This document shows positions 1-45,886 of a stretch of 45,886 nt of DNA, in pieces; within the stretch, counting starts at the first letter, position 1; each line of letters opens with the position of its first letter. The translations under genes and the position numbers were made by a program. The DNA is from Puniceicoccales bacterium Verruco_02 (GTDB lineage: Bacteria; Verrucomicrobiota; Verrucomicrobiia; Opitutales; Oceanipulchritudinaceae). The DNA is taken from the NCBI GenBank assembly GCA_001604585.1, contig LVBW01000015.1, positions 37,001 through 82,886 of the forward strand, written 5' to 3'. The notes under the pieces were generated by a model. It was not told the origin of the DNA. It ran no database searches and was given only the letters and a program-made list of their open reading frames with translations.

Positions 1-950
1 GATATGCCGCCAATGCGGTAAGAGTGCGGCTTTTCGCCCGCCTCACCGCTGCCGAAAAGCGCCGGGCGGTAGGGCATGGCCAGCACGTCCGGGGTGTGCG
101 TTTCGGCGGAGGAATCGACGACGGCTATGGCCTCGCCGTTGTGGATGATGTCGAGGACGGTCGTCACGAATACACCAGCCTGATACACCACGGCCTCGCC
201 CGGCTCCAGATACACCTGCACGCCGGGGAAGCGGGCCTGAAAGCGTGCAATGAGCTGGCAGAGCAACTCTATGTCGTAGCCGGGCTTGGTTATATGGTGC
301 CCGCCGCCGAAGTTCACCCATTTCATCAGCGGGACGAGCTGGCCGAAGCGGGCGACGAAGCTGCCGAGCACGCGCTCCAGCACATCCGCGCCCTGTTCGC
401 AGAGCGCATGAAAGTGCAGCCCTTCGATGCCGGATAGGTCCACGCCTTCGAGGTCCTGCGGGGCCACTCCGAAGCGCGAACCGGGCAGGCAGGGGTTGTA
501 AAGGTCGATTTCCACCTCGGCATGGCCGGGATTGCATCGAAGGCCTACGGATATGCCCTTGCAGGAGGCGGCGATGCGCGCACGGTGCCTCTGCCACTGG
601 GCCACGCTGTTGAACACGATGTGGTCGGAGTATTCGATGACGCGGCCCATCTGCTCGTCGGTGAAGGCGGGCGCGTAGCTGTGCACCTCGCGGCCAAAGT
701 CCTCGCGGCCCATGCGGGCCTCGATTGGGCCGCTGGCGCATACTCCGTGCAGATAGCGCGCAATTGTCGGGTACAGCGCGGGCATCGAAAAGGCTTTTTG
801 CGCAAGGAGAATCTTGGCTCCCGTGCGGCGTTGCACCCTGTCCAGTATCTCACAATTGCGAAGAACCGCGTCCTCGCTGATTATGTAGCAGGGGGTGCGC
901 GCGCTGGAGAGCAGCTCCGGCGAATAGTCTGATGAATGTGGTGTAGGCAC
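1..950 (-). CDS. nspC: carboxynorspermidine decarboxylase, C-terminus beyond window
   Basis: A fold-type III PLP decarboxylase that converts carboxynorspermidine or carboxyspermidine to the polyamine in the alternative spermidine pathway; cytosolic. Translating the minus strand from a GTG at 948-950 gives an uninterrupted reading of about 316 residues to the window edge. It contains PCYIISEDAVLRNCEIL, then AKILLAQKAFSM, whose Lys is the expected PLP lysine, then GLRCNPGHAEVE, GLHFHALCEQGAD, MKWVNFGGGHHITKPGYD and LEPGEAVVYQAG. These are the family signatures in the expected order. No ATG lies between the GTG and the first conserved block, so GTG is the likely start, although no Shine-Dalgarno is visible. 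The partner dehydrogenase is not in the window. A terminator separates the gene from cydB upstream. Family call is firm; the last 60-80 residues are unseen. Confidence 0.9.
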   Translation of the reverse strand, partial: MPTPHSSDYSPELLSSARTPCYIISEDAVLRNCEILDRVQRRTGAKILLAQKAFSMPALYPTIARYLHGVCASGPIEARMGREDFGREVHSYAPAFTDEQMGRVIEYSDHIVFNSVAQWQRHRARIAASCKGISVGLRCNPGHAEVEIDLYNPCLPGSRFGVAPQDLEGVDLSGIEGLHFHALCEQGADVLERVLGSFVARFGQLVPLMKWVNFGGGHHITKPGYDIELLCQLIARFQARFPGVQVYLEPGEAVVYQAGVFVTTVLDIIHNGEAIAVVDSSAETHTPDVLAMPYRPALFGSGEAGEKPHSYRIGGI

Positions 951-967
951 AGATTGTATAAAGAAAG

Positions 968-1008
968 TGGCACCCTCGCATTCTTTGGAAGGGAATGCAA
1001 GGGTGCCA
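968..1008 (-). terminator. intrinsic terminator after cydB
   Basis: A long inverted repeat pairs 968-983 with 993-1008 (left arm TGGCACCCTCGCATTC, one mismatch). On the minus strand it is followed by TTTCTTTA. It lies 45 bases after the cydB stop and just before the nspC start, so it ends the cyd transcript. Confidence 0.8.
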
Positions 1009-1052
1009 TTATGCGGCCAAAGGCAGCTATTTCGCTAGCGCGGCAAAGGGGC

Positions 1053-2069
1053 TCAGTAAGACATCGGGGTCAACTTCACCTTGCCGCGGAAAACCCAGTA
1101 GATGATCGTCGTGTAGGCGATTACGAGCGGCATGCCGATGAGGGCAATTATCAGCATGATGGTCAAGGTCTTCTGGGACGATGCCGAGTTGTAAACCGTA
1201 AGGCTGTTCTCGGCCACTCCGCTTGATAGCACCATGTAAGGGAACATGCTAAGGGCAAACAGGCTCATCATAAGGGCCATTGTAGCCATAGACGAAACAA
1301 AGGCCCTCCAGTCCCGTCCCTTGGAAATCTCGCGCGGGATGTTGGCCATCGTAAGGATGCTAAGCGCCACAAGAATGAAGAGGGTGGGCTGCTCGCTCAC
1401 TGTCTCGCGGATATGCGGTATGTAGATAAGAGTGGCAAAGGTCAGCGCCACGTAGCAGACGATGAAGGTAATCATGGCCGGGCGAATCCAACGCCGCACA
1501 TTGTCGTGCATTTCGCCCTCGCTCTTCATACAGAGGTAGATTGCTCCGTGCATGGAGAACAGGGCCACCGTCGTCACGCCCATCAATAGCGCGTACGGGT
1601 TAAGCAGCGCAAAGAAGGAACCGGCGTAGTTGTGGTTGTCGTCAAGGGGGATGCCCTGCACCATGTTGCCCATCGCAACGCCAAAGAGCAGCGGGGCGGC
1701 GAAACTGCTTATGGAAAAGCTCCAGTCCCAGGTGCTGCGCCACCAGCGCATGGGCTGCTTGCTGCGGAACTCTATGGCCACGGCGCGGAATATCAGGGCG
1801 AAGAGCAGCAGTATGAAGGCGAGGTAGAAACCGCTGAAAACTGTCGCGTACACCTCCGGGAATGCTGCAAAGAGCGCGCCTCCGCCCGTCACAAGCCACA
1901 CCTCGTTGCCGTCCCATACCGGGCCAATCGAGTTCAGCGAAATACGCCTGTCGTGGTCGCTCTTGTGGAAGAGGTGCAGAGTGCCCACCCCGAAGTCGAA
2001 GCCGTCCAGAATGGCGTAGCCAGTCAATAGGACGCCTATCAGAATATACCAGATTGAGTTGAGGTCCAT
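1053..2069 (-). CDS. cydB: cytochrome bd ubiquinol oxidase subunit II
   Basis: Second subunit of the bd-type quinol oxidase, an inner-membrane enzyme that reduces O2 to water at high affinity. The 338-residue product has the family N-terminus MDLNSIWYILIGVLLTGYAILDGFDFGVG, the following LNSIGPVWDGNEVWLVTGGGALFAAFP block, and about eight hydrophobic membrane segments. Length is normal for the short CydB form. It follows cydA after a 27-base gap and is surely co-transcribed; a strong terminator follows. No cydX-sized ORF was recognised after it. Confidence 0.97.
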   Translation of the reverse strand: MDLNSIWYILIGVLLTGYAILDGFDFGVGTLHLFHKSDHDRRISLNSIGPVWDGNEVWLVTGGGALFAAFPEVYATVFSGFYLAFILLLFALIFRAVAIEFRSKQPMRWWRSTWDWSFSISSFAAPLLFGVAMGNMVQGIPLDDNHNYAGSFFALLNPYALLMGVTTVALFSMHGAIYLCMKSEGEMHDNVRRWIRPAMITFIVCYVALTFATLIYIPHIRETVSEQPTLFILVALSILTMANIPREISKGRDWRAFVSSMATMALMMSLFALSMFPYMVLSSGVAENSLTVYNSASSQKTLTIMLIIALIGMPLVIAYTTIIYWVFRGKVKLTPMSY

Positions 2070-2096
2070 TGTCTTGTGCCTTTCGCGAGTGTCTGG

Positions 2097-3494
2097 TTAT
2101 TCCGCCTGCTTCTTGCGGGTTATGTGCTTGTCCATCGCTTCCATAGCGGCCCTTGTCTGGCCGTATTCCTCGCTGTGGATGTTTTCCGGTCCGTCGTGAA
2201 TCTTATGGTTAAGCATATAGACGAACACCGCAAAGAGCAGCAGATAGACGAGAATGAATAGTATGAGCGAAATAAGCACATGTTCCGCGCTCACCACCAC
2301 GCTCAGACCCTCGCTAGTGCGCATAAGGCCCCAGACTATCCAAGGCTGCCGCCCGACTTCGGCTGTCATCCAGCCCACCTGATTGGCCAGCTGCGGCAGG
2401 ATGGCGGAGAATACCATCACCCACAGGAAGGGCTTCCAACTCCATAGCCATCCCCGCCACCAGCCAATCATGCCCAGTAGGGCAATGCCGATCGAGGCCA
2501 TGCCGATGGCTATCATCAAGTGGTAGGCCTGAAAAGTGAGGTTCGCTTTTGGGCGATCCTCGGGCGCGAAGGCGTTTAGGCCCGTGACCGGAGTCGTGGT
2601 GTCGCCGTGGACCAGCCAGCTAAGCATTCCCTTGATTCGTATGCCGTAGGTGCGGCCCTTTTCCTCGTCCACCCAGCCAAGAATGTACATGTCCGCCGGG
2701 GCGCTTTCCTCGAAGTGGCCTTCCATTGCGGCCAGTTTGCTCGGCTGATACTCGGCCACGACTTCGGCACTTGTTGAGCCGGTCTTGAGCGAGAGCAGCG
2801 TGGCCACCGTTGCGACGGCAAGGCCCACCTTGATGCTGCTCTTGGCGAACTCCACATCGCGCTTCTTTAACAGGTACCAGGCGCCGACGCTTATTAGCAG
2901 GAAGGCACCGCTCTGCCATGCGCCGAGCAGAGTGTGCTCCAAGCGTATGATGGACGATGGGTTAAAAACCATTGCCCAGAAATCCACAATTTCCGCCCTG
3001 GGGCCGTTCGGCCCCTCCACAATGTGATGCCCGGCGGGGGTCTGCATCCAAGAGTTGGCTATGACTATCCACAGGGCGCTGAAGTGTGCCCCAAGGCAGA
3101 CGATGACAGTGGCCAGCCAGTGGACAAAGGGGCTGACTCTTCGCCAGCCGAATAGAACTATTGCGAGAAATCCCGACTCAAGAAAGAATGCGAATATGCC
3201 CTCTGCGGCGAGGGCGCTGCCGAACACATCGCCCACGAAGCGGGAGTATTTCTCCCAGTTGGTGCCGAACTCGAACTCCAGCACTATACCACTGGCAACA
3301 CCTATGGCGAATGTAAGCCCGAACACCTTTGCCCAGAACCGCGTCATGGCCCGGTAGTGTTCGTTGCGTGTTCGCAGCCACATCGTTTCCATGATTACAA
3401 GGCACACGCCTAGACCAATGGAGATGGGCGGATAAATATAGTGAAAAGCGGCCGTAAAGCCGAATTGAATACGGGCAAGCAGGGCAGCGTCCAT
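2097..3494 (-). CDS. cydA: cytochrome bd ubiquinol oxidase subunit I
   Basis: The haem-bearing subunit that oxidises quinol. In the 465-residue product the haem b595 ligand is His18 in FHYIYPP. The second ligand His lies in RLEHTLLGAWQSGAFLL, and the methionine ligand of b558 lies in NQVGWMTAEVGRQPW. At 465 residues it is clearly shorter than the E. coli protein (522), consistent with the short Q-loop class. First gene of cydAB. The start at 3494 is supported because the conserved N-terminus DAALLARIQFGFTAAFHY begins there. About 140 bases without a gene lie upstream; no clear promoter was seen. Confidence 0.97.
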   Translation of the reverse strand: MDAALLARIQFGFTAAFHYIYPPISIGLGVCLVIMETMWLRTRNEHYRAMTRFWAKVFGLTFAIGVASGIVLEFEFGTNWEKYSRFVGDVFGSALAAEGIFAFFLESGFLAIVLFGWRRVSPFVHWLATVIVCLGAHFSALWIVIANSWMQTPAGHHIVEGPNGPRAEIVDFWAMVFNPSSIIRLEHTLLGAWQSGAFLLISVGAWYLLKKRDVEFAKSSIKVGLAVATVATLLSLKTGSTSAEVVAEYQPSKLAAMEGHFEESAPADMYILGWVDEEKGRTYGIRIKGMLSWLVHGDTTTPVTGLNAFAPEDRPKANLTFQAYHLMIAIGMASIGIALLGMIGWWRGWLWSWKPFLWVMVFSAILPQLANQVGWMTAEVGRQPWIVWGLMRTSEGLSVVVSAEHVLISLILFILVYLLLFAVFVYMLNHKIHDGPENIHSEEYGQTRAAMEAMDKHITRKKQAE

Positions 3495-3636
3495 GCGGGA
3501 AGCCTATGGGTTGGAGGTTGCGCTTGCAATATGCCTTATCCTAGGCAGGAGTGCAAACGCTGGGTTGGGGGGAAATGGGAGACTTTTCTGCGATGAGCAA
3601 GGGCGCTGTTTTATTCCAACGAATGTTTCGGATTAC

Positions 3637-4650
3637 TCAAATATCAGTCCCGTCCTCATTCACTATTCGCAGATATGTCATGGTCTGGTTGACAAGCAGG
3701 TGCGCGATCTCTCCAAAGGCCACAGGGCCTTCAAAGGCTCCGGCAGGGAAGTCCTCCATCATGCCCTGCGTGTAGTTGGATATGCACACACAGCTAAAGA
3801 CCGGGGAGCGGCCATCCTTGGGCATGAAGTCCATGATTTTCTGCTTCATGTTCGGCACAGGCTGGGCAAAGTGGTAGTTCACATTGCGGAACACAGGCCC
3901 GTAAAAGGACACCTGCCCGTGTGGCAGGTCGTAGCCGCGTATGCCTACGTTGATGCGCGTGCCGCCGTAATTGGCCAAGAGTGGCACCTCGATATTGGCT
4001 TTTATCCTGTTCAGATACTCGGCAAATACGACAAGCTCGCCGTCCACGATGGCGTGCGTCGTTGTGAAGCCTTCGCTCGGAAAGCGTATCACAGGGGCGG
4101 GGCGAGGTTCGTAAACGTTGATCATCTCTACCGATGCGCGCAGCCCCGGTGGCAGTTCGAGGTGGATTGCCACCGCTTCGTCCTCCATGCACAGGGCCGA
4201 TGGACCGAAGAATACCTGCGGGCGCCCGCCGAAGTGTCCGGCCCGGCTACCGCTGACCCAGCCGCTCAGAGCCTTGGAGAATATGCCAGGGTAGCTCGGT
4301 GCCTCCTTGGCAAAGGTCTGCTGCACGAGGGTGCCTGCGGGCATGATTACGACGCTGAAGCCGTTCTCTGGCATATCCTCTGGCAAGAGGTGTAGGCCAC
4401 CCACCCCGTAGCGCTGTATGGAGGCAATGCGCGCCTGCCTTGGCATCACGCTGGCAAAGAGCATATCGCTGACCTGCAAGCCACCCTTGGCCCCCAGTAT
4501 GAAGGGGGTTGTGCCGCCAATCCAGTTCCCCCTTGGCAATAGGCGCATCTGTTCGGCAGCGCCCGCGATGAGCATGGGCCTGCCTTCGGCGATGAGAGCG
4601 GCCAGTTCTTCTGTACGGTAAAGCATGGGGAGTATGCCAATAGCGGGCAA
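3637..4650 (-). CDS. conserved protein of unknown function
   Basis: I do not recognise the family with confidence. The product (337 residues, or 329 from the ATG at 4626) has no signal peptide and no membrane segment. It opens with YRTEELAALIAEGRPMLIAGA and contains GNWIGGTTPFIL and a C-terminal stretch FMPKDGRSPVFSCVCISNY and PAGAFEGPVAFGEIAHLLVNQT. That last part reads like the FIST-type sensory proteins, in which a Gly-rich segment precedes an 'FGEI' motif, but I would not assign it on this alone. The TTG at 4650 has GGGAG seven bases upstream, which favours it over the ATG. It follows the histidine kinase on the same strand after 108 bases, so a signalling role in one operon is plausible. 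Confidence 0.75.
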   Translation of the reverse strand: MPAIGILPMLYRTEELAALIAEGRPMLIAGAAEQMRLLPRGNWIGGTTPFILGAKGGLQVSDMLFASVMPRQARIASIQRYGVGGLHLLPEDMPENGFSVVIMPAGTLVQQTFAKEAPSYPGIFSKALSGWVSGSRAGHFGGRPQVFFGPSALCMEDEAVAIHLELPPGLRASVEMINVYEPRPAPVIRFPSEGFTTTHAIVDGELVVFAEYLNRIKANIEVPLLANYGGTRINVGIRGYDLPHGQVSFYGPVFRNVNYHFAQPVPNMKQKIMDFMPKDGRSPVFSCVCISNYTQGMMEDFPAGAFEGPVAFGEIAHLLVNQTMTYLRIVNEDGTDI

Positions 4651-4758
4651 ACACTTGCTCCCGCCATTCGTTCATGCCGGTAATATCGTCACAATATGGC
4701 GGCTTGTAAAGCGGCAGGGCGAAATGCGCCCCTTCATGCGCGCGCCGCATGGAGCTGT

Positions 4759-6186
4759 TCAGTCCGCCAGAGGGGCGTTGCGGATAAGGTCGGTGAGATC
4801 CTTGACCTTTATTGGCTTGGGCAGGAAGGCGTCCATTCCGGCGTCGATGCAGCGGTCGTGGTCAGGTTTGCCTGCCGATGCTGTCAGGGCGATTATGTAC
4901 GGGTGCAGACCCTTGGTGCCCAGACTGCGGCGCAGTTTGCGTGTGGCGGTGATGCCGTCCATTTCCGGCATCTGCACGTCCATCAGCACAATGTCGTAAT
5001 ACTTGCTCTTGAAGGCATCCAGCACCTGTTTGCCGTTCTCTGCAAGGTCGGGGTTGTAACCGGCGCGGCGCAGCAGCAGCAGGGCCACCTTGCTGTTCAC
5101 GGGGTTGTCTTCGGCCAGAAGGATGCGCACCTTGGCCGGGTCAACGGCGTGATGCTGCGCGCCGCTGTCCGCAGAGTGGACGCAGCCCGGCTCTTCCATG
5201 AGCGCGGGGCCGAAGCTGATTTCAAAGAAGAAGGTCGAGCCGTGCCCATGTTTACTTTCCACCCACATTCGCCCGCCCATCAGTTCGCAGAGCTTGCTGC
5301 TAATGGCCAGCCCAAGGCCCGTGCCGCCGTACTTGCGCGTCGTGGAAGAGTCCGCCTGAGAGAAGGGGCGGAAAAGGCGCTCGATGCGCTCCTTCGGGAT
5401 GCCAATGCCTGTGTCGCTCACCGAAAAGCGCAGCCTCGTGTGCCCCGGCAGCGCGTCTTCTGCCCTGCATACCCCGATCGTGACCCCGCCTTTGTGGGTG
5501 AACTTGATTGCGTTGCCCACAAGGTTGATGAGCACCTGGCGCAGGCGGGTGGGGTCTCCGCACAGGATGCCGGGCAGGTCCGGCGCACAAGCACTGCGCA
5601 GGAAAAGACCCTTGTCCTCGGCTTTCAGGCGGAGCAGGTTTATCGTCTCGGCCACCACGTTGCAGGGCTTGAGGTTTATCTGCTCTAGATCCACCCGTCC
5701 CGCCTCGATCTTGGAAAAGTCGAGTATGTCGTTTATAAGGTCCATCAGCGTCTCGCCGCTGGTCCTTATTGTTTCCACAAAGTCGCGCTGCTCCACGCTA
5801 AGGTTTGTGCCCTCCATCATCGAGGCCATGCCGAGAACCGCGTTCATGGGCGTGCGTATCTCGTGGCTCATGTCCGCGAGGAACTGGCTCTTTGAATGGC
5901 TGGCGGACTCGGCCTTGAAGGCCATGTCGTTGGCCTGTCCGATGGCGTCCTCAAGCTGGGCGTTCTCCGCCATCAGCTCAAGGTTGCGCGCCTTGAGGCT
6001 TGCGATTTCGATGCGCAGGTCTTCGATTATGCGTTCGAAATACACAAGGCCCCGCCGCAAGGGGTCTGCCGCCAGCTCCCTCTGCGAAGGAAGAGCGCTG
6101 CGCAGCTCTGTCGCGCTCTCTTCTGGTAGAGAGGACAGGGCCTTGTCCATCAGCATGTGCAGTATGTTGTCTTCCGGCTTTTTCAC
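4759..6186 (-). CDS. hybrid sensor histidine kinase/response regulator, cytoplasmic
   Basis: The 475-residue product has no signal peptide, membrane helix or PAS/GAF domain. Residues 1-95 end in a coiled coil (about 50-90). A HisKA domain follows, with the phospho-acceptor His108 in [16 protein letters not shown]. The HATPase domain has N-box [10 protein letters not shown] (221-230), G1 SDTGIGIP (257-264) and G2 GGTGLGLAI (287-295). A C-terminal receiver domain (about 353-470) has Asp403 in [13 protein letters not shown] and the conserved Lys in LPKPIK. It is a soluble kinase that passes phosphate to its own receiver domain. The signal is probably sensed by a partner, for which the gene 108 bases downstream is the obvious candidate. 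Confidence 0.95.
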
Positions 6187-6541
6187 GGACGGGGCATGCG
6201 CCGTTCAGGGGCGCAGAGTGGCGAGACATGTAATCAGTACATATTGAAGCATCGTCTCATGACACGCCAGAATAAGAGATTAAGAATTTCCGGCAAATAC
6301 TGACGAATTTTTTATCAAATTTGTGTAAAATTTGAGCTTTGTTGCGAGAATATGGGCGTATCGCCGTCGCTCCGCATCAGCGGTGTCGTATAGCGGAATT
6401 TATGGATGCATCAGGGCAACACAGTTGCGCACTCGACAGGGACTGGTCCTCTTGTTTGAATCGCTCCCCTTTTTATAGCAGGCAGGGCGTGTCGTGGCGG
6501 CAGCTACTATGTCTGTACTGGGGCAGCTTAAGGCAGAGAAG
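6187..6541. promoter_or_regulatory. divergent intergenic region with AT-rich dyad
   Basis: About 355 bases between the histidine kinase and rimO, carrying the promoters of both. The AT-rich core holds an 8-bp perfect inverted repeat, TCAAATTT and AAATTTGA with a 5-base gap, at 6315-6335. It could be an operator or a hairpin. No coding sequence is convincing here. Confidence 0.45.
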
Positions 6542-7918
6542 ATGGCAAAAATTGGACTAATTTCCCTCGGGTGTGCAAAGAATCTCGTCGATTCGGAAAT
6601 CATGCTGGGCACCCTTCGCGATGCCGGGCACGAGCTTGTTGACGAACCCGAAAGCGCGGAGCTGCTCATAATAAACACCTGCTCCTTCATCAACGACGCC
6701 AAGAAGGAGAGTATCGAGGCCATACAGGAAGCCGCCGAGCGCCGCAACGGGGGCCGCAGGCAGCGTCTGCTCGTGGCCGGGTGCCTAGCCCAGCGTTACG
6801 CTGCCAAGCTGCCCGCCCTGATGCCGGAGGTCGATGCCTTCATAGGGCTGGATCAGGTGGCAAAGGTGGCGGATATTGTGGACTCCCTTCTAGCCGAAGA
6901 TCGCGTGGAGGGCGCAGCGCCGGAAAATCACGTCAGCGAACGCTCGGCCTACATACCGGATTTTTCGACACCCCACCAGCGCCTGACGCCCCGGCACAGC
7001 TCCTTTGTGAAAATTGCCGAAGGTTGCAACCATTTCTGCTCCTTCTGCATAATTCCTCACATACGCGGACGGCACCGCAGCCGCACCAGTGCCGACATCA
7101 TCCGCGAGGCGCGCGAGTTGATAGCGGGCGGCTGCCGGGAGATAAACCTCGTCTCTCAGGACAGCACCTTTTTCGGCATGGACAGGTGGGAGGGCGCAAG
7201 GCCCGGCCCGCGCAGCCTCGTGGACAGTGGGCGAGGGGAGAGCCTTGCCTCGCTTCTGCGGGAACTTAACTCCATAGAGGGCGATTTCTGGATCCGCGTC
7301 CTTTACACCCATCCGGCGCACTGGAGCGAAGAGCTGATGGACACATTCGCAGCCTGCGACAAGGTGGTGAAGTACGTCGATGTGCCCCTTCAGCATGTGG
7401 CCGATGGCGTCCTGAAGGCCATGCGCCGCGAGACGGACGGCGCCCACGTGCGGGGGCTAGTGCGGACCCTGCGCGAGCGAATCCCCGGAGTCTGCATCCG
7501 CAGCACCTTCATCGTGGGCTTTCCCGGAGAGACGCAGGCGGACTTTGACGAGCTGATGGCCTTCATACGCGAGGCCGGCTTCGAGCGCGGGGGCGTGTTT
7601 GAATACTCTCGCGAGGAGGACACTCGTGCCTACGAACTGGGGGGCCGGGTGCATTCATCCACACGGCGCAAACGGCGTAACCTGTCAACGGAGCTGCTCT
7701 TCAACGTGGCCTCCGAGCGTGGCGAAACCCTCGTCGGGCAGCGCATCCGCGTGCTCGTCGAGGCGCCCGGAGTGGCCCGCAGCCAGTGGGACGCCCCGGA
7801 CGTTGACGGATACGTGGAAGTGCCTCGGGAACTGCCGGTGGGAGCCTTTGCAGAGGTGCTCGTTCAGGACGCTGTGGGTTATCAGCTTTTTGCGGAAGGG
7901 GCTGGAAGAGAGTCCTAG
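6542..7918 (+). CDS. rimO: ribosomal protein S12 methylthiotransferase
   Basis: A radical-SAM enzyme that adds a methylthio group to the conserved aspartate of ribosomal protein S12. From the ATG at 6542 the 458-residue product begins MAKIGLISLGCAKNLVDSE, exactly the family N-terminus. An upstream in-frame ATG at 6494 would add 16 unconserved residues. The UPF0004 domain carries Cys residues in LGCAKN, NTCSF and AGCLAQRY. The radical-SAM cluster CNHFCSFC follows with IIPHIRGRHRSR, and a C-terminal TRAM domain is present. The stop codon overlaps that of ppk on the other strand: both use the palindrome CTAG at 7915-7918. Confidence 0.96.
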   Translation: MAKIGLISLGCAKNLVDSEIMLGTLRDAGHELVDEPESAELLIINTCSFINDAKKESIEAIQEAAERRNGGRRQRLLVAGCLAQRYAAKLPALMPEVDAFIGLDQVAKVADIVDSLLAEDRVEGAAPENHVSERSAYIPDFSTPHQRLTPRHSSFVKIAEGCNHFCSFCIIPHIRGRHRSRTSADIIREARELIAGGCREINLVSQDSTFFGMDRWEGARPGPRSLVDSGRGESLASLLRELNSIEGDFWIRVLYTHPAHWSEELMDTFAACDKVVKYVDVPLQHVADGVLKAMRRETDGAHVRGLVRTLRERIPGVCIRSTFIVGFPGETQADFDELMAFIREAGFERGGVFEYSREEDTRAYELGGRVHSSTRRKRRNLSTELLFNVASERGETLVGQRIRVLVEAPGVARSQWDAPDVDGYVEVPRELPVGAFAEVLVQDAVGYQLFAEGAGRES

Positions 7919-10038
7919 TCCTTGTCCTTGCGGCAGCTCTCGGCGTCGCTTCTGGCGCGCTTTTCCGAAAGGGCCATGAAGTAGTCCTGCGAGGAAAAGA
8001 AGCTCCCACCCGGAGCCAGCGCCGGGCCATAAGCGCCGTTGGGCCGCAGAAGCTTGGCTGTGCTGTCCTCAAGCGCCTTGCCCAGCACCTCCTCGATTAT
8101 GGTCTTGCGCAGCTCCGGGCTGTCCACGGGGAAGACCACCTCCACGCGACGGAAAAAGTTGCGCGGCATCCAGTCGGCGCTACCCATGAACAGTTCCGGC
8201 TCGCCCGCATTCTCGAAGTAGAATATGCGGCTGTGCTCCAAAAAGCGTCCCAAGATGCTACGCACCCGTATGCTGCTGCTCATGCCGGGAACCCCTGGGA
8301 CAAGTCCGCAGATTCCGCGTATTATGAGGTCAATCTGCACCCCGGCGCGCGAAGCCTCGTAGAGCGACTCTATGGTGTCCTTGTCGATGAGGCTGTTGCA
8401 CTTGGCGATTATGCGCGCTGGCTTGCCAGCGCGGGCGTTGGCGGCTTCGCGTCGTATCAGTTCCTGCATTCTCTGATGCAGGTTGAAGGGGGCGACGAGC
8501 AGGCGCTCGAACTTCGGGTTCTTGGCAAAGCCGGTCAGGGTGTTGAACACCGCGGCCACCTCGTCAGTAATGTCCTTGCGGCAGGTGAAAAAGGAGAGGT
8601 CGGTGTACAGCTTGGCCGTGCGTGTGTGGTAGTTGCCCGTGCCAAGATGCGCGTAGCGACGCAGGCCATCCTCTTCTCGCCGAACGACTAGGCAGCACTT
8701 GCAATGCGTCTTGAGCTTCACAAAGCCGTAAACAACATGCACGCCAGCGTCCTCCAGAACGCGCGCCCAGCCGATGTTGTTGGCCTCGTCGAAGCGGGCC
8801 TTCAGCTCTATGAGGGCGGTCACCTGCTTGCCGTTGCGTGCGGCAGCCATCAGGGCCTTGACGATCGGGCTGTCTGTGCTTGTGCGGTACAGGGTCATCT
8901 TGATGGCCAGCACCTTGGGATCGCTGGCCGCCTGCGCCACAAAGTCCACAACCGGGGTGAAAGAGTCGTAAGGGTGGTGTAGCAGGCGCTCCTGAGCGCG
9001 GATTAGCTCGTAAATGTTGTAGTCCCCGCTGAAGTAGGAGGGCAGATACGGGCTGAAAGGGGCGCTCTTGAGGTCTGGCCTGTCGATCAGGTCGTACACG
9101 CTCATAAGCCTCATCATGTTGATGGGGCCGTTGATGTTGAATACATGCTGGCGGGACAGGTTGATGTTCGTCAGCAGGCGCTCCAACAGCTCGTCGTTCA
9201 CCCCGTCCTCGATTTCGAGACGCACCGGGCTGCCCTTGCGGCGCTTGTACAGCTCCTCCTCTATGGAGAGGAGCAGGTTCTCCACCTCCTCTTCGTCGAT
9301 GTAGAGGTCGCTGTTGCGCGTGATGCGGAAGGCGTGGATTGCCTTGATCTTGTAGCCGACAAAGAAGCGGTCCGCGAAGGTCTTTATGACATCGCTCAGG
9401 AACACGTATGTGGGCTTGGCCTTGTCAGTGCCGGGTATGCAGACAACGCGCGGCAGGATGCGCGGCACGGGGATGAAGGCGAGGATGGTCTCCGTCTCGG
9501 GCGTTTCCGGGTCGTCCAGCCAGAGCAGCAGGTTCAGGGTCTTGTTGCCAAAGCTGGGGAAGGGGTGGGCAGGGTCGCTGGCAAGGGGGGTGAGGACGGG
9601 ATACACCTCGTCGCTGAAGTATTTTTCGAGCCATGCTATCTCGCGCTTGGTGAGCTGTTCGCGGGTCTTGAAATACACGCCGTTTTGCGCAAGGACGGGC
9701 ACTATCTGCTTGTGCCAGCACTCGTACTGGTCGTGGACTAGCGAGCAGCTTATGCTGTGGATGCGGCGGAGCTGTTCCTTGGGACCCAGGCCGTCCGGGC
9801 CGGTCTCAAGGACGTTGCTCTCCATCTGCTGGATGAGACCGGCGACGCGGATTTCGTAAAACTCGTCGAGGTTACTCGCCACAAAGGACAGGAAGCGCAT
9901 CCGGTCGAGGATGGGGAAGCGTTCGTCGTAGGCCTGCTCCAGCACGCGGCGGTTGAAGGCCAGCCAGCTGAGTTCACGGTTGAAGTACGCGCTCTTGCTC
10001 TTTGTGTTGGTGTCGTCGGTGGGCATCGCAGTTTGCAT
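7915..10038 (-). CDS. ppk1: polyphosphate kinase 1
   Basis: Makes and degrades inorganic polyphosphate using ATP. The start at 10038 (or the in-frame ATG at 10026) puts the family opening YFNRELSWLAFNRRVLEQA near residue 20; the longer reading adds unconserved sequence. The N-terminal domain has MRFLSFVASNLDEFYEIRVAGL. The phospho-acceptor His is in RRYAHLGTGNYH and the second catalytic His in RFLEHSRIFYFEN. GSADWMPRNFFRRVEVVFPV is also present. About 707 residues, normal for PPK1. It converges with rimO by four bases with no room for a terminator, so the two transcripts must overlap. No ppx lies next to it in the window. Confidence 0.96.
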   Translation of the reverse strand: MQTAMPTDDTNTKSKSAYFNRELSWLAFNRRVLEQAYDERFPILDRMRFLSFVASNLDEFYEIRVAGLIQQMESNVLETGPDGLGPKEQLRRIHSISCSLVHDQYECWHKQIVPVLAQNGVYFKTREQLTKREIAWLEKYFSDEVYPVLTPLASDPAHPFPSFGNKTLNLLLWLDDPETPETETILAFIPVPRILPRVVCIPGTDKAKPTYVFLSDVIKTFADRFFVGYKIKAIHAFRITRNSDLYIDEEEVENLLLSIEEELYKRRKGSPVRLEIEDGVNDELLERLLTNINLSRQHVFNINGPINMMRLMSVYDLIDRPDLKSAPFSPYLPSYFSGDYNIYELIRAQERLLHHPYDSFTPVVDFVAQAASDPKVLAIKMTLYRTSTDSPIVKALMAAARNGKQVTALIELKARFDEANNIGWARVLEDAGVHVVYGFVKLKTHCKCCLVVRREEDGLRRYAHLGTGNYHTRTAKLYTDLSFFTCRKDITDEVAAVFNTLTGFAKNPKFERLLVAPFNLHQRMQELIRREAANARAGKPARIIAKCNSLIDKDTIESLYEASRAGVQIDLIIRGICGLVPGVPGMSSSIRVRSILGRFLEHSRIFYFENAGEPELFMGSADWMPRNFFRRVEVVFPVDSPELRKTIIEEVLGKALEDSTAKLLRPNGAYGPALAPGGSFFSSQDYFMALSEKRARSDAESCRKDKD

Positions 10039-10226
10039 GAATGTAGCGGGCAGATGCCTGAAGATAAAGCAAAAGAGGGTGATTTGCTTTGCGCCATTGT
10101 GCCTTGCCCTGCCAATGCGGCCCGCTTTCCCCGAGTCTGGCTTGTATGGGCGAGGTGGGCTTGTTAAGTTAACTTTGCAAGGACCGTTCTGCGGCTTCTT
10201 GTTCCAACCCCACACCCCTCCATCAT

Positions 10227-12965
10227 ATGATTAACATGACTTTGCGGCGCATGGCCTTGTACGCCTTTGCCGCCTGTGCCTCAGCGCAAGCCTGTCTTGG
10301 CAGCAATCTCAAAGTGGACCTATCCAATGCGGCCAACATGGGCTTTGCCGACGAGGTGTACGGCGACAAGAGCGGCGGCTGGACCGATCAGGGGCCGGAC
10401 AAGGACCTGTCGGGCATGACTCCGGGCCTTCTAACTTTCAGCGGCGTTGACTTTGCAATAGCCGACCCCGCAGCCAATGCCGGGCGCAGCGTGATAATGC
10501 TGGCCGGAGGAGACAGGCCATATTTTGCCCAAGAGGCTTCGCTGGAACTATCTTCCTTGCCCAAGGCTACTTACATGTACCTGCTCCATTCCGCTGCCTG
10601 GATGCCGCCGGTGGGCACCAGCATCGGCAGCATCAAGGTTATCCATACCGATGACAGCTCCAGCAGTTTGGACGTGAAGTCGGGCAGGGAGCTGGGCGAC
10701 TGGTGGAACCCGATGGATCTGCAAAATGGCTTTGTCGCGTGGACCAAGCCTTCGCGCGGCGGGCGGCTCGGCCTGTACGTGTCGCAGTTCAAGCTCTCGG
10801 GCAAGCCGGTCAAGTCCATCACCTTTACGACCGCTAACAAGGCCGCGTGGGGCATCGTGGCCGTGACGCTCTGCAAGGAAAGGGCCGACATGCCCCTGCC
10901 AAAGGAAATGCTGGCCCTGCCCGGCAAGGACTGGCGCCCGGTCAAGTCCAGCCTGGGCGTAAAGCCCGGCAGCGCGCTGGACCTGTCCGCACAGCTCGAC
11001 GCTCCGGCGGGCAAGTACGGCTTTGTGCAGGTGGATGACAAGGGGCATTTCTTCTTTGAAAAGGCCCCGGACAAGCGCGTCCTCTTCTACGGGACGAACC
11101 TCTGCTACAGCGCGAATTTCCCCGAGAAGAAGGACGCGGCCAGCATTGCGGAGAGCCTCGCAGCCAACGGCTACAACGTGGTGCGCTTCCACCACTACGA
11201 CGACATGATGACGTACAAGAGCGTCGATTCCATGACGCCGGACCCCGACATGCTTGATCGCATGGAATACCTCATTGCCGAGTGCAAGAAGCGCGGCATG
11301 TACATCATGATAGACCTCTTCACCTACCGCCAGATACGCCTTGGCGAGATTCCCGAGATAGACGAACCCATACGCAGCGGCTTCAAGGCCCTGCCACCCG
11401 TCTTGGACAGCGCTTACGAGAATTGGAAGACCTTCGCCAGCCGCATCATGACGCATGTCAATCCCTACACGGGCATGGCGCTCAAGGACGATCCGGCCCT
11501 AGTGGGCATCTGCCCGGTCAACGAAGACCCGCTGGGCACTGTCTGGAAGGACACCCCGGCCGTGGCAAGGCTCTACGAGGGGCTTTTTGAAGAGTGGAAA
11601 AAGGAACGCTCGCTTGAGCCGCAGGGCTGGAGCGAGACGATCGAGGCGCAGTCCCGCTTCCTGAACGAGATTCAGCTCCGCGGGGACCGTATGTACGAGC
11701 GTTACCTCAAGGATGAGCTTGGCGTAAAGGTGCCACTTACCGGTGCAAACTGCCTTGTCGCAATAAGCCTTACAGAGCCTCGCTCGCGTTACGACTACGT
11801 CGATAACCACCTTTACTGGGATCACCCGGAGTTCCCCGCAGAAGCGTGGAGGCTTCCTTACCGCTACACTCAGCTTAGCGCCGTGGAGGCCTCTGGCTTT
11901 TTTCCGCGCACGCTATTTCCGGCCCGCATCGCCGGTCGTCCCTACACGATTACAGAGTGGAACCATTGCAACCCGAATCGTTACCGTGCCGAAGGGCCTA
12001 TACTGATGGCTGCCTACGCCGCTCTTCAGGACTGGGACGGCCTGTACCGTTTCGCGCATTCGCACAATATCGACAACATCACTGCCGAGAGCGCGGCGAA
12101 TGGCTTTGACCTAGCCACGGACCCAGTGGCGCAGATGTCGGAGCGCCTTGGCGCACTGTTGTACATGAACGGCTATGTCAGCCCGGCCAAGGGCTTCGTG
12201 ACCTACGCTGTCGATGCTTCGAACGGCTACCGCGTAATATCCGGCTGGGGGCAGGAGGGTTACGAGGAGCCGGTGGAGTTCCTTGGCCTGATTACGGGTG
12301 TGGGCAGTGTGTGGGCAGAGGGCTTGGATAGCGCCTCGCTAGAAGGGCCGCAGACCGGGTCCGCCCTCTTCGCTGCCAACTCCGGCTATGCAGCACCTAC
12401 CCCTGACTTGTTGGCCGCGATGCAGGAGCGTGGGGTAATACCCGAGGGTAGCTTCGACCTAGAAAAGGGCATCTTTGTCAGCGACACGGGCGAGCTTACC
12501 CTGAACGCCGCCGAGGGCCTGTTCAGTATAGTGGTGCCGCAGGCGGAGAGCTTTACCGTCACCGGGGCCGGGCGTTATGAGGGCAGGCTCGTTAAGGTGG
12601 AAATCCGTGGCGAGGGCGCTGTGACCGTCGCCCTTGTGTCGCTGGACGGGAAGCCTCTCTCTGAAAGTGGCCACATGCTGCTCTTCCACCTGCCAGAGCA
12701 GGTGAACAGCGGTGCTAGGTTCTCCAACTCCGACATGCGTATGTTGCTCGACTGGGGCAAGCTGCCGCACCTTGTGCGCGTGTCGAAGCTCAGTGTTGAT
12801 GTGGCTGAATCGAAGTCCGGCCTTTCCGCGTATGCGCTTGGTCTTGACGGCAGCCGCCGTGGCAAAGTGGCCTTAAAGCCGCGCAAGGGTGGGGGCTTTT
12901 CCCTGAGTATTGACAACAGCAAGGGCAAAGAAGCGCCAATGGCCTACGAAATCGTAGCCGAATAG
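10227..12965 (+). CDS. secreted clan GH-A type glycoside hydrolase with N-terminal beta-sandwich
   Basis: A 912-residue exported enzyme that probably acts on a plant or algal polysaccharide. A signal peptide is visible (LRRMALYAFAACASAQACLGS). Residues 28-216 form a beta-rich domain with GVDFAIAD (73-80), NAGRSVIML (84-92) and DWWNP (158-162), ending in WGIVAVTL. The catalytic part (about 265-700) reads as a TIM barrel: FYGTNLCYSANFP, NVVRFHHYDD, GMYIMIDLF, then CPVNEDPLG with the likely acid/base Glu, YVDNHLYWD, and TITEWNHCNPNRYR with the likely nucleophile Glu. The rest is a beta-rich tail. Exact GH family and substrate cannot be fixed by eye; GH5-like is the best guess. The N-terminal domain resembles the C-terminus of the regulator at 25994. 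A terminator follows. Confidence 0.8.
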   Translation: MINMTLRRMALYAFAACASAQACLGSNLKVDLSNAANMGFADEVYGDKSGGWTDQGPDKDLSGMTPGLLTFSGVDFAIADPAANAGRSVIMLAGGDRPYFAQEASLELSSLPKATYMYLLHSAAWMPPVGTSIGSIKVIHTDDSSSSLDVKSGRELGDWWNPMDLQNGFVAWTKPSRGGRLGLYVSQFKLSGKPVKSITFTTANKAAWGIVAVTLCKERADMPLPKEMLALPGKDWRPVKSSLGVKPGSALDLSAQLDAPAGKYGFVQVDDKGHFFFEKAPDKRVLFYGTNLCYSANFPEKKDAASIAESLAANGYNVVRFHHYDDMMTYKSVDSMTPDPDMLDRMEYLIAECKKRGMYIMIDLFTYRQIRLGEIPEIDEPIRSGFKALPPVLDSAYENWKTFASRIMTHVNPYTGMALKDDPALVGICPVNEDPLGTVWKDTPAVARLYEGLFEEWKKERSLEPQGWSETIEAQSRFLNEIQLRGDRMYERYLKDELGVKVPLTGANCLVAISLTEPRSRYDYVDNHLYWDHPEFPAEAWRLPYRYTQLSAVEASGFFPRTLFPARIAGRPYTITEWNHCNPNRYRAEGPILMAAYAALQDWDGLYRFAHSHNIDNITAESAANGFDLATDPVAQMSERLGALLYMNGYVSPAKGFVTYAVDASNGYRVISGWGQEGYEEPVEFLGLITGVGSVWAEGLDSASLEGPQTGSALFAANSGYAAPTPDLLAAMQERGVIPEGSFDLEKGIFVSDTGELTLNAAEGLFSIVVPQAESFTVTGAGRYEGRLVKVEIRGEGAVTVALVSLDGKPLSESGHMLLFHLPEQVNSGARFSNSDMRMLLDWGKLPHLVRVSKLSVDVAESKSGLSAYALGLDGSRRGKVALKPRKGGGFSLSIDNSKGKEAPMAYEIVAE

Positions 12966-12998
12966 TCCCCCTCCCAAGCGATAATTGGACAGGGCATC

Positions 12999-13026
12999 AA
13001 GGCCCCCTCTACTCTGTGGGGGCCTT
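12999..13026 (+). terminator. intrinsic terminator
   Basis: Perfect 9-bp stem AAGGCCCCC / GGGGGCCTT with a 10-base loop, 34 bases after the glycosidase stop. The tail GTCGTTTCC is only moderately T-rich. Confidence 0.7.
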
Positions 13027-13231
13027 GTCGTTTCCATCGCCATGCTTCACATGATGGGACCGGGAAATCTTTTAAAAGAAAACCGCTTGCCCATTTGAAA
13101 ATGTATGTCCGCTGGCGTAACTTGGCTGTATTGCAAAAACAGGCCAAGGACTTGAGGCCAAGGCGATAAACGGCCTTAAAAACAGGCGAGTAGGGGCAAG
13201 AGAGAGATACTGCAAGGAGAATTGTCATTGT

Positions 13232-13429
13232 GGGACGGCCAACGGCAGGTCCGTCCCGATTCCCTGGGGCCGCAACGAATCTGGAGAGGGATTCGCGGTC
13301 CAAAAAGGGACACAGCAAGAGAGAGCCAAGGCGGCCGGGGAGGAAAGAGAGAGCCACCCGGCCGCCACCATGTACGGCTCCCGGCATCCGCTTCTTCTGC
13401 CCACATGCAGGCATCGCTCGCGGAGCCGT
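13232..13429 (+). ncRNA. four-hairpin structured RNA or leader, unassigned
   Basis: Four successive strong stems. H1 pairs 13232-13238 with 13251-13257 (GGGACGG/CCGTCCC). H2 pairs 13262-13265, 13267-13272 and 13276-13281 with 13306-13309, 13296-13301 and 13290-13295. H3 pairs 13330-13339 with 13357-13366 (GGCGGCCGGG, 10 bp perfect). H4 pairs 13374-13381 with 13422-13429 (ACGGCTCC/GGAGCCGT). Purine tracts built on AAGAGAGAG occur before H1 (13196), between H2 and H3 (13315) and in the loop of H3 (13343). It ends 57 bases before the gene at 13487. It matches no RNA family I know; RNase P, 6S and SRP RNA signatures were looked for and not seen. The strand is inferred from the downstream gene. 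Confidence 0.4.
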
Positions 13430-13486
13430 CAATATGAGGTAAATTTGGTTCAAGTCCTTCGGCTGGGGACCGACTTTCTAGGGCAT

Positions 13487-14041
13487 ATGGAAGAAGTCCA
13501 TTACGAGGCCTATCACGACGACATCGGCCTGCTTACTCCCGAGGACATGGCGTTCATACACGACACGCTGGGGCGAGACATACTCTCGGAGGAGGAGGTA
13601 AGTGCGGTGTTGAACAACCCTGCCCTGCGCTCTCAGGTGCTGGACAGCCCTGTGCTGTTCGAGACAATGCTCGCCAAGCTGCGCGAGCTAAAAGTATCGG
13701 AATACTTCTACTACTCCACGCAGGTGCGGCAGGTGATGTTGAGCGCGGGTCTTGTGGCCGACGATTATACACAAAACGTCGCCTCCTCGCTCGTACGCAT
13801 GGCGAACATGAAGCGCAAGCACCTCGAACGGGCGGACTCGTCCAGTCGCTACTTGCCCTTGGACATGGAGGTGCTCGTGGAAGAGGGGCGCTACGGCTGC
13901 AATATCACAATAAAGGCCGGGATGGAACCTTTCGACATGGTGCTGGAAGGCTTCGTTGCCAAAATCGAGGCCTTCGGCAAGCACGCCGAGTATCCCATAC
14001 ACGCCAAGGGGCAGGACGATTCGGATCATCAGGCCGCGTAG
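13487..14041 (+). CDS. hypothetical protein, 184 residues
   Basis: Not recognised. From the ATG at 13487 the product begins MEEVHYEAYHDDIGLLTPEDM. It is acidic, mostly helical in appearance, and has neither a signal peptide nor membrane segments. The middle (RELKVSEYFYYSTQVRQVML, ASSLVRMANMKRK) has alternating charged and hydrophobic residues. The C-terminus (YGCNITIKAGMEPFDMVLEGFVAK) looks beta-rich. An in-frame extension back to 13370 exists but runs through strong hairpins and has biased composition, so I reject it. Good codon usage and clear start and stop support a real gene. The structured leader upstream suggests post-transcriptional control. Confidence 0.65.
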   Translation: MEEVHYEAYHDDIGLLTPEDMAFIHDTLGRDILSEEEVSAVLNNPALRSQVLDSPVLFETMLAKLRELKVSEYFYYSTQVRQVMLSAGLVADDYTQNVASSLVRMANMKRKHLERADSSSRYLPLDMEVLVEEGRYGCNITIKAGMEPFDMVLEGFVAKIEAFGKHAEYPIHAKGQDDSDHQAA

Positions 14042-14304
14042 AGCGAAGCAAAGACTTTTTATCCGCAGATATTCGCGGATTATTGAAAGATAAGGCCACC
14101 TATAACAACTTTGTTTCTGCTTCGAACGGCCTTTGCGGCGACTGGCTTCGTTTCATAAGCTCGATGTATTTCGTTCAATACTATTCGCTTACGAAGCCTT
14201 GCCATCCATCCGATAATACTAGTTCTCGCGACGAAACCAGTTGTTAGAGCTGGTCGTAAGCATTCTCGTTGTGATGCACATGGGCAATGTCCGACGTACA
14301 TGAA

Positions 14305-14335
14305 AAGGTTCCGGAAGCGTATGCGCCGGAACCTT
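14305..14335 (-). terminator. intrinsic terminator
   Basis: Perfect 10-bp stem AAGGTTCCGG / CCGGAACCTT, followed on the minus strand by TTTTCATG. It lies 40 bases after the small ORF at 14375-14470 and would end its transcript. Confidence 0.65.
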
Positions 14336-14374
14336 CATGAGCCGCCTCCAGCAAAGAGTTGGCTTGCGAGTGCC

Positions 14375-14470
14375 TTACCTATAGATTGTTGCGTATAACT
14401 TTCTGGCCAGAGAGTCGCTGCGGCGGGCGCGGGACGAGTATGCGTTGCGATTAATTTCTATGGTTTTCAT
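14375..14470 (-). CDS. possible 31-residue basic peptide
   Basis: A minus-strand ORF with an AAAGGA-like site nine bases upstream of ATG at 14470. It encodes a 31-residue basic peptide starting MKTIEINRNAYSSRARRS and ending YATIYR. Its ATG overlaps the TGA of the preceding ORF as ATGA, and a good terminator follows. I know no family. Translational coupling and the terminator favour a real small gene; its size and the decayed surroundings argue for caution. Confidence 0.3.
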   Translation of the reverse strand: MKTIEINRNAYSSRARRSDSLARKLYATIYR

Positions 14471-14877
14471 TTCGAGTATCCTTTTTTAGTGAATTGTGGA
14501 GTTCGCGTGGGAAGATGAGTCACGGTTTCGAAAGTAGTCTTGATCAATATGTAATCATCCTCTGTGCCAATCATCTTAACGCGCCGTATATTAACATGAT
14601 ACGAAACTGAAGCGTATGAGTGAACTCCAGCCATGCTAGATAATGTATCAGTCTGAGACGCTCGTGTTCTCATTCTGATACACAAAGAAGCAGGCTGACC
14701 TGTGCTCTGCATCCCATAGGGTCTGATAAAGAGGCGGGTGCTGCTGCCGTTTGCCTCGGCTATCTGCCGTGATAGCACCAGTCCTATACCCGTTCCGTCC
14801 AACATTGTGGAAATGAAAGCCACGAAGAGGTTTTCACTGTCGGCAACATCTGATTCTCCTTGCTCGCCGTGATGCAC
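14467..14877 (-). pseudogene. remnant of a histidine kinase C-terminus
   Basis: Within a 136-residue minus-strand ORF, residues 14-70 read SENLFVAFISTMLDGTGIG followed by LVLSRQIAEANGSS. This is the F-box/G2 segment of a histidine kinase ATPase domain (usual form ENLFVPFFTTK..GTGIGLVLSRQIAEAHGG). The rest of the kinase (HisKA, N-box, G1) is absent, and the sequence after about residue 70 is unrelated. The 'TTK' linker and the Gly-Gly after AEA are altered. This is a decayed fragment, not a working kinase. The 3' half of the ORF (TEDDYILIKTTFETV...) is of unknown origin. Confidence 0.6.
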
Positions 14878-14979
14878 AGGATGGTGCGGAAATAGGAATC
14901 GTGATGGCTGGTCAATGAGTTACAACAGCATACCGTGTCCTGCTTGAAACCATTTTTTGAAACGCTCTATATGACATCA

Positions 14980-15013
14980 AAAGGCCGGTGCCCTTGTATG
15001 GACACCGGCCTTT
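14980..15013 (-). terminator. intrinsic terminator of the GH94 gene
   Basis: Perfect 11-bp stem AAAGGCCGGTG / CACCGGCCTTT with a 12-base loop, followed on the minus strand by TTGATG. It starts 27 bases after the GH94 stop. Confidence 0.8.
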
Positions 15014-15040
15014 GAAATGTACCGTTTCCGGCCTTATTGA

Positions 15041-17434
15041 CTACATCTCTGCCACAACCGTGGTGACATCCGTCATCGCGGCTAGCGGAACGATGTTGCC
15101 ATCGACGGCCACGCCGTTGACAGTCAGCTTCTTAACGCCCGTGCAGACGCCGCTCTTGTTGATGACCTCGATCTTGAGGAGCTTGCCGCGGAACTTGCGC
15201 TCGGCGGAGAAGCCCTTCCAGTCCCTGGGGATGCAGGGATCGACGCGGAAGCCGTCCATCTCGGGGATGAGGCCCAGGATGCCCTGCTGCGCGCTGAAGG
15301 TGGCCCAGCTTGCCGTGCCCGATAGCCAGGGCACGCGGGAGGTGCCGAACTTGGGCGAGGAATCGGCCTGACTGCTCTGGCAGTGCACAAAAGGCTCGAC
15401 CACGCGGTGGTCGGCTATGTCGTTCTGCGCGGAAGGCATGAAGGCGCGGTAATACTTGTAGGCGCGGTCGCCGTTGCCGTCGGCCACTTCGGCTAGGACG
15501 CCCCAGCTCTGTGGGTGCGAGAATATGCCCCCGTTTTCCTTGTTGCCAGCGTTGAAGAGCATGGCGCGCATCACTTCGACCTTCATCGTGCTGATGTGCG
15601 GATCGCAGAGTTTTAAGCCGAACTTCGTGAAAAGGCGTTCGTCCATCGTGTCGAGGGCCTTCTTCTGCTGCTCGGGCGTGGCTGCACCGGACATGACTGC
15701 CCATGCCTGCGTGTTGACATAAACCTGTCCTTCGGCGTGCTTCTTTGTGCCGTAAACGGTGCCGTCCTCGCCAACGGCCCAGATGAACCAGTCGCCGTCC
15801 CAACAGATAGCCTGAATGGCCTTGTCCAGTTCCTTAAGCTCGATCATGGCCCAGTCGGCCGCCTCGGGTTTGCCAAGGAGCTTTGCAATCTCGGCGTAAC
15901 GCTCAAGGCCGCGGCGCACTTGGAAGCTTACAAAGACGCTCTCGCCGTGGTAGCCGAGCTTGAGGCAGTCGTTCCAGTCGGCCAACAGGCCGCAGGGAAG
16001 CCCGTGCGCGCCCTTGCGCTCAAGGTTGAACTTCAGAGCGCGGGTAAGGTGGTCGAACACCGTGCCTTCTTCCTTGTCGGCATAGGGCACTACTTCGTTG
16101 TAGAAGGCTACATCGCCGGTTTCCTTGACGTAGGCGGGGATCGCCTCAAGGAGCCATTGGCAGTCGTCGGAGCGGTACTTGTCGTCCGGGGTCTTCTTCA
16201 TCTGGCCGGGCTTAAGTTCCCAAGGGCGAACCTCGGGCTGTGCGCCGCCGTTACTTTCCTGCGCGGCGAGCATGATCTTCAGGCGGTCCTTGACTAGATC
16301 CGGGATCATGAATGCTGCGCCGAGGCAGTCCTGCACCGCGTCGCGGTAGCCGAAGCCGTCGCGGCAGTCGCCCGTGTAGATGAGCGAGACAGCGCGGCAC
16401 CATTCAAAGGTGATGAGGTTGTTGTAGCTGTTCCAGACGTTGACCATGTGGTCAAAGTCGCTGTCCGGGGTCGTTACCTTGAGGTTCGAGATGCGGCTCT
16501 GCCACCAGTCCTTCAGCTTGGCCAGCTCTTGGGCGGCCTTGGCGGGGTTGCCGTATTCGGCCAGCACCTTGCTGCCGACCTTGGCTGCGTCGCCGGAGCC
16601 GAGGATGACTGTCAGTTCGATTTCCTCGCCGGGCTGGAGGGTTATGTCGGTCTGAAGGCTGCCGCAGGCGTTGTCGGAGTAGCAGAAGCTGTTGAAGCAT
16701 TCGCCACGTTGGACGGCGGCCGGGTTGTGGAAGCTGTTGTATTCGCCAAGGAACACGTCGCGGTCGCAGTCATAGCCGCTGATGGGCGAGCCGTTCAGGC
16801 CGATGAACCAGTCGCGGCCAACGTCGCCAATGGACACGTCTTCGGAGTGCACGGGCAGGTTGCCGCAGCTCTGGACGCCGATCATGTTGTCCACCTTGCT
16901 GGCGCGGACAATGTGCATCGTGTACTGGAGGTTCAACAGGTCGTTGATCATGTTGAACTCTGCGGTGAATTCGCAGAATGTGAACACGCGCAAGCGGCGG
17001 ACCTTGGCCGAATCGTTGCGCAGCTTGAGCAGCCAGTACTCGAACTTCTGCCCCATGGGGATGAAGTAGGTCGAGAGGTGGTTGATGCCGCTGTAGTCGG
17101 ACTCGATTGTGGAGTAATTGGTGCCGAAACGGGCAATGCTCTTGTACTGGTCGAGCGGCTTGCCCACCGGTTGCCAGGCGGCGCTCCAGAAGTCGCCGCT
17201 TTCCATGTCGCGGACGTAGAACTGGCGGCCCGGCTGGTCGGCGGGGACGGAATTGTAACGGAAGCGCAGGATGCGCCCGTGTGCGGGGGATTTGAGGAAG
17301 GAGTAGCCGCCAGCGTGGTTGGTCACAAGGCCGCCGTAAGTGCGGTCGCCCATGTAGTTGGACCAGGGACGTGGGGTGTCCGGCCTGTCGATCACATATT
17401 CAAATGCAGCGTCGTCGAAGTAACCATATCGCAT
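15041..17434 (-). CDS. GH94 disaccharide phosphorylase (cellobiose/chitobiose type)
   Basis: Phosphorolyses a beta-linked disaccharide to a sugar 1-phosphate and a free sugar; cytosolic, no signal peptide. The 797-residue product starts MRYGYFDDAAFEYVIDRPDTPRPW, typical of GH94. It has an N-terminal beta-sandwich (1-about 280), a helical linker and an (alpha/alpha)6 barrel. GYRDAVQD and YRSDDCQWLLEAIPAY line the pocket. The catalytic acid is the Asp of GLLADWNDCLKLG. NGGIFSHPQSWGVLA and the C-terminal jelly roll complete the fold. The length is close to both cellobiose phosphorylases and N,N'-diacetylchitobiose phosphorylases (about 800), so the substrate is undecided. It stands alone with its own terminator. 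A palindrome TTAATGCATTAA lies 75 bases upstream of the start. Confidence 0.93.
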   Translation of the reverse strand: MRYGYFDDAAFEYVIDRPDTPRPWSNYMGDRTYGGLVTNHAGGYSFLKSPAHGRILRFRYNSVPADQPGRQFYVRDMESGDFWSAAWQPVGKPLDQYKSIARFGTNYSTIESDYSGINHLSTYFIPMGQKFEYWLLKLRNDSAKVRRLRVFTFCEFTAEFNMINDLLNLQYTMHIVRASKVDNMIGVQSCGNLPVHSEDVSIGDVGRDWFIGLNGSPISGYDCDRDVFLGEYNSFHNPAAVQRGECFNSFCYSDNACGSLQTDITLQPGEEIELTVILGSGDAAKVGSKVLAEYGNPAKAAQELAKLKDWWQSRISNLKVTTPDSDFDHMVNVWNSYNNLITFEWCRAVSLIYTGDCRDGFGYRDAVQDCLGAAFMIPDLVKDRLKIMLAAQESNGGAQPEVRPWELKPGQMKKTPDDKYRSDDCQWLLEAIPAYVKETGDVAFYNEVVPYADKEEGTVFDHLTRALKFNLERKGAHGLPCGLLADWNDCLKLGYHGESVFVSFQVRRGLERYAEIAKLLGKPEAADWAMIELKELDKAIQAICWDGDWFIWAVGEDGTVYGTKKHAEGQVYVNTQAWAVMSGAATPEQQKKALDTMDERLFTKFGLKLCDPHISTMKVEVMRAMLFNAGNKENGGIFSHPQSWGVLAEVADGNGDRAYKYYRAFMPSAQNDIADHRVVEPFVHCQSSQADSSPKFGTSRVPWLSGTASWATFSAQQGILGLIPEMDGFRVDPCIPRDWKGFSAERKFRGKLLKIEVINKSGVCTGVKKLTVNGVAVDGNIVPLAAMTDVTTVVAEM

Positions 17435-17508
17435 AGGCAGGCAATCAAAGAGAAGGCATCAGATGCTGGCGAGAGCAAAGCGGATATGCCCATCGCTTTT
17501 GGTCTCGT

Positions 17509-17520
17509 TTAATGCATTAA
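17509..17520. promoter_or_regulatory. operator candidate TTAATGCATTAA
   Basis: Perfect 12-bp palindrome between the GH94 gene (start 17434, minus) and the metallopeptidase gene. The same 12 bases occur at 25893-25904 upstream of the GntR-type regulator. AT-rich dyads of this kind are typical of LacI/GntR sugar regulators. Placed to act on the GH94 promoter. Confidence 0.6.
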
Positions 17521-17555
17521 CGCCGCCGTTCGCCCTACGCTGTTGTTGGTGCTGC

Positions 17556-17945
17556 CTAGCCCAGCCCCCGCGCTTCGAGGTCTTCCTCGTCGTAGCCTAG
17601 ATAGTGGCCCAGCTCGTGAAGGTAGGTCTTGCGCAGCTCGCGGCGGAATACGCGGGGGTCTCCCCCGGCGTAGTCCCAGATATTGTCCAGAAATATGTAT
17701 ATGCAGGGCGGGTGGCCTCCCTGCACTCCGCTATCCATTTCGGCGTGCGTTGGGCCGCAGAAAAGCCCCAGAAGCTCGTCGTCAAGGTCGTCGCCATCGC
17801 TCAGTTCCGGGCCGGGGCGGGACTGGCAGATAATCGGCACCGAGGCCGCCGCCTCGCGAATGGACTCGGGTAGGCTGGCGTGAACCTTCACAATCACCGC
17901 CCTTGTGTCCAGATTAAGCCTGTTGATCAAAGCCGCCCTTTGCAT
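17556..17945 (-). CDS. zincin-like metallopeptidase (Zincin_1/DUF1025 type)
   Basis: A small soluble putative zinc metallopeptidase. The C-terminus has the HExxH motif in the form TYLHELGHYLGYDEEDLEARGLG, the hallmark of this minimal family, with the third ligand downstream in the Asp/Glu-rich tail. IYIFLDNIWDYAGGDP precedes it, as usual. The start is taken at 17945 (129 residues). A longer in-frame start at 18026 adds 27 residues, rich in Cys and basic residues, that do not look conserved. Physiological substrate unknown for the family. Divergent from the small ORF at 18075. Confidence 0.85.
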   Translation of the reverse strand: MQRAALINRLNLDTRAVIVKVHASLPESIREAAASVPIICQSRPGPELSDGDDLDDELLGLFCGPTHAEMDSGVQGGHPPCIYIFLDNIWDYAGGDPRVFRRELRKTYLHELGHYLGYDEEDLEARGLG

Positions 17946-18074
17946 TGTACCCTGCACTCTATGCACGCGGCCTTGCGCTGTGAAGAAAGAACGCACAGCC
18001 TGCGTCTGCAAACAAAGATGCAGCATTTTGCTTCAGATGTTACGAAAGCGGGCCGATATGTTTGCTGCCCACCA

Positions 18075-18260
18075 ATGAAAGACAACGAGCACAGCATCCG
18101 GCAGAAAGCCGGCATCTTGCACGGTGGCGAAAGGCAGGACAGTCTGCCCGCCAGAATGGAGATGATAGAGAGAGGCCGCAGATTGCTGGCCAATCCCGAC
18201 TATCCGGACCTGTCCGCCTGCCGCGAACTGGCCGGACGCATCCTCCCCATGCTATACTGA
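18075..18260 (+). CDS. small hypothetical protein, 61 residues
   Basis: ATG at 18075 opens a 61-residue hydrophilic product with RMEMIERGRRLLANPDYPD followed by LSACRELAGRIL. The pattern 'I..GR.LL..P.YP....L..LA..L' resembles short FlgM-like (anti-sigma-28-like) proteins that recur in Verrucomicrobia, but it is too short for a firm call. It lies between the metallopeptidase and nuoF and is codon-typical. Confidence 0.55.
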   Translation: MKDNEHSIRQKAGILHGGERQDSLPARMEMIERGRRLLANPDYPDLSACRELAGRILPMLY

Positions 18261-18415
18261 CGCGGCAAACTTGCTCACGCCTCAAGGGTCCATGCCGTTC
18301 GTGGCCTGCGTTCAGGCTGTGGAAGCTCGAAAAAAGTGGCCAAGACGCGTACAGATACGAACGAAAGCGTTTGCCTAAGCCCCGTTTCGGCACTTTCCTT
18401 GAGCGCCAAAGAGCC

Positions 18416-19759
18416 ATGCACCCACGCGAACGTCGCATAATACTCAAGAATGTCGATACGGAGGGCTACACGCCCGACATCGACTGTTACATCAAGAACG
18501 GCGGTTACGAGCAGCTTAAGAAGGCTGTGAAGATGCAGCCAGCCGACATCTGCGCCGAAGTGGAAAAGAGCGGTGTGCGCGGACGTGGCGGAGCGGGCTT
18601 TCCCGCAGGCATGAAGTGGAAGTTCCTTGACCGCAAGAGCGGCAAGCCGATCTACCTCATCTGTAACGCCGACGAGTCCGAGCCGGGCACCTTCAAGGAC
18701 CGTCAGATTATCCACAAGGACCCGCACCAGCTCATAGAGGGCATGATGATAGCGGCCTTTGCCATCAATGCCTCGCTGGCCATAATATACATACGCGAGG
18801 AAATGCCCCTCGGGGCAAAGCTGCTCAACAAGTGCATAGAAGAAGCGCGCGCTAAGAACCTTGTGGGCGAGAACATCCTAGGCAGCGGCTACTCCTGCAA
18901 CCTCATCGTCCATCGCGGCGCCTCGGCCTACATCTGCGGCGAGGAAACGGGCCTAATCAACTCCATCGAGGGCCACCGCGCCTATCCGCGCATCAAGCCT
19001 CCGTACTTCCCTGCGGCTCTGGGCCTTTACATGTGTCCGACAATCGTCAACAACGTGGAGACGCTCTGCAATGTGAAGCACATCGTGGAGATGGGCGGCG
19101 AGGCTTATGCAAAGCTCGGCACCCCCGGCAACACCGGAACGCGCATCTGGTCTCTATCGGGGCATGTGAAAACCCCCGGCTATTACGAGATAGAGTGCGG
19201 CAAAGCCACCTATGGCGACCTAATTAACGACTTTGGCGGGGGAATGCTGCCGGGGCGCAAGCTCAAGGCCCTCATTCCCGGCGGCTCCAGCTCGAAAATC
19301 ATCCGTGGTGACGAACGCTTCAAGGGCAAACTCAAGGACGGCAGCCCCTACGACTGGAGCTGGGAGGATGTGCCGCTGGACTTTGACAGCCCTATGATGG
19401 TCGGCTCCATGAGCGGCTCTGGCGCTGTCATCGCGCTGGACGACTCGGTGGACATCGTCGAGGCACTTGCCAACCTAAACGCCTTCTATGCGCACGAGTC
19501 CTGCGGCCAGTGTACGCCCTGCCGCGAGGGCAGCCTATGGATGAGTCGCATAACGCGCCGCATGGTGAGCGGAGCTGCCCGCACAGAGGATGTGGATCTT
19601 CTTGCCAGTATCGGCGACCAGATAGCAGGGCGCACAATCTGCGCCCACGGCGAAGCCTGCGCCTGGCCGACGCAGAGCTACGTTGCCAAGTTCCGCGATG
19701 AATTCCTCGCCGCCGCCGCGCGCAAGGAACGCCGCAGCGGAGCCATGCGCCTTGTGTAG
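18416..19759 (+). CDS. nuoF: NADH-quinone oxidoreductase subunit F
   Basis: The NADH- and FMN-binding subunit of complex I. From the ATG at 18416 the product is 447 residues, the usual length; a reading open to 18062 adds about 118 residues of unconserved sequence and is rejected. Signatures: SGVRGRGGAGFPAGMKW (NADH site), YLICNADESEPGTFKDR (FMN site), YICGEETGLINSIEG, and the N3 cluster cysteines in ESCGQCTPCREG with the fourth in RTICAHGEAC. Unlike a whole nuo operon, no nuoE or nuoG adjoins it; the partners must be elsewhere. A link to a bifurcating hydrogenase or formate dehydrogenase is possible but unsupported. Confidence 0.95.
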   Translation: MHPRERRIILKNVDTEGYTPDIDCYIKNGGYEQLKKAVKMQPADICAEVEKSGVRGRGGAGFPAGMKWKFLDRKSGKPIYLICNADESEPGTFKDRQIIHKDPHQLIEGMMIAAFAINASLAIIYIREEMPLGAKLLNKCIEEARAKNLVGENILGSGYSCNLIVHRGASAYICGEETGLINSIEGHRAYPRIKPPYFPAALGLYMCPTIVNNVETLCNVKHIVEMGGEAYAKLGTPGNTGTRIWSLSGHVKTPGYYEIECGKATYGDLINDFGGGMLPGRKLKALIPGGSSSKIIRGDERFKGKLKDGSPYDWSWEDVPLDFDSPMMVGSMSGSGAVIALDDSVDIVEALANLNAFYAHESCGQCTPCREGSLWMSRITRRMVSGAARTEDVDLLASIGDQIAGRTICAHGEACAWPTQSYVAKFRDEFLAAAARKERRSGAMRLV

Positions 19760-20012
19760 CTTTCCCTCGCATAAGCAGCCCCCAGGCCGGAAGAAGCGCG
19801 GATAGCCAGCACTCTATATTAAGCCGGGTGGCAGACGAAGGCTTGTAAGGCAGGGATCATAACGATTGTAAACAACACGCTTTCAATTGACATACAAAGC
19901 CCGCACCTGTTGAAAAAACGCAGCCCCTTGCACAAGCCTGCACCTTTAGTTCCGATTTCACATACAAGCGACCGCTCCGGCGGCAAAACCTTAACTAGGA
20001 ACCTTATCTAAG

Positions 20013-21545
20013 ATGACCAAACCAGTTGTATTCAACTGCACCGTGCTGCGCGACGGCCACCAGAGCCTCGCAGCCACCCGCATGTCCACAGAGCAAATGC
20101 TCCCGACCCTCGAACTGCTCGATCAGGTGGGCTTCGGCTGTCTGGAAACCTGGGGCGGTGCAACGATCGACTCCGGCCTGCGCTTCCTTCGCGAATTCCC
20201 CTTCAAGCGCCTCGACGCCATCCGCGCCAAGACCCGCACTCCGCACATGATGCTGCTTCGCGGGCAGAACATCGTGGCCTATTCCCACCTTGCCGACGAC
20301 GTGGTGCAGACCTTCGTGCAGAAGTCCCTCTCCCACGGCATGAACATCATGCGCATCTTCGACGCGCTCAACGACACGCGCAACATGAAGTGCGCCATCG
20401 ACGCGACAAAGAAGGCTGGCGGCCACGCACAGGGCACAATTTGCTACACCAAGAGTCCCGTCCACACGATGGAGAAGTTCATCCAGATGGGCGAGGAGCT
20501 TGAGAAGATGGGCTGCGACTCCATCGTCATCAAGGACATGGCCGGTCTTATCCCGCCCTACGTCGCTGCGGAAATGATCCGTGGCCTGAAGACGCGCACC
20601 AGCCTGCCCGTCTGGATTCACACCCACGACACGGCGGGCCTTGGTGCGAGCACCTACCTTGCCGCCATCGACGCAGGCGTGGACGCCGTGGACGTGTCCA
20701 TAGTCCCCTTTGCTAACGGCACCGGCCAGCCCGACTGTATGCGAATGCTCAGCCTCATGCAGGGTCATCCGCGCCGTCCCACGCTGGACACTGGCAAGCT
20801 CGAAAAGCTGCGCGCCATGTTCGAAGGCATCTATCTTGAACTGAACAAGTTCACAAGCCACGCCAACGAGGTTGTGGACAACGACGCGCTGAAGTACGAA
20901 GTGCCCGGCGGTATGCTCTCCAACTTCCGCACCCAGCTTAAGGAGCTGAAGATGGAGGACAAGTTCGAGGAAGTGTTCGCCGAAATCCCCGTCGTTCGCG
21001 AGGCCCTCGGCTGGATTCCGCTCGTTACGCCCACCTCGCAGATTGTCGGCACCCAGGCCGTCATGAACGTGAAGTTCGGCCGCTGGAAGAACTTCATCCC
21101 CGGCGCGATGGACATCGCCCTTGGCTACTTTGGCACGACGCCCGCCCCGGTCAACCCCGAGGTGCAGAAGCTCGCCGCCGACAAGACCAAGAAGGAACCC
21201 ATCACGGCCCGCCCGGCCGACCTTATCAAGCCCGCCATGGAGGGCCTGCGCAAGACCTTGGCAGAAAAGGGCCTGCCGACAGACGACGAGCACTGCGTTG
21301 TTTACGCCATGTTCCCACAGCAGCTTGAGGAGCTCTACAAGCCCGCGCCAGCAGCCCCTGCACCGGCGGCTCCTGCGCCAAAGCCTGCCGCCCCGGCCCC
21401 TGTGGCCCAAGCGCCAGCCCCGGCCCCCGTTGCCCCAGCTCCAGTCGCCGCGGCTCCGCTCTCCCTCGGCTCGTCCAAGGCAACCCGCCTTGTCCTCAAC
21501 ATCGAGGGCCGGCAGCACGACGTGCTCGTCGAAGAGCTGGACTAG
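20013..21545 (+). CDS. oadA: oxaloacetate decarboxylase alpha / pyruvate carboxylase B-type carboxyltransferase lacking the biotinyl domain
   Basis: Carboxyltransferase that moves CO2 between oxaloacetate/pyruvate and a biotin carrier. The TIM barrel begins VVFNCTVLRDGHQSLAATRM, with WGGATIDSGLRFL, MLLRGQNIVAYSHLADDVV, the carboxylated-lysine region DSIVIKDMAGL and metal ligands in IHTHDTAGLG. The conserved carboxylase domain follows (EVPGGMLSNF, VTPTSQIVGTQAV). After residue 440 comes an Ala/Pro linker of about 45 residues, then only some 25 residues (TRLVLNIEGRQHDVLVEELD). This matches the first strands of a swivelling domain, but the protein stops before any biotin-accepting MKM. A terminator follows directly, so the carrier must come from another gene. 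510 residues against about 590-600 for full OadA. Confidence 0.9.
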   Translation: MTKPVVFNCTVLRDGHQSLAATRMSTEQMLPTLELLDQVGFGCLETWGGATIDSGLRFLREFPFKRLDAIRAKTRTPHMMLLRGQNIVAYSHLADDVVQTFVQKSLSHGMNIMRIFDALNDTRNMKCAIDATKKAGGHAQGTICYTKSPVHTMEKFIQMGEELEKMGCDSIVIKDMAGLIPPYVAAEMIRGLKTRTSLPVWIHTHDTAGLGASTYLAAIDAGVDAVDVSIVPFANGTGQPDCMRMLSLMQGHPRRPTLDTGKLEKLRAMFEGIYLELNKFTSHANEVVDNDALKYEVPGGMLSNFRTQLKELKMEDKFEEVFAEIPVVREALGWIPLVTPTSQIVGTQAVMNVKFGRWKNFIPGAMDIALGYFGTTPAPVNPEVQKLAADKTKKEPITARPADLIKPAMEGLRKTLAEKGLPTDDEHCVVYAMFPQQLEELYKPAPAAPAPAAPAPKPAAPAPVAQAPAPAPVAPAPVAAAPLSLGSSKATRLVLNIEGRQHDVLVEELD

Positions 21546-21577
21546 GTTTCGTAAATTCAGTTACGACAAACATTTCG

Positions 21578-21610
21578 AGGCGCGGGTCTGGCATAGACTC
21601 GCGCCTTTTT
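21578..21610 (+). terminator. intrinsic terminator of oadA
   Basis: 12-bp stem (AGGCGCGGGTCT / AGACTCGCGCCT, one mismatch) with a 5-base loop and a T5 tail, 33 bases after the oadA stop. Confidence 0.85.
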
Positions 21611-21706
21611 GCATCATACACATTGCCTCCCATCGCATCTTCCACGCATCCGCAGCTTGCACTTGGCAGCAAAGAAGCGGATTATCACTCCTAAGCCTTC
21701 CACAAT

Positions 21707-22648
21707 ATGAACCTCTCCACGCAGTATCTGGGACTCCACCTCAAGAACCCCATTGTGGCCGGGGCCTCGCCCCTGTCCTTCTCGTTGGAGATGGCCAAGC
21801 GCCTAGAGGAAGCCGGAGCGGCGGCCATTGTCATGCACTCGCTTTTCGAGGAGCAGCTATCCGGGCTGCCTCAGCAGTCTCTGGCTCCTTATCACTTCAC
21901 GCCCGAGCAGTACATACAGCACCTGCGCGCCTTGAAGCGCGAGCTGTCCATCCCCGTCATTGCCTCGCTTAATAGCGTTCGCGAAGGGGCATGGGTGCGC
22001 TACGCCCAGTATATGCAGGACGCCGGGGCCGATGCCTTGGAGATCAACCTCTACTACCTGCCCCGCACCGACAACGAATCCTCGTCCATTGTCGAGCAGC
22101 GCGCCTTTCAGATAGTGCGCCTTGTGCGCCAGTTTGTCAGCATCCCGATAGCGGTAAAGCTTAGCCCCTGGATAACATCGCTGCCGCAGTTCGCCCACCG
22201 GCTGGAAGAGGCTGGGGCGAGCGGTCTTGTGCTCTTTAACCGCTTCGTGCAGCCGGACATAGACATCAAGACCTTCAAGACCATTCCGAAGCTCGACCTT
22301 ACTACGCCCGAGGACCTTCTCATTCGCCTTCACTGGTTGGCGGCCCTGCATTCGCGCACCCGTCTGGATCTATCCGCAAGCGGAGGTGTCCACGGTGCGA
22401 ACGACGTAATAAAGGCCATTGTCGCCGGGGCGCGCAGCGTGCAGCTTGTGAGCACCCTGATGCTCAACGGCCCCGATCATATAAAGACCCTGCTCGAAGG
22501 TCTGAAGGACTGGCTCACTTTGAACAATTTCCCCAGCGTTGACGAAGCGCGCACCCGTGTTGACACCCTGAGGCGCGATGCGGACAAGGCCACGGGTCGC
22601 GAGAACTATATTCGCATAATACACAACTGGGAGCGCCAGCATAGCTAA
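21707..22648 (+). CDS. dihydroorotate dehydrogenase-like flavoprotein
   Basis: A cytosolic FMN-binding TIM barrel of the PyrD/dihydropyrimidine dehydrogenase superfamily, 313 residues. It opens MNLSTQYLGLHLKNPIVAGASPLS. Flavin and product-site elements follow: PVIASLNSVREGAW, GADALEINLYYLP, PIAVKLSPWI, LVLFNRFVQPDID and LDLSASGGVHGANDVIKAIVAGARSVQLVSTLM. In class 1 enzymes a conserved Cys or Ser base follows the 'E.N' motif; here the position is occupied by YYLPRTDN, as in the catabolic DHOD-like paralogues. These often sit near pyruvate:ferredoxin oxidoreductases, and the true substrate is uncertain. It has its own gap from oadA. Confidence 0.88.
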   Translation: MNLSTQYLGLHLKNPIVAGASPLSFSLEMAKRLEEAGAAAIVMHSLFEEQLSGLPQQSLAPYHFTPEQYIQHLRALKRELSIPVIASLNSVREGAWVRYAQYMQDAGADALEINLYYLPRTDNESSSIVEQRAFQIVRLVRQFVSIPIAVKLSPWITSLPQFAHRLEEAGASGLVLFNRFVQPDIDIKTFKTIPKLDLTTPEDLLIRLHWLAALHSRTRLDLSASGGVHGANDVIKAIVAGARSVQLVSTLMLNGPDHIKTLLEGLKDWLTLNNFPSVDEARTRVDTLRRDADKATGRENYIRIIHNWERQHS

Positions 22649-22696
22649 GCTGGCCTCCTGTCTGGCACAATGAGGGCACTTGGCTGTACTGTGCCT

Positions 22697-22726
22697 TTGA
22701 CATGCGGCCGGGCATGTCCATTATAA
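22697..22726 (+). promoter_or_regulatory. sigma-70 promoter with operator dyad in the spacer
   Basis: TTGACA at 22697, an 18-base spacer and TTATAA at 22721, about 80 bases before the GH44 start. The spacer contains a 7-bp inverted repeat GACATGC / GCATGTC around a 6-base centre (22699-22718), overlapping the -35 box. A repressor bound there would block polymerase. Confidence 0.6.
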
Positions 22727-22808
22727 CAAATGAACGCGTGCCGCAGGGCAGAAGCGGCGCGTTGAGTATCCCCCCTCCACACTCCAACGCACACACCCCA
22801 CACTGCCA

Positions 22809-24701
22809 ATGAAGATACCCCAGCGTCTCAACGCGTGGGCGGGAGCCTTGCTCTGCGCCTCCTTCACTCTTTTTCCTGCGCAAGCACTGAACGCCCAGAG
22901 CGTCAGCTTTGAAATGGACCTTTCTGGTGCCAACGCAACGCCAATAAGCCCCCTTATCTACGGACTTAACGACTGGTCCCGCGACTCAGCCACAGCGTCC
23001 ATCAACTTCACCTTGGAACGGCAGGGCGGCAACCGTATGAGCGGTTACAATTGGGAGAACAATGCCTCCAACGCAGGCAGCGACTACATCCACCATAGCG
23101 ACAACTTACTGGTCAACACCCTGCCCAGTGCCCAGCAGTCCCTGCCCGGCGCGGCTGTGAAGCTTAGCGTTGATCATGCCCGTGGTGCGGGTCGCCCAAG
23201 CCTTGTCACACTGCAACTGGCCGGATACGTGGCCGCGGACAAGAACGGCACAGTTACCGAGGCGCAGAAGGCTCCGTCGAGCCGCTGGAAACAGGTCGTT
23301 GTCAACAAGGGCAGCGCCTACACTCTCACGCCCTCCACGAGCGACGCCTACGTGTATCTGGACGAGCAGGTGAACTTTCTCATCCAGACCTACGGAACGG
23401 CTTCGGAGGGGGGAGTGTTCGCCTACAGTCTCGACAACGAACCGGCCCTTTGGTCCCACACTCATCCGCGCATACACCCGAACAAGGCCGGCGTGGCGGA
23501 AATTATCGAGCGCGGGGCGGAGGCGGCGGCAATGGTCAAGCGGCTCGACCTCGACGCGCTTGTGTTCGGCCCTGCTCTATGGGGCTGGGGCGCGTATCAG
23601 AACTTCAGCGATGCGCCGGACTGGTCCTCTTTCAGCGGTAGCTACGACTGGTTCATAAGCGCCTATCTGGCGGGCATGAAGGCCCGTAGCGACAGCGCGG
23701 GCAGGCGCCTCTTGGACGTATTGGACATCCACTACTACCCGGAAGCGGCCGCCGTTACGGGCCAAGACAGTGGCGGCAACGACGTGTACACGCGCGTTAC
23801 CGACAGCAGCAGCAATAACGAGGCCCTCACTCAGGAGCGCCTGCAAGCCCCGCGCTCGCTCTGGGATCCCACACACACCGAGCAGAGCTGGGTGAGCACC
23901 TGGATTACGAGAGGGCCTCTGCGCCTGTTTTCGCGCGTGTTCCCGTCCATAGACACCCATTACCCGGACACAAAGCTGGCCATAACCGAGTACGACTACG
24001 GGGGACATCAGAACTACTCCGGCGGTCTTGCGCAGGCGGACGTGCTTGGCATATACGGCAAGTACGGAGTGTATGCGGCATGTTTCTGGGGCAATGTGGA
24101 GGGCTACATAATCCCCGCCTTCAAGCTATACCGGGACTATGACGGGCAGGGTGCCACTTTCGGCAATATCGCCTTTCCTGTCAGTAATCCCGCCCCAGAG
24201 AGCTACTCCAGCTATCTGTCCACCGATGCGGAAAGGGGCAGCATCCACCTTGTGCTCATCAACAAGACAGGCACGGCGAGCAGTATCAGCGTGGGCCAGA
24301 GCGGGGGCAGATTGGCATTTGAAAAGGCAAAGGTGTACGGTTTTGACTCCGCAAACGGGGCCTCACTTCGTCAATACGACGATGTGCAGGACATGGGACT
24401 TGGCGGCTTTTCATACACCCTGCCAGCGTGCAGCGCACTGCACTTTGTTATCGAGCAACCCGCCTTGGGAAGCGAGGAGCTTCGCGTTGAAAGATCACAA
24501 GTAGCCGGGAAGCTGTGCCTGCTTTTCAAGGGGCGCAGTGGGCACCGTTACCAGCTTCAGCACTCCAGCGACCTTGCCGAATGGACGGACATTGGCGAGG
24601 AGCTTACGGGCAGCGGATTGGTGACATATTCAGAACAGGCCATGCCTGCAAATGAACAGCCCGGCTTTTGGCGATACAAGAAGCTCTCCGGCGTGGAGTA
24701 G
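22809..24701 (+). CDS. secreted GH44 endoglucanase/xyloglucanase
   Basis: A 630-residue exported retaining beta-glycanase. The signal peptide is MKIPQRLNAWAGALLCASF then TLFPAQALNA. The GH44 fold is recognised from ISPLIYGLNDW, ERQGGNRMSGYNWENNASNAGSDY, the acid/base Glu in AYSLDNEPALWSHTHPR, LDIHYYPEA, and the nucleophile Glu in LAITEYDYGG. CFWGNVEGYIIPAFKLYRDYDG and a beta-sandwich tail follow. A C-terminal segment (about 560-630, KGRSGHRYQLQHSSDLAEW) resembles the 'YQ.q.S.dl..W' immunoglobulin-like modules common at the ends of verrucomicrobial exoenzymes. GH44 enzymes cut cellulose, xyloglucan or mannan. A promoter with an operator-like dyad lies upstream. The stop is 5 bases from the convergent lipoprotein gene's stop. 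Confidence 0.92.
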   Translation: MKIPQRLNAWAGALLCASFTLFPAQALNAQSVSFEMDLSGANATPISPLIYGLNDWSRDSATASINFTLERQGGNRMSGYNWENNASNAGSDYIHHSDNLLVNTLPSAQQSLPGAAVKLSVDHARGAGRPSLVTLQLAGYVAADKNGTVTEAQKAPSSRWKQVVVNKGSAYTLTPSTSDAYVYLDEQVNFLIQTYGTASEGGVFAYSLDNEPALWSHTHPRIHPNKAGVAEIIERGAEAAAMVKRLDLDALVFGPALWGWGAYQNFSDAPDWSSFSGSYDWFISAYLAGMKARSDSAGRRLLDVLDIHYYPEAAAVTGQDSGGNDVYTRVTDSSSNNEALTQERLQAPRSLWDPTHTEQSWVSTWITRGPLRLFSRVFPSIDTHYPDTKLAITEYDYGGHQNYSGGLAQADVLGIYGKYGVYAACFWGNVEGYIIPAFKLYRDYDGQGATFGNIAFPVSNPAPESYSSYLSTDAERGSIHLVLINKTGTASSISVGQSGGRLAFEKAKVYGFDSANGASLRQYDDVQDMGLGGFSYTLPACSALHFVIEQPALGSEELRVERSQVAGKLCLLFKGRSGHRYQLQHSSDLAEWTDIGEELTGSGLVTYSEQAMPANEQPGFWRYKKLSGVE

Positions 24702-24706
24702 CGCAA

Positions 24707-25693
24707 TCAGTCCTGCTCATTGTCCAGCACAGTTGGGGATAGGCTCCACAGTGTGGCATCGGGCATCTGCTTAATTATGCCAAGCTCCAGCAACTGGGCG
24801 GCCATAATCTCGATTCGCTCTACGGACAGCTTGCCGCAGCTGGCCGCGCCGCCTTCTCCGAACACGTAGCCGCCTTCCAGCAGGGCCTGCCGGGAGTAGT
24901 CAAGCTGTTCGATGCTCTGGCGTGGGTTTCGCTCCATGATCAGGGCGTGGGCGGGGGAGGGGTCTTTGGTCATGTAGTCCACCCAACCCCTTACAGATGC
25001 TCGGACAAAGGCGCTCACTGCCTCCGGGTGGGCGCTGGCAAAGGAGGCGCTAGTATAGACCACGTGCTGAGGGTCGAAGCCCGCGTCGCGCAGTAGCAGG
25101 GTGCGCGTTTCCAGCCCCTGCCTAGCCGCTATGAAAGGCTCGCTCGTGACCATACACTGCTGCCCGCTTGCCGGGTCGGAGAGAAAGCGTTCCATGCCCT
25201 TGTCGCTTGGGATGATGCGAAGCTGTATGCCGTATTTGCGCTCCAGCCAGGCCAGCCAGGTCCCGCCGGGCATGGCGATGAGCGGACGTCCGTCTAGGTC
25301 CGCAAAACCGCTGACGGGGCTTTCTGCGTGCAGGAGAATGCCCTGCGGGTCGTGTTGCAGGGTGGCCATAACTATGCGCAGTGGCATCCCCCGGTCGGCA
25401 TGGCGCAGTATGGCCTCGACCTTGTTCATGGCAAAGTCGGCCTGTCCTTCGGTCACACGCAGAGCGCCCATGTACGTAATGCCGCCGGGCAGTATGTCCA
25501 CGTCCAGCCCTTCCTCTGCATAGTAGCCCTTGGCCAGTGCGTAGTAGAAGCCGCCGTGCTCGCCCTGCGGGTACCAGTCGGTCTGGAAGCGGATTTTCTG
25601 CAAGTGGCCCGGGCCTTCGCCCTGCTTTTCCGGGCCTTCGCAGGAAGCAAGGGACAGGCAGGCAATTAGGGCCGCTATCGTGCGCATAATCAT
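24707..25693 (-). CDS. NMT1/THI5-like ABC substrate-binding lipoprotein
   Basis: A periplasmic solute-binding protein anchored by lipid at Cys18 (lipobox LASC after a hydrophobic leader). The 328-residue product has the NMT1/SsuA fold: IRFQTDWYPQGEHGGFYYALAKGYYAEEGLDVDI, then GADFAMNK-like GQADFAMNKVEAILR, PLIAMPGGTWLAW and QQCMVTSEPFIA. Proteins of this type bind thiamine-pyrimidine precursors, riboflavin or sulfonates; the DWxPxxxHxGxY pattern is common in the pyrimidine-precursor group. No permease or ATPase gene adjoins it, so it is an orphan. Its leader contains a hairpin with a T-rich tail 43 bases before the start, suggesting attenuation. Confidence 0.88.
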   Translation of the reverse strand: MIMRTIAALIACLSLASCEGPEKQGEGPGHLQKIRFQTDWYPQGEHGGFYYALAKGYYAEEGLDVDILPGGITYMGALRVTEGQADFAMNKVEAILRHADRGMPLRIVMATLQHDPQGILLHAESPVSGFADLDGRPLIAMPGGTWLAWLERKYGIQLRIIPSDKGMERFLSDPASGQQCMVTSEPFIAARQGLETRTLLLRDAGFDPQHVVYTSASFASAHPEAVSAFVRASVRGWVDYMTKDPSPAHALIMERNPRQSIEQLDYSRQALLEGGYVFGEGGAASCGKLSVERIEIMAAQLLELGIIKQMPDATLWSLSPTVLDNEQD

Positions 25694-25735
25694 GCCGAAG
25701 CTCTAGCGCTTGCACTGCCGGGGAGCAAAATAAAA

Positions 25736-25831
25736 GACCCGCAGACTTTTGCCCCATCTGCGGGTCAGCTGAACGACTGGCTCAAGCGGTGTGGGGGACG
25801 CGAGCCATGCACATCCGACTGATTCGGATGT
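25736..25831 (-). ncRNA. attenuator-like structured leader of the NMT1-like gene, or a small RNA
   Basis: Reading the minus strand: a 7-bp hairpin ACATCCG/CGGATGT (25831-25811); a second with GGCTC/GAGCC and an inner GCG/CGC (about 25805-25774); then a perfect 10-bp terminator stem GACCCGCAGA/TCTGCGGGTC (25766-25736) followed by TTTTATTTT. It ends 43 bases before the lipoprotein start. This layout fits a riboswitch or attenuator, or an independent small RNA. The TPP aptamer signature was not found. Confidence 0.45.
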
Positions 25832-25892
25832 TAGAGTATGTTCATGGATGCGGCAATTATGAGGGCATCATGAACGCGTATTTCATGCTCTG

Positions 25893-25904
25893 TTAATGCA
25901 TTAA
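25893..25904. promoter_or_regulatory. operator candidate TTAATGCATTAA (second copy)
   Basis: Perfect 12-bp palindrome 89 bases upstream of the GntR-type regulator, identical to 17509-17520. It suggests autoregulation and control of the GH94 gene by this protein. Confidence 0.6.
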
Positions 25905-25993
25905 ACCTTGCCGCCCATGCTTCGTTGCGGACAATCCCTTCAAGAAGCACGCTTATGCAGGAAAAGTCGTGTTAATCCGCCCCTTTCAACCCC

Positions 25994-27820
25994 ATGAAAA
26001 CACAGTCCAGCCTTCGTCCCGTGGCCCGCGCCATAGAGCAGTTCGAGGAACTGCTCCGCCAGCATGGACTCAAGCGCGGCAGCCCCCTGCCGGCGGAAAA
26101 AGAGCTGTCCGAACGCTGGGGACTCAGCCAGTCCTCCGTCAACCGTGCGGCGCATCGTCTGATTGCCCTTGGCAGGCTACGGCGCGAGGGCTACCGGCTC
26201 TTTGCCGTGGGAGCATCAGCCGACAGTGTGGCGGGGGCCAAGGTGTATGTCATAACACACAAGATGGACCGCCTTCAGGGCATAGTGGAGGAGGGGGCGC
26301 AAAAGGGCGTCGAGGTGCGTGAGTGCTTCTTTGTCGGCCGCGACGCCGTGCGCCAACATTTGCAAAGAGCCATTGCCGAACGGGCCGACGGGGTGATATT
26401 CCGCCAAAGCGACGCTGGCTGGGAATGGGATGCCGAAGTGGCCGCTATGGATAAGCTGAACATTCCCTGCATCGTGGCGCAGGAGGCACCCGATGGACTG
26501 GCGATGGTGGCCGAGGACTGGCGCAGCGCCACGGCCCGCCTTGTAGAGCAGTTGCTTGCCGCCGGGCACAGGAGCATCGTCTGCGTAGGCTCTTTGCGGC
26601 GCAAGAACCGTTCATCGGTCATCTGCACGGCCTATGAGGAAACCTGCCTGCGTCTGGGGCTTAGCCAGAGCGCAAAGCAGCAGCACATGCTAAGCTCTCA
26701 CACCCGTCAGGCCATACGTTCATCCTTGCAGAAGATTCGCACGCGCCACCCGGACGCAACGGCGCTGATATGGTTCGACGTGGACCATCTGCGCAACCTT
26801 TTGATGGCGATGCACGACGAGCGCACCAGCATCCCGCGCGACCTATCTCTGGCGCTTGTGGGAGACACTCTTGACGCAAGGGCGAACCAGCCCCCGATTA
26901 CAAGCGCTGGCTTTGACCAGCGCACGCTGGCGCATCTTACGCTGGACCTTATGTGCTCGCAGATTGGTGCTGTGCGCCGCTTTGGCAAGGTGCAGACAAG
27001 GCCGCGCATACGGCTCGAGTCCTACCTGAGGGTGGGAGGCTCTGTGCGGGATCTGGGTTCTGTGTCCCTGCCAGAGGCGGCATCCAAGCCCTCTTCGCCA
27101 AGTCCTCACCTCTGGCCGCAGCAGCGCGAGGCTAGGCTGCGCGCAGTGCAGGAGACATGGAAAGGTGCCCACTCGCTGGCTGCCGGGGTTCCGAGCGGCA
27201 GTTTTCATCCGCTGGACCTTCGGGCGCAGGCCAATCGTTCCTTGCTAAGGCCTCACGGCTGGCTGGGGCATCTGCCGCTTAAAAACCTGCCCGCCGGGCG
27301 CAGGCGCATACACGGGGTGGACTTCGACATCATCGACGAGCACGCCAACGATGGCCGAGCGGTTATAGTCATGCAGTCCAGTCGTGGCGCTCAGCCGGTA
27401 AGAAGCCCTCTGCCGGGCAAGGTGCAGTTAGCGGTCAACAGGCGTGTGAAGGCGGTGTATTTCCTGCACGGCTGCGGCTTTGTGTCGGAAGCGGCACCCT
27501 TTGCATGGTACGATTTCCATCTTGGCGGGCATCGCACATACAGCGTTCCTCTTATCCCGCTTGGTCTTGGCAGTGCGGATGATCCTTGTGTGTCCGGGGC
27601 CAACATTCAGGACTGGTGGGCGGACTTTCCGCAGTTCGACGCGCCGCATGTTCGCCACCTTGTTCTGGCTGAGAATGGCGATCCTTACGAGTACGAGCGT
27701 TACCTCTACACCTTTGAATGGGTCAATCCCGAGCCGGAGCGCCCATTGCTGAGTCTGGACATACGTTCCAACCCAGACGACCCGGCTACGCTGGGCCTAC
27801 TGGCCGTGACGCTCTTGTAA
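25994..27820 (+). CDS. GntR-type regulator with LacI-like sensor and C-terminal beta-sandwich domain
   Basis: A 608-residue transcription factor in three parts. Residues 1-75 are a GntR winged helix (LPAEKELSERWGLSQSSVNRA). Residues 80-350 are a LacI/periplasmic-binding-type sensor (VYVITHKMD, ADGVIFRQ, GHRSIVCVGS, ITSAGFDQR, and RIRLESYLRVGGS as the usual closing strand). Residues about 415-608 are an extra domain with GWLGHLPLKNL, GVDFDIID, NDGRAVIVM, VKAVYFLHGCG, QDWWADF and the closing LGLLAVTLL. That last domain follows the same order of motifs as residues 50-216 of the secreted glycosidase at 10227. There is no signal peptide, so it acts in the cytoplasm. Ordinary GntR-LacI hybrids end near residue 360. 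An operator candidate lies upstream. Confidence 0.9.
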   Translation: MKTQSSLRPVARAIEQFEELLRQHGLKRGSPLPAEKELSERWGLSQSSVNRAAHRLIALGRLRREGYRLFAVGASADSVAGAKVYVITHKMDRLQGIVEEGAQKGVEVRECFFVGRDAVRQHLQRAIAERADGVIFRQSDAGWEWDAEVAAMDKLNIPCIVAQEAPDGLAMVAEDWRSATARLVEQLLAAGHRSIVCVGSLRRKNRSSVICTAYEETCLRLGLSQSAKQQHMLSSHTRQAIRSSLQKIRTRHPDATALIWFDVDHLRNLLMAMHDERTSIPRDLSLALVGDTLDARANQPPITSAGFDQRTLAHLTLDLMCSQIGAVRRFGKVQTRPRIRLESYLRVGGSVRDLGSVSLPEAASKPSSPSPHLWPQQREARLRAVQETWKGAHSLAAGVPSGSFHPLDLRAQANRSLLRPHGWLGHLPLKNLPAGRRRIHGVDFDIIDEHANDGRAVIVMQSSRGAQPVRSPLPGKVQLAVNRRVKAVYFLHGCGFVSEAAPFAWYDFHLGGHRTYSVPLIPLGLGSADDPCVSGANIQDWWADFPQFDAPHVRHLVLAENGDPYEYERYLYTFEWVNPEPERPLLSLDIRSNPDDPATLGLLAVTLL

Positions 27821-27937
27821 GTAGCGTAGCATGTGGACAGACTAACTGGCTGTGGCAGCTGCTTCCAGCCGTCAGCTCTGGATTGGACGGCACAATTTCG
27901 GCAAACTTACCTGACGGGAACTGGCGTACATAGAAAA

Positions 27938-27961
27938 GGGCTGCCGTTTGGCCGACAGCCC
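27938..27961 (-). terminator. intrinsic terminator of the permease gene
   Basis: 9-bp stem GGGCTGCCG / CGACAGCCC with one mismatch, followed on the minus strand by TTTTCTAT. It begins 30 bases after the permease stop. Confidence 0.75.
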
Positions 27962-27990
27962 CTGTTGAGTTCTTGCGGAACGTTCGGCCT

Positions 27991-29373
27991 CTAGTGGCAG
28001 CCGCAGCCGCCTTTGCCCTCGCCCTTGCCCTGCTCGTGGCCACCGCAGCATTCGCCCGGTTCGCGGCCCTCTTCACGGCACTTGCAGTCTTCGCCCTGCC
28101 CGTGCTCGTGGCCGCCGCAGCACTCGTGTTTTTCCTCATGCGCCACCTCTTGAGCGTGCCTTCCGTGGCCACCGCAGCAGCAGTGTTCGTGTCCCATTGC
28201 GTTATCCTCTTTATGTATTGTTGTTTTGCCGCCGGTGTCTGCCGGGGCGTTCGTTTTAATGGTATTTGTCATGCAGCATGAGCCGTGCTCCGCGCCTTTT
28301 GTAGTGGCAGATTGCGCAGATTCCACTGCCTTGTTCGCGCAGCAACATGAGGAGCCTGCCTCCGCCGTACTGCCAAGACGAAGGGCCAGCCGAGCATACA
28401 TTCCTCTTAGCATCATGGCTATGAAGATGACTCCCGAAAGCTGCCCTAGCGGAGAGACTGTCTCGTGCATGTGCGGCATCTGAGCGAGCATACTCTCCCT
28501 GCCAAGCCCTGCGTCCACCAAGGCCCCGACTAGCCATGCGCAGCCGATTATCGAGGCTACATAGGCCAGTATGGCGGGGGTCCCTAGGTAGCGGCGCATA
28601 GTCGTAATGGTTGCCATGTTCGTAGCCGGGCCGCTGATGAGGAACACGAGCGCGCTGCCGGGGCTGAAGCCTGCCTGCATCATGGCGAGTGCCAGCGGGA
28701 TGGAACCTGCCGAGCAGACATACAGGGGAATGGCAAACAGGGTGACCGCAATGTAGGCCGTGATTCCCTGCAATCCGTAGCTAGCCGCAAAGTCGGCCGA
28801 TAGGAAGGCCGATACCGCTCCCGCCAGCAGGATGCCAGTGATTAGCGAGGGAGCCATGTCCTGTGGCATCCTGATGAACGCATAGCGCAGGGCTTCGGTC
28901 AGCCTTGGCCGGACCTTGTCCGGGGCAATGGCATCTTCCCGGTACGGCATTACAGGTTCTTTGCGGGTGACAAATTGCACTGCCAGCCCGGCCGTGATGC
29001 CCGTTACAAAGGCCATGCATATGCGCACTATGGCCATCATCGGCCCAAGCATTCCCCAAGTGGCCAACGCGCTGTCCACTCCCGTCTCCGGCGTGGAAGC
29101 AAGGAAGGCGGCCGTGGCTCCCTTGCCCGCACCTTTTTCGCGTATGGCGGCTGCAACGGGTATCACTCCGCAGGAGCAGAGCGGCATGGGCACTCCCACG
29201 AGGGTGGCTTTGACGATGCTGCCAAAGCCGGGCCTGCCAAGCACCTTGGTCACCAGCGAGCGGCGCAGGCACAGCGAAATGAGGCCAGCGAGGGCAAAGC
29301 CGATAAGTAGCCAGGGGGCGAGCTGGGTGGTCATGGACCAGACTGCGCGCAGGTATTGTTCAGAGAAGTTCAC
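27991..29373 (-). CDS. heavy-metal efflux permease (SO_0444/DUF318 family) with metal-binding tail
   Basis: An inner-membrane permease thought to export Cu, Zn or Cd (the ArsP-like UPF0718 superfamily). Residues 1-about 340 have eight or more hydrophobic segments with the family motifs PLCSCGVIPVAAAIREKGAG and FLISGPATNMAT. The cytosolic tail (about 350-460) is packed with metal ligands: SSCCCANK, GSCCM, HEHCCCGGHGRH, HECCGGHEHGQ, CKC, ECCGGHEQGK and GCGCH, with Gly-His-Glu spacers, so it should buffer soft metals. The GTG start overlaps the TGA of merR (GTGA), so the two genes are translationally coupled. Controlled by the MerR-type promoter at 29832-29862. Confidence 0.92.
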   Translation of the reverse strand: MNFSEQYLRAVWSMTTQLAPWLLIGFALAGLISLCLRRSLVTKVLGRPGFGSIVKATLVGVPMPLCSCGVIPVAAAIREKGAGKGATAAFLASTPETGVDSALATWGMLGPMMAIVRICMAFVTGITAGLAVQFVTRKEPVMPYREDAIAPDKVRPRLTEALRYAFIRMPQDMAPSLITGILLAGAVSAFLSADFAASYGLQGITAYIAVTLFAIPLYVCSAGSIPLALAMMQAGFSPGSALVFLISGPATNMATITTMRRYLGTPAILAYVASIIGCAWLVGALVDAGLGRESMLAQMPHMHETVSPLGQLSGVIFIAMMLRGMYARLALRLGSTAEAGSSCCCANKAVESAQSATTKGAEHGSCCMTNTIKTNAPADTGGKTTIHKEDNAMGHEHCCCGGHGRHAQEVAHEEKHECCGGHEHGQGEDCKCREEGREPGECCGGHEQGKGEGKGGCGCH

Positions 29374-29825
29374 TTCATGGACCTTTCTGCCTTAGCGTGT
29401 GTGCCTTCGCGGAACAGGGCCAGTATTGGGCACTCGGACTTGTCTGCCCCGTGTCCGGGGCAGGCCTCGACAGCGTCGGAGAGTAACTTTCGCATTTGCT
29501 GCAAGCTGGCTATTCGTTCGTCAATCCAGCGGACCTTTTCCAGCGCCAGTTCGTGAAAGGTGCCCGCGTCTGTGCGCGCGTTGGTGCTCAGGTGCAGCAG
29601 GCGGCGGATTTCCTCCAGCGTGAAGCCCAGTTCCTTGGCGTGGAGTATGAAGCCGAGTCTGTCGGCTGCGTCCTGCCCATACTGGCGATAGTTGCTTAGC
29701 GTGCGACGCGGGGCGGGAAGCAAGCCCTCGCGTTCATAGTAGCGGATTGTCTCCACCCCCACGCCCGATGATCGCGCAAGCTGGCCGATGCTGAAACCTG
29801 TGGGTGCGTTGCGAGGCATGTTCAT
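29370..29825 (-). CDS. MerR-family metal-responsive regulator
   Basis: A 151-residue dimeric activator. The N-terminal winged helix reads FSIGQLARSSGVGVETIRYYEREGLL. The dimer helix follows, and the metal loop has cysteines in CPGHGADKSEC, spaced as in ZntR/CadR/PbrR proteins, with a further His between them. It probably senses Zn, Cd or Pb. First gene of a two-gene operon with the permease. Its own promoter has the 19-base spacer typical of MerR targets. The predicted transcription start coincides with the ATG at 29825, implying a leaderless message; a second ATG at 29819 is the alternative. Confidence 0.93.
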   Translation of the reverse strand: MNMPRNAPTGFSIGQLARSSGVGVETIRYYEREGLLPAPRRTLSNYRQYGQDAADRLGFILHAKELGFTLEEIRRLLHLSTNARTDAGTFHELALEKVRWIDERIASLQQMRKLLSDAVEACPGHGADKSECPILALFREGTHAKAERSMK

Positions 29826-29831
29826 GCTGAC

Positions 29832-29862
29832 AATATAACCCCGTAGCTTACTACAGAGTCAA
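29832..29862 (-). promoter_or_regulatory. MerR-type promoter/operator
   Basis: On the minus strand TTGACT (29862-29857), then a 19-base spacer holding the dyad CTGTAG-TAAG-CTACGG, then TATATT (29837-29832). The overlong spacer and central dyad are the hallmark of MerR-activated promoters. The -10 box ends six bases before the merR ATG. Confidence 0.85.
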
Positions 29863-29877
29863 GGGGTGATTGAGGAA

Positions 29878-29899
29878 AAGTTTAGGCATAGCTAAACTT
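29878..29899 (-). terminator. intrinsic terminator of the dnaJ-type gene
   Basis: Perfect 8-bp stem AAGTTTAG / CTAAACTT with a 6-base loop, followed on the minus strand by TTCCTC after TT. It starts 37 bases after the DnaJ stop. Confidence 0.65.
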
Positions 29900-29935
29900 G
29901 TTTCGTTGTGGAAAGCAAAGAAGTAAGTGGTGCTA

Positions 29936-30961
29936 TCAAGCCCTTGGGTTGAAGTCCGATTCTTTGGCCAGTTCCTGCCACAGTTGGCGTTCGCGCTCGC
30001 CAATATGGTCTGGCACGTCGATAAGTACGGGTAGGAGCAGGTCGCCCCTGCGTCCGTCTGGCAGGGGAAGGCCTCGGCCGCGCACGCGCAGTTGGGTGCC
30101 AGCCTGTGCTCCTTCGGGCACGCGCACGCTCACCCCGCCGTCCGGAGTTGGCACCTTGATTACGGAGCCAAGGACGGCTTCCCAAGGGGCAAGCTCAAGG
30201 TCGTACACCAGATCGTCGCCGTCCACGCGGAACTGCGGGTGCAGGGCGTAGCGGATGTTCAGGAACAGGTCTCCGGCCCCTCCGCTGCCCATGCCGGGGT
30301 CTCCCTTGCCCGGCACGCGCAGGCGCTGGCCCTCGCGCACTCCGGGGGGGATGCGGACCTTGAAGCTCTCCTTTTCCTCGGCCCCGGAGCGGGTGTTGCG
30401 GCGCATGCTTACTTCGCGCAGCGAGCCGTTGAACACTTCCTCAAGAGTCACGGCTATGTCGCCATTTACATCCGCTCCGCGCACCGCGAAGCCCTTGGGT
30501 CCGCTCTTTGCCTTTGGCGCAGTTTGCGTGCTCTTGGCGAAGGGGTCTGCTGTGGCCCCGCCTTTGCCAAAGCGGGAGAATACACCGCCTGAGCCGAAGA
30601 ACTCCTCGAAAAAGTCTGAAAAGCCCGTTCCGTCGAAGCGGTAGTTGCGCCCGCCTTCGCCTGTCTGGGATGCGTCGGCCCAGTTTTGCCAGTTGGCGGA
30701 GCCTGCCTGTGCTGCGCCCGGTCGTGGAGCGGTGCGGGTTTTCCAGCCAGCCTGAAGCTCGTCGTACTGGCGTCGCTTCTCGGCGTCGCTCAACACCTCG
30801 TGAGCCTCGTTTATCTCCTTGAACTTGCGGTCGGCGTTGATTTTGTCCGTGGCCACGTCGGGGTGGAACTTGCGCGCCAGCTTGCGGAAAGCCTTGCGGA
30901 TGTCGTCTTTGCTGGCTGTGCGGGGCACGCCGAGTATCGCGTAGTAGTCCTTGAAGTCCAT
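29936..30961 (-). CDS. CbpA-type DnaJ (class B J-protein)
   Basis: Co-chaperone that stimulates DnaK. From the ATG at 30961 (341 residues; an upstream ATG at 30979 adds six) it begins [20 protein letters not shown]. The J-domain has the HPD motif in [10 protein letters not shown] Gly/Phe-poor linker contains [21 protein letters not shown]. The two C-terminal substrate-binding barrels ([14 protein letters not shown] and [12 protein letters not shown]) have no zinc-finger CxxCxGxG repeats. This is therefore the CbpA/DnaJB class, not DnaJ proper. No CbpM-like modulator adjoins it. Confidence 0.93.
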
Positions 30962-31102
30962 GTACGGCGCAGAATTCAACAGGCAAAGTCTAGATCATGC
31001 AAGCGCTGGCCTGCATTGGGAGCTGGTTAGCAAGGCGAGAGGGTTGCAAGTGGGGTGGCATGTCGCGGACTTGGAGAAGCGAAGAATAATCTGCCAAGTA
31101 AA

Positions 31103-31130
31103 AGGCCCGGCGGTCTGCACCGCCGGGCCT
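31103..31130 (-). terminator. intrinsic terminator of the surface-protein gene
   Basis: Perfect 11-bp stem AGGCCCGGCGG / CCGCCGGGCCT with a 6-base loop, followed on the minus strand by TTTACTT. It starts 52 bases after the stop codon. Confidence 0.85.
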
Positions 31131-31181
31131 CGCTACCCGCTTTCAAGCTTAATAGCTTAATGCGTTCCTATCCAAGAGTTG

Positions 31182-34100
31182 TTATTCAATGAAGCTGTCA
31201 GACAGTTCGAGGACATAGCCTTCGCCTGTAGCATTCCAAGTGTAGAACACGCGCTCGGGGGCATTGCCGTTAATGAGGCAGTACCAGTTGCCCGTCGAGT
31301 AGTTATACATGTAGGGATACTTTTCAATGCTGACATACCACCAAGTGCTGGTGACGCTGTCGTAGAGGCATATGGCTTTGTCGCCTTCAATCACATACTG
31401 CCAGCCGTGGGTGTTGGTGTAGATCCAAGGATAGCTGGCGACTTCTGCGTAGAATGTGCCGAGCCATTCGGACTTGAACCAGTTCGAGCTGTTGGGCTTG
31501 TTGTCTGTATCCAAACCTGCCCAACCCATACCTATGTACTTGTCGCCACCGCTGATTACTGTGTAACCGGCTAGGTAGTCATAGCCTGTGCCTTTCTTGG
31601 CGTCTTCATCGCTGATATAATACTTGGCGCTTATGTTGCCACTTGCAGCCGGGACATACTTGTATGATGCATGATCCCAGACCATGTAGTTGCCAGAGGC
31701 AATGACCTGATCCTTTGTGAACTTGTCAAACAGGGCTAGATAGCCGCCATTGCTCAGGCATATGTAGTTCTCTTCGCCTTTGAGCACATCAGTTGCGCTA
31801 TCGTTGCTGATGCTGAGGACATCGGTCTGAACCAAGGCCTTGCTGTCGATTGACAGAGTGTTGGCCGAACCATACGTGCCAAGATTGATGTTCTTGGTGA
31901 TGAGGGTTGTTCCGTTCCCGCTTACATACACATCGTTCATGTAGCCAACGGTCTTGTCGGCATCCTTGGCCGGACTGCGTGCATCACCAACGCCTATGTT
32001 TACGGTCGTGCTCTTGACATTTGAGCCGTTTTCGATGCTTATCCTGTTGAAACGTCCCTTCTCGCCAATGTTGATTGTGGTGGCGCTGACTATGGAGGAG
32101 GAGATGTTCAGCTCGTTCTCGCGGCTGAAGTATCTGGCTACAACTGACACGCCTTCCTTGTAGGTATGTCCCCAAGCACCGATCGTGATATCACCGGTTA
32201 CCAGAACGTTGGATTTGTTCTTGATATCGATCGTGTTGTAGGAGCCGTAGTAACCCAGCGTTATGAAGCTGATGCCTGTATCCTTGGCTCCGTCCTTGCC
32301 AACAGCGGCAAGAAGGGTGCTGCCGTCGATGAGGACGCTGTTGTAGCTGCCGAGGGCCGTGTTGTCGTTCGCAACGTCGGATAGCTCGCCGTATCCGACA
32401 TCGAGGCTGCCGGGCATGGTAACGCTGGAGTTAGTGAAGCTGATCTCATTGGCCGTGCCAAAGGATCCTACACTAAGATACGATATGCTAGCTTCTGAAT
32501 CGCTGACGATTAGCTTGTTGTCGGAGCCACTATGACCCACGTACGTAGATCCAGCGTTCTTCAGCACTGCTCCGTCGCTTACCGTCAGGCTGTTGCCTGA
32601 GCCATATAAGCCTATGTATATATCATTGCTGCTTGCATCAAGAGTGCTCCTTGTTACTTTTTTGGGATCACTTGCATCATGCCCGCTCACAAGGACGCTG
32701 TTGTTGCAGCCGTAGGAGGCATAGTCGCTGATCGCTTTTCCTTCGGCGTTGGTAGCGGTGCTTCTAATCCCATTACCAACTTTTAGTCTTCTTGTCAGAG
32801 TGACAGTAGAGCTTCCTAGTATTTCGAGCTTGTTGCTGCTGCCCCAATAGCCAACGTCGGTATATCCGCTCTTGTATGAGGTAGCACCCTGTATTGTCAT
32901 GCTGTTGCCGCTGCCGTAGGTCGGGCTGCCGGGAATGGTTTTCCCGTCTGCATCCTTGCTCCATCCGTAGTAGCCATCTCCGATATATGTATAATTGTCA
33001 TCTCCGATGCTAACCGTGGCATTATCGAAGAGCACAGTGTTGTCGCTGCCCTTTTCTCCAAGCTTAAAGCTACCTGTCGATGTGTAAGTTGCACCATTGG
33101 TGACTTCCAGCTTGTTGGCGGAGCCTTCATTGCCAATATCCGTCCACGTTATTCCGCTAATTGTGCTCTTCTTTCCATCCACCTTGACGGTGTTGTTGTC
33201 GGCACTTGCTTCGTCACCAATGTTTAACGCAAAGCCTGTTCCCGTAAGGGTTGTGCCTTCGGTGATGCTCAGGCTGTTGCCTGCACCGTTGATACCAACG
33301 CTTACTTTGCTTCCGGTTGTGGTCAGCTTGGTGACGTAGGTGGTGTCGCCGATGAGTGTCGATCCGGAAATCGAAAGGCTGTTGTTGTCGCTGCCTTCGT
33401 TGGTACCAAGTGTTATGGAACCGCTGGTGGCTACTGCACCGCCGTCGATCTCGACCTTGTTTTCTGAACCGTAAACGCCTATGTTTAGTGCGCCCGTGTT
33501 GGTGAAGATGGCTTCCTTAACAAGAAGAACATTGTTCGCATCTCTTTCCGTTGCAACGCCAGAAATAGTAAGCGTGTTCTTGTCGCTTTTCGTTACGACC
33601 TTCTTGGCGTCAATCTCACCAAGTCCTACGTCCACGCTGGATGCGGTAAGTGTGGTGCCCTTGCCAACGCTGACGCTGTTCTCAGAACCCTTTTCGCCGA
33701 TGATAAGGAAGCCTGCTTTTGCTTCAGAGCCAATATCGGACAGGCTGAGGCTGTTGCCATTGCTTGCGTAGCTAACCTTGTTCAGCTCATGCGCGCTGCC
33801 GATGGTGGTGGAATGAGAAGAAAGAAAGGACTTGCCGGTTACGTTTACCTTGTTTTGGCCGCCAGCTTCGCCGACGAGCAGTAAGACTGCCCCGGTATCC
33901 CATTCCGCGGCCTTGCCGAGAATGACGATGTTGCCGGAGCTTGTGGAAGTGGTTTTCTTGTCTGCGTCGTATTTACCACTGCCCAGAACGCCGCCTTCGG
34001 TGTCTAGAGAGGTGCCGGAGATGGTCAGCTTGTTGCCCGACTTGGTCAAACCTACGGTAAGGAAATCTGTTGTAAGTATGCCGGTGTTTGCCTGACTTAC

Positions 34101-34283
34101 GTCAACAAGGTAAACTTTGCCAGTGTCGATGGTGCTTTTTACATCGGCTCCAGTGATGGGATCTGTTTCAGTGCCAGTGCCAGCGCCGAATACTGCGCAG
34201 ACTGGCGCGCTGAGCAAGATGGCCGCTGCTGTGGCACGTGCCAGCGAGCGACGCTTGGTCGAGTATGGGTAGTAATTTTTCAT
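31182..34283 (-). CDS. large secreted repeat protein with aromatic C-terminal module
   Basis: About 1,033 residues from the ATG at 34283. The signal sequence is KRRSLARATAAAILLSAPV then CAVFG. Most of the protein (about 60-850) is a beta-solenoid-like array of degenerate repeats with 'GSeN.l.i..gs.l..t..l.iG..G' spacing and very high Ser, Gly, Asn and Thr. It resembles bacterial adhesins, but no autotransporter barrel follows. Instead, the last 110 residues hold three aromatic repeats (YPWIYTNTHGWQYV, LYDSVTSTWWYVS, YPYMYNYSTGNWYCL), a module found at the C-termini of PVC-group exoproteins and possibly a sorting or anchoring signal. Divergent from the XRE gene, with four operator-like sites between. 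The codon and amino-acid make-up differs from its neighbours. Confidence 0.75.
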   Translation of the reverse strand: MKNYYPYSTKRRSLARATAAAILLSAPVCAVFGAGTGTETDPITGADVKSTIDTGKVYLVDVSQANTGILTTDFLTVGLTKSGNKLTISGTSLDTEGGVLGSGKYDADKKTTSTSSGNIVILGKAAEWDTGAVLLLVGEAGGQNKVNVTGKSFLSSHSTTIGSAHELNKVSYASNGNSLSLSDIGSEAKAGFLIIGEKGSENSVSVGKGTTLTASSVDVGLGEIDAKKVVTKSDKNTLTISGVATERDANNVLLVKEAIFTNTGALNIGVYGSENKVEIDGGAVATSGSITLGTNEGSDNNSLSISGSTLIGDTTYVTKLTTTGSKVSVGINGAGNSLSITEGTTLTGTGFALNIGDEASADNNTVKVDGKKSTISGITWTDIGNEGSANKLEVTNGATYTSTGSFKLGEKGSDNTVLFDNATVSIGDDNYTYIGDGYYGWSKDADGKTIPGSPTYGSGNSMTIQGATSYKSGYTDVGYWGSSNKLEILGSSTVTLTRRLKVGNGIRSTATNAEGKAISDYASYGCNNSVLVSGHDASDPKKVTRSTLDASSNDIYIGLYGSGNSLTVSDGAVLKNAGSTYVGHSGSDNKLIVSDSEASISYLSVGSFGTANEISFTNSSVTMPGSLDVGYGELSDVANDNTALGSYNSVLIDGSTLLAAVGKDGAKDTGISFITLGYYGSYNTIDIKNKSNVLVTGDITIGAWGHTYKEGVSVVARYFSRENELNISSSIVSATTINIGEKGRFNRISIENGSNVKSTTVNIGVGDARSPAKDADKTVGYMNDVYVSGNGTTLITKNINLGTYGSANTLSIDSKALVQTDVLSISNDSATDVLKGEENYICLSNGGYLALFDKFTKDQVIASGNYMVWDHASYKYVPAASGNISAKYYISDEDAKKGTGYDYLAGYTVISGGDKYIGMGWAGLDTDNKPNSSNWFKSEWLGTFYAEVASYPWIYTNTHGWQYVIEGDKAICLYDSVTSTWWYVSIEKYPYMYNYSTGNWYCLINGNAPERVFYTWNATGEGYVLELSDSFIE

Positions 34284-34409
34284 GGTATAGGAGAAATCCA
34301 CCGCCATGCCGCCGTTTGCACCATGCGCACGGGGCAGAGGTATGATTCGTCAGCGACTTTCCCGCTCAACAGGAATAGTTTCAAGAATTAACTCCAACGA
34401 GTCGCGTTT

Positions 34410-34599
34410 TGCGGCGTGATGCACCGTATGGCTTTCGCGTGCGATTAAGCCATGACGGCGTGGCGCGCCGCATAATGAAGCTAATAGACCAACCGGCTCC
34501 GGCGTGGCACGTCGCAAGCTTGCATGGATTTGACCAATATATTCCATAGTATTTTGATAATAGCTAAAATACTTGCGTTTTGCGGCGCGTTGTGCCGTA
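34410..34599. repeat. array of four 19-bp dyad sites (operator-like)
   Basis: Four related 19-mers with the consensus TGCGRCGYGNNRYRCCGNM lie at 34410-34428 (+), 34454-34472 (-), 34498-34516 (-) and 34581-34599 (+). The first three start exactly 44 bases apart. Copies 1 and 4 share TTTTGCGGCG and CCGTA. Each has imperfect dyad symmetry (TGCGGCG and CGCCGCA halves). They fill the space between the surface-protein gene and the XRE regulator, fitting cooperative repressor binding. REP-type repeats are the alternative. Confidence 0.6.
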
Positions 34600-34633
34600 A
34601 CGTTTTTTCATGCTACATGGAATAATAAGAATC

Positions 34634-34861
34634 ATGAATTCTACAGAAGAACCTAGGCCCCTGGCCGACTTTGGACGCAACCTGCGCAGGCTGAGAGTGT
34701 CACGCGCACTTACACAGGAAAGACTGTCAGAGTCTATAGACCTGAATATCAGGACCTTGCAAAGGATTGAGGCCGGTCAAATCAACATCCTCCTCAGTAC
34801 CTTGCTGAGGATTCAGGAGTCGCTCAAGTGCGACTGGGACGAACTTATGCCACCCAAATAG
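34634..34861 (+). CDS. small XRE-family HTH regulator
   Basis: A 75-residue product from the ATG at 34634; an in-frame ATG at 34610 would add eight residues. It is almost only a helix-turn-helix domain: LADFGRNLRRLRVSRALTQERLSESIDLNIRTLQRIEAGQ, closing with LLRIQESLKCDWDELMPPK. This is the HTH_3/XRE fold of phage-repressor-like and toxin-antitoxin regulators. Divergent from the giant surface protein; the operator-like array upstream makes it the likely regulator of both genes. No toxin partner is visible downstream, where the DNA is AT-rich and empty. Confidence 0.85.
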   Translation: MNSTEEPRPLADFGRNLRRLRVSRALTQERLSESIDLNIRTLQRIEAGQINILLSTLLRIQESLKCDWDELMPPK

Positions 34862-35301
34862 CCTAGGATGACGCATCCTGTATTTGAAAAGTGAGATATG
34901 AGGATGCTGACAAATATGGCCCACATTTATTTCGTGTGTATATTGTAGATAATAGCTGATATTGCTCAAATTGTCGTATGAGGGTATGGCAATGACATCG
35001 TTTAAGTCATTACAATGACCGCTGAATTACGATTGCGTAACGATTGATGTATCTGGATTGGCTTGTTATTGGTCGATCGTAGATGAGTTGTTTGAATATA
35101 AATACTATTCAAATAACAACAGATATGCTTATGCGCTTGTTTGAGGTTGTGTTGTGAGAATATATCTAAATATGCAAATGGCTGAATGAAATCCGGCGAA
35201 CTTCCGAAACGCCACCAGCTGCCGCAAAGACCGTTCGCAGTAGATATCAAAGTTGTTCGAGGTGGCCAAAAAAGCCCGGCAGAATAATCTGCCGGGCTTT
35301 C
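34862..35301. other. AT-rich, apparently non-coding interval
   Basis: 440 bases of clearly lower GC than the flanks, with no convincing ORF on either strand. They end in the hairpin at 35271-35300. The composition change and the IS that follows suggest a recombination-prone or horizontally acquired patch. Confidence 0.45.
35271..35300. terminator. bidirectional hairpin terminator
   Basis: Perfect 13-bp stem AAAGCCCGGCAGA / TCTGCCGGGCTTT with a 4-base loop. T-rich tails occur on both strands (CTTT+CTT on plus, GGGCTTTTTTGG on minus). It lies directly before the fragment of the CARF regulator and 14 bases before the IS. Confidence 0.75.
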
Positions 35302-35313
35302 TTGTGGATACTA
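35302..35313 (+). other. probable severed 5' end of the CARF-AAA+ regulator gene
   Basis: TTG TGG ATA CTA: removing the IS and one CTAA copy joins this in frame to ATC AGC GAA CTA at 36720. The restored N-terminus reads MWILISELSPHDPY, which fits the family opening before the HDPY motif. The TTG start is inferred; no ribosome-binding site is visible. Confidence 0.45.
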
Positions 35314-35314
35314 A

Positions 35315-36716
35315 CAGGCTGCTGAAGAAGCCATCGCCAGCATTCTGTTTGATAAGGCACTTGCTGTCGATGGCGTTTTAGGTGCTTGAAGCTCTTCCGT
35401 TGGCCCGTCTCATGGCCCGATTCGGGCCTGTCTTGCCGCTTTTGCGGCTTGGTTCGCCTGTTTGGTACAGGCGGCGGCACCGGGCGGCATCATGCCGCCG
35501 CAGTGGCTCCCGGCGGACTTGCCGCATCGCGCAATGCCAGTTTCGCCATGCGGATCAGGTTGCATGCGCTCATGGCCATCTGCGCCGCGAAGTTCGTTCG
35601 GGCTATGCCCTTGTAGCGGCTCTTGCGCAGGCAGCCGGTCGTCTTGAGCCAGCCGAAGTGTTCCTCGATGCGCCGGCGCAGCACCTGGCTCACACGGTAG
35701 CCCCCCGTGCGCGTCGTGCGGCCGTCGATGCCCGACACCTTGCGCTTGTCGATGCATGCGCAGTGCGGCCGGATCAGCCGATCCCGGCAGCCCTGCACCC
35801 ATTCGCTGTTGTGGTAGCCCTTGTCCGCGCCCACCGTCTGCGGCTCGAAGCCACGGTAGCCGAGCTCGTCGAGCTGACGCAGCGAGCTTTTCGTCTCGCC
35901 TTCCAGCGCGCCGGTGACTTCGAAGAGCACGCAGAGTCCGTTGCGGTTTTCCATGACCGAGTGCGCTCCGTGGCACAGTTTGGCCTCCTTGCCACGGCCC
36001 TTGCGCAGGAGCTTCGCCTCCGGATCGGTGGTCGAGGCGTGCGTATCGTTGCCACGCTTTTCCCCGCTGAAGTCCATCCATCCGTTGCGGCCCTTGGGCT
36101 TGGGCAGGCCGCTGGCGTCGGCGCCGTCGGGACCGCTGGCGGACGGGCCGTTCGGGGCGTCACCGTCCTTGTTTTCGTCCTTGGGACGGTAGCTTTTCAG
36201 GCTCGCCCAGGCTTCGATCAGCGTGCCGTCCACGGAAAAGTGCTCGTTGCTGGCCCAGCCTTGTTCGCGGGCCAGTTCCACCGCCTCGGCAAAGAACATT
36301 TCCGAGGCGTGGTGATGCAGGAGCCGTTCGAGGTTCTTCGTAAAGCTCGTCGCGTGAAAGGGTTCCTCGTCCGGCTCCATGTCGAGGAACCACTGGAAGA
36401 GCAGATCGTAGCGGAGCCGTTCGCAAAGCTGGCGGTCGCTGCGCACGCTGTACAGCGCCTGCAAAAGCTTCGCCTTGAGCAGGCGCTCCGGCGGAACGCT
36501 CGGGCGGCCTTCCGCCGCATACATCGCCTCGAAATGCCAGCTCATCCGGGCAAGGATTTGATCCGCCATCGCCTTCACCCGGCGGATCGGATGCGTCGCC
36601 GGTATCCGGCTTTCCAGATCGATCAGGCACACAAGGCCCCGTTGAGCTGTCTTTCGTCCGCGCATCCATGAAGTGTAGCAAGAAGCGGGACCACGGGGAG
36701 CTTTTTCAGCAGCCTG
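35315..36716 (-). mobile_element. IS5-superfamily insertion sequence, 1402 bp, complete
   Basis: Imperfect terminal inverted repeats: the left end starts CAGGCTGCTGAAGAAGC and the right end, read inward, CAGGCTGCTGAAAAAGC (16 of 17 identical). The element is flanked by a 4-base direct repeat CTAA at 35311-35314 and 36717-36720, matching the YTAR target preference of IS5-type elements. It holds one intact transposase gene. Intact ends and target duplication point to a recent insertion. Confidence 0.88.
35490..36665 (-). CDS. IS5/IS1182-type DDE transposase
   Basis: Cuts and pastes the surrounding IS. 391 residues. The N-terminal DUF772-like domain includes HPIRRVKAMADQILARMSWHFEAMY and SVPPERLLKAKLLQALYSVRSDRQLCERLRYDLLFQWFL. 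The DDE domain has the first Asp in NEHFSVDGTLIEAWAS, the second in TVGADKGYHNSEW, and the Glu in RRRIEEHFGWLKTTG. It ends in RMAKLALRD, as usual for the family. No frameshift, so it is probably active. The open reading on the opposite strand is an artefact of GC-rich codons. Confidence 0.95.
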   Translation of the reverse strand: MRGRKTAQRGLVCLIDLESRIPATHPIRRVKAMADQILARMSWHFEAMYAAEGRPSVPPERLLKAKLLQALYSVRSDRQLCERLRYDLLFQWFLDMEPDEEPFHATSFTKNLERLLHHHASEMFFAEAVELAREQGWASNEHFSVDGTLIEAWASLKSYRPKDENKDGDAPNGPSASGPDGADASGLPKPKGRNGWMDFSGEKRGNDTHASTTDPEAKLLRKGRGKEAKLCHGAHSVMENRNGLCVLFEVTGALEGETKSSLRQLDELGYRGFEPQTVGADKGYHNSEWVQGCRDRLIRPHCACIDKRKVSGIDGRTTRTGGYRVSQVLRRRIEEHFGWLKTTGCLRKSRYKGIARTNFAAQMAMSACNLIRMAKLALRDAASPPGATAAA

Positions 36717-36761
36717 CTAATCAGCGAACTATCCCCGCACGACCCATATTCAAACGGTCTT

Positions 36762-38213
36762 GTGCTTGGCGATGAACACCCTGGTCCCATTCTCAGCCTG
36801 CTCGGCGCACGCAATTACGATCATCTGGTATTGCTGCATGAGCCGCATTTCGTCGGGTTGAAAGACCAGCTTCTGGTAGAAATACGCCGTCTAAGGCCTT
36901 CCATCAGCATACGTTCTGAAAATCTGCCCCCCTGTGACGAGCAGTCTGTCAGCCGGACAAGCGATTACCTTCAGGCGCTGTTGGAATCCATCCGCGCCAG
37001 GCACCCTCAGGCCTCGGTGCATGTGTCTCTTAACCCTGTCAACCCCGGTACTAACGTCGCTTGGATGCGGCTTGTTTACCGCAATAGTGGCCTTAGCCTT
37101 CTGCAAGTGCGTCCGCACTTGCACGCCAGTTCGGCCCGCCCGCTGGTGGAAATTGTGGAGGAGTCCGCCCCGCAGGCGCAGCCCGCTGTGCAGGCTCTAC
37201 GCGAGGCACCAGAGCCACTGGCCGACGATGTGGCGCGCGCGCTGGAGATGGTTGGCTCTCACCCCAGTTTTCGCCAGCTCTTGGACAGGGCAGCGTCCTT
37301 GGCCCGATTCGACGCCCCTGTGCTCATTTACGGCGAGTCCGGCTCCGGCAAGACAGTGCTGGCAAACTTCATATGGAAAACCAGCCGCCGTAGCCGCAAC
37401 CCCATGCGCAACGCATCCCCGGTGGACCTGCCCGACCCGATGGCCTATGCGCTCATTTTCGGCAATACGGAGGCAGGAGCGCGCTCCGGGCAGAGACCGG
37501 GCAAGGGCCTTGTAGAGAGTTGCGGCGAAGAGGGTACCCTGCTTATCGAGAATATCGAGAGTCTCGGTGCGCGCGCGCAAGAAGCGCTCTGCACTTACCT
37601 TGGTACGGGGGAGTTTACTCCACTTGGCAGCAGCAGGCCCATTCGCAGTCGAACAAGGTTGATACTGACCTGTGCCGACGATCTTGGGCCGGATAGCCCG
37701 CGTCTATTGCCCTGTCTGCGTAGTCTCCTTGCGCCAACTTCGCTCCGTATGCCTCCTTTGCGCGAGCGTCGCGAGGACATTCCCCTGATTGCCCTTCACT
37801 ACCTGCGTCGCATCAACCTTTCCCTGCGTCAGGCACGCAGCATTTCGCGCGACATGCTGCGCAGTATGCAGGAGCACCACTGGCATGATAATGTGCGCGA
37901 GTTGCGCATCGCCATTGAGAGGACGGCTCTTCTATTCCCAGCGCAAGAGTTGGGCATTGGTGCCATGTGTGTTCAAGAGGATGAGGCCCCTTCGTATGGA
38001 GCCGCACATCCATCGCCGATGCCTGAGATTGGCGAGGGGTTTTCGCTTGAAAGCTACCTTGGCGACCTTCGCAAGCGTCTTATAATGCGTGCATTGGAGC
38101 TTTCCCGTGGCAATCAGAGCGAAGCTGCCCGCCTCTTGGGTATCACCCCGCAGGCAGTGCATCAGTTTGTGAAGTTCCACTTCAAACCACAGCGTAAGTC
38201 ACCAGCGCAATAG
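36762..38213 (+). CDS. RtcR-like regulator: CARF-type sensor, AAA+ domain and Fis-type HTH; 5' end interrupted by IS
   Basis: From the GTG at 36762 the product is 483 residues. Residues 1-135 resemble the CARF-like sensor of RtcR-type proteins: PGPILSLLGARNYDHLVLLHEP, then VSLNPVNPGTNVAWMRLVYR, where NPGT is the ligand-loop motif. The AAA+ domain has Walker A GESGSGKT (191-198), Walker B EEGTLLIENIE and the arginine finger region PPLRERREDIPLIALHYL. The sigma-54 contact motif GAFTGA is degenerate (AGARSG), so action through sigma-54 is doubtful. A Fis-type HTH ends the protein (SRGNQSEAARLLGITPQAVHQFV). The reading frame stays open upstream to the IS end, and the conserved DPYSNGLV lies before the GTG. 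The native start therefore seems lost; translation from this GTG would lack beta-strand 1. RtcR controls RNA-repair genes; none is in the window. Confidence 0.8.
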   Translation: MLGDEHPGPILSLLGARNYDHLVLLHEPHFVGLKDQLLVEIRRLRPSISIRSENLPPCDEQSVSRTSDYLQALLESIRARHPQASVHVSLNPVNPGTNVAWMRLVYRNSGLSLLQVRPHLHASSARPLVEIVEESAPQAQPAVQALREAPEPLADDVARALEMVGSHPSFRQLLDRAASLARFDAPVLIYGESGSGKTVLANFIWKTSRRSRNPMRNASPVDLPDPMAYALIFGNTEAGARSGQRPGKGLVESCGEEGTLLIENIESLGARAQEALCTYLGTGEFTPLGSSRPIRSRTRLILTCADDLGPDSPRLLPCLRSLLAPTSLRMPPLRERREDIPLIALHYLRRINLSLRQARSISRDMLRSMQEHHWHDNVRELRIAIERTALLFPAQELGIGAMCVQEDEAPSYGAAHPSPMPEIGEGFSLESYLGDLRKRLIMRALELSRGNQSEAARLLGITPQAVHQFVKFHFKPQRKSPAQ

Positions 38214-38215
38214 GG

Positions 38216-38395
38216 CTGCCTCGTTGGCAAGATCGGCCCTAAGAGGTGACCTGTATCGGGCGGTTCAAGTCCGAGCGTGTGCCTCGGAGAGGCGTCCCTT
38301 GCGTTCGTAACATTGAAGGAAGGGACGGATGTCCCGGGCCGTCCGCGTTGCGTTACCATCAGTCAGGAGCACTGGTTAGGCTCGGGTTTTTTATG
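38216..38395. other. structured intergenic region between convergent genes
   Basis: 180 bases with several stems: GGGC/GCCC enclosing TGCC/GGCA (38214-38239), TCCGAG/CTCGGA (38270-38275 with 38283-38288), CGTCCCTT/AAGGGACG (38293-38300 with 38320-38327), and the competing GGACGG/CCGTCC (38323-38328 with 38339-38344). A GAGC/GCTC hairpin followed by T6 lies near 38367-38392. GGTTCAAGTCC at 38262 mimics a tRNA T-loop, but no tRNA can be folded around it. It could be a non-coding RNA on the plus strand or merely 3' UTRs. Confidence 0.35.
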
Positions 38396-38404
38396 TGAAA
38401 CGCT

Positions 38405-39247
38405 CTATTGCTTGCGGTAGCCGATTACGGTCTTATTCAGGGTGGGGATGACGAGCAGCTCCTTTTCGGGGATGTAGAGTATGTCGGCGACTATGGTGTT
38501 TTCCTTGCCTAGGTCTAGGAGCAGGCTCTTTGTCCCTTGTTCGTCAATGTGGTAGAGTTCGCCCTGCCATGCGCCGCTGATATAGTAGCCGCCTTTGCCG
38601 TCGCTGGTGATGCCGTCGGCGTTTGCGATGCCTTCGCATACGAGTGTCATCTCTTTGCTGCTTCCGTCCACGCGGTAGCATTGGCCATTGCCAAAGTTGA
38701 GCAGCATCAGCGAGCCTTTGTCCCAGAGCAGTCCGTTGGGCTTGTCCAGAAGGGGAGAGTCCAGCCAGAGTTCCAGCTCACCTGCGTGGATGCGGTAGAT
38801 TTTGTTGTCGAAGCAGTCGCTTGCGTAGATGTCTCCTTCGGCCGAGGCACAGAGGTCGTTCAGGAACCTGGCGTTTTTAACGTGGAACTCTTTGTCGATG
38901 CAGGCGCTTGGGATGTCGATGCATACTACGCGGTCAATGTCCGCAACGTAGAGTTTGTCGCCTACTAGGGCCAGTCCCTGAGGGTTGTTCAGCCCCTTGT
39001 CCAGCCAGCGGACTTCGGCGCTTTGGCCGTCTTCAAGTAAGCGGCTAATGTAGCCGTTGCCGTCGCGGGCCAGATACTCGCCGCCGATGTTGGATATGTA
39101 AATGTATCCGCTGCTCGCATCCCAGGCAGCGGATTCGGGCTTGTCCATCACTGCTTCGCTTTCCCATGCGCGTATGAGTTGGCTGGCGTTTAGGTTCGTA
39201 GCGAGAAGCAGGCTGGCGATGGCGGCTAATGTGTATGTGTGCGGCAT
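38405..39247 (-). CDS. exported SMP-30/gluconolactonase-like beta-propeller protein
   Basis: A 280-residue protein with a signal peptide (MPHTYTLAAIASLLLATNLNAS) and a six-bladed propeller of the SMP-30/NHL type: ESAAWDASSGYIYISNI, NNPQGLALVGDKLYVADI, FLNDLCASAEGDIYASDC, KPNGLLWDKGSLMLLNFGNG and NADGITSDGKGGYYISGAWQG. The metal-binding Asn/Asp residues of SMP-30 are in LNDL, PNGL and ADGI. It may be a periplasmic lactonase or simply a binding propeller. Divergent from the TonB receptor with a 139-base shared promoter region, so the two may act on the same imported compound. Confidence 0.85.
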   Translation of the reverse strand: MPHTYTLAAIASLLLATNLNASQLIRAWESEAVMDKPESAAWDASSGYIYISNIGGEYLARDGNGYISRLLEDGQSAEVRWLDKGLNNPQGLALVGDKLYVADIDRVVCIDIPSACIDKEFHVKNARFLNDLCASAEGDIYASDCFDNKIYRIHAGELELWLDSPLLDKPNGLLWDKGSLMLLNFGNGQCYRVDGSSKEMTLVCEGIANADGITSDGKGGYYISGAWQGELYHIDEQGTKSLLLDLGKENTIVADILYIPEKELLVIPTLNKTVIGYRKQ

Positions 39248-39352
39248 TGTTGAAGGAGCTTACCTAGGGTGTCTTTGGTAGAGTGCATGTGCAATGGTTG
39301 AGTTTCATTTTGTCGAAAGTTTAGCCCCGACTAAAATTTCCGCGTTCCCGTG

Positions 39353-39380
39353 TTGACTGAGACGCAATCTCGATTATGAA
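39353..39380 (+). promoter_or_regulatory. promoter of the TonB receptor gene
   Basis: TTGACT at 39353, a 16-base spacer and TATGAA at 39375. The -10 box ends six bases before the ATG at 39387, so the message would be leaderless. A short dyad GAGA/TCTC lies in the spacer. Confidence 0.5.
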
Positions 39381-39386
39381 CGAGCT

Positions 39387-41525
39387 ATGCAGGTAATATC
39401 AAGTAATACGAAATTAGTTTGCTCGCTGATGCTTGGGGTGTCGGCGGGTGTTCTTGGCGCACAGTTGGCAGCGGACGACGACGATGATGCCGTGGTTCTG
39501 GCTCCGCTTGTGGTGACTGGCACCAAGACCAGTCGTCTGATAACGGAGACTCCGGTGAAAACGGAGCTGATCCTGAAGGAGGACTTCGACAAGTACAACA
39601 TCACCACGTTCAGGGACGCGTTGCGGCTGATACCTTCGGCGCGCTTCGAGAATGAGTGCCAGAACTGCGGCGTGAACCAGATTCAGCTCCTAGGTCTTGG
39701 CACTGAATACACGTCCATTCTATTTGACGGTGCGCCGGTGTATTCGGGCCTCGCGAAGGTGTACGGGGCGGACATTTTTCCGTCCATATTCATTAACCGC
39801 ATAGAGGTTGTGAAGGGTGGTAGTTCGGTTCTTTACGGCCCGGAGGCCATCGCTGGCGTAATCAACCTTATCACTGCCGAGCCTATGAGTAGCGGCATGG
39901 AAACCCGTTCCACGGTCAAGCCGCTCAATGGTGATGCCACCGAGTGGAACAGCTCCATTATCGCTAGTCAGGTCGATCCCGAAGGCTTGTACAGCATTAG
40001 TGCCTATGGCTTGTATTACGATAGAGATGGTCTCGATCTTACTGGCGATGGTTTTACGGAACTTGCGCAGTTTAACAACAAGGTGATAGGTCTTCAGGGT
40101 TGGTTGCATCCGTTCAAGAATGTCACTCTCAAGGGTACATATCAGTACATGAATCAGAAGCATAGGGGAGGGGACCAGCTTGATATACCCGAGGAGCAGG
40201 CAAGGGTTGCCGAGTCGTTGAAGCACGACATCCACATGGCGCATTTTGACTGGAAGCATGGGCTTAGCGAGTACTTCGATTACAGCCTGCGTTTTAGCTA
40301 TATGTATATCGAGCGCGAGAGTTTCTACGGCTCGCGTGGTGACAATGAGCAGCGCGCCTTTGAGCTTGCGGGTAACGGTGGTGATGTTACCGACGACTTC
40401 ATCGAGAATAATCAGAGTCTCATCGACGATGTGGCACGCAAGGTCTGGGGCATGACCGAGAATCATGTATATTATGTTGATACGCAGTTCAATCACTACA
40501 TCGGTGCGCATACAGTCAGCTATGGTATGCAGTACCGTTATGAGGATTTGAAGGATGGTTCGATGTTTGACGAATCTGTGCCGAAGACTGAGGACGACTT
40601 CAGTAATGTCGGTTTTTACCTTCAGGATCAGTGGGTTATTAACAAGAATTTGGAGGTAGATCCTGGCATTCGGGTTGACAAGCATGACAATGTGGATGGG
40701 TCGATCTATTCGCCCAGGGTTGCGGCCCGGTACAACGCTGGTGATGAGTGGACTATGCGTGCTTCATGGTCAACGGGGTTCAACGCTCCGGGCGCATTTA
40801 ATGAGGATAAGCACATTGGTGTAAACAATGGTGGTGCAATTTTCCTAGTCAATGAGGAGGGTTTGCAGGAGGAGAGTTCGCAGACTTTCAGCTTCGGCGT
40901 GGAGTATACTCCCAAGACTATGGATGGGCAGTTCGTTATTCATTCGCAGGTGCATTACACTTTGCTTAAGGATACCTTCGAGATTGACGATAGCGGGGAT
41001 ATTAGTGGGGATCCGAACCTTTGGCTTCGTATCAATGGGCCGGATTCCAAGATATTCGTTTGGGAGAGCAATTTGCGCTGGAAGTTTTCCGATAACTGGA
41101 GTGTAGATGCCGGTTTGTCATACATTAACGCTCGCTTCGATGAGGAGATTGAGCGCGTGACTGGGCTTACTACGGATAAGTTTATTGAGAGACCGGAGTG
41201 GACCGGGTATCTTGGTGTTAATTACGAGAATCATGATTTGTTCGATGCTAGGGCGTATTTTAGCTATACCGGGTCGATGATTGCCCTTGGGCAGGAGTCT
41301 GACATTTGGCGCTATACGCCTGAGTTTTACGTGCTGGATTTGGAGATTTCCAAGTCGTTCAAGTTGGGACGTAAGGCTAAGATGGTTTTGTCGCTAGGCG
41401 TGGATAATGTGTTCGATGAGCGGCAGAAGGATGTGATGAACAATGGTGAGGAGCGGGATCCGACGTATTTGTACGGGCCTGCGTATCCGCGTAGTTATTA
41501 CCTTAGTGCAAGGCTTGGTTGGTAG
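39387..41525 (+). CDS. TonB-dependent outer-membrane receptor
   Basis: A 712-residue outer-membrane importer. Signal peptide (KLVCSLMLGVSAGVLGAQLA), then an acidic stretch DDDDDA and the TonB box region APLVVTGTK. The plug domain reads TFRDALRLIPSARF with a CQNC pair, then QLLGLGTEYTSILFDGAPVY and INRIEVVKGGSSVLYGPEAIAGVINLIT. A 22-strand barrel follows, including LQDQWVINKNLEVDPGIRVDKHDN and NVFDERQK, and ends in an aromatic residue (YLSARLGW) as needed for barrel assembly. It resembles BtuB/FepA-type receptors; the substrate (siderophore, cobalamin or oligosaccharide) cannot be told. Divergent from the SMP-30-like gene. Confidence 0.95.
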   Translation: MQVISSNTKLVCSLMLGVSAGVLGAQLAADDDDDAVVLAPLVVTGTKTSRLITETPVKTELILKEDFDKYNITTFRDALRLIPSARFENECQNCGVNQIQLLGLGTEYTSILFDGAPVYSGLAKVYGADIFPSIFINRIEVVKGGSSVLYGPEAIAGVINLITAEPMSSGMETRSTVKPLNGDATEWNSSIIASQVDPEGLYSISAYGLYYDRDGLDLTGDGFTELAQFNNKVIGLQGWLHPFKNVTLKGTYQYMNQKHRGGDQLDIPEEQARVAESLKHDIHMAHFDWKHGLSEYFDYSLRFSYMYIERESFYGSRGDNEQRAFELAGNGGDVTDDFIENNQSLIDDVARKVWGMTENHVYYVDTQFNHYIGAHTVSYGMQYRYEDLKDGSMFDESVPKTEDDFSNVGFYLQDQWVINKNLEVDPGIRVDKHDNVDGSIYSPRVAARYNAGDEWTMRASWSTGFNAPGAFNEDKHIGVNNGGAIFLVNEEGLQEESSQTFSFGVEYTPKTMDGQFVIHSQVHYTLLKDTFEIDDSGDISGDPNLWLRINGPDSKIFVWESNLRWKFSDNWSVDAGLSYINARFDEEIERVTGLTTDKFIERPEWTGYLGVNYENHDLFDARAYFSYTGSMIALGQESDIWRYTPEFYVLDLEISKSFKLGRKAKMVLSLGVDNVFDERQKDVMNNGEERDPTYLYGPAYPRSYYLSARLGW

Positions 41526-41864
41526 GGTCGGGAGGGCTTTTGTCCCGCATATTCGTTGACTTTGCCAGTTAGTGTCGGGGGTGGGTGCCTGTGTGGTGCC
41601 TGCCCCCGTTCGTGTAAGCTGATGGGTGGGTTGGGTTTGTGTGGTTGTGTGATTCGATGTATGTGGGTTTGGCTTGCAGTTTGTGGTGCTTTTCTTGGGA
41701 AGATTGTCTTGCATCGCTTCTCTTATGAGTGCATGTATGCGTGCTTGTTCTTTTCCAGAATCGCGCCATTAGACGGCGTCGGTTCGGAATTCTCTTTCTT
41801 TGGCGACACGTCAGCGTCTGGCCTTCTTATAGGTTACTGCGTTGATGGGTAGCCATTTCTGCAA
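41526..41864. other. intergenic region upstream of ssrA
   Basis: 339 bases, unusually rich in G and T on the plus strand. A 5-bp hairpin CGGGA/TCCCG follows the TonB receptor stop (41529-41547), and CGGGGG/CCCCCG pair near 41576-41606. The ssrA promoter must lie here, but I cannot place it with confidence. No coding sequence seen. Confidence 0.35.
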
Positions 41865-42217
41865 GGGGGTGTTCCGGAATTCGACCGTGAGCTGGTGCAT
41901 ATGATTGCAGGACGGAGATGGTGGTTGGCTCCGTATCAATATCCACCAAGCCAATAAACGGCACTGAAGAATACGCACTCGCGGCTTAATTAACGCCGCG
42001 ACGTTTCTCCGCCAGCTCCGGCGGGGCGGAAGAAGCGACGCTAGCCGGAAACGACTGAGGACCGTGCCTCCGGGTCTAATTGTCGTATAAACAGGGGGAT
42101 GGCCCAAGGGAAGCGAGTCGGTAAGCGTCCCAAGGGTGAGATTCAATCAACCGACTATGCCTGTAGAAGTCATATGCGAAGGTTCTCGGGACGCGGGTTC
42201 AACTCCCGCCACCTCCA
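41865..42217 (+). ncRNA. ssrA: transfer-messenger RNA
   Basis: Rescues stalled ribosomes and tags the unfinished protein for proteolysis. The 5' end GGGGGTGTTCCGGAATTCGA pairs with the 3' end CACCTCC to form the acceptor stem (G-T at one position). The T-arm is CGGGTTCAACTCCCG. An in-frame tag ends ...GTEEYALAA followed by TAA TAA-like stops at 41987; the codons before it read K-P-I-N, so the exact resume codon is uncertain. CCA is not encoded; the discriminator A is at 42217. The length of 353 is normal. The 3' end is the classic target of tyrosine-recombinase islands, and two integrase genes follow. Confidence 0.95.
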
Positions 42218-42231
42218 AGATTTTTCTGTCC

Positions 42232-42255
42232 AGCCCTTCTTCGGAAGGGCTTTTT
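42232..42255 (+). terminator. intrinsic terminator of ssrA
   Basis: Perfect 8-bp stem AGCCCTTC / GAAGGGCT closed by a TTCG tetraloop, with a T5 tail, 15 bases after the tmRNA end. Confidence 0.9.
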
Positions 42256-42353
42256 GTTGCGCAACTTATAGAAGCCAAACGCGTTGCGTGCAACTCCATC
42301 CACGACAGATTTTCGCTCTCAGGACAACTGGACGCTACTGGGCGTGTAAAATC

Positions 42354-42374
42354 TGCCTTAACTATGCCTTAACT
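42354..42374. repeat. tandem 11-bp direct repeat, possible integrase arm sites
   Basis: TGCCTTAACT occurs twice with an 11-base period (42354-42363 and 42365-42374), between ssrA and the first integrase gene, where arm-type recombinase sites are expected. Confidence 0.35.
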
Positions 42375-42510
42375 GTGGTGTGTGGGCGGAGGGGCGTGTT
42401 CATGGGGTTATCTTACAAAACCAATGACAATGTGCGTCGTGTTGTATGAATTGTTTTGAAAGCCCCACTTCACCCTATGATTCCCCGCTCACTCTGGTAG
42501 AGTGGGCGTG

Positions 42511-43542
42511 ATGGGAACTCGCAATCACTGTTTGGGGCCGCGACAGATCGCACGATTTGAACAGGCTGCCTCGCTCTTGCCGGGGGTGGACCCGGTAGAG
42601 GTTTACCGCTTCTACATTCGCCATACGCAGAGCGGGCGGAAGGCGGTCGCGTTCGCTGACGCCTCGCGCAGCTACCTCCAGATGCTCGTCGAAACGGGCC
42701 GTGCTGTTGCCTACGTGAGCCATGCCCGCAAGGCGCTGGAGGACTTTGCCGAGGAACTTGGGAGCCACGACGTTGCGGACTACGAGGCCGAGGCGATTCG
42801 CGGCCACCTCTACGGCCTCAACTACTCGCCGGTCACGATCCGCCACCGTCGCGGGCACCTGCTCTGCGCCTTCGCTTGGTGGGCCGAGCAGGGCTGGATC
42901 GACGCGAACCCCGTCGAGAAAATCAAGCGCCCGAGCGTCGTCAGTGGCGAGCCGGGCATCCTGCCAGTCGCCGACATGGAACGCCTGTTCCGCGCCAACG
43001 AAAAGGTGGACCCCGGCATCTGCGGAATCCTAGCTCTCGGGGCCTTCGCCGGAATGCGCACCTCGGCCATAGGGCGGCTCGACTTCGAGGAACTGGACTT
43101 CGGCCAGCGCGGCATCCTCACGCCCGCCTGCAAGACGAAGAAGCGCCGCCGCCAGTGGATCGAGGGCCTGCCGGAAAACCTCTGGAAGTGGCTGGAACGC
43201 ACGCCGCCGGAGATCTTTGCCCTCGATGGCCGCCAGCTACTGCACCGCCGCGCAGAGGCGTTCAAGCGGGCGGGGCTGCTCATCGAGGCCGACGACATCG
43301 CCTATGAAAACCGCAAGCGCGAGGCGAGGGGAGAGCCGTTAGTAACATGGCAGCCGACGCACCCACCGAAGAACTGCCTGCGCCACAGTTTCGCCACCTA
43401 TCACGTGGCCCTACACCGCGACCCCGGCAAGACCGCCCTGCTACTAAGCCACCGCAACCAGCAGGTCCTCTACCAGCACTACCTCGGGATAGCGACAAGC
43501 TCCGAGGCGGAGAAATACTTCCAGATTCTGCCGCGAAAGTAA
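42511..43542 (+). CDS. tyrosine recombinase/integrase, first of tandem pair
   Basis: 343 residues from the ATG at 42511 (GTG at 42502 also possible). The N-terminal SAM-like core-binding domain has SRSYLQMLVETGRAVAYVSHARKALEDF. The catalytic domain has Arg in GAFAGMRTSAIGRLDF, Lys in TPACKTKKRRR, box II NCLRHSFATYHV, then SHRNQQVLYQHYLG with the nucleophile Tyr. The usual His of HxLRH is Asn here. No arm-binding N-terminal domain, so it is XerC/D-like. Nearest the ssrA attachment end; 36 bases before its paralogue. Confidence 0.9.
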   Translation: MGTRNHCLGPRQIARFEQAASLLPGVDPVEVYRFYIRHTQSGRKAVAFADASRSYLQMLVETGRAVAYVSHARKALEDFAEELGSHDVADYEAEAIRGHLYGLNYSPVTIRHRRGHLLCAFAWWAEQGWIDANPVEKIKRPSVVSGEPGILPVADMERLFRANEKVDPGICGILALGAFAGMRTSAIGRLDFEELDFGQRGILTPACKTKKRRRQWIEGLPENLWKWLERTPPEIFALDGRQLLHRRAEAFKRAGLLIEADDIAYENRKREARGEPLVTWQPTHPPKNCLRHSFATYHVALHRDPGKTALLLSHRNQQVLYQHYLGIATSSEAEKYFQILPRK

Positions 43543-43578
43543 GTTGCAATCGCCTTAATCCTGCCTACACTGCCAGCC

Positions 43579-44733
43579 GTGAAAGTCACGGCACATTACC
43601 GCGAGGGACGGAAGGCACCTTGGGAGGCGCGTTGGTGGGTGAACCGCCAGATGCGGACACGTTTCTTTGAGACAGAAGACGAGCGCAACCGCTTCATCAA
43701 GAACTTCTCCCGTGAAATAGTTCAGCACGGCGAAGAGGTCTACAAGTTCGACAAGAACCGGATGCGCCGCTGGCAGGAAGCGGACCTCATCGCGCCCGAT
43801 ATTGACCCCGTTGAATTGGCGCGGCACTGGGTGGCAACTCACGAGTCGGCGCAGCTTGTGACGCTGAAGGACGGCGTGGCCCGATTTCTCAAGGAACTCG
43901 AACTCGCGGGCCGCACAAAGGAATACCGCGCCCACGTGCGGGAATACCTCAAGAGGTTCGCCAGCGAGTTCGGCGAGGCCCACGTCTCGGCCATCACGAG
44001 CACGCAGGTGTCGGACTTCATTCACGCGCTGCCTTTCAGTGCGATCACCAAGCGCCATGCGCGGAGCGGCATCGTCTCGGCCTACAAGTGGTTTGTGAAG
44101 CAGGGTTGGGCGGAAAAGAACCCGGCGGCGGCAGTGCCCGTTCCGAAAGTGGACCTCGCGGAGCCGGGCATTCTGACTGTGGCGGAAATGGAGCGGCTCT
44201 TCCGCGCCAACGAAACAATAGACCCCGAAATCTGCGGACTTCTCGCCCTCGGAGCCTTCGCCGGAATGCGTGCTTCGGCCATCGCGCGGCTGGACGCCTC
44301 GGAACTCGACTTCGCAAACAAGGCCATCTTGACGCCTGCCAGCAAGACGAAGAAGGGCCGCCGTCACTATATGGAAGGTCTGCCGGAAAATCTCTGGGCA
44401 TGGCTCGAACGGACGCCGAAAGCGGCCTTCAAAATGGAGCCGCGCACGCTCGCCACGCGCCGCGAAAACGCCTTCCGCCGGGCCGGGCTGCTCGTGACAA
44501 GCGAGGACGCCAAACGCAACCACGTCCAGCCCAAGGCCCCGCCGAAGAACTGCCTGCGGCACTCGTTCGTCAGCTACCACGTGGCGCTGCACCGCGATCC
44601 GGGCCGCACGGCGCTGCTCGTAAGCCACAAGGATCAGTCCATCCTCTGGAACCACTACCTGGGCGTAGCCAAGCGGGAGGACGCCGAGCGATACTTCGCG
44701 ATTTTACCGACGGCGGCGGCACAAGTCGGGTAG
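43579..44733 (+). CDS. tyrosine recombinase/integrase, second of tandem pair
   Basis: 384 residues. The catalytic half is closely related to the first gene: EPGILTVAEMERLFRANE, GAFAGMRASAIARLD, TPASKTKKGRR, EGLPENLWAWLERTP, then NCLRHSFVSYHVALHRDP, and the Tyr in LWNHYLGVA. It also carries Asn in place of the box II His. Unlike the first, it has an extra N-terminal segment (HYREGRKAPWEARWWVNRQ), a three-stranded arm-type DNA-binding domain as in phage integrases, followed by a core-binding domain. The pair suggests a two-recombinase system acting at ssrA. Confidence 0.92.
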   Translation: MKVTAHYREGRKAPWEARWWVNRQMRTRFFETEDERNRFIKNFSREIVQHGEEVYKFDKNRMRRWQEADLIAPDIDPVELARHWVATHESAQLVTLKDGVARFLKELELAGRTKEYRAHVREYLKRFASEFGEAHVSAITSTQVSDFIHALPFSAITKRHARSGIVSAYKWFVKQGWAEKNPAAAVPVPKVDLAEPGILTVAEMERLFRANETIDPEICGLLALGAFAGMRASAIARLDASELDFANKAILTPASKTKKGRRHYMEGLPENLWAWLERTPKAAFKMEPRTLATRRENAFRRAGLLVTSEDAKRNHVQPKAPPKNCLRHSFVSYHVALHRDPGRTALLVSHKDQSILWNHYLGVAKREDAERYFAILPTAAAQVG

Positions 44734-44898
44734 CACGCAGTCGTATCCCGTTGCCCTGACGGCCACTTGAGAACTTCTCGCACAATCCGCTTGCCACATC
44801 CAACCAAGTGAACATGTGTATATTCCGCAACCCGAAGCGACGGGCGCCGGAGTGAATCCACGGCGCCCGCACAGGTTGCCGTCGCGGCCTTGGGGTAA

Positions 44899-45886
44899 GG
44901 CTTTGACCTCGAAACACCGCCCGATGACGACGGCTTTGCCGCGCTGGGCGACATCCTCGCCCGGCCCGGTGCCGACACGCCGAACGCGCTCCTCGACGCC
45001 CTCTTCATCACCGAGGAAACCGCGCACGGAGCCGCGCCGGACGACTTGCACGACGACGCCAGACGGCTCGGCATCGCGCTGCCCAGCGAGGCAACGATGC
45101 TCGAAACGGTGCTCCGCATCTGGAACGCCGCGCCGGACGCCATCCGCACGCGCCACATGGAGCTGACGCTCGCCAAGGTGCGCACCTTCGAGTTCTACAA
45201 CGCCGAAGACGAGCGCGCGCTTGTGCGCGTCCCGAGTGAGGCGGCGCTGAAGACGGTCACGACCGGCCTCGACGAGTGGTTCGACAAGCGGCGGCGCGGA
45301 CGCGGCTGCCAGATCCGGCTCTTCCAGCGCGACACGGAACTCTGGTTCCTCATCTCGCACGGCGAACTCTATAGACGCGTCGGGACATGGGAGGACGGAC
45401 GGAGCGGCAGCCTCGGCTACCGGCCCGATAAATACGACGTTGTGGTGTATGACGAGCTGACGAAGGAGCTGCGCGTCAACGCCACTCTCAACCTGCGCGA
45501 CCTCTATCGGCGGCAGTTCGGGCTCCTGCTTTTCGGCACCGAAAACCACTTCCCCGGCGAGAACAAATACTCGCTGGAACCGTTGCGCGAACTGGGCGAG
45601 AAGTCCCTCATTTGCGCCGATGTGCCGGGCCTCAACTGGGTGAAGCTCACGCGCCTGACCTACGAACTCAAGGGCGACAAACGCATCAAGCGGACGGACG
45701 CGGCGGAAAACCTCTTCGAGTCCTACGATTACCAGAAAACCGGCATCCCGCCGGGTGCGCGCCTAATGTCGGCGAGCTTCTCCGTGCGCTTCAAGGACAA
45801 TCCCCGACCGCGCACGGTCACGATCAAGCCGACAAATGTCGCCCTCTACACGCGGGACGGCGACAGCCATGCGATCGACGAATGGC
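44899..45886 (+). CDS. unknown protein of the integrated element, 3' end beyond window, 5' end unclear
   Basis: A single open frame runs from after a TAA at 44896 to the window edge (about 329 residues seen). It includes LARPGADTPNALLDALFITE, TMLETVLRIWNAAPDAIRT, CQIRLFQRDTELWFLISHGE, NATLNLRDLYRRQFGLLLFG, CADVPGLNWVKLTRLTYELK and SASFSVRFKDNPRPRTVTIK. I do not recognise the family. No signal peptide or membrane span. The first ATG (45097) and a TTG (45046) are well inside the coding-like sequence. The same frame also looks coding before the TAA (STAPAQVAVAALG), so the gene may be broken by a stop or start at a rare codon. Its place behind the integrases makes it the first cargo gene. Confidence 0.6.

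Follow-up and report, generated by a model that had tools for sequence, protein, structure and literature searches.

The window analysed here, a 45,886-nucleotide stretch of DNA from Puniceicoccales bacterium Verruco_02, encodes a protein that is predicted from its sequence to be a cytoplasmic GntR-LacI-type regulator with an added third domain. This C-terminal domain is homologous to a domain of an exported glycosidase encoded in the same window, and it recurs at the end of regulators of three types. The domain is undescribed in Pfam and NCBIfam.

Results

Architecture of the regulator

The regulator gene, its parts and the associated features are listed in Table 1. When the whole 608-residue protein was scanned, the Peripla_BP_3 match covered residues 184-332 of the sensor, and no Pfam model scored above its curated cut-off beyond residue ~350. 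LacI and CcpA structures were among the PDB search matches of the sensor, which is also a confident region of the predicted structure model. Full-length homologs keep the same three-part order of GntR winged helix-turn-helix (wHTH), LacI-type sensor and C-terminal domain. A frameshift or misassembly fusing two genes was ruled out, because ~30 homologs carry the identical open fusion. The protein thus has the wHTH and the sensor of the AraR-type GntR-LacI regulators, but instead of ending after the sensor (~360 aa), it is 608 aa long. Because it runs past the sensor into a conserved third domain, we classify it, by sequence, as a variant of the AraR type and not as a plain member.

None of the genes adjoining the regulator is carbohydrate-related: those at 24707-25693 (-) and 27991-29373 (-) encode an NMT1/THI5-like protein and an ArsP-type permease, respectively. 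Elsewhere in the window, a 1041-aa ORF at 31182-34307 (-) has no Pfam match at E 1.

Table 1. Features of the window (positions are those of the whole stretch).
Feature	Position	Strand	Basis and remarks
GntR-LacI-type three-part regulator gene	25994..27820	+	608 aa; ORF call, Pfam, homologs; start position matches G002 ortholog
GntR winged helix-turn-helix	26027..26188	+	residues 12-65; PF00392 29.8 bits, cut-off 27
LacI-type periplasmic-binding-protein-like sensor	26237..27043	+	residues ~82-350 by alignment; PF13377 (Peripla_BP_3) 57.7 bits, cut-off 26.5
Linker with predicted helix 375-395	27044..27202	+	structure model; linker end resembles the pre-domain segment of several beta-helix proteins
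C-terminal all-beta domain (predicted)	27203..27817	+	residues 404-608, ~205 aa
Candidate operator TTAATGCATTAA	25893..25904		~90-100 bp before regulator start; same site before G002 regulator
Candidate operator TTAATGCATTAA	17509..17520		~75-86 bp before GH94 start; kept in G002, absent in G001
GH94 phosphorylase, predicted target	15041..17434	-	PF17167 424 bits
Homologous domain in exported glycosidase (ORF 10227-12965)	10302..10877	+	BLASTP, Smith-Waterman, profile-profile

Homology to a domain of the exported glycosidase

The original prediction held that the C-terminus of the regulator shares a domain, with the same motif order, with the secreted glycosidase encoded from position 10227, and both statements were borne out. 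The BLASTP alignment of regulator residues 371-608 with residues 1-224 of the 10227 protein scored 36 bits (E 2e-7 for this single comparison), and most of the predicted motifs fall in order within it. The Smith-Waterman score was 85, whereas 2000 shuffles reached 55 at most; the next-best ORF of the window scored 47. The profile-profile comparison that had been proposed as a check, carried out between 22 regulator and 24 enzyme domains, gave a significant match from end to end (100%, E 1.6e-42) and brings all six motif pairs into register. The proposed limits (415-608 and 50-216) were refined: regulator residues 404-608 correspond to glycosidase residues ~22-222.

Predicted fold and conserved positions of the domain

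Scanning 70 members of the domain revealed no meaningful Pfam or NCBIfam family and no CBM model, and the profile of these 70 domains found no convincing match, and no AziU chain, among PDB sequences. A full-length model built from 6 sequences left the C-terminus unresolved, but the 70-sequence alignment resolved the domain: AlphaFold2 predicts an all-beta structure (pLDDT 92.6, pTM 0.91), consistent with the beta fold that had been proposed. The glycosidase copy probably has the same fold, because its profile matches that of the regulator domain. A MocR-type, aminotransferase-like C-terminal domain was also considered; no aminotransferase model matched, and the predicted model is all-beta.

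The closest solved fold is that of AziU3/U2 (Z 16.3 and 15.6; 2.7 Å over 160 residues; 12% identity). All other structures in the comparison, including CBM29, CBM16, Cry and ephrin-receptor jelly rolls, had Z <= 7.6, with CBM29 and CBM16 (Z ~7) at the same level as unrelated jelly rolls. A plain Foldseek search with the domain model returned nothing under 0.001. AziU3/U2 is an aziridine synthase (PMC12559475), and the complex has been described as a novel fold with a small ligand bound (PMC11168924). The fold common to AziU3/U2 and the domain tells nothing firm about a common function.

Positions N414, W423, H492, Y506, W541, W576 and N578 are kept in regulator and enzyme domains alike; they would suit a ligand site but could be structural. 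A Y-x-D-G motif is kept in the enzyme and beta-helix domains and missing from most GntR-LacI regulators, where its absence may reflect a changed binding function. A loop of ~15-20 residues preceding NIQDWW is present in the regulators and beta-helix proteins and absent from the enzymes. In the regulator L036 (G211 C17), a low-complexity insert, HNGNSIGSVGTIGSMGS, in this loop splits the domain match.

Occurrence of the domain

The architecture GntR plus peripla_BP plus this domain, sought across Verrucomicrobiota as had been suggested, recurs in 32 GntR-LacI regulators. The domain is likewise located at the C-terminus of three AraC-type regulators, where it follows the AraC HTH (L050, L051 and L073), and of one LacI-type regulator, where it follows the LacI HTH-PBP (L052). 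All of these regulators are from Verrucomicrobiota, and many adjoin carbohydrate-enzyme genes: L050 is near genes for GH1, GH35, a trehalase-like enzyme and an MFS transporter, L051 is near GH2, GH43 and GH38, and a GH3 gene precedes L052.

Further hosts include right-handed beta-helix proteins that are secreted (L025, L037, L072, L074 and L076) and proteins with a GH42-type (L078) or a GH20-type (L054) domain. The beta-helix proteins, to which L103 and L111 also belong, are ~800-1000 aa long and, among non-regulator proteins, carry the version of the domain closest to that of the regulators. Many very large proteins (1000-1800 aa; e.g., L075, L078, L079, L083 and L091) from other classes of the phylum also contain the domain; for several of these, the part that was read gave no Pfam match. 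The view that the module is common to extracellular enzymes and the regulator stands as regards homology but needed amending, because the regulator's domain is most closely related to that of secreted beta-helix proteins and the module is also present on AraC and LacI regulators.

The regulator-only profile matched in 20 of 384 genomes of the class. With a wider profile, 388 genomes sampled across the phylum gave matches in 104, mostly in very large ORFs. A motif-based contig scan, which alone provides the coverage beyond Verrucomicrobiota, detected 25 loci, all in Verrucomicrobiota (a Victivallales record is counted there, as in GTDB). Two of these encode beta-helix proteins and the remainder GntR-LacI regulators; contig ends truncate a few, L039 is a domain fragment only, and the Pfam scan covered part of the loci.

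Phylogeny of the domain

In the domain tree, the 36 domains borne by regulators all group in a single clade (support 95/91), within which the 32 GntR-LacI domains form a subclade (96/90). The beta-helix proteins are placed next to the regulator clade, and 30 enzyme domains, including that of the window glycosidase, lie beyond a 100/97 branch. Because this branch separates them, the regulator's domain was not copied from the 10227 glycosidase. The genome's two copies, in the regulator and in this glycosidase, are at most ~16 kb apart; in G002, a genome of the same genus, they are on different contigs. Either the C-terminal module was transferred from one regulator to another, or it stayed in place and the front end was replaced. 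Since the tree is unrooted, a transfer from enzyme to regulator is a direction that we infer. By eye, many of the regulators and several of the beta-helix proteins have a similar W..P(H/Y).LA sequence directly ahead of the domain.

We considered whether the common domain links the regulator and the 10227 glycosidase in regulation, and rejected this: the two domains belong to distant clades, no candidate operator precedes the glycosidase gene, and the G002 copies are on separate contigs.

Conservation of the domain and the sensor

Among 27 GntR-LacI regulators, mean identity is 46% for the C-terminal domain, 43% for the HTH and 28% for the sensor, and the C-terminal domain is more identical than the sensor in 349 of the 351 pairs. 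Near-invariant positions number 33 of 205 in the C-terminal domain versus 5 of 269 in the sensor. The paralogs of G064 show the same pattern (53-64% versus 28-47%). This suggests that the domain does one constant job. Since it stayed constant while the sensors diverged, an oligosaccharide particular to each regulator would fit worse, which argues for a constant signal, partner or assembly role.

Candidate operators and predicted targets

The 12-bp palindrome TTAATGCATTAA has exactly two copies in the 2.7-Mb genome, one before the regulator gene and one before the GH94 gene, ~8.4 kb apart; the backward-read control gave 0 matches. In G002, too, there are exactly two copies, one ahead of the regulator gene and one ahead of the GH94 ortholog. 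G001, of the same genus, has a GH94 ortholog that is 81% identical, but contains neither the regulator nor TTAATGCATTAA. The same site, as TTTAATGCATTAAA, is located before the regulators L016 and L017, and L017 lies opposite a TonB-receptor-like gene. TTAATGCATTAA was not found before the distant regulators L018, L019 and L021-L023 (at least 5 mismatches), and it is therefore the site of one subclade.

A second-clade palindrome, TGTTTAAACA, is present once each in G064, G242, G270 and G357, in each case directly before a regulator. It is located between the regulator and GH94 in G064 and L032, between the regulator and a BNR-propeller gene in G211, and before BNR-propeller genes in L030, L034 and G385. 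The sister-clade loci of TGTTTAAACA are L014, L028, L030, L032, L034, L036 and L042, and the genomes G064, G211, G242, G270, G357 and G385. Because the backward-read control gave 2-5 matches per other-clade genome, the case for TGTTTAAACA is one of position and not of rarity.

The nearest solved structure to the window GH94 is diacetylchitobiose phosphorylase (690 bits, versus 471 bits for cellobiose phosphorylase). A similar GH94 is present near a regulator at three loci and in G064, with 58% identity between the window and L032 proteins. When ten genomes were searched for the BNR-propeller gene, it was near a regulator in all seven genomes having it, at ~6 kb or less in six of them and at ~17 kb in G064. 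Together, the distribution of the candidate operators and the proximity of GH94 and BNR-propeller genes make it very likely that the protein binds DNA and regulates a sugar pathway centred on a phosphorylase.

A GH44 gene is located near the window GH94. A xyloglucan regulon, a reading based on a BNR propeller with a weak GH74 match, a YicI-type GH31 and GH44, is suggestive for the relatives but was rejected for the window, whose GH94 is more like chitobiose phosphorylase.

Discussion

We infer that the regulator binds TTAATGCATTAA and thereby controls its own gene and that of the GH94 disaccharide phosphorylase, most likely by repression rather than activation. The LacI-type sensor would read a pathway sugar, which would differ between regulators, and would alter how the protein binds its operator. 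The C-terminal domain, a relative of accessory domains in secreted glycan-active proteins, would have a constant second job, most likely the binding of a common small carbohydrate or metabolite, coupled to an adjustment of DNA binding. Taken as a whole, this is our best explanation, which we hold tentatively and rate somewhat short of probable.

Sugar binding and a second ligand input, as originally envisaged for the domain, are plausible. The conserved positions from N414 to N578 and the ligand-binding AziU3/U2 fold count for a ligand. On the other side, these residues may be structural, the Y-x-D-G motif is absent from most of the GntR-LacI regulators, and the constancy of the domain could also suit oligomerisation or partner binding; moreover, the homologous domain of the enzymes is itself without known function, and the regulator's neighbours are not carbohydrate genes. 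A broader reading is possible, though doubtful: the domain would be a portable sensing module, common to secreted glycan-active proteins and to cytoplasmic GntR-LacI, LacI and AraC regulators, that reads one conserved carbohydrate signal in the cytoplasm of the regulator's host, which is combined with the pathway signal of the front end. If this is true, polysaccharide genes in Verrucomicrobiota would be under two-key control.

The domain might instead serve assembly without any ligand, turning regulator dimers into tetramers that loop the DNA between operators. LacI carries a tetramerisation helix at its C-terminus, the same place as the domain, and both the two operators in the window and the constancy of the domain despite diverged sensors would fit. 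We nevertheless consider assembly unlikely, as the domain also occurs next to unrelated partners, on AraC regulators and in many secreted enzymes, and its conserved polar and aromatic residues are common to regulators and enzymes. It is improbable that the domain docks a common partner protein (a transporter, kinase or pathway enzyme), such that the regulator senses the state of a protein and not a sugar: constancy across the regulators agrees with docking, as does the loop before NIQDWW, which the enzymes lack, but beta-helix proteins outside the cytoplasm have the same loop, and in the neighbourhoods examined no partner gene adjoins all regulators.

It is very improbable that the domain passively persists from a fusion event and plays no part in regulation; AraR-type GntR-LacI regulators do function without it (PMC4218819), but it is the best conserved part of the protein, occurs on three regulator types and stays open in ~30 regulators. 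Hardly credible is an AziU3/U2-like enzyme acting on a sugar derivative in the cell, since the nearest solved fold comes with low identity and no sequence-profile match, AziU3/U2 acts as a two-subunit complex, and a common fold proves no function. The explanation that we prefer is the one in which the domain binds a common small carbohydrate or metabolite.

To our knowledge, little is known about the regulation of polysaccharide breakdown in Verrucomicrobiota. For the regulator family described here, both an operator and targets are predicted and can be tested directly, and the family defines a domain that is absent from Pfam and NCBIfam although widespread in the sampled genomes of the phylum. 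In a literature search conducted mostly without subscription journals, we found no description of such a fusion.

Several known systems resemble parts of this one. AziU3/U2 of Streptomyces sahachiroi resembles the domain in fold (Z 16.3), but differs in sequence (12% identity) and is a biosynthetic enzyme complex, not a regulator. The CBM families are more distant, with no Pfam CBM match and Z ~7 for CBM29 and CBM16. AraR of Bacillus subtilis likewise joins a GntR wHTH to a GalR/LacI-type sensor (PMC4218819), but consists of two domains, whereas the window regulator has 205 further residues as a third domain. AraR-type regulators bind palindromic operators at target promoters; the palindrome before the regulator and GH94 is a candidate for such a site. 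MocR/GabR are also GntR regulators that took up an enzyme-related domain (PMC6677901, PMC4944035). Theirs is aminotransferase-like, whereas here a beta domain of glycan-active proteins stands behind a complete sensor and is also present on AraC and LacI regulators. Finally, the RsgI anti-sigma factors of Clostridium thermocellum use carbohydrate modules (CBM3, GH10 and PA14) in regulation (PMC4711584). Those modules are extracellular parts of a membrane protein, whereas the domain described here is part of a predicted soluble DNA-binding protein, and would extend the use of carbohydrate modules in signalling from the outside of the cell to its interior.
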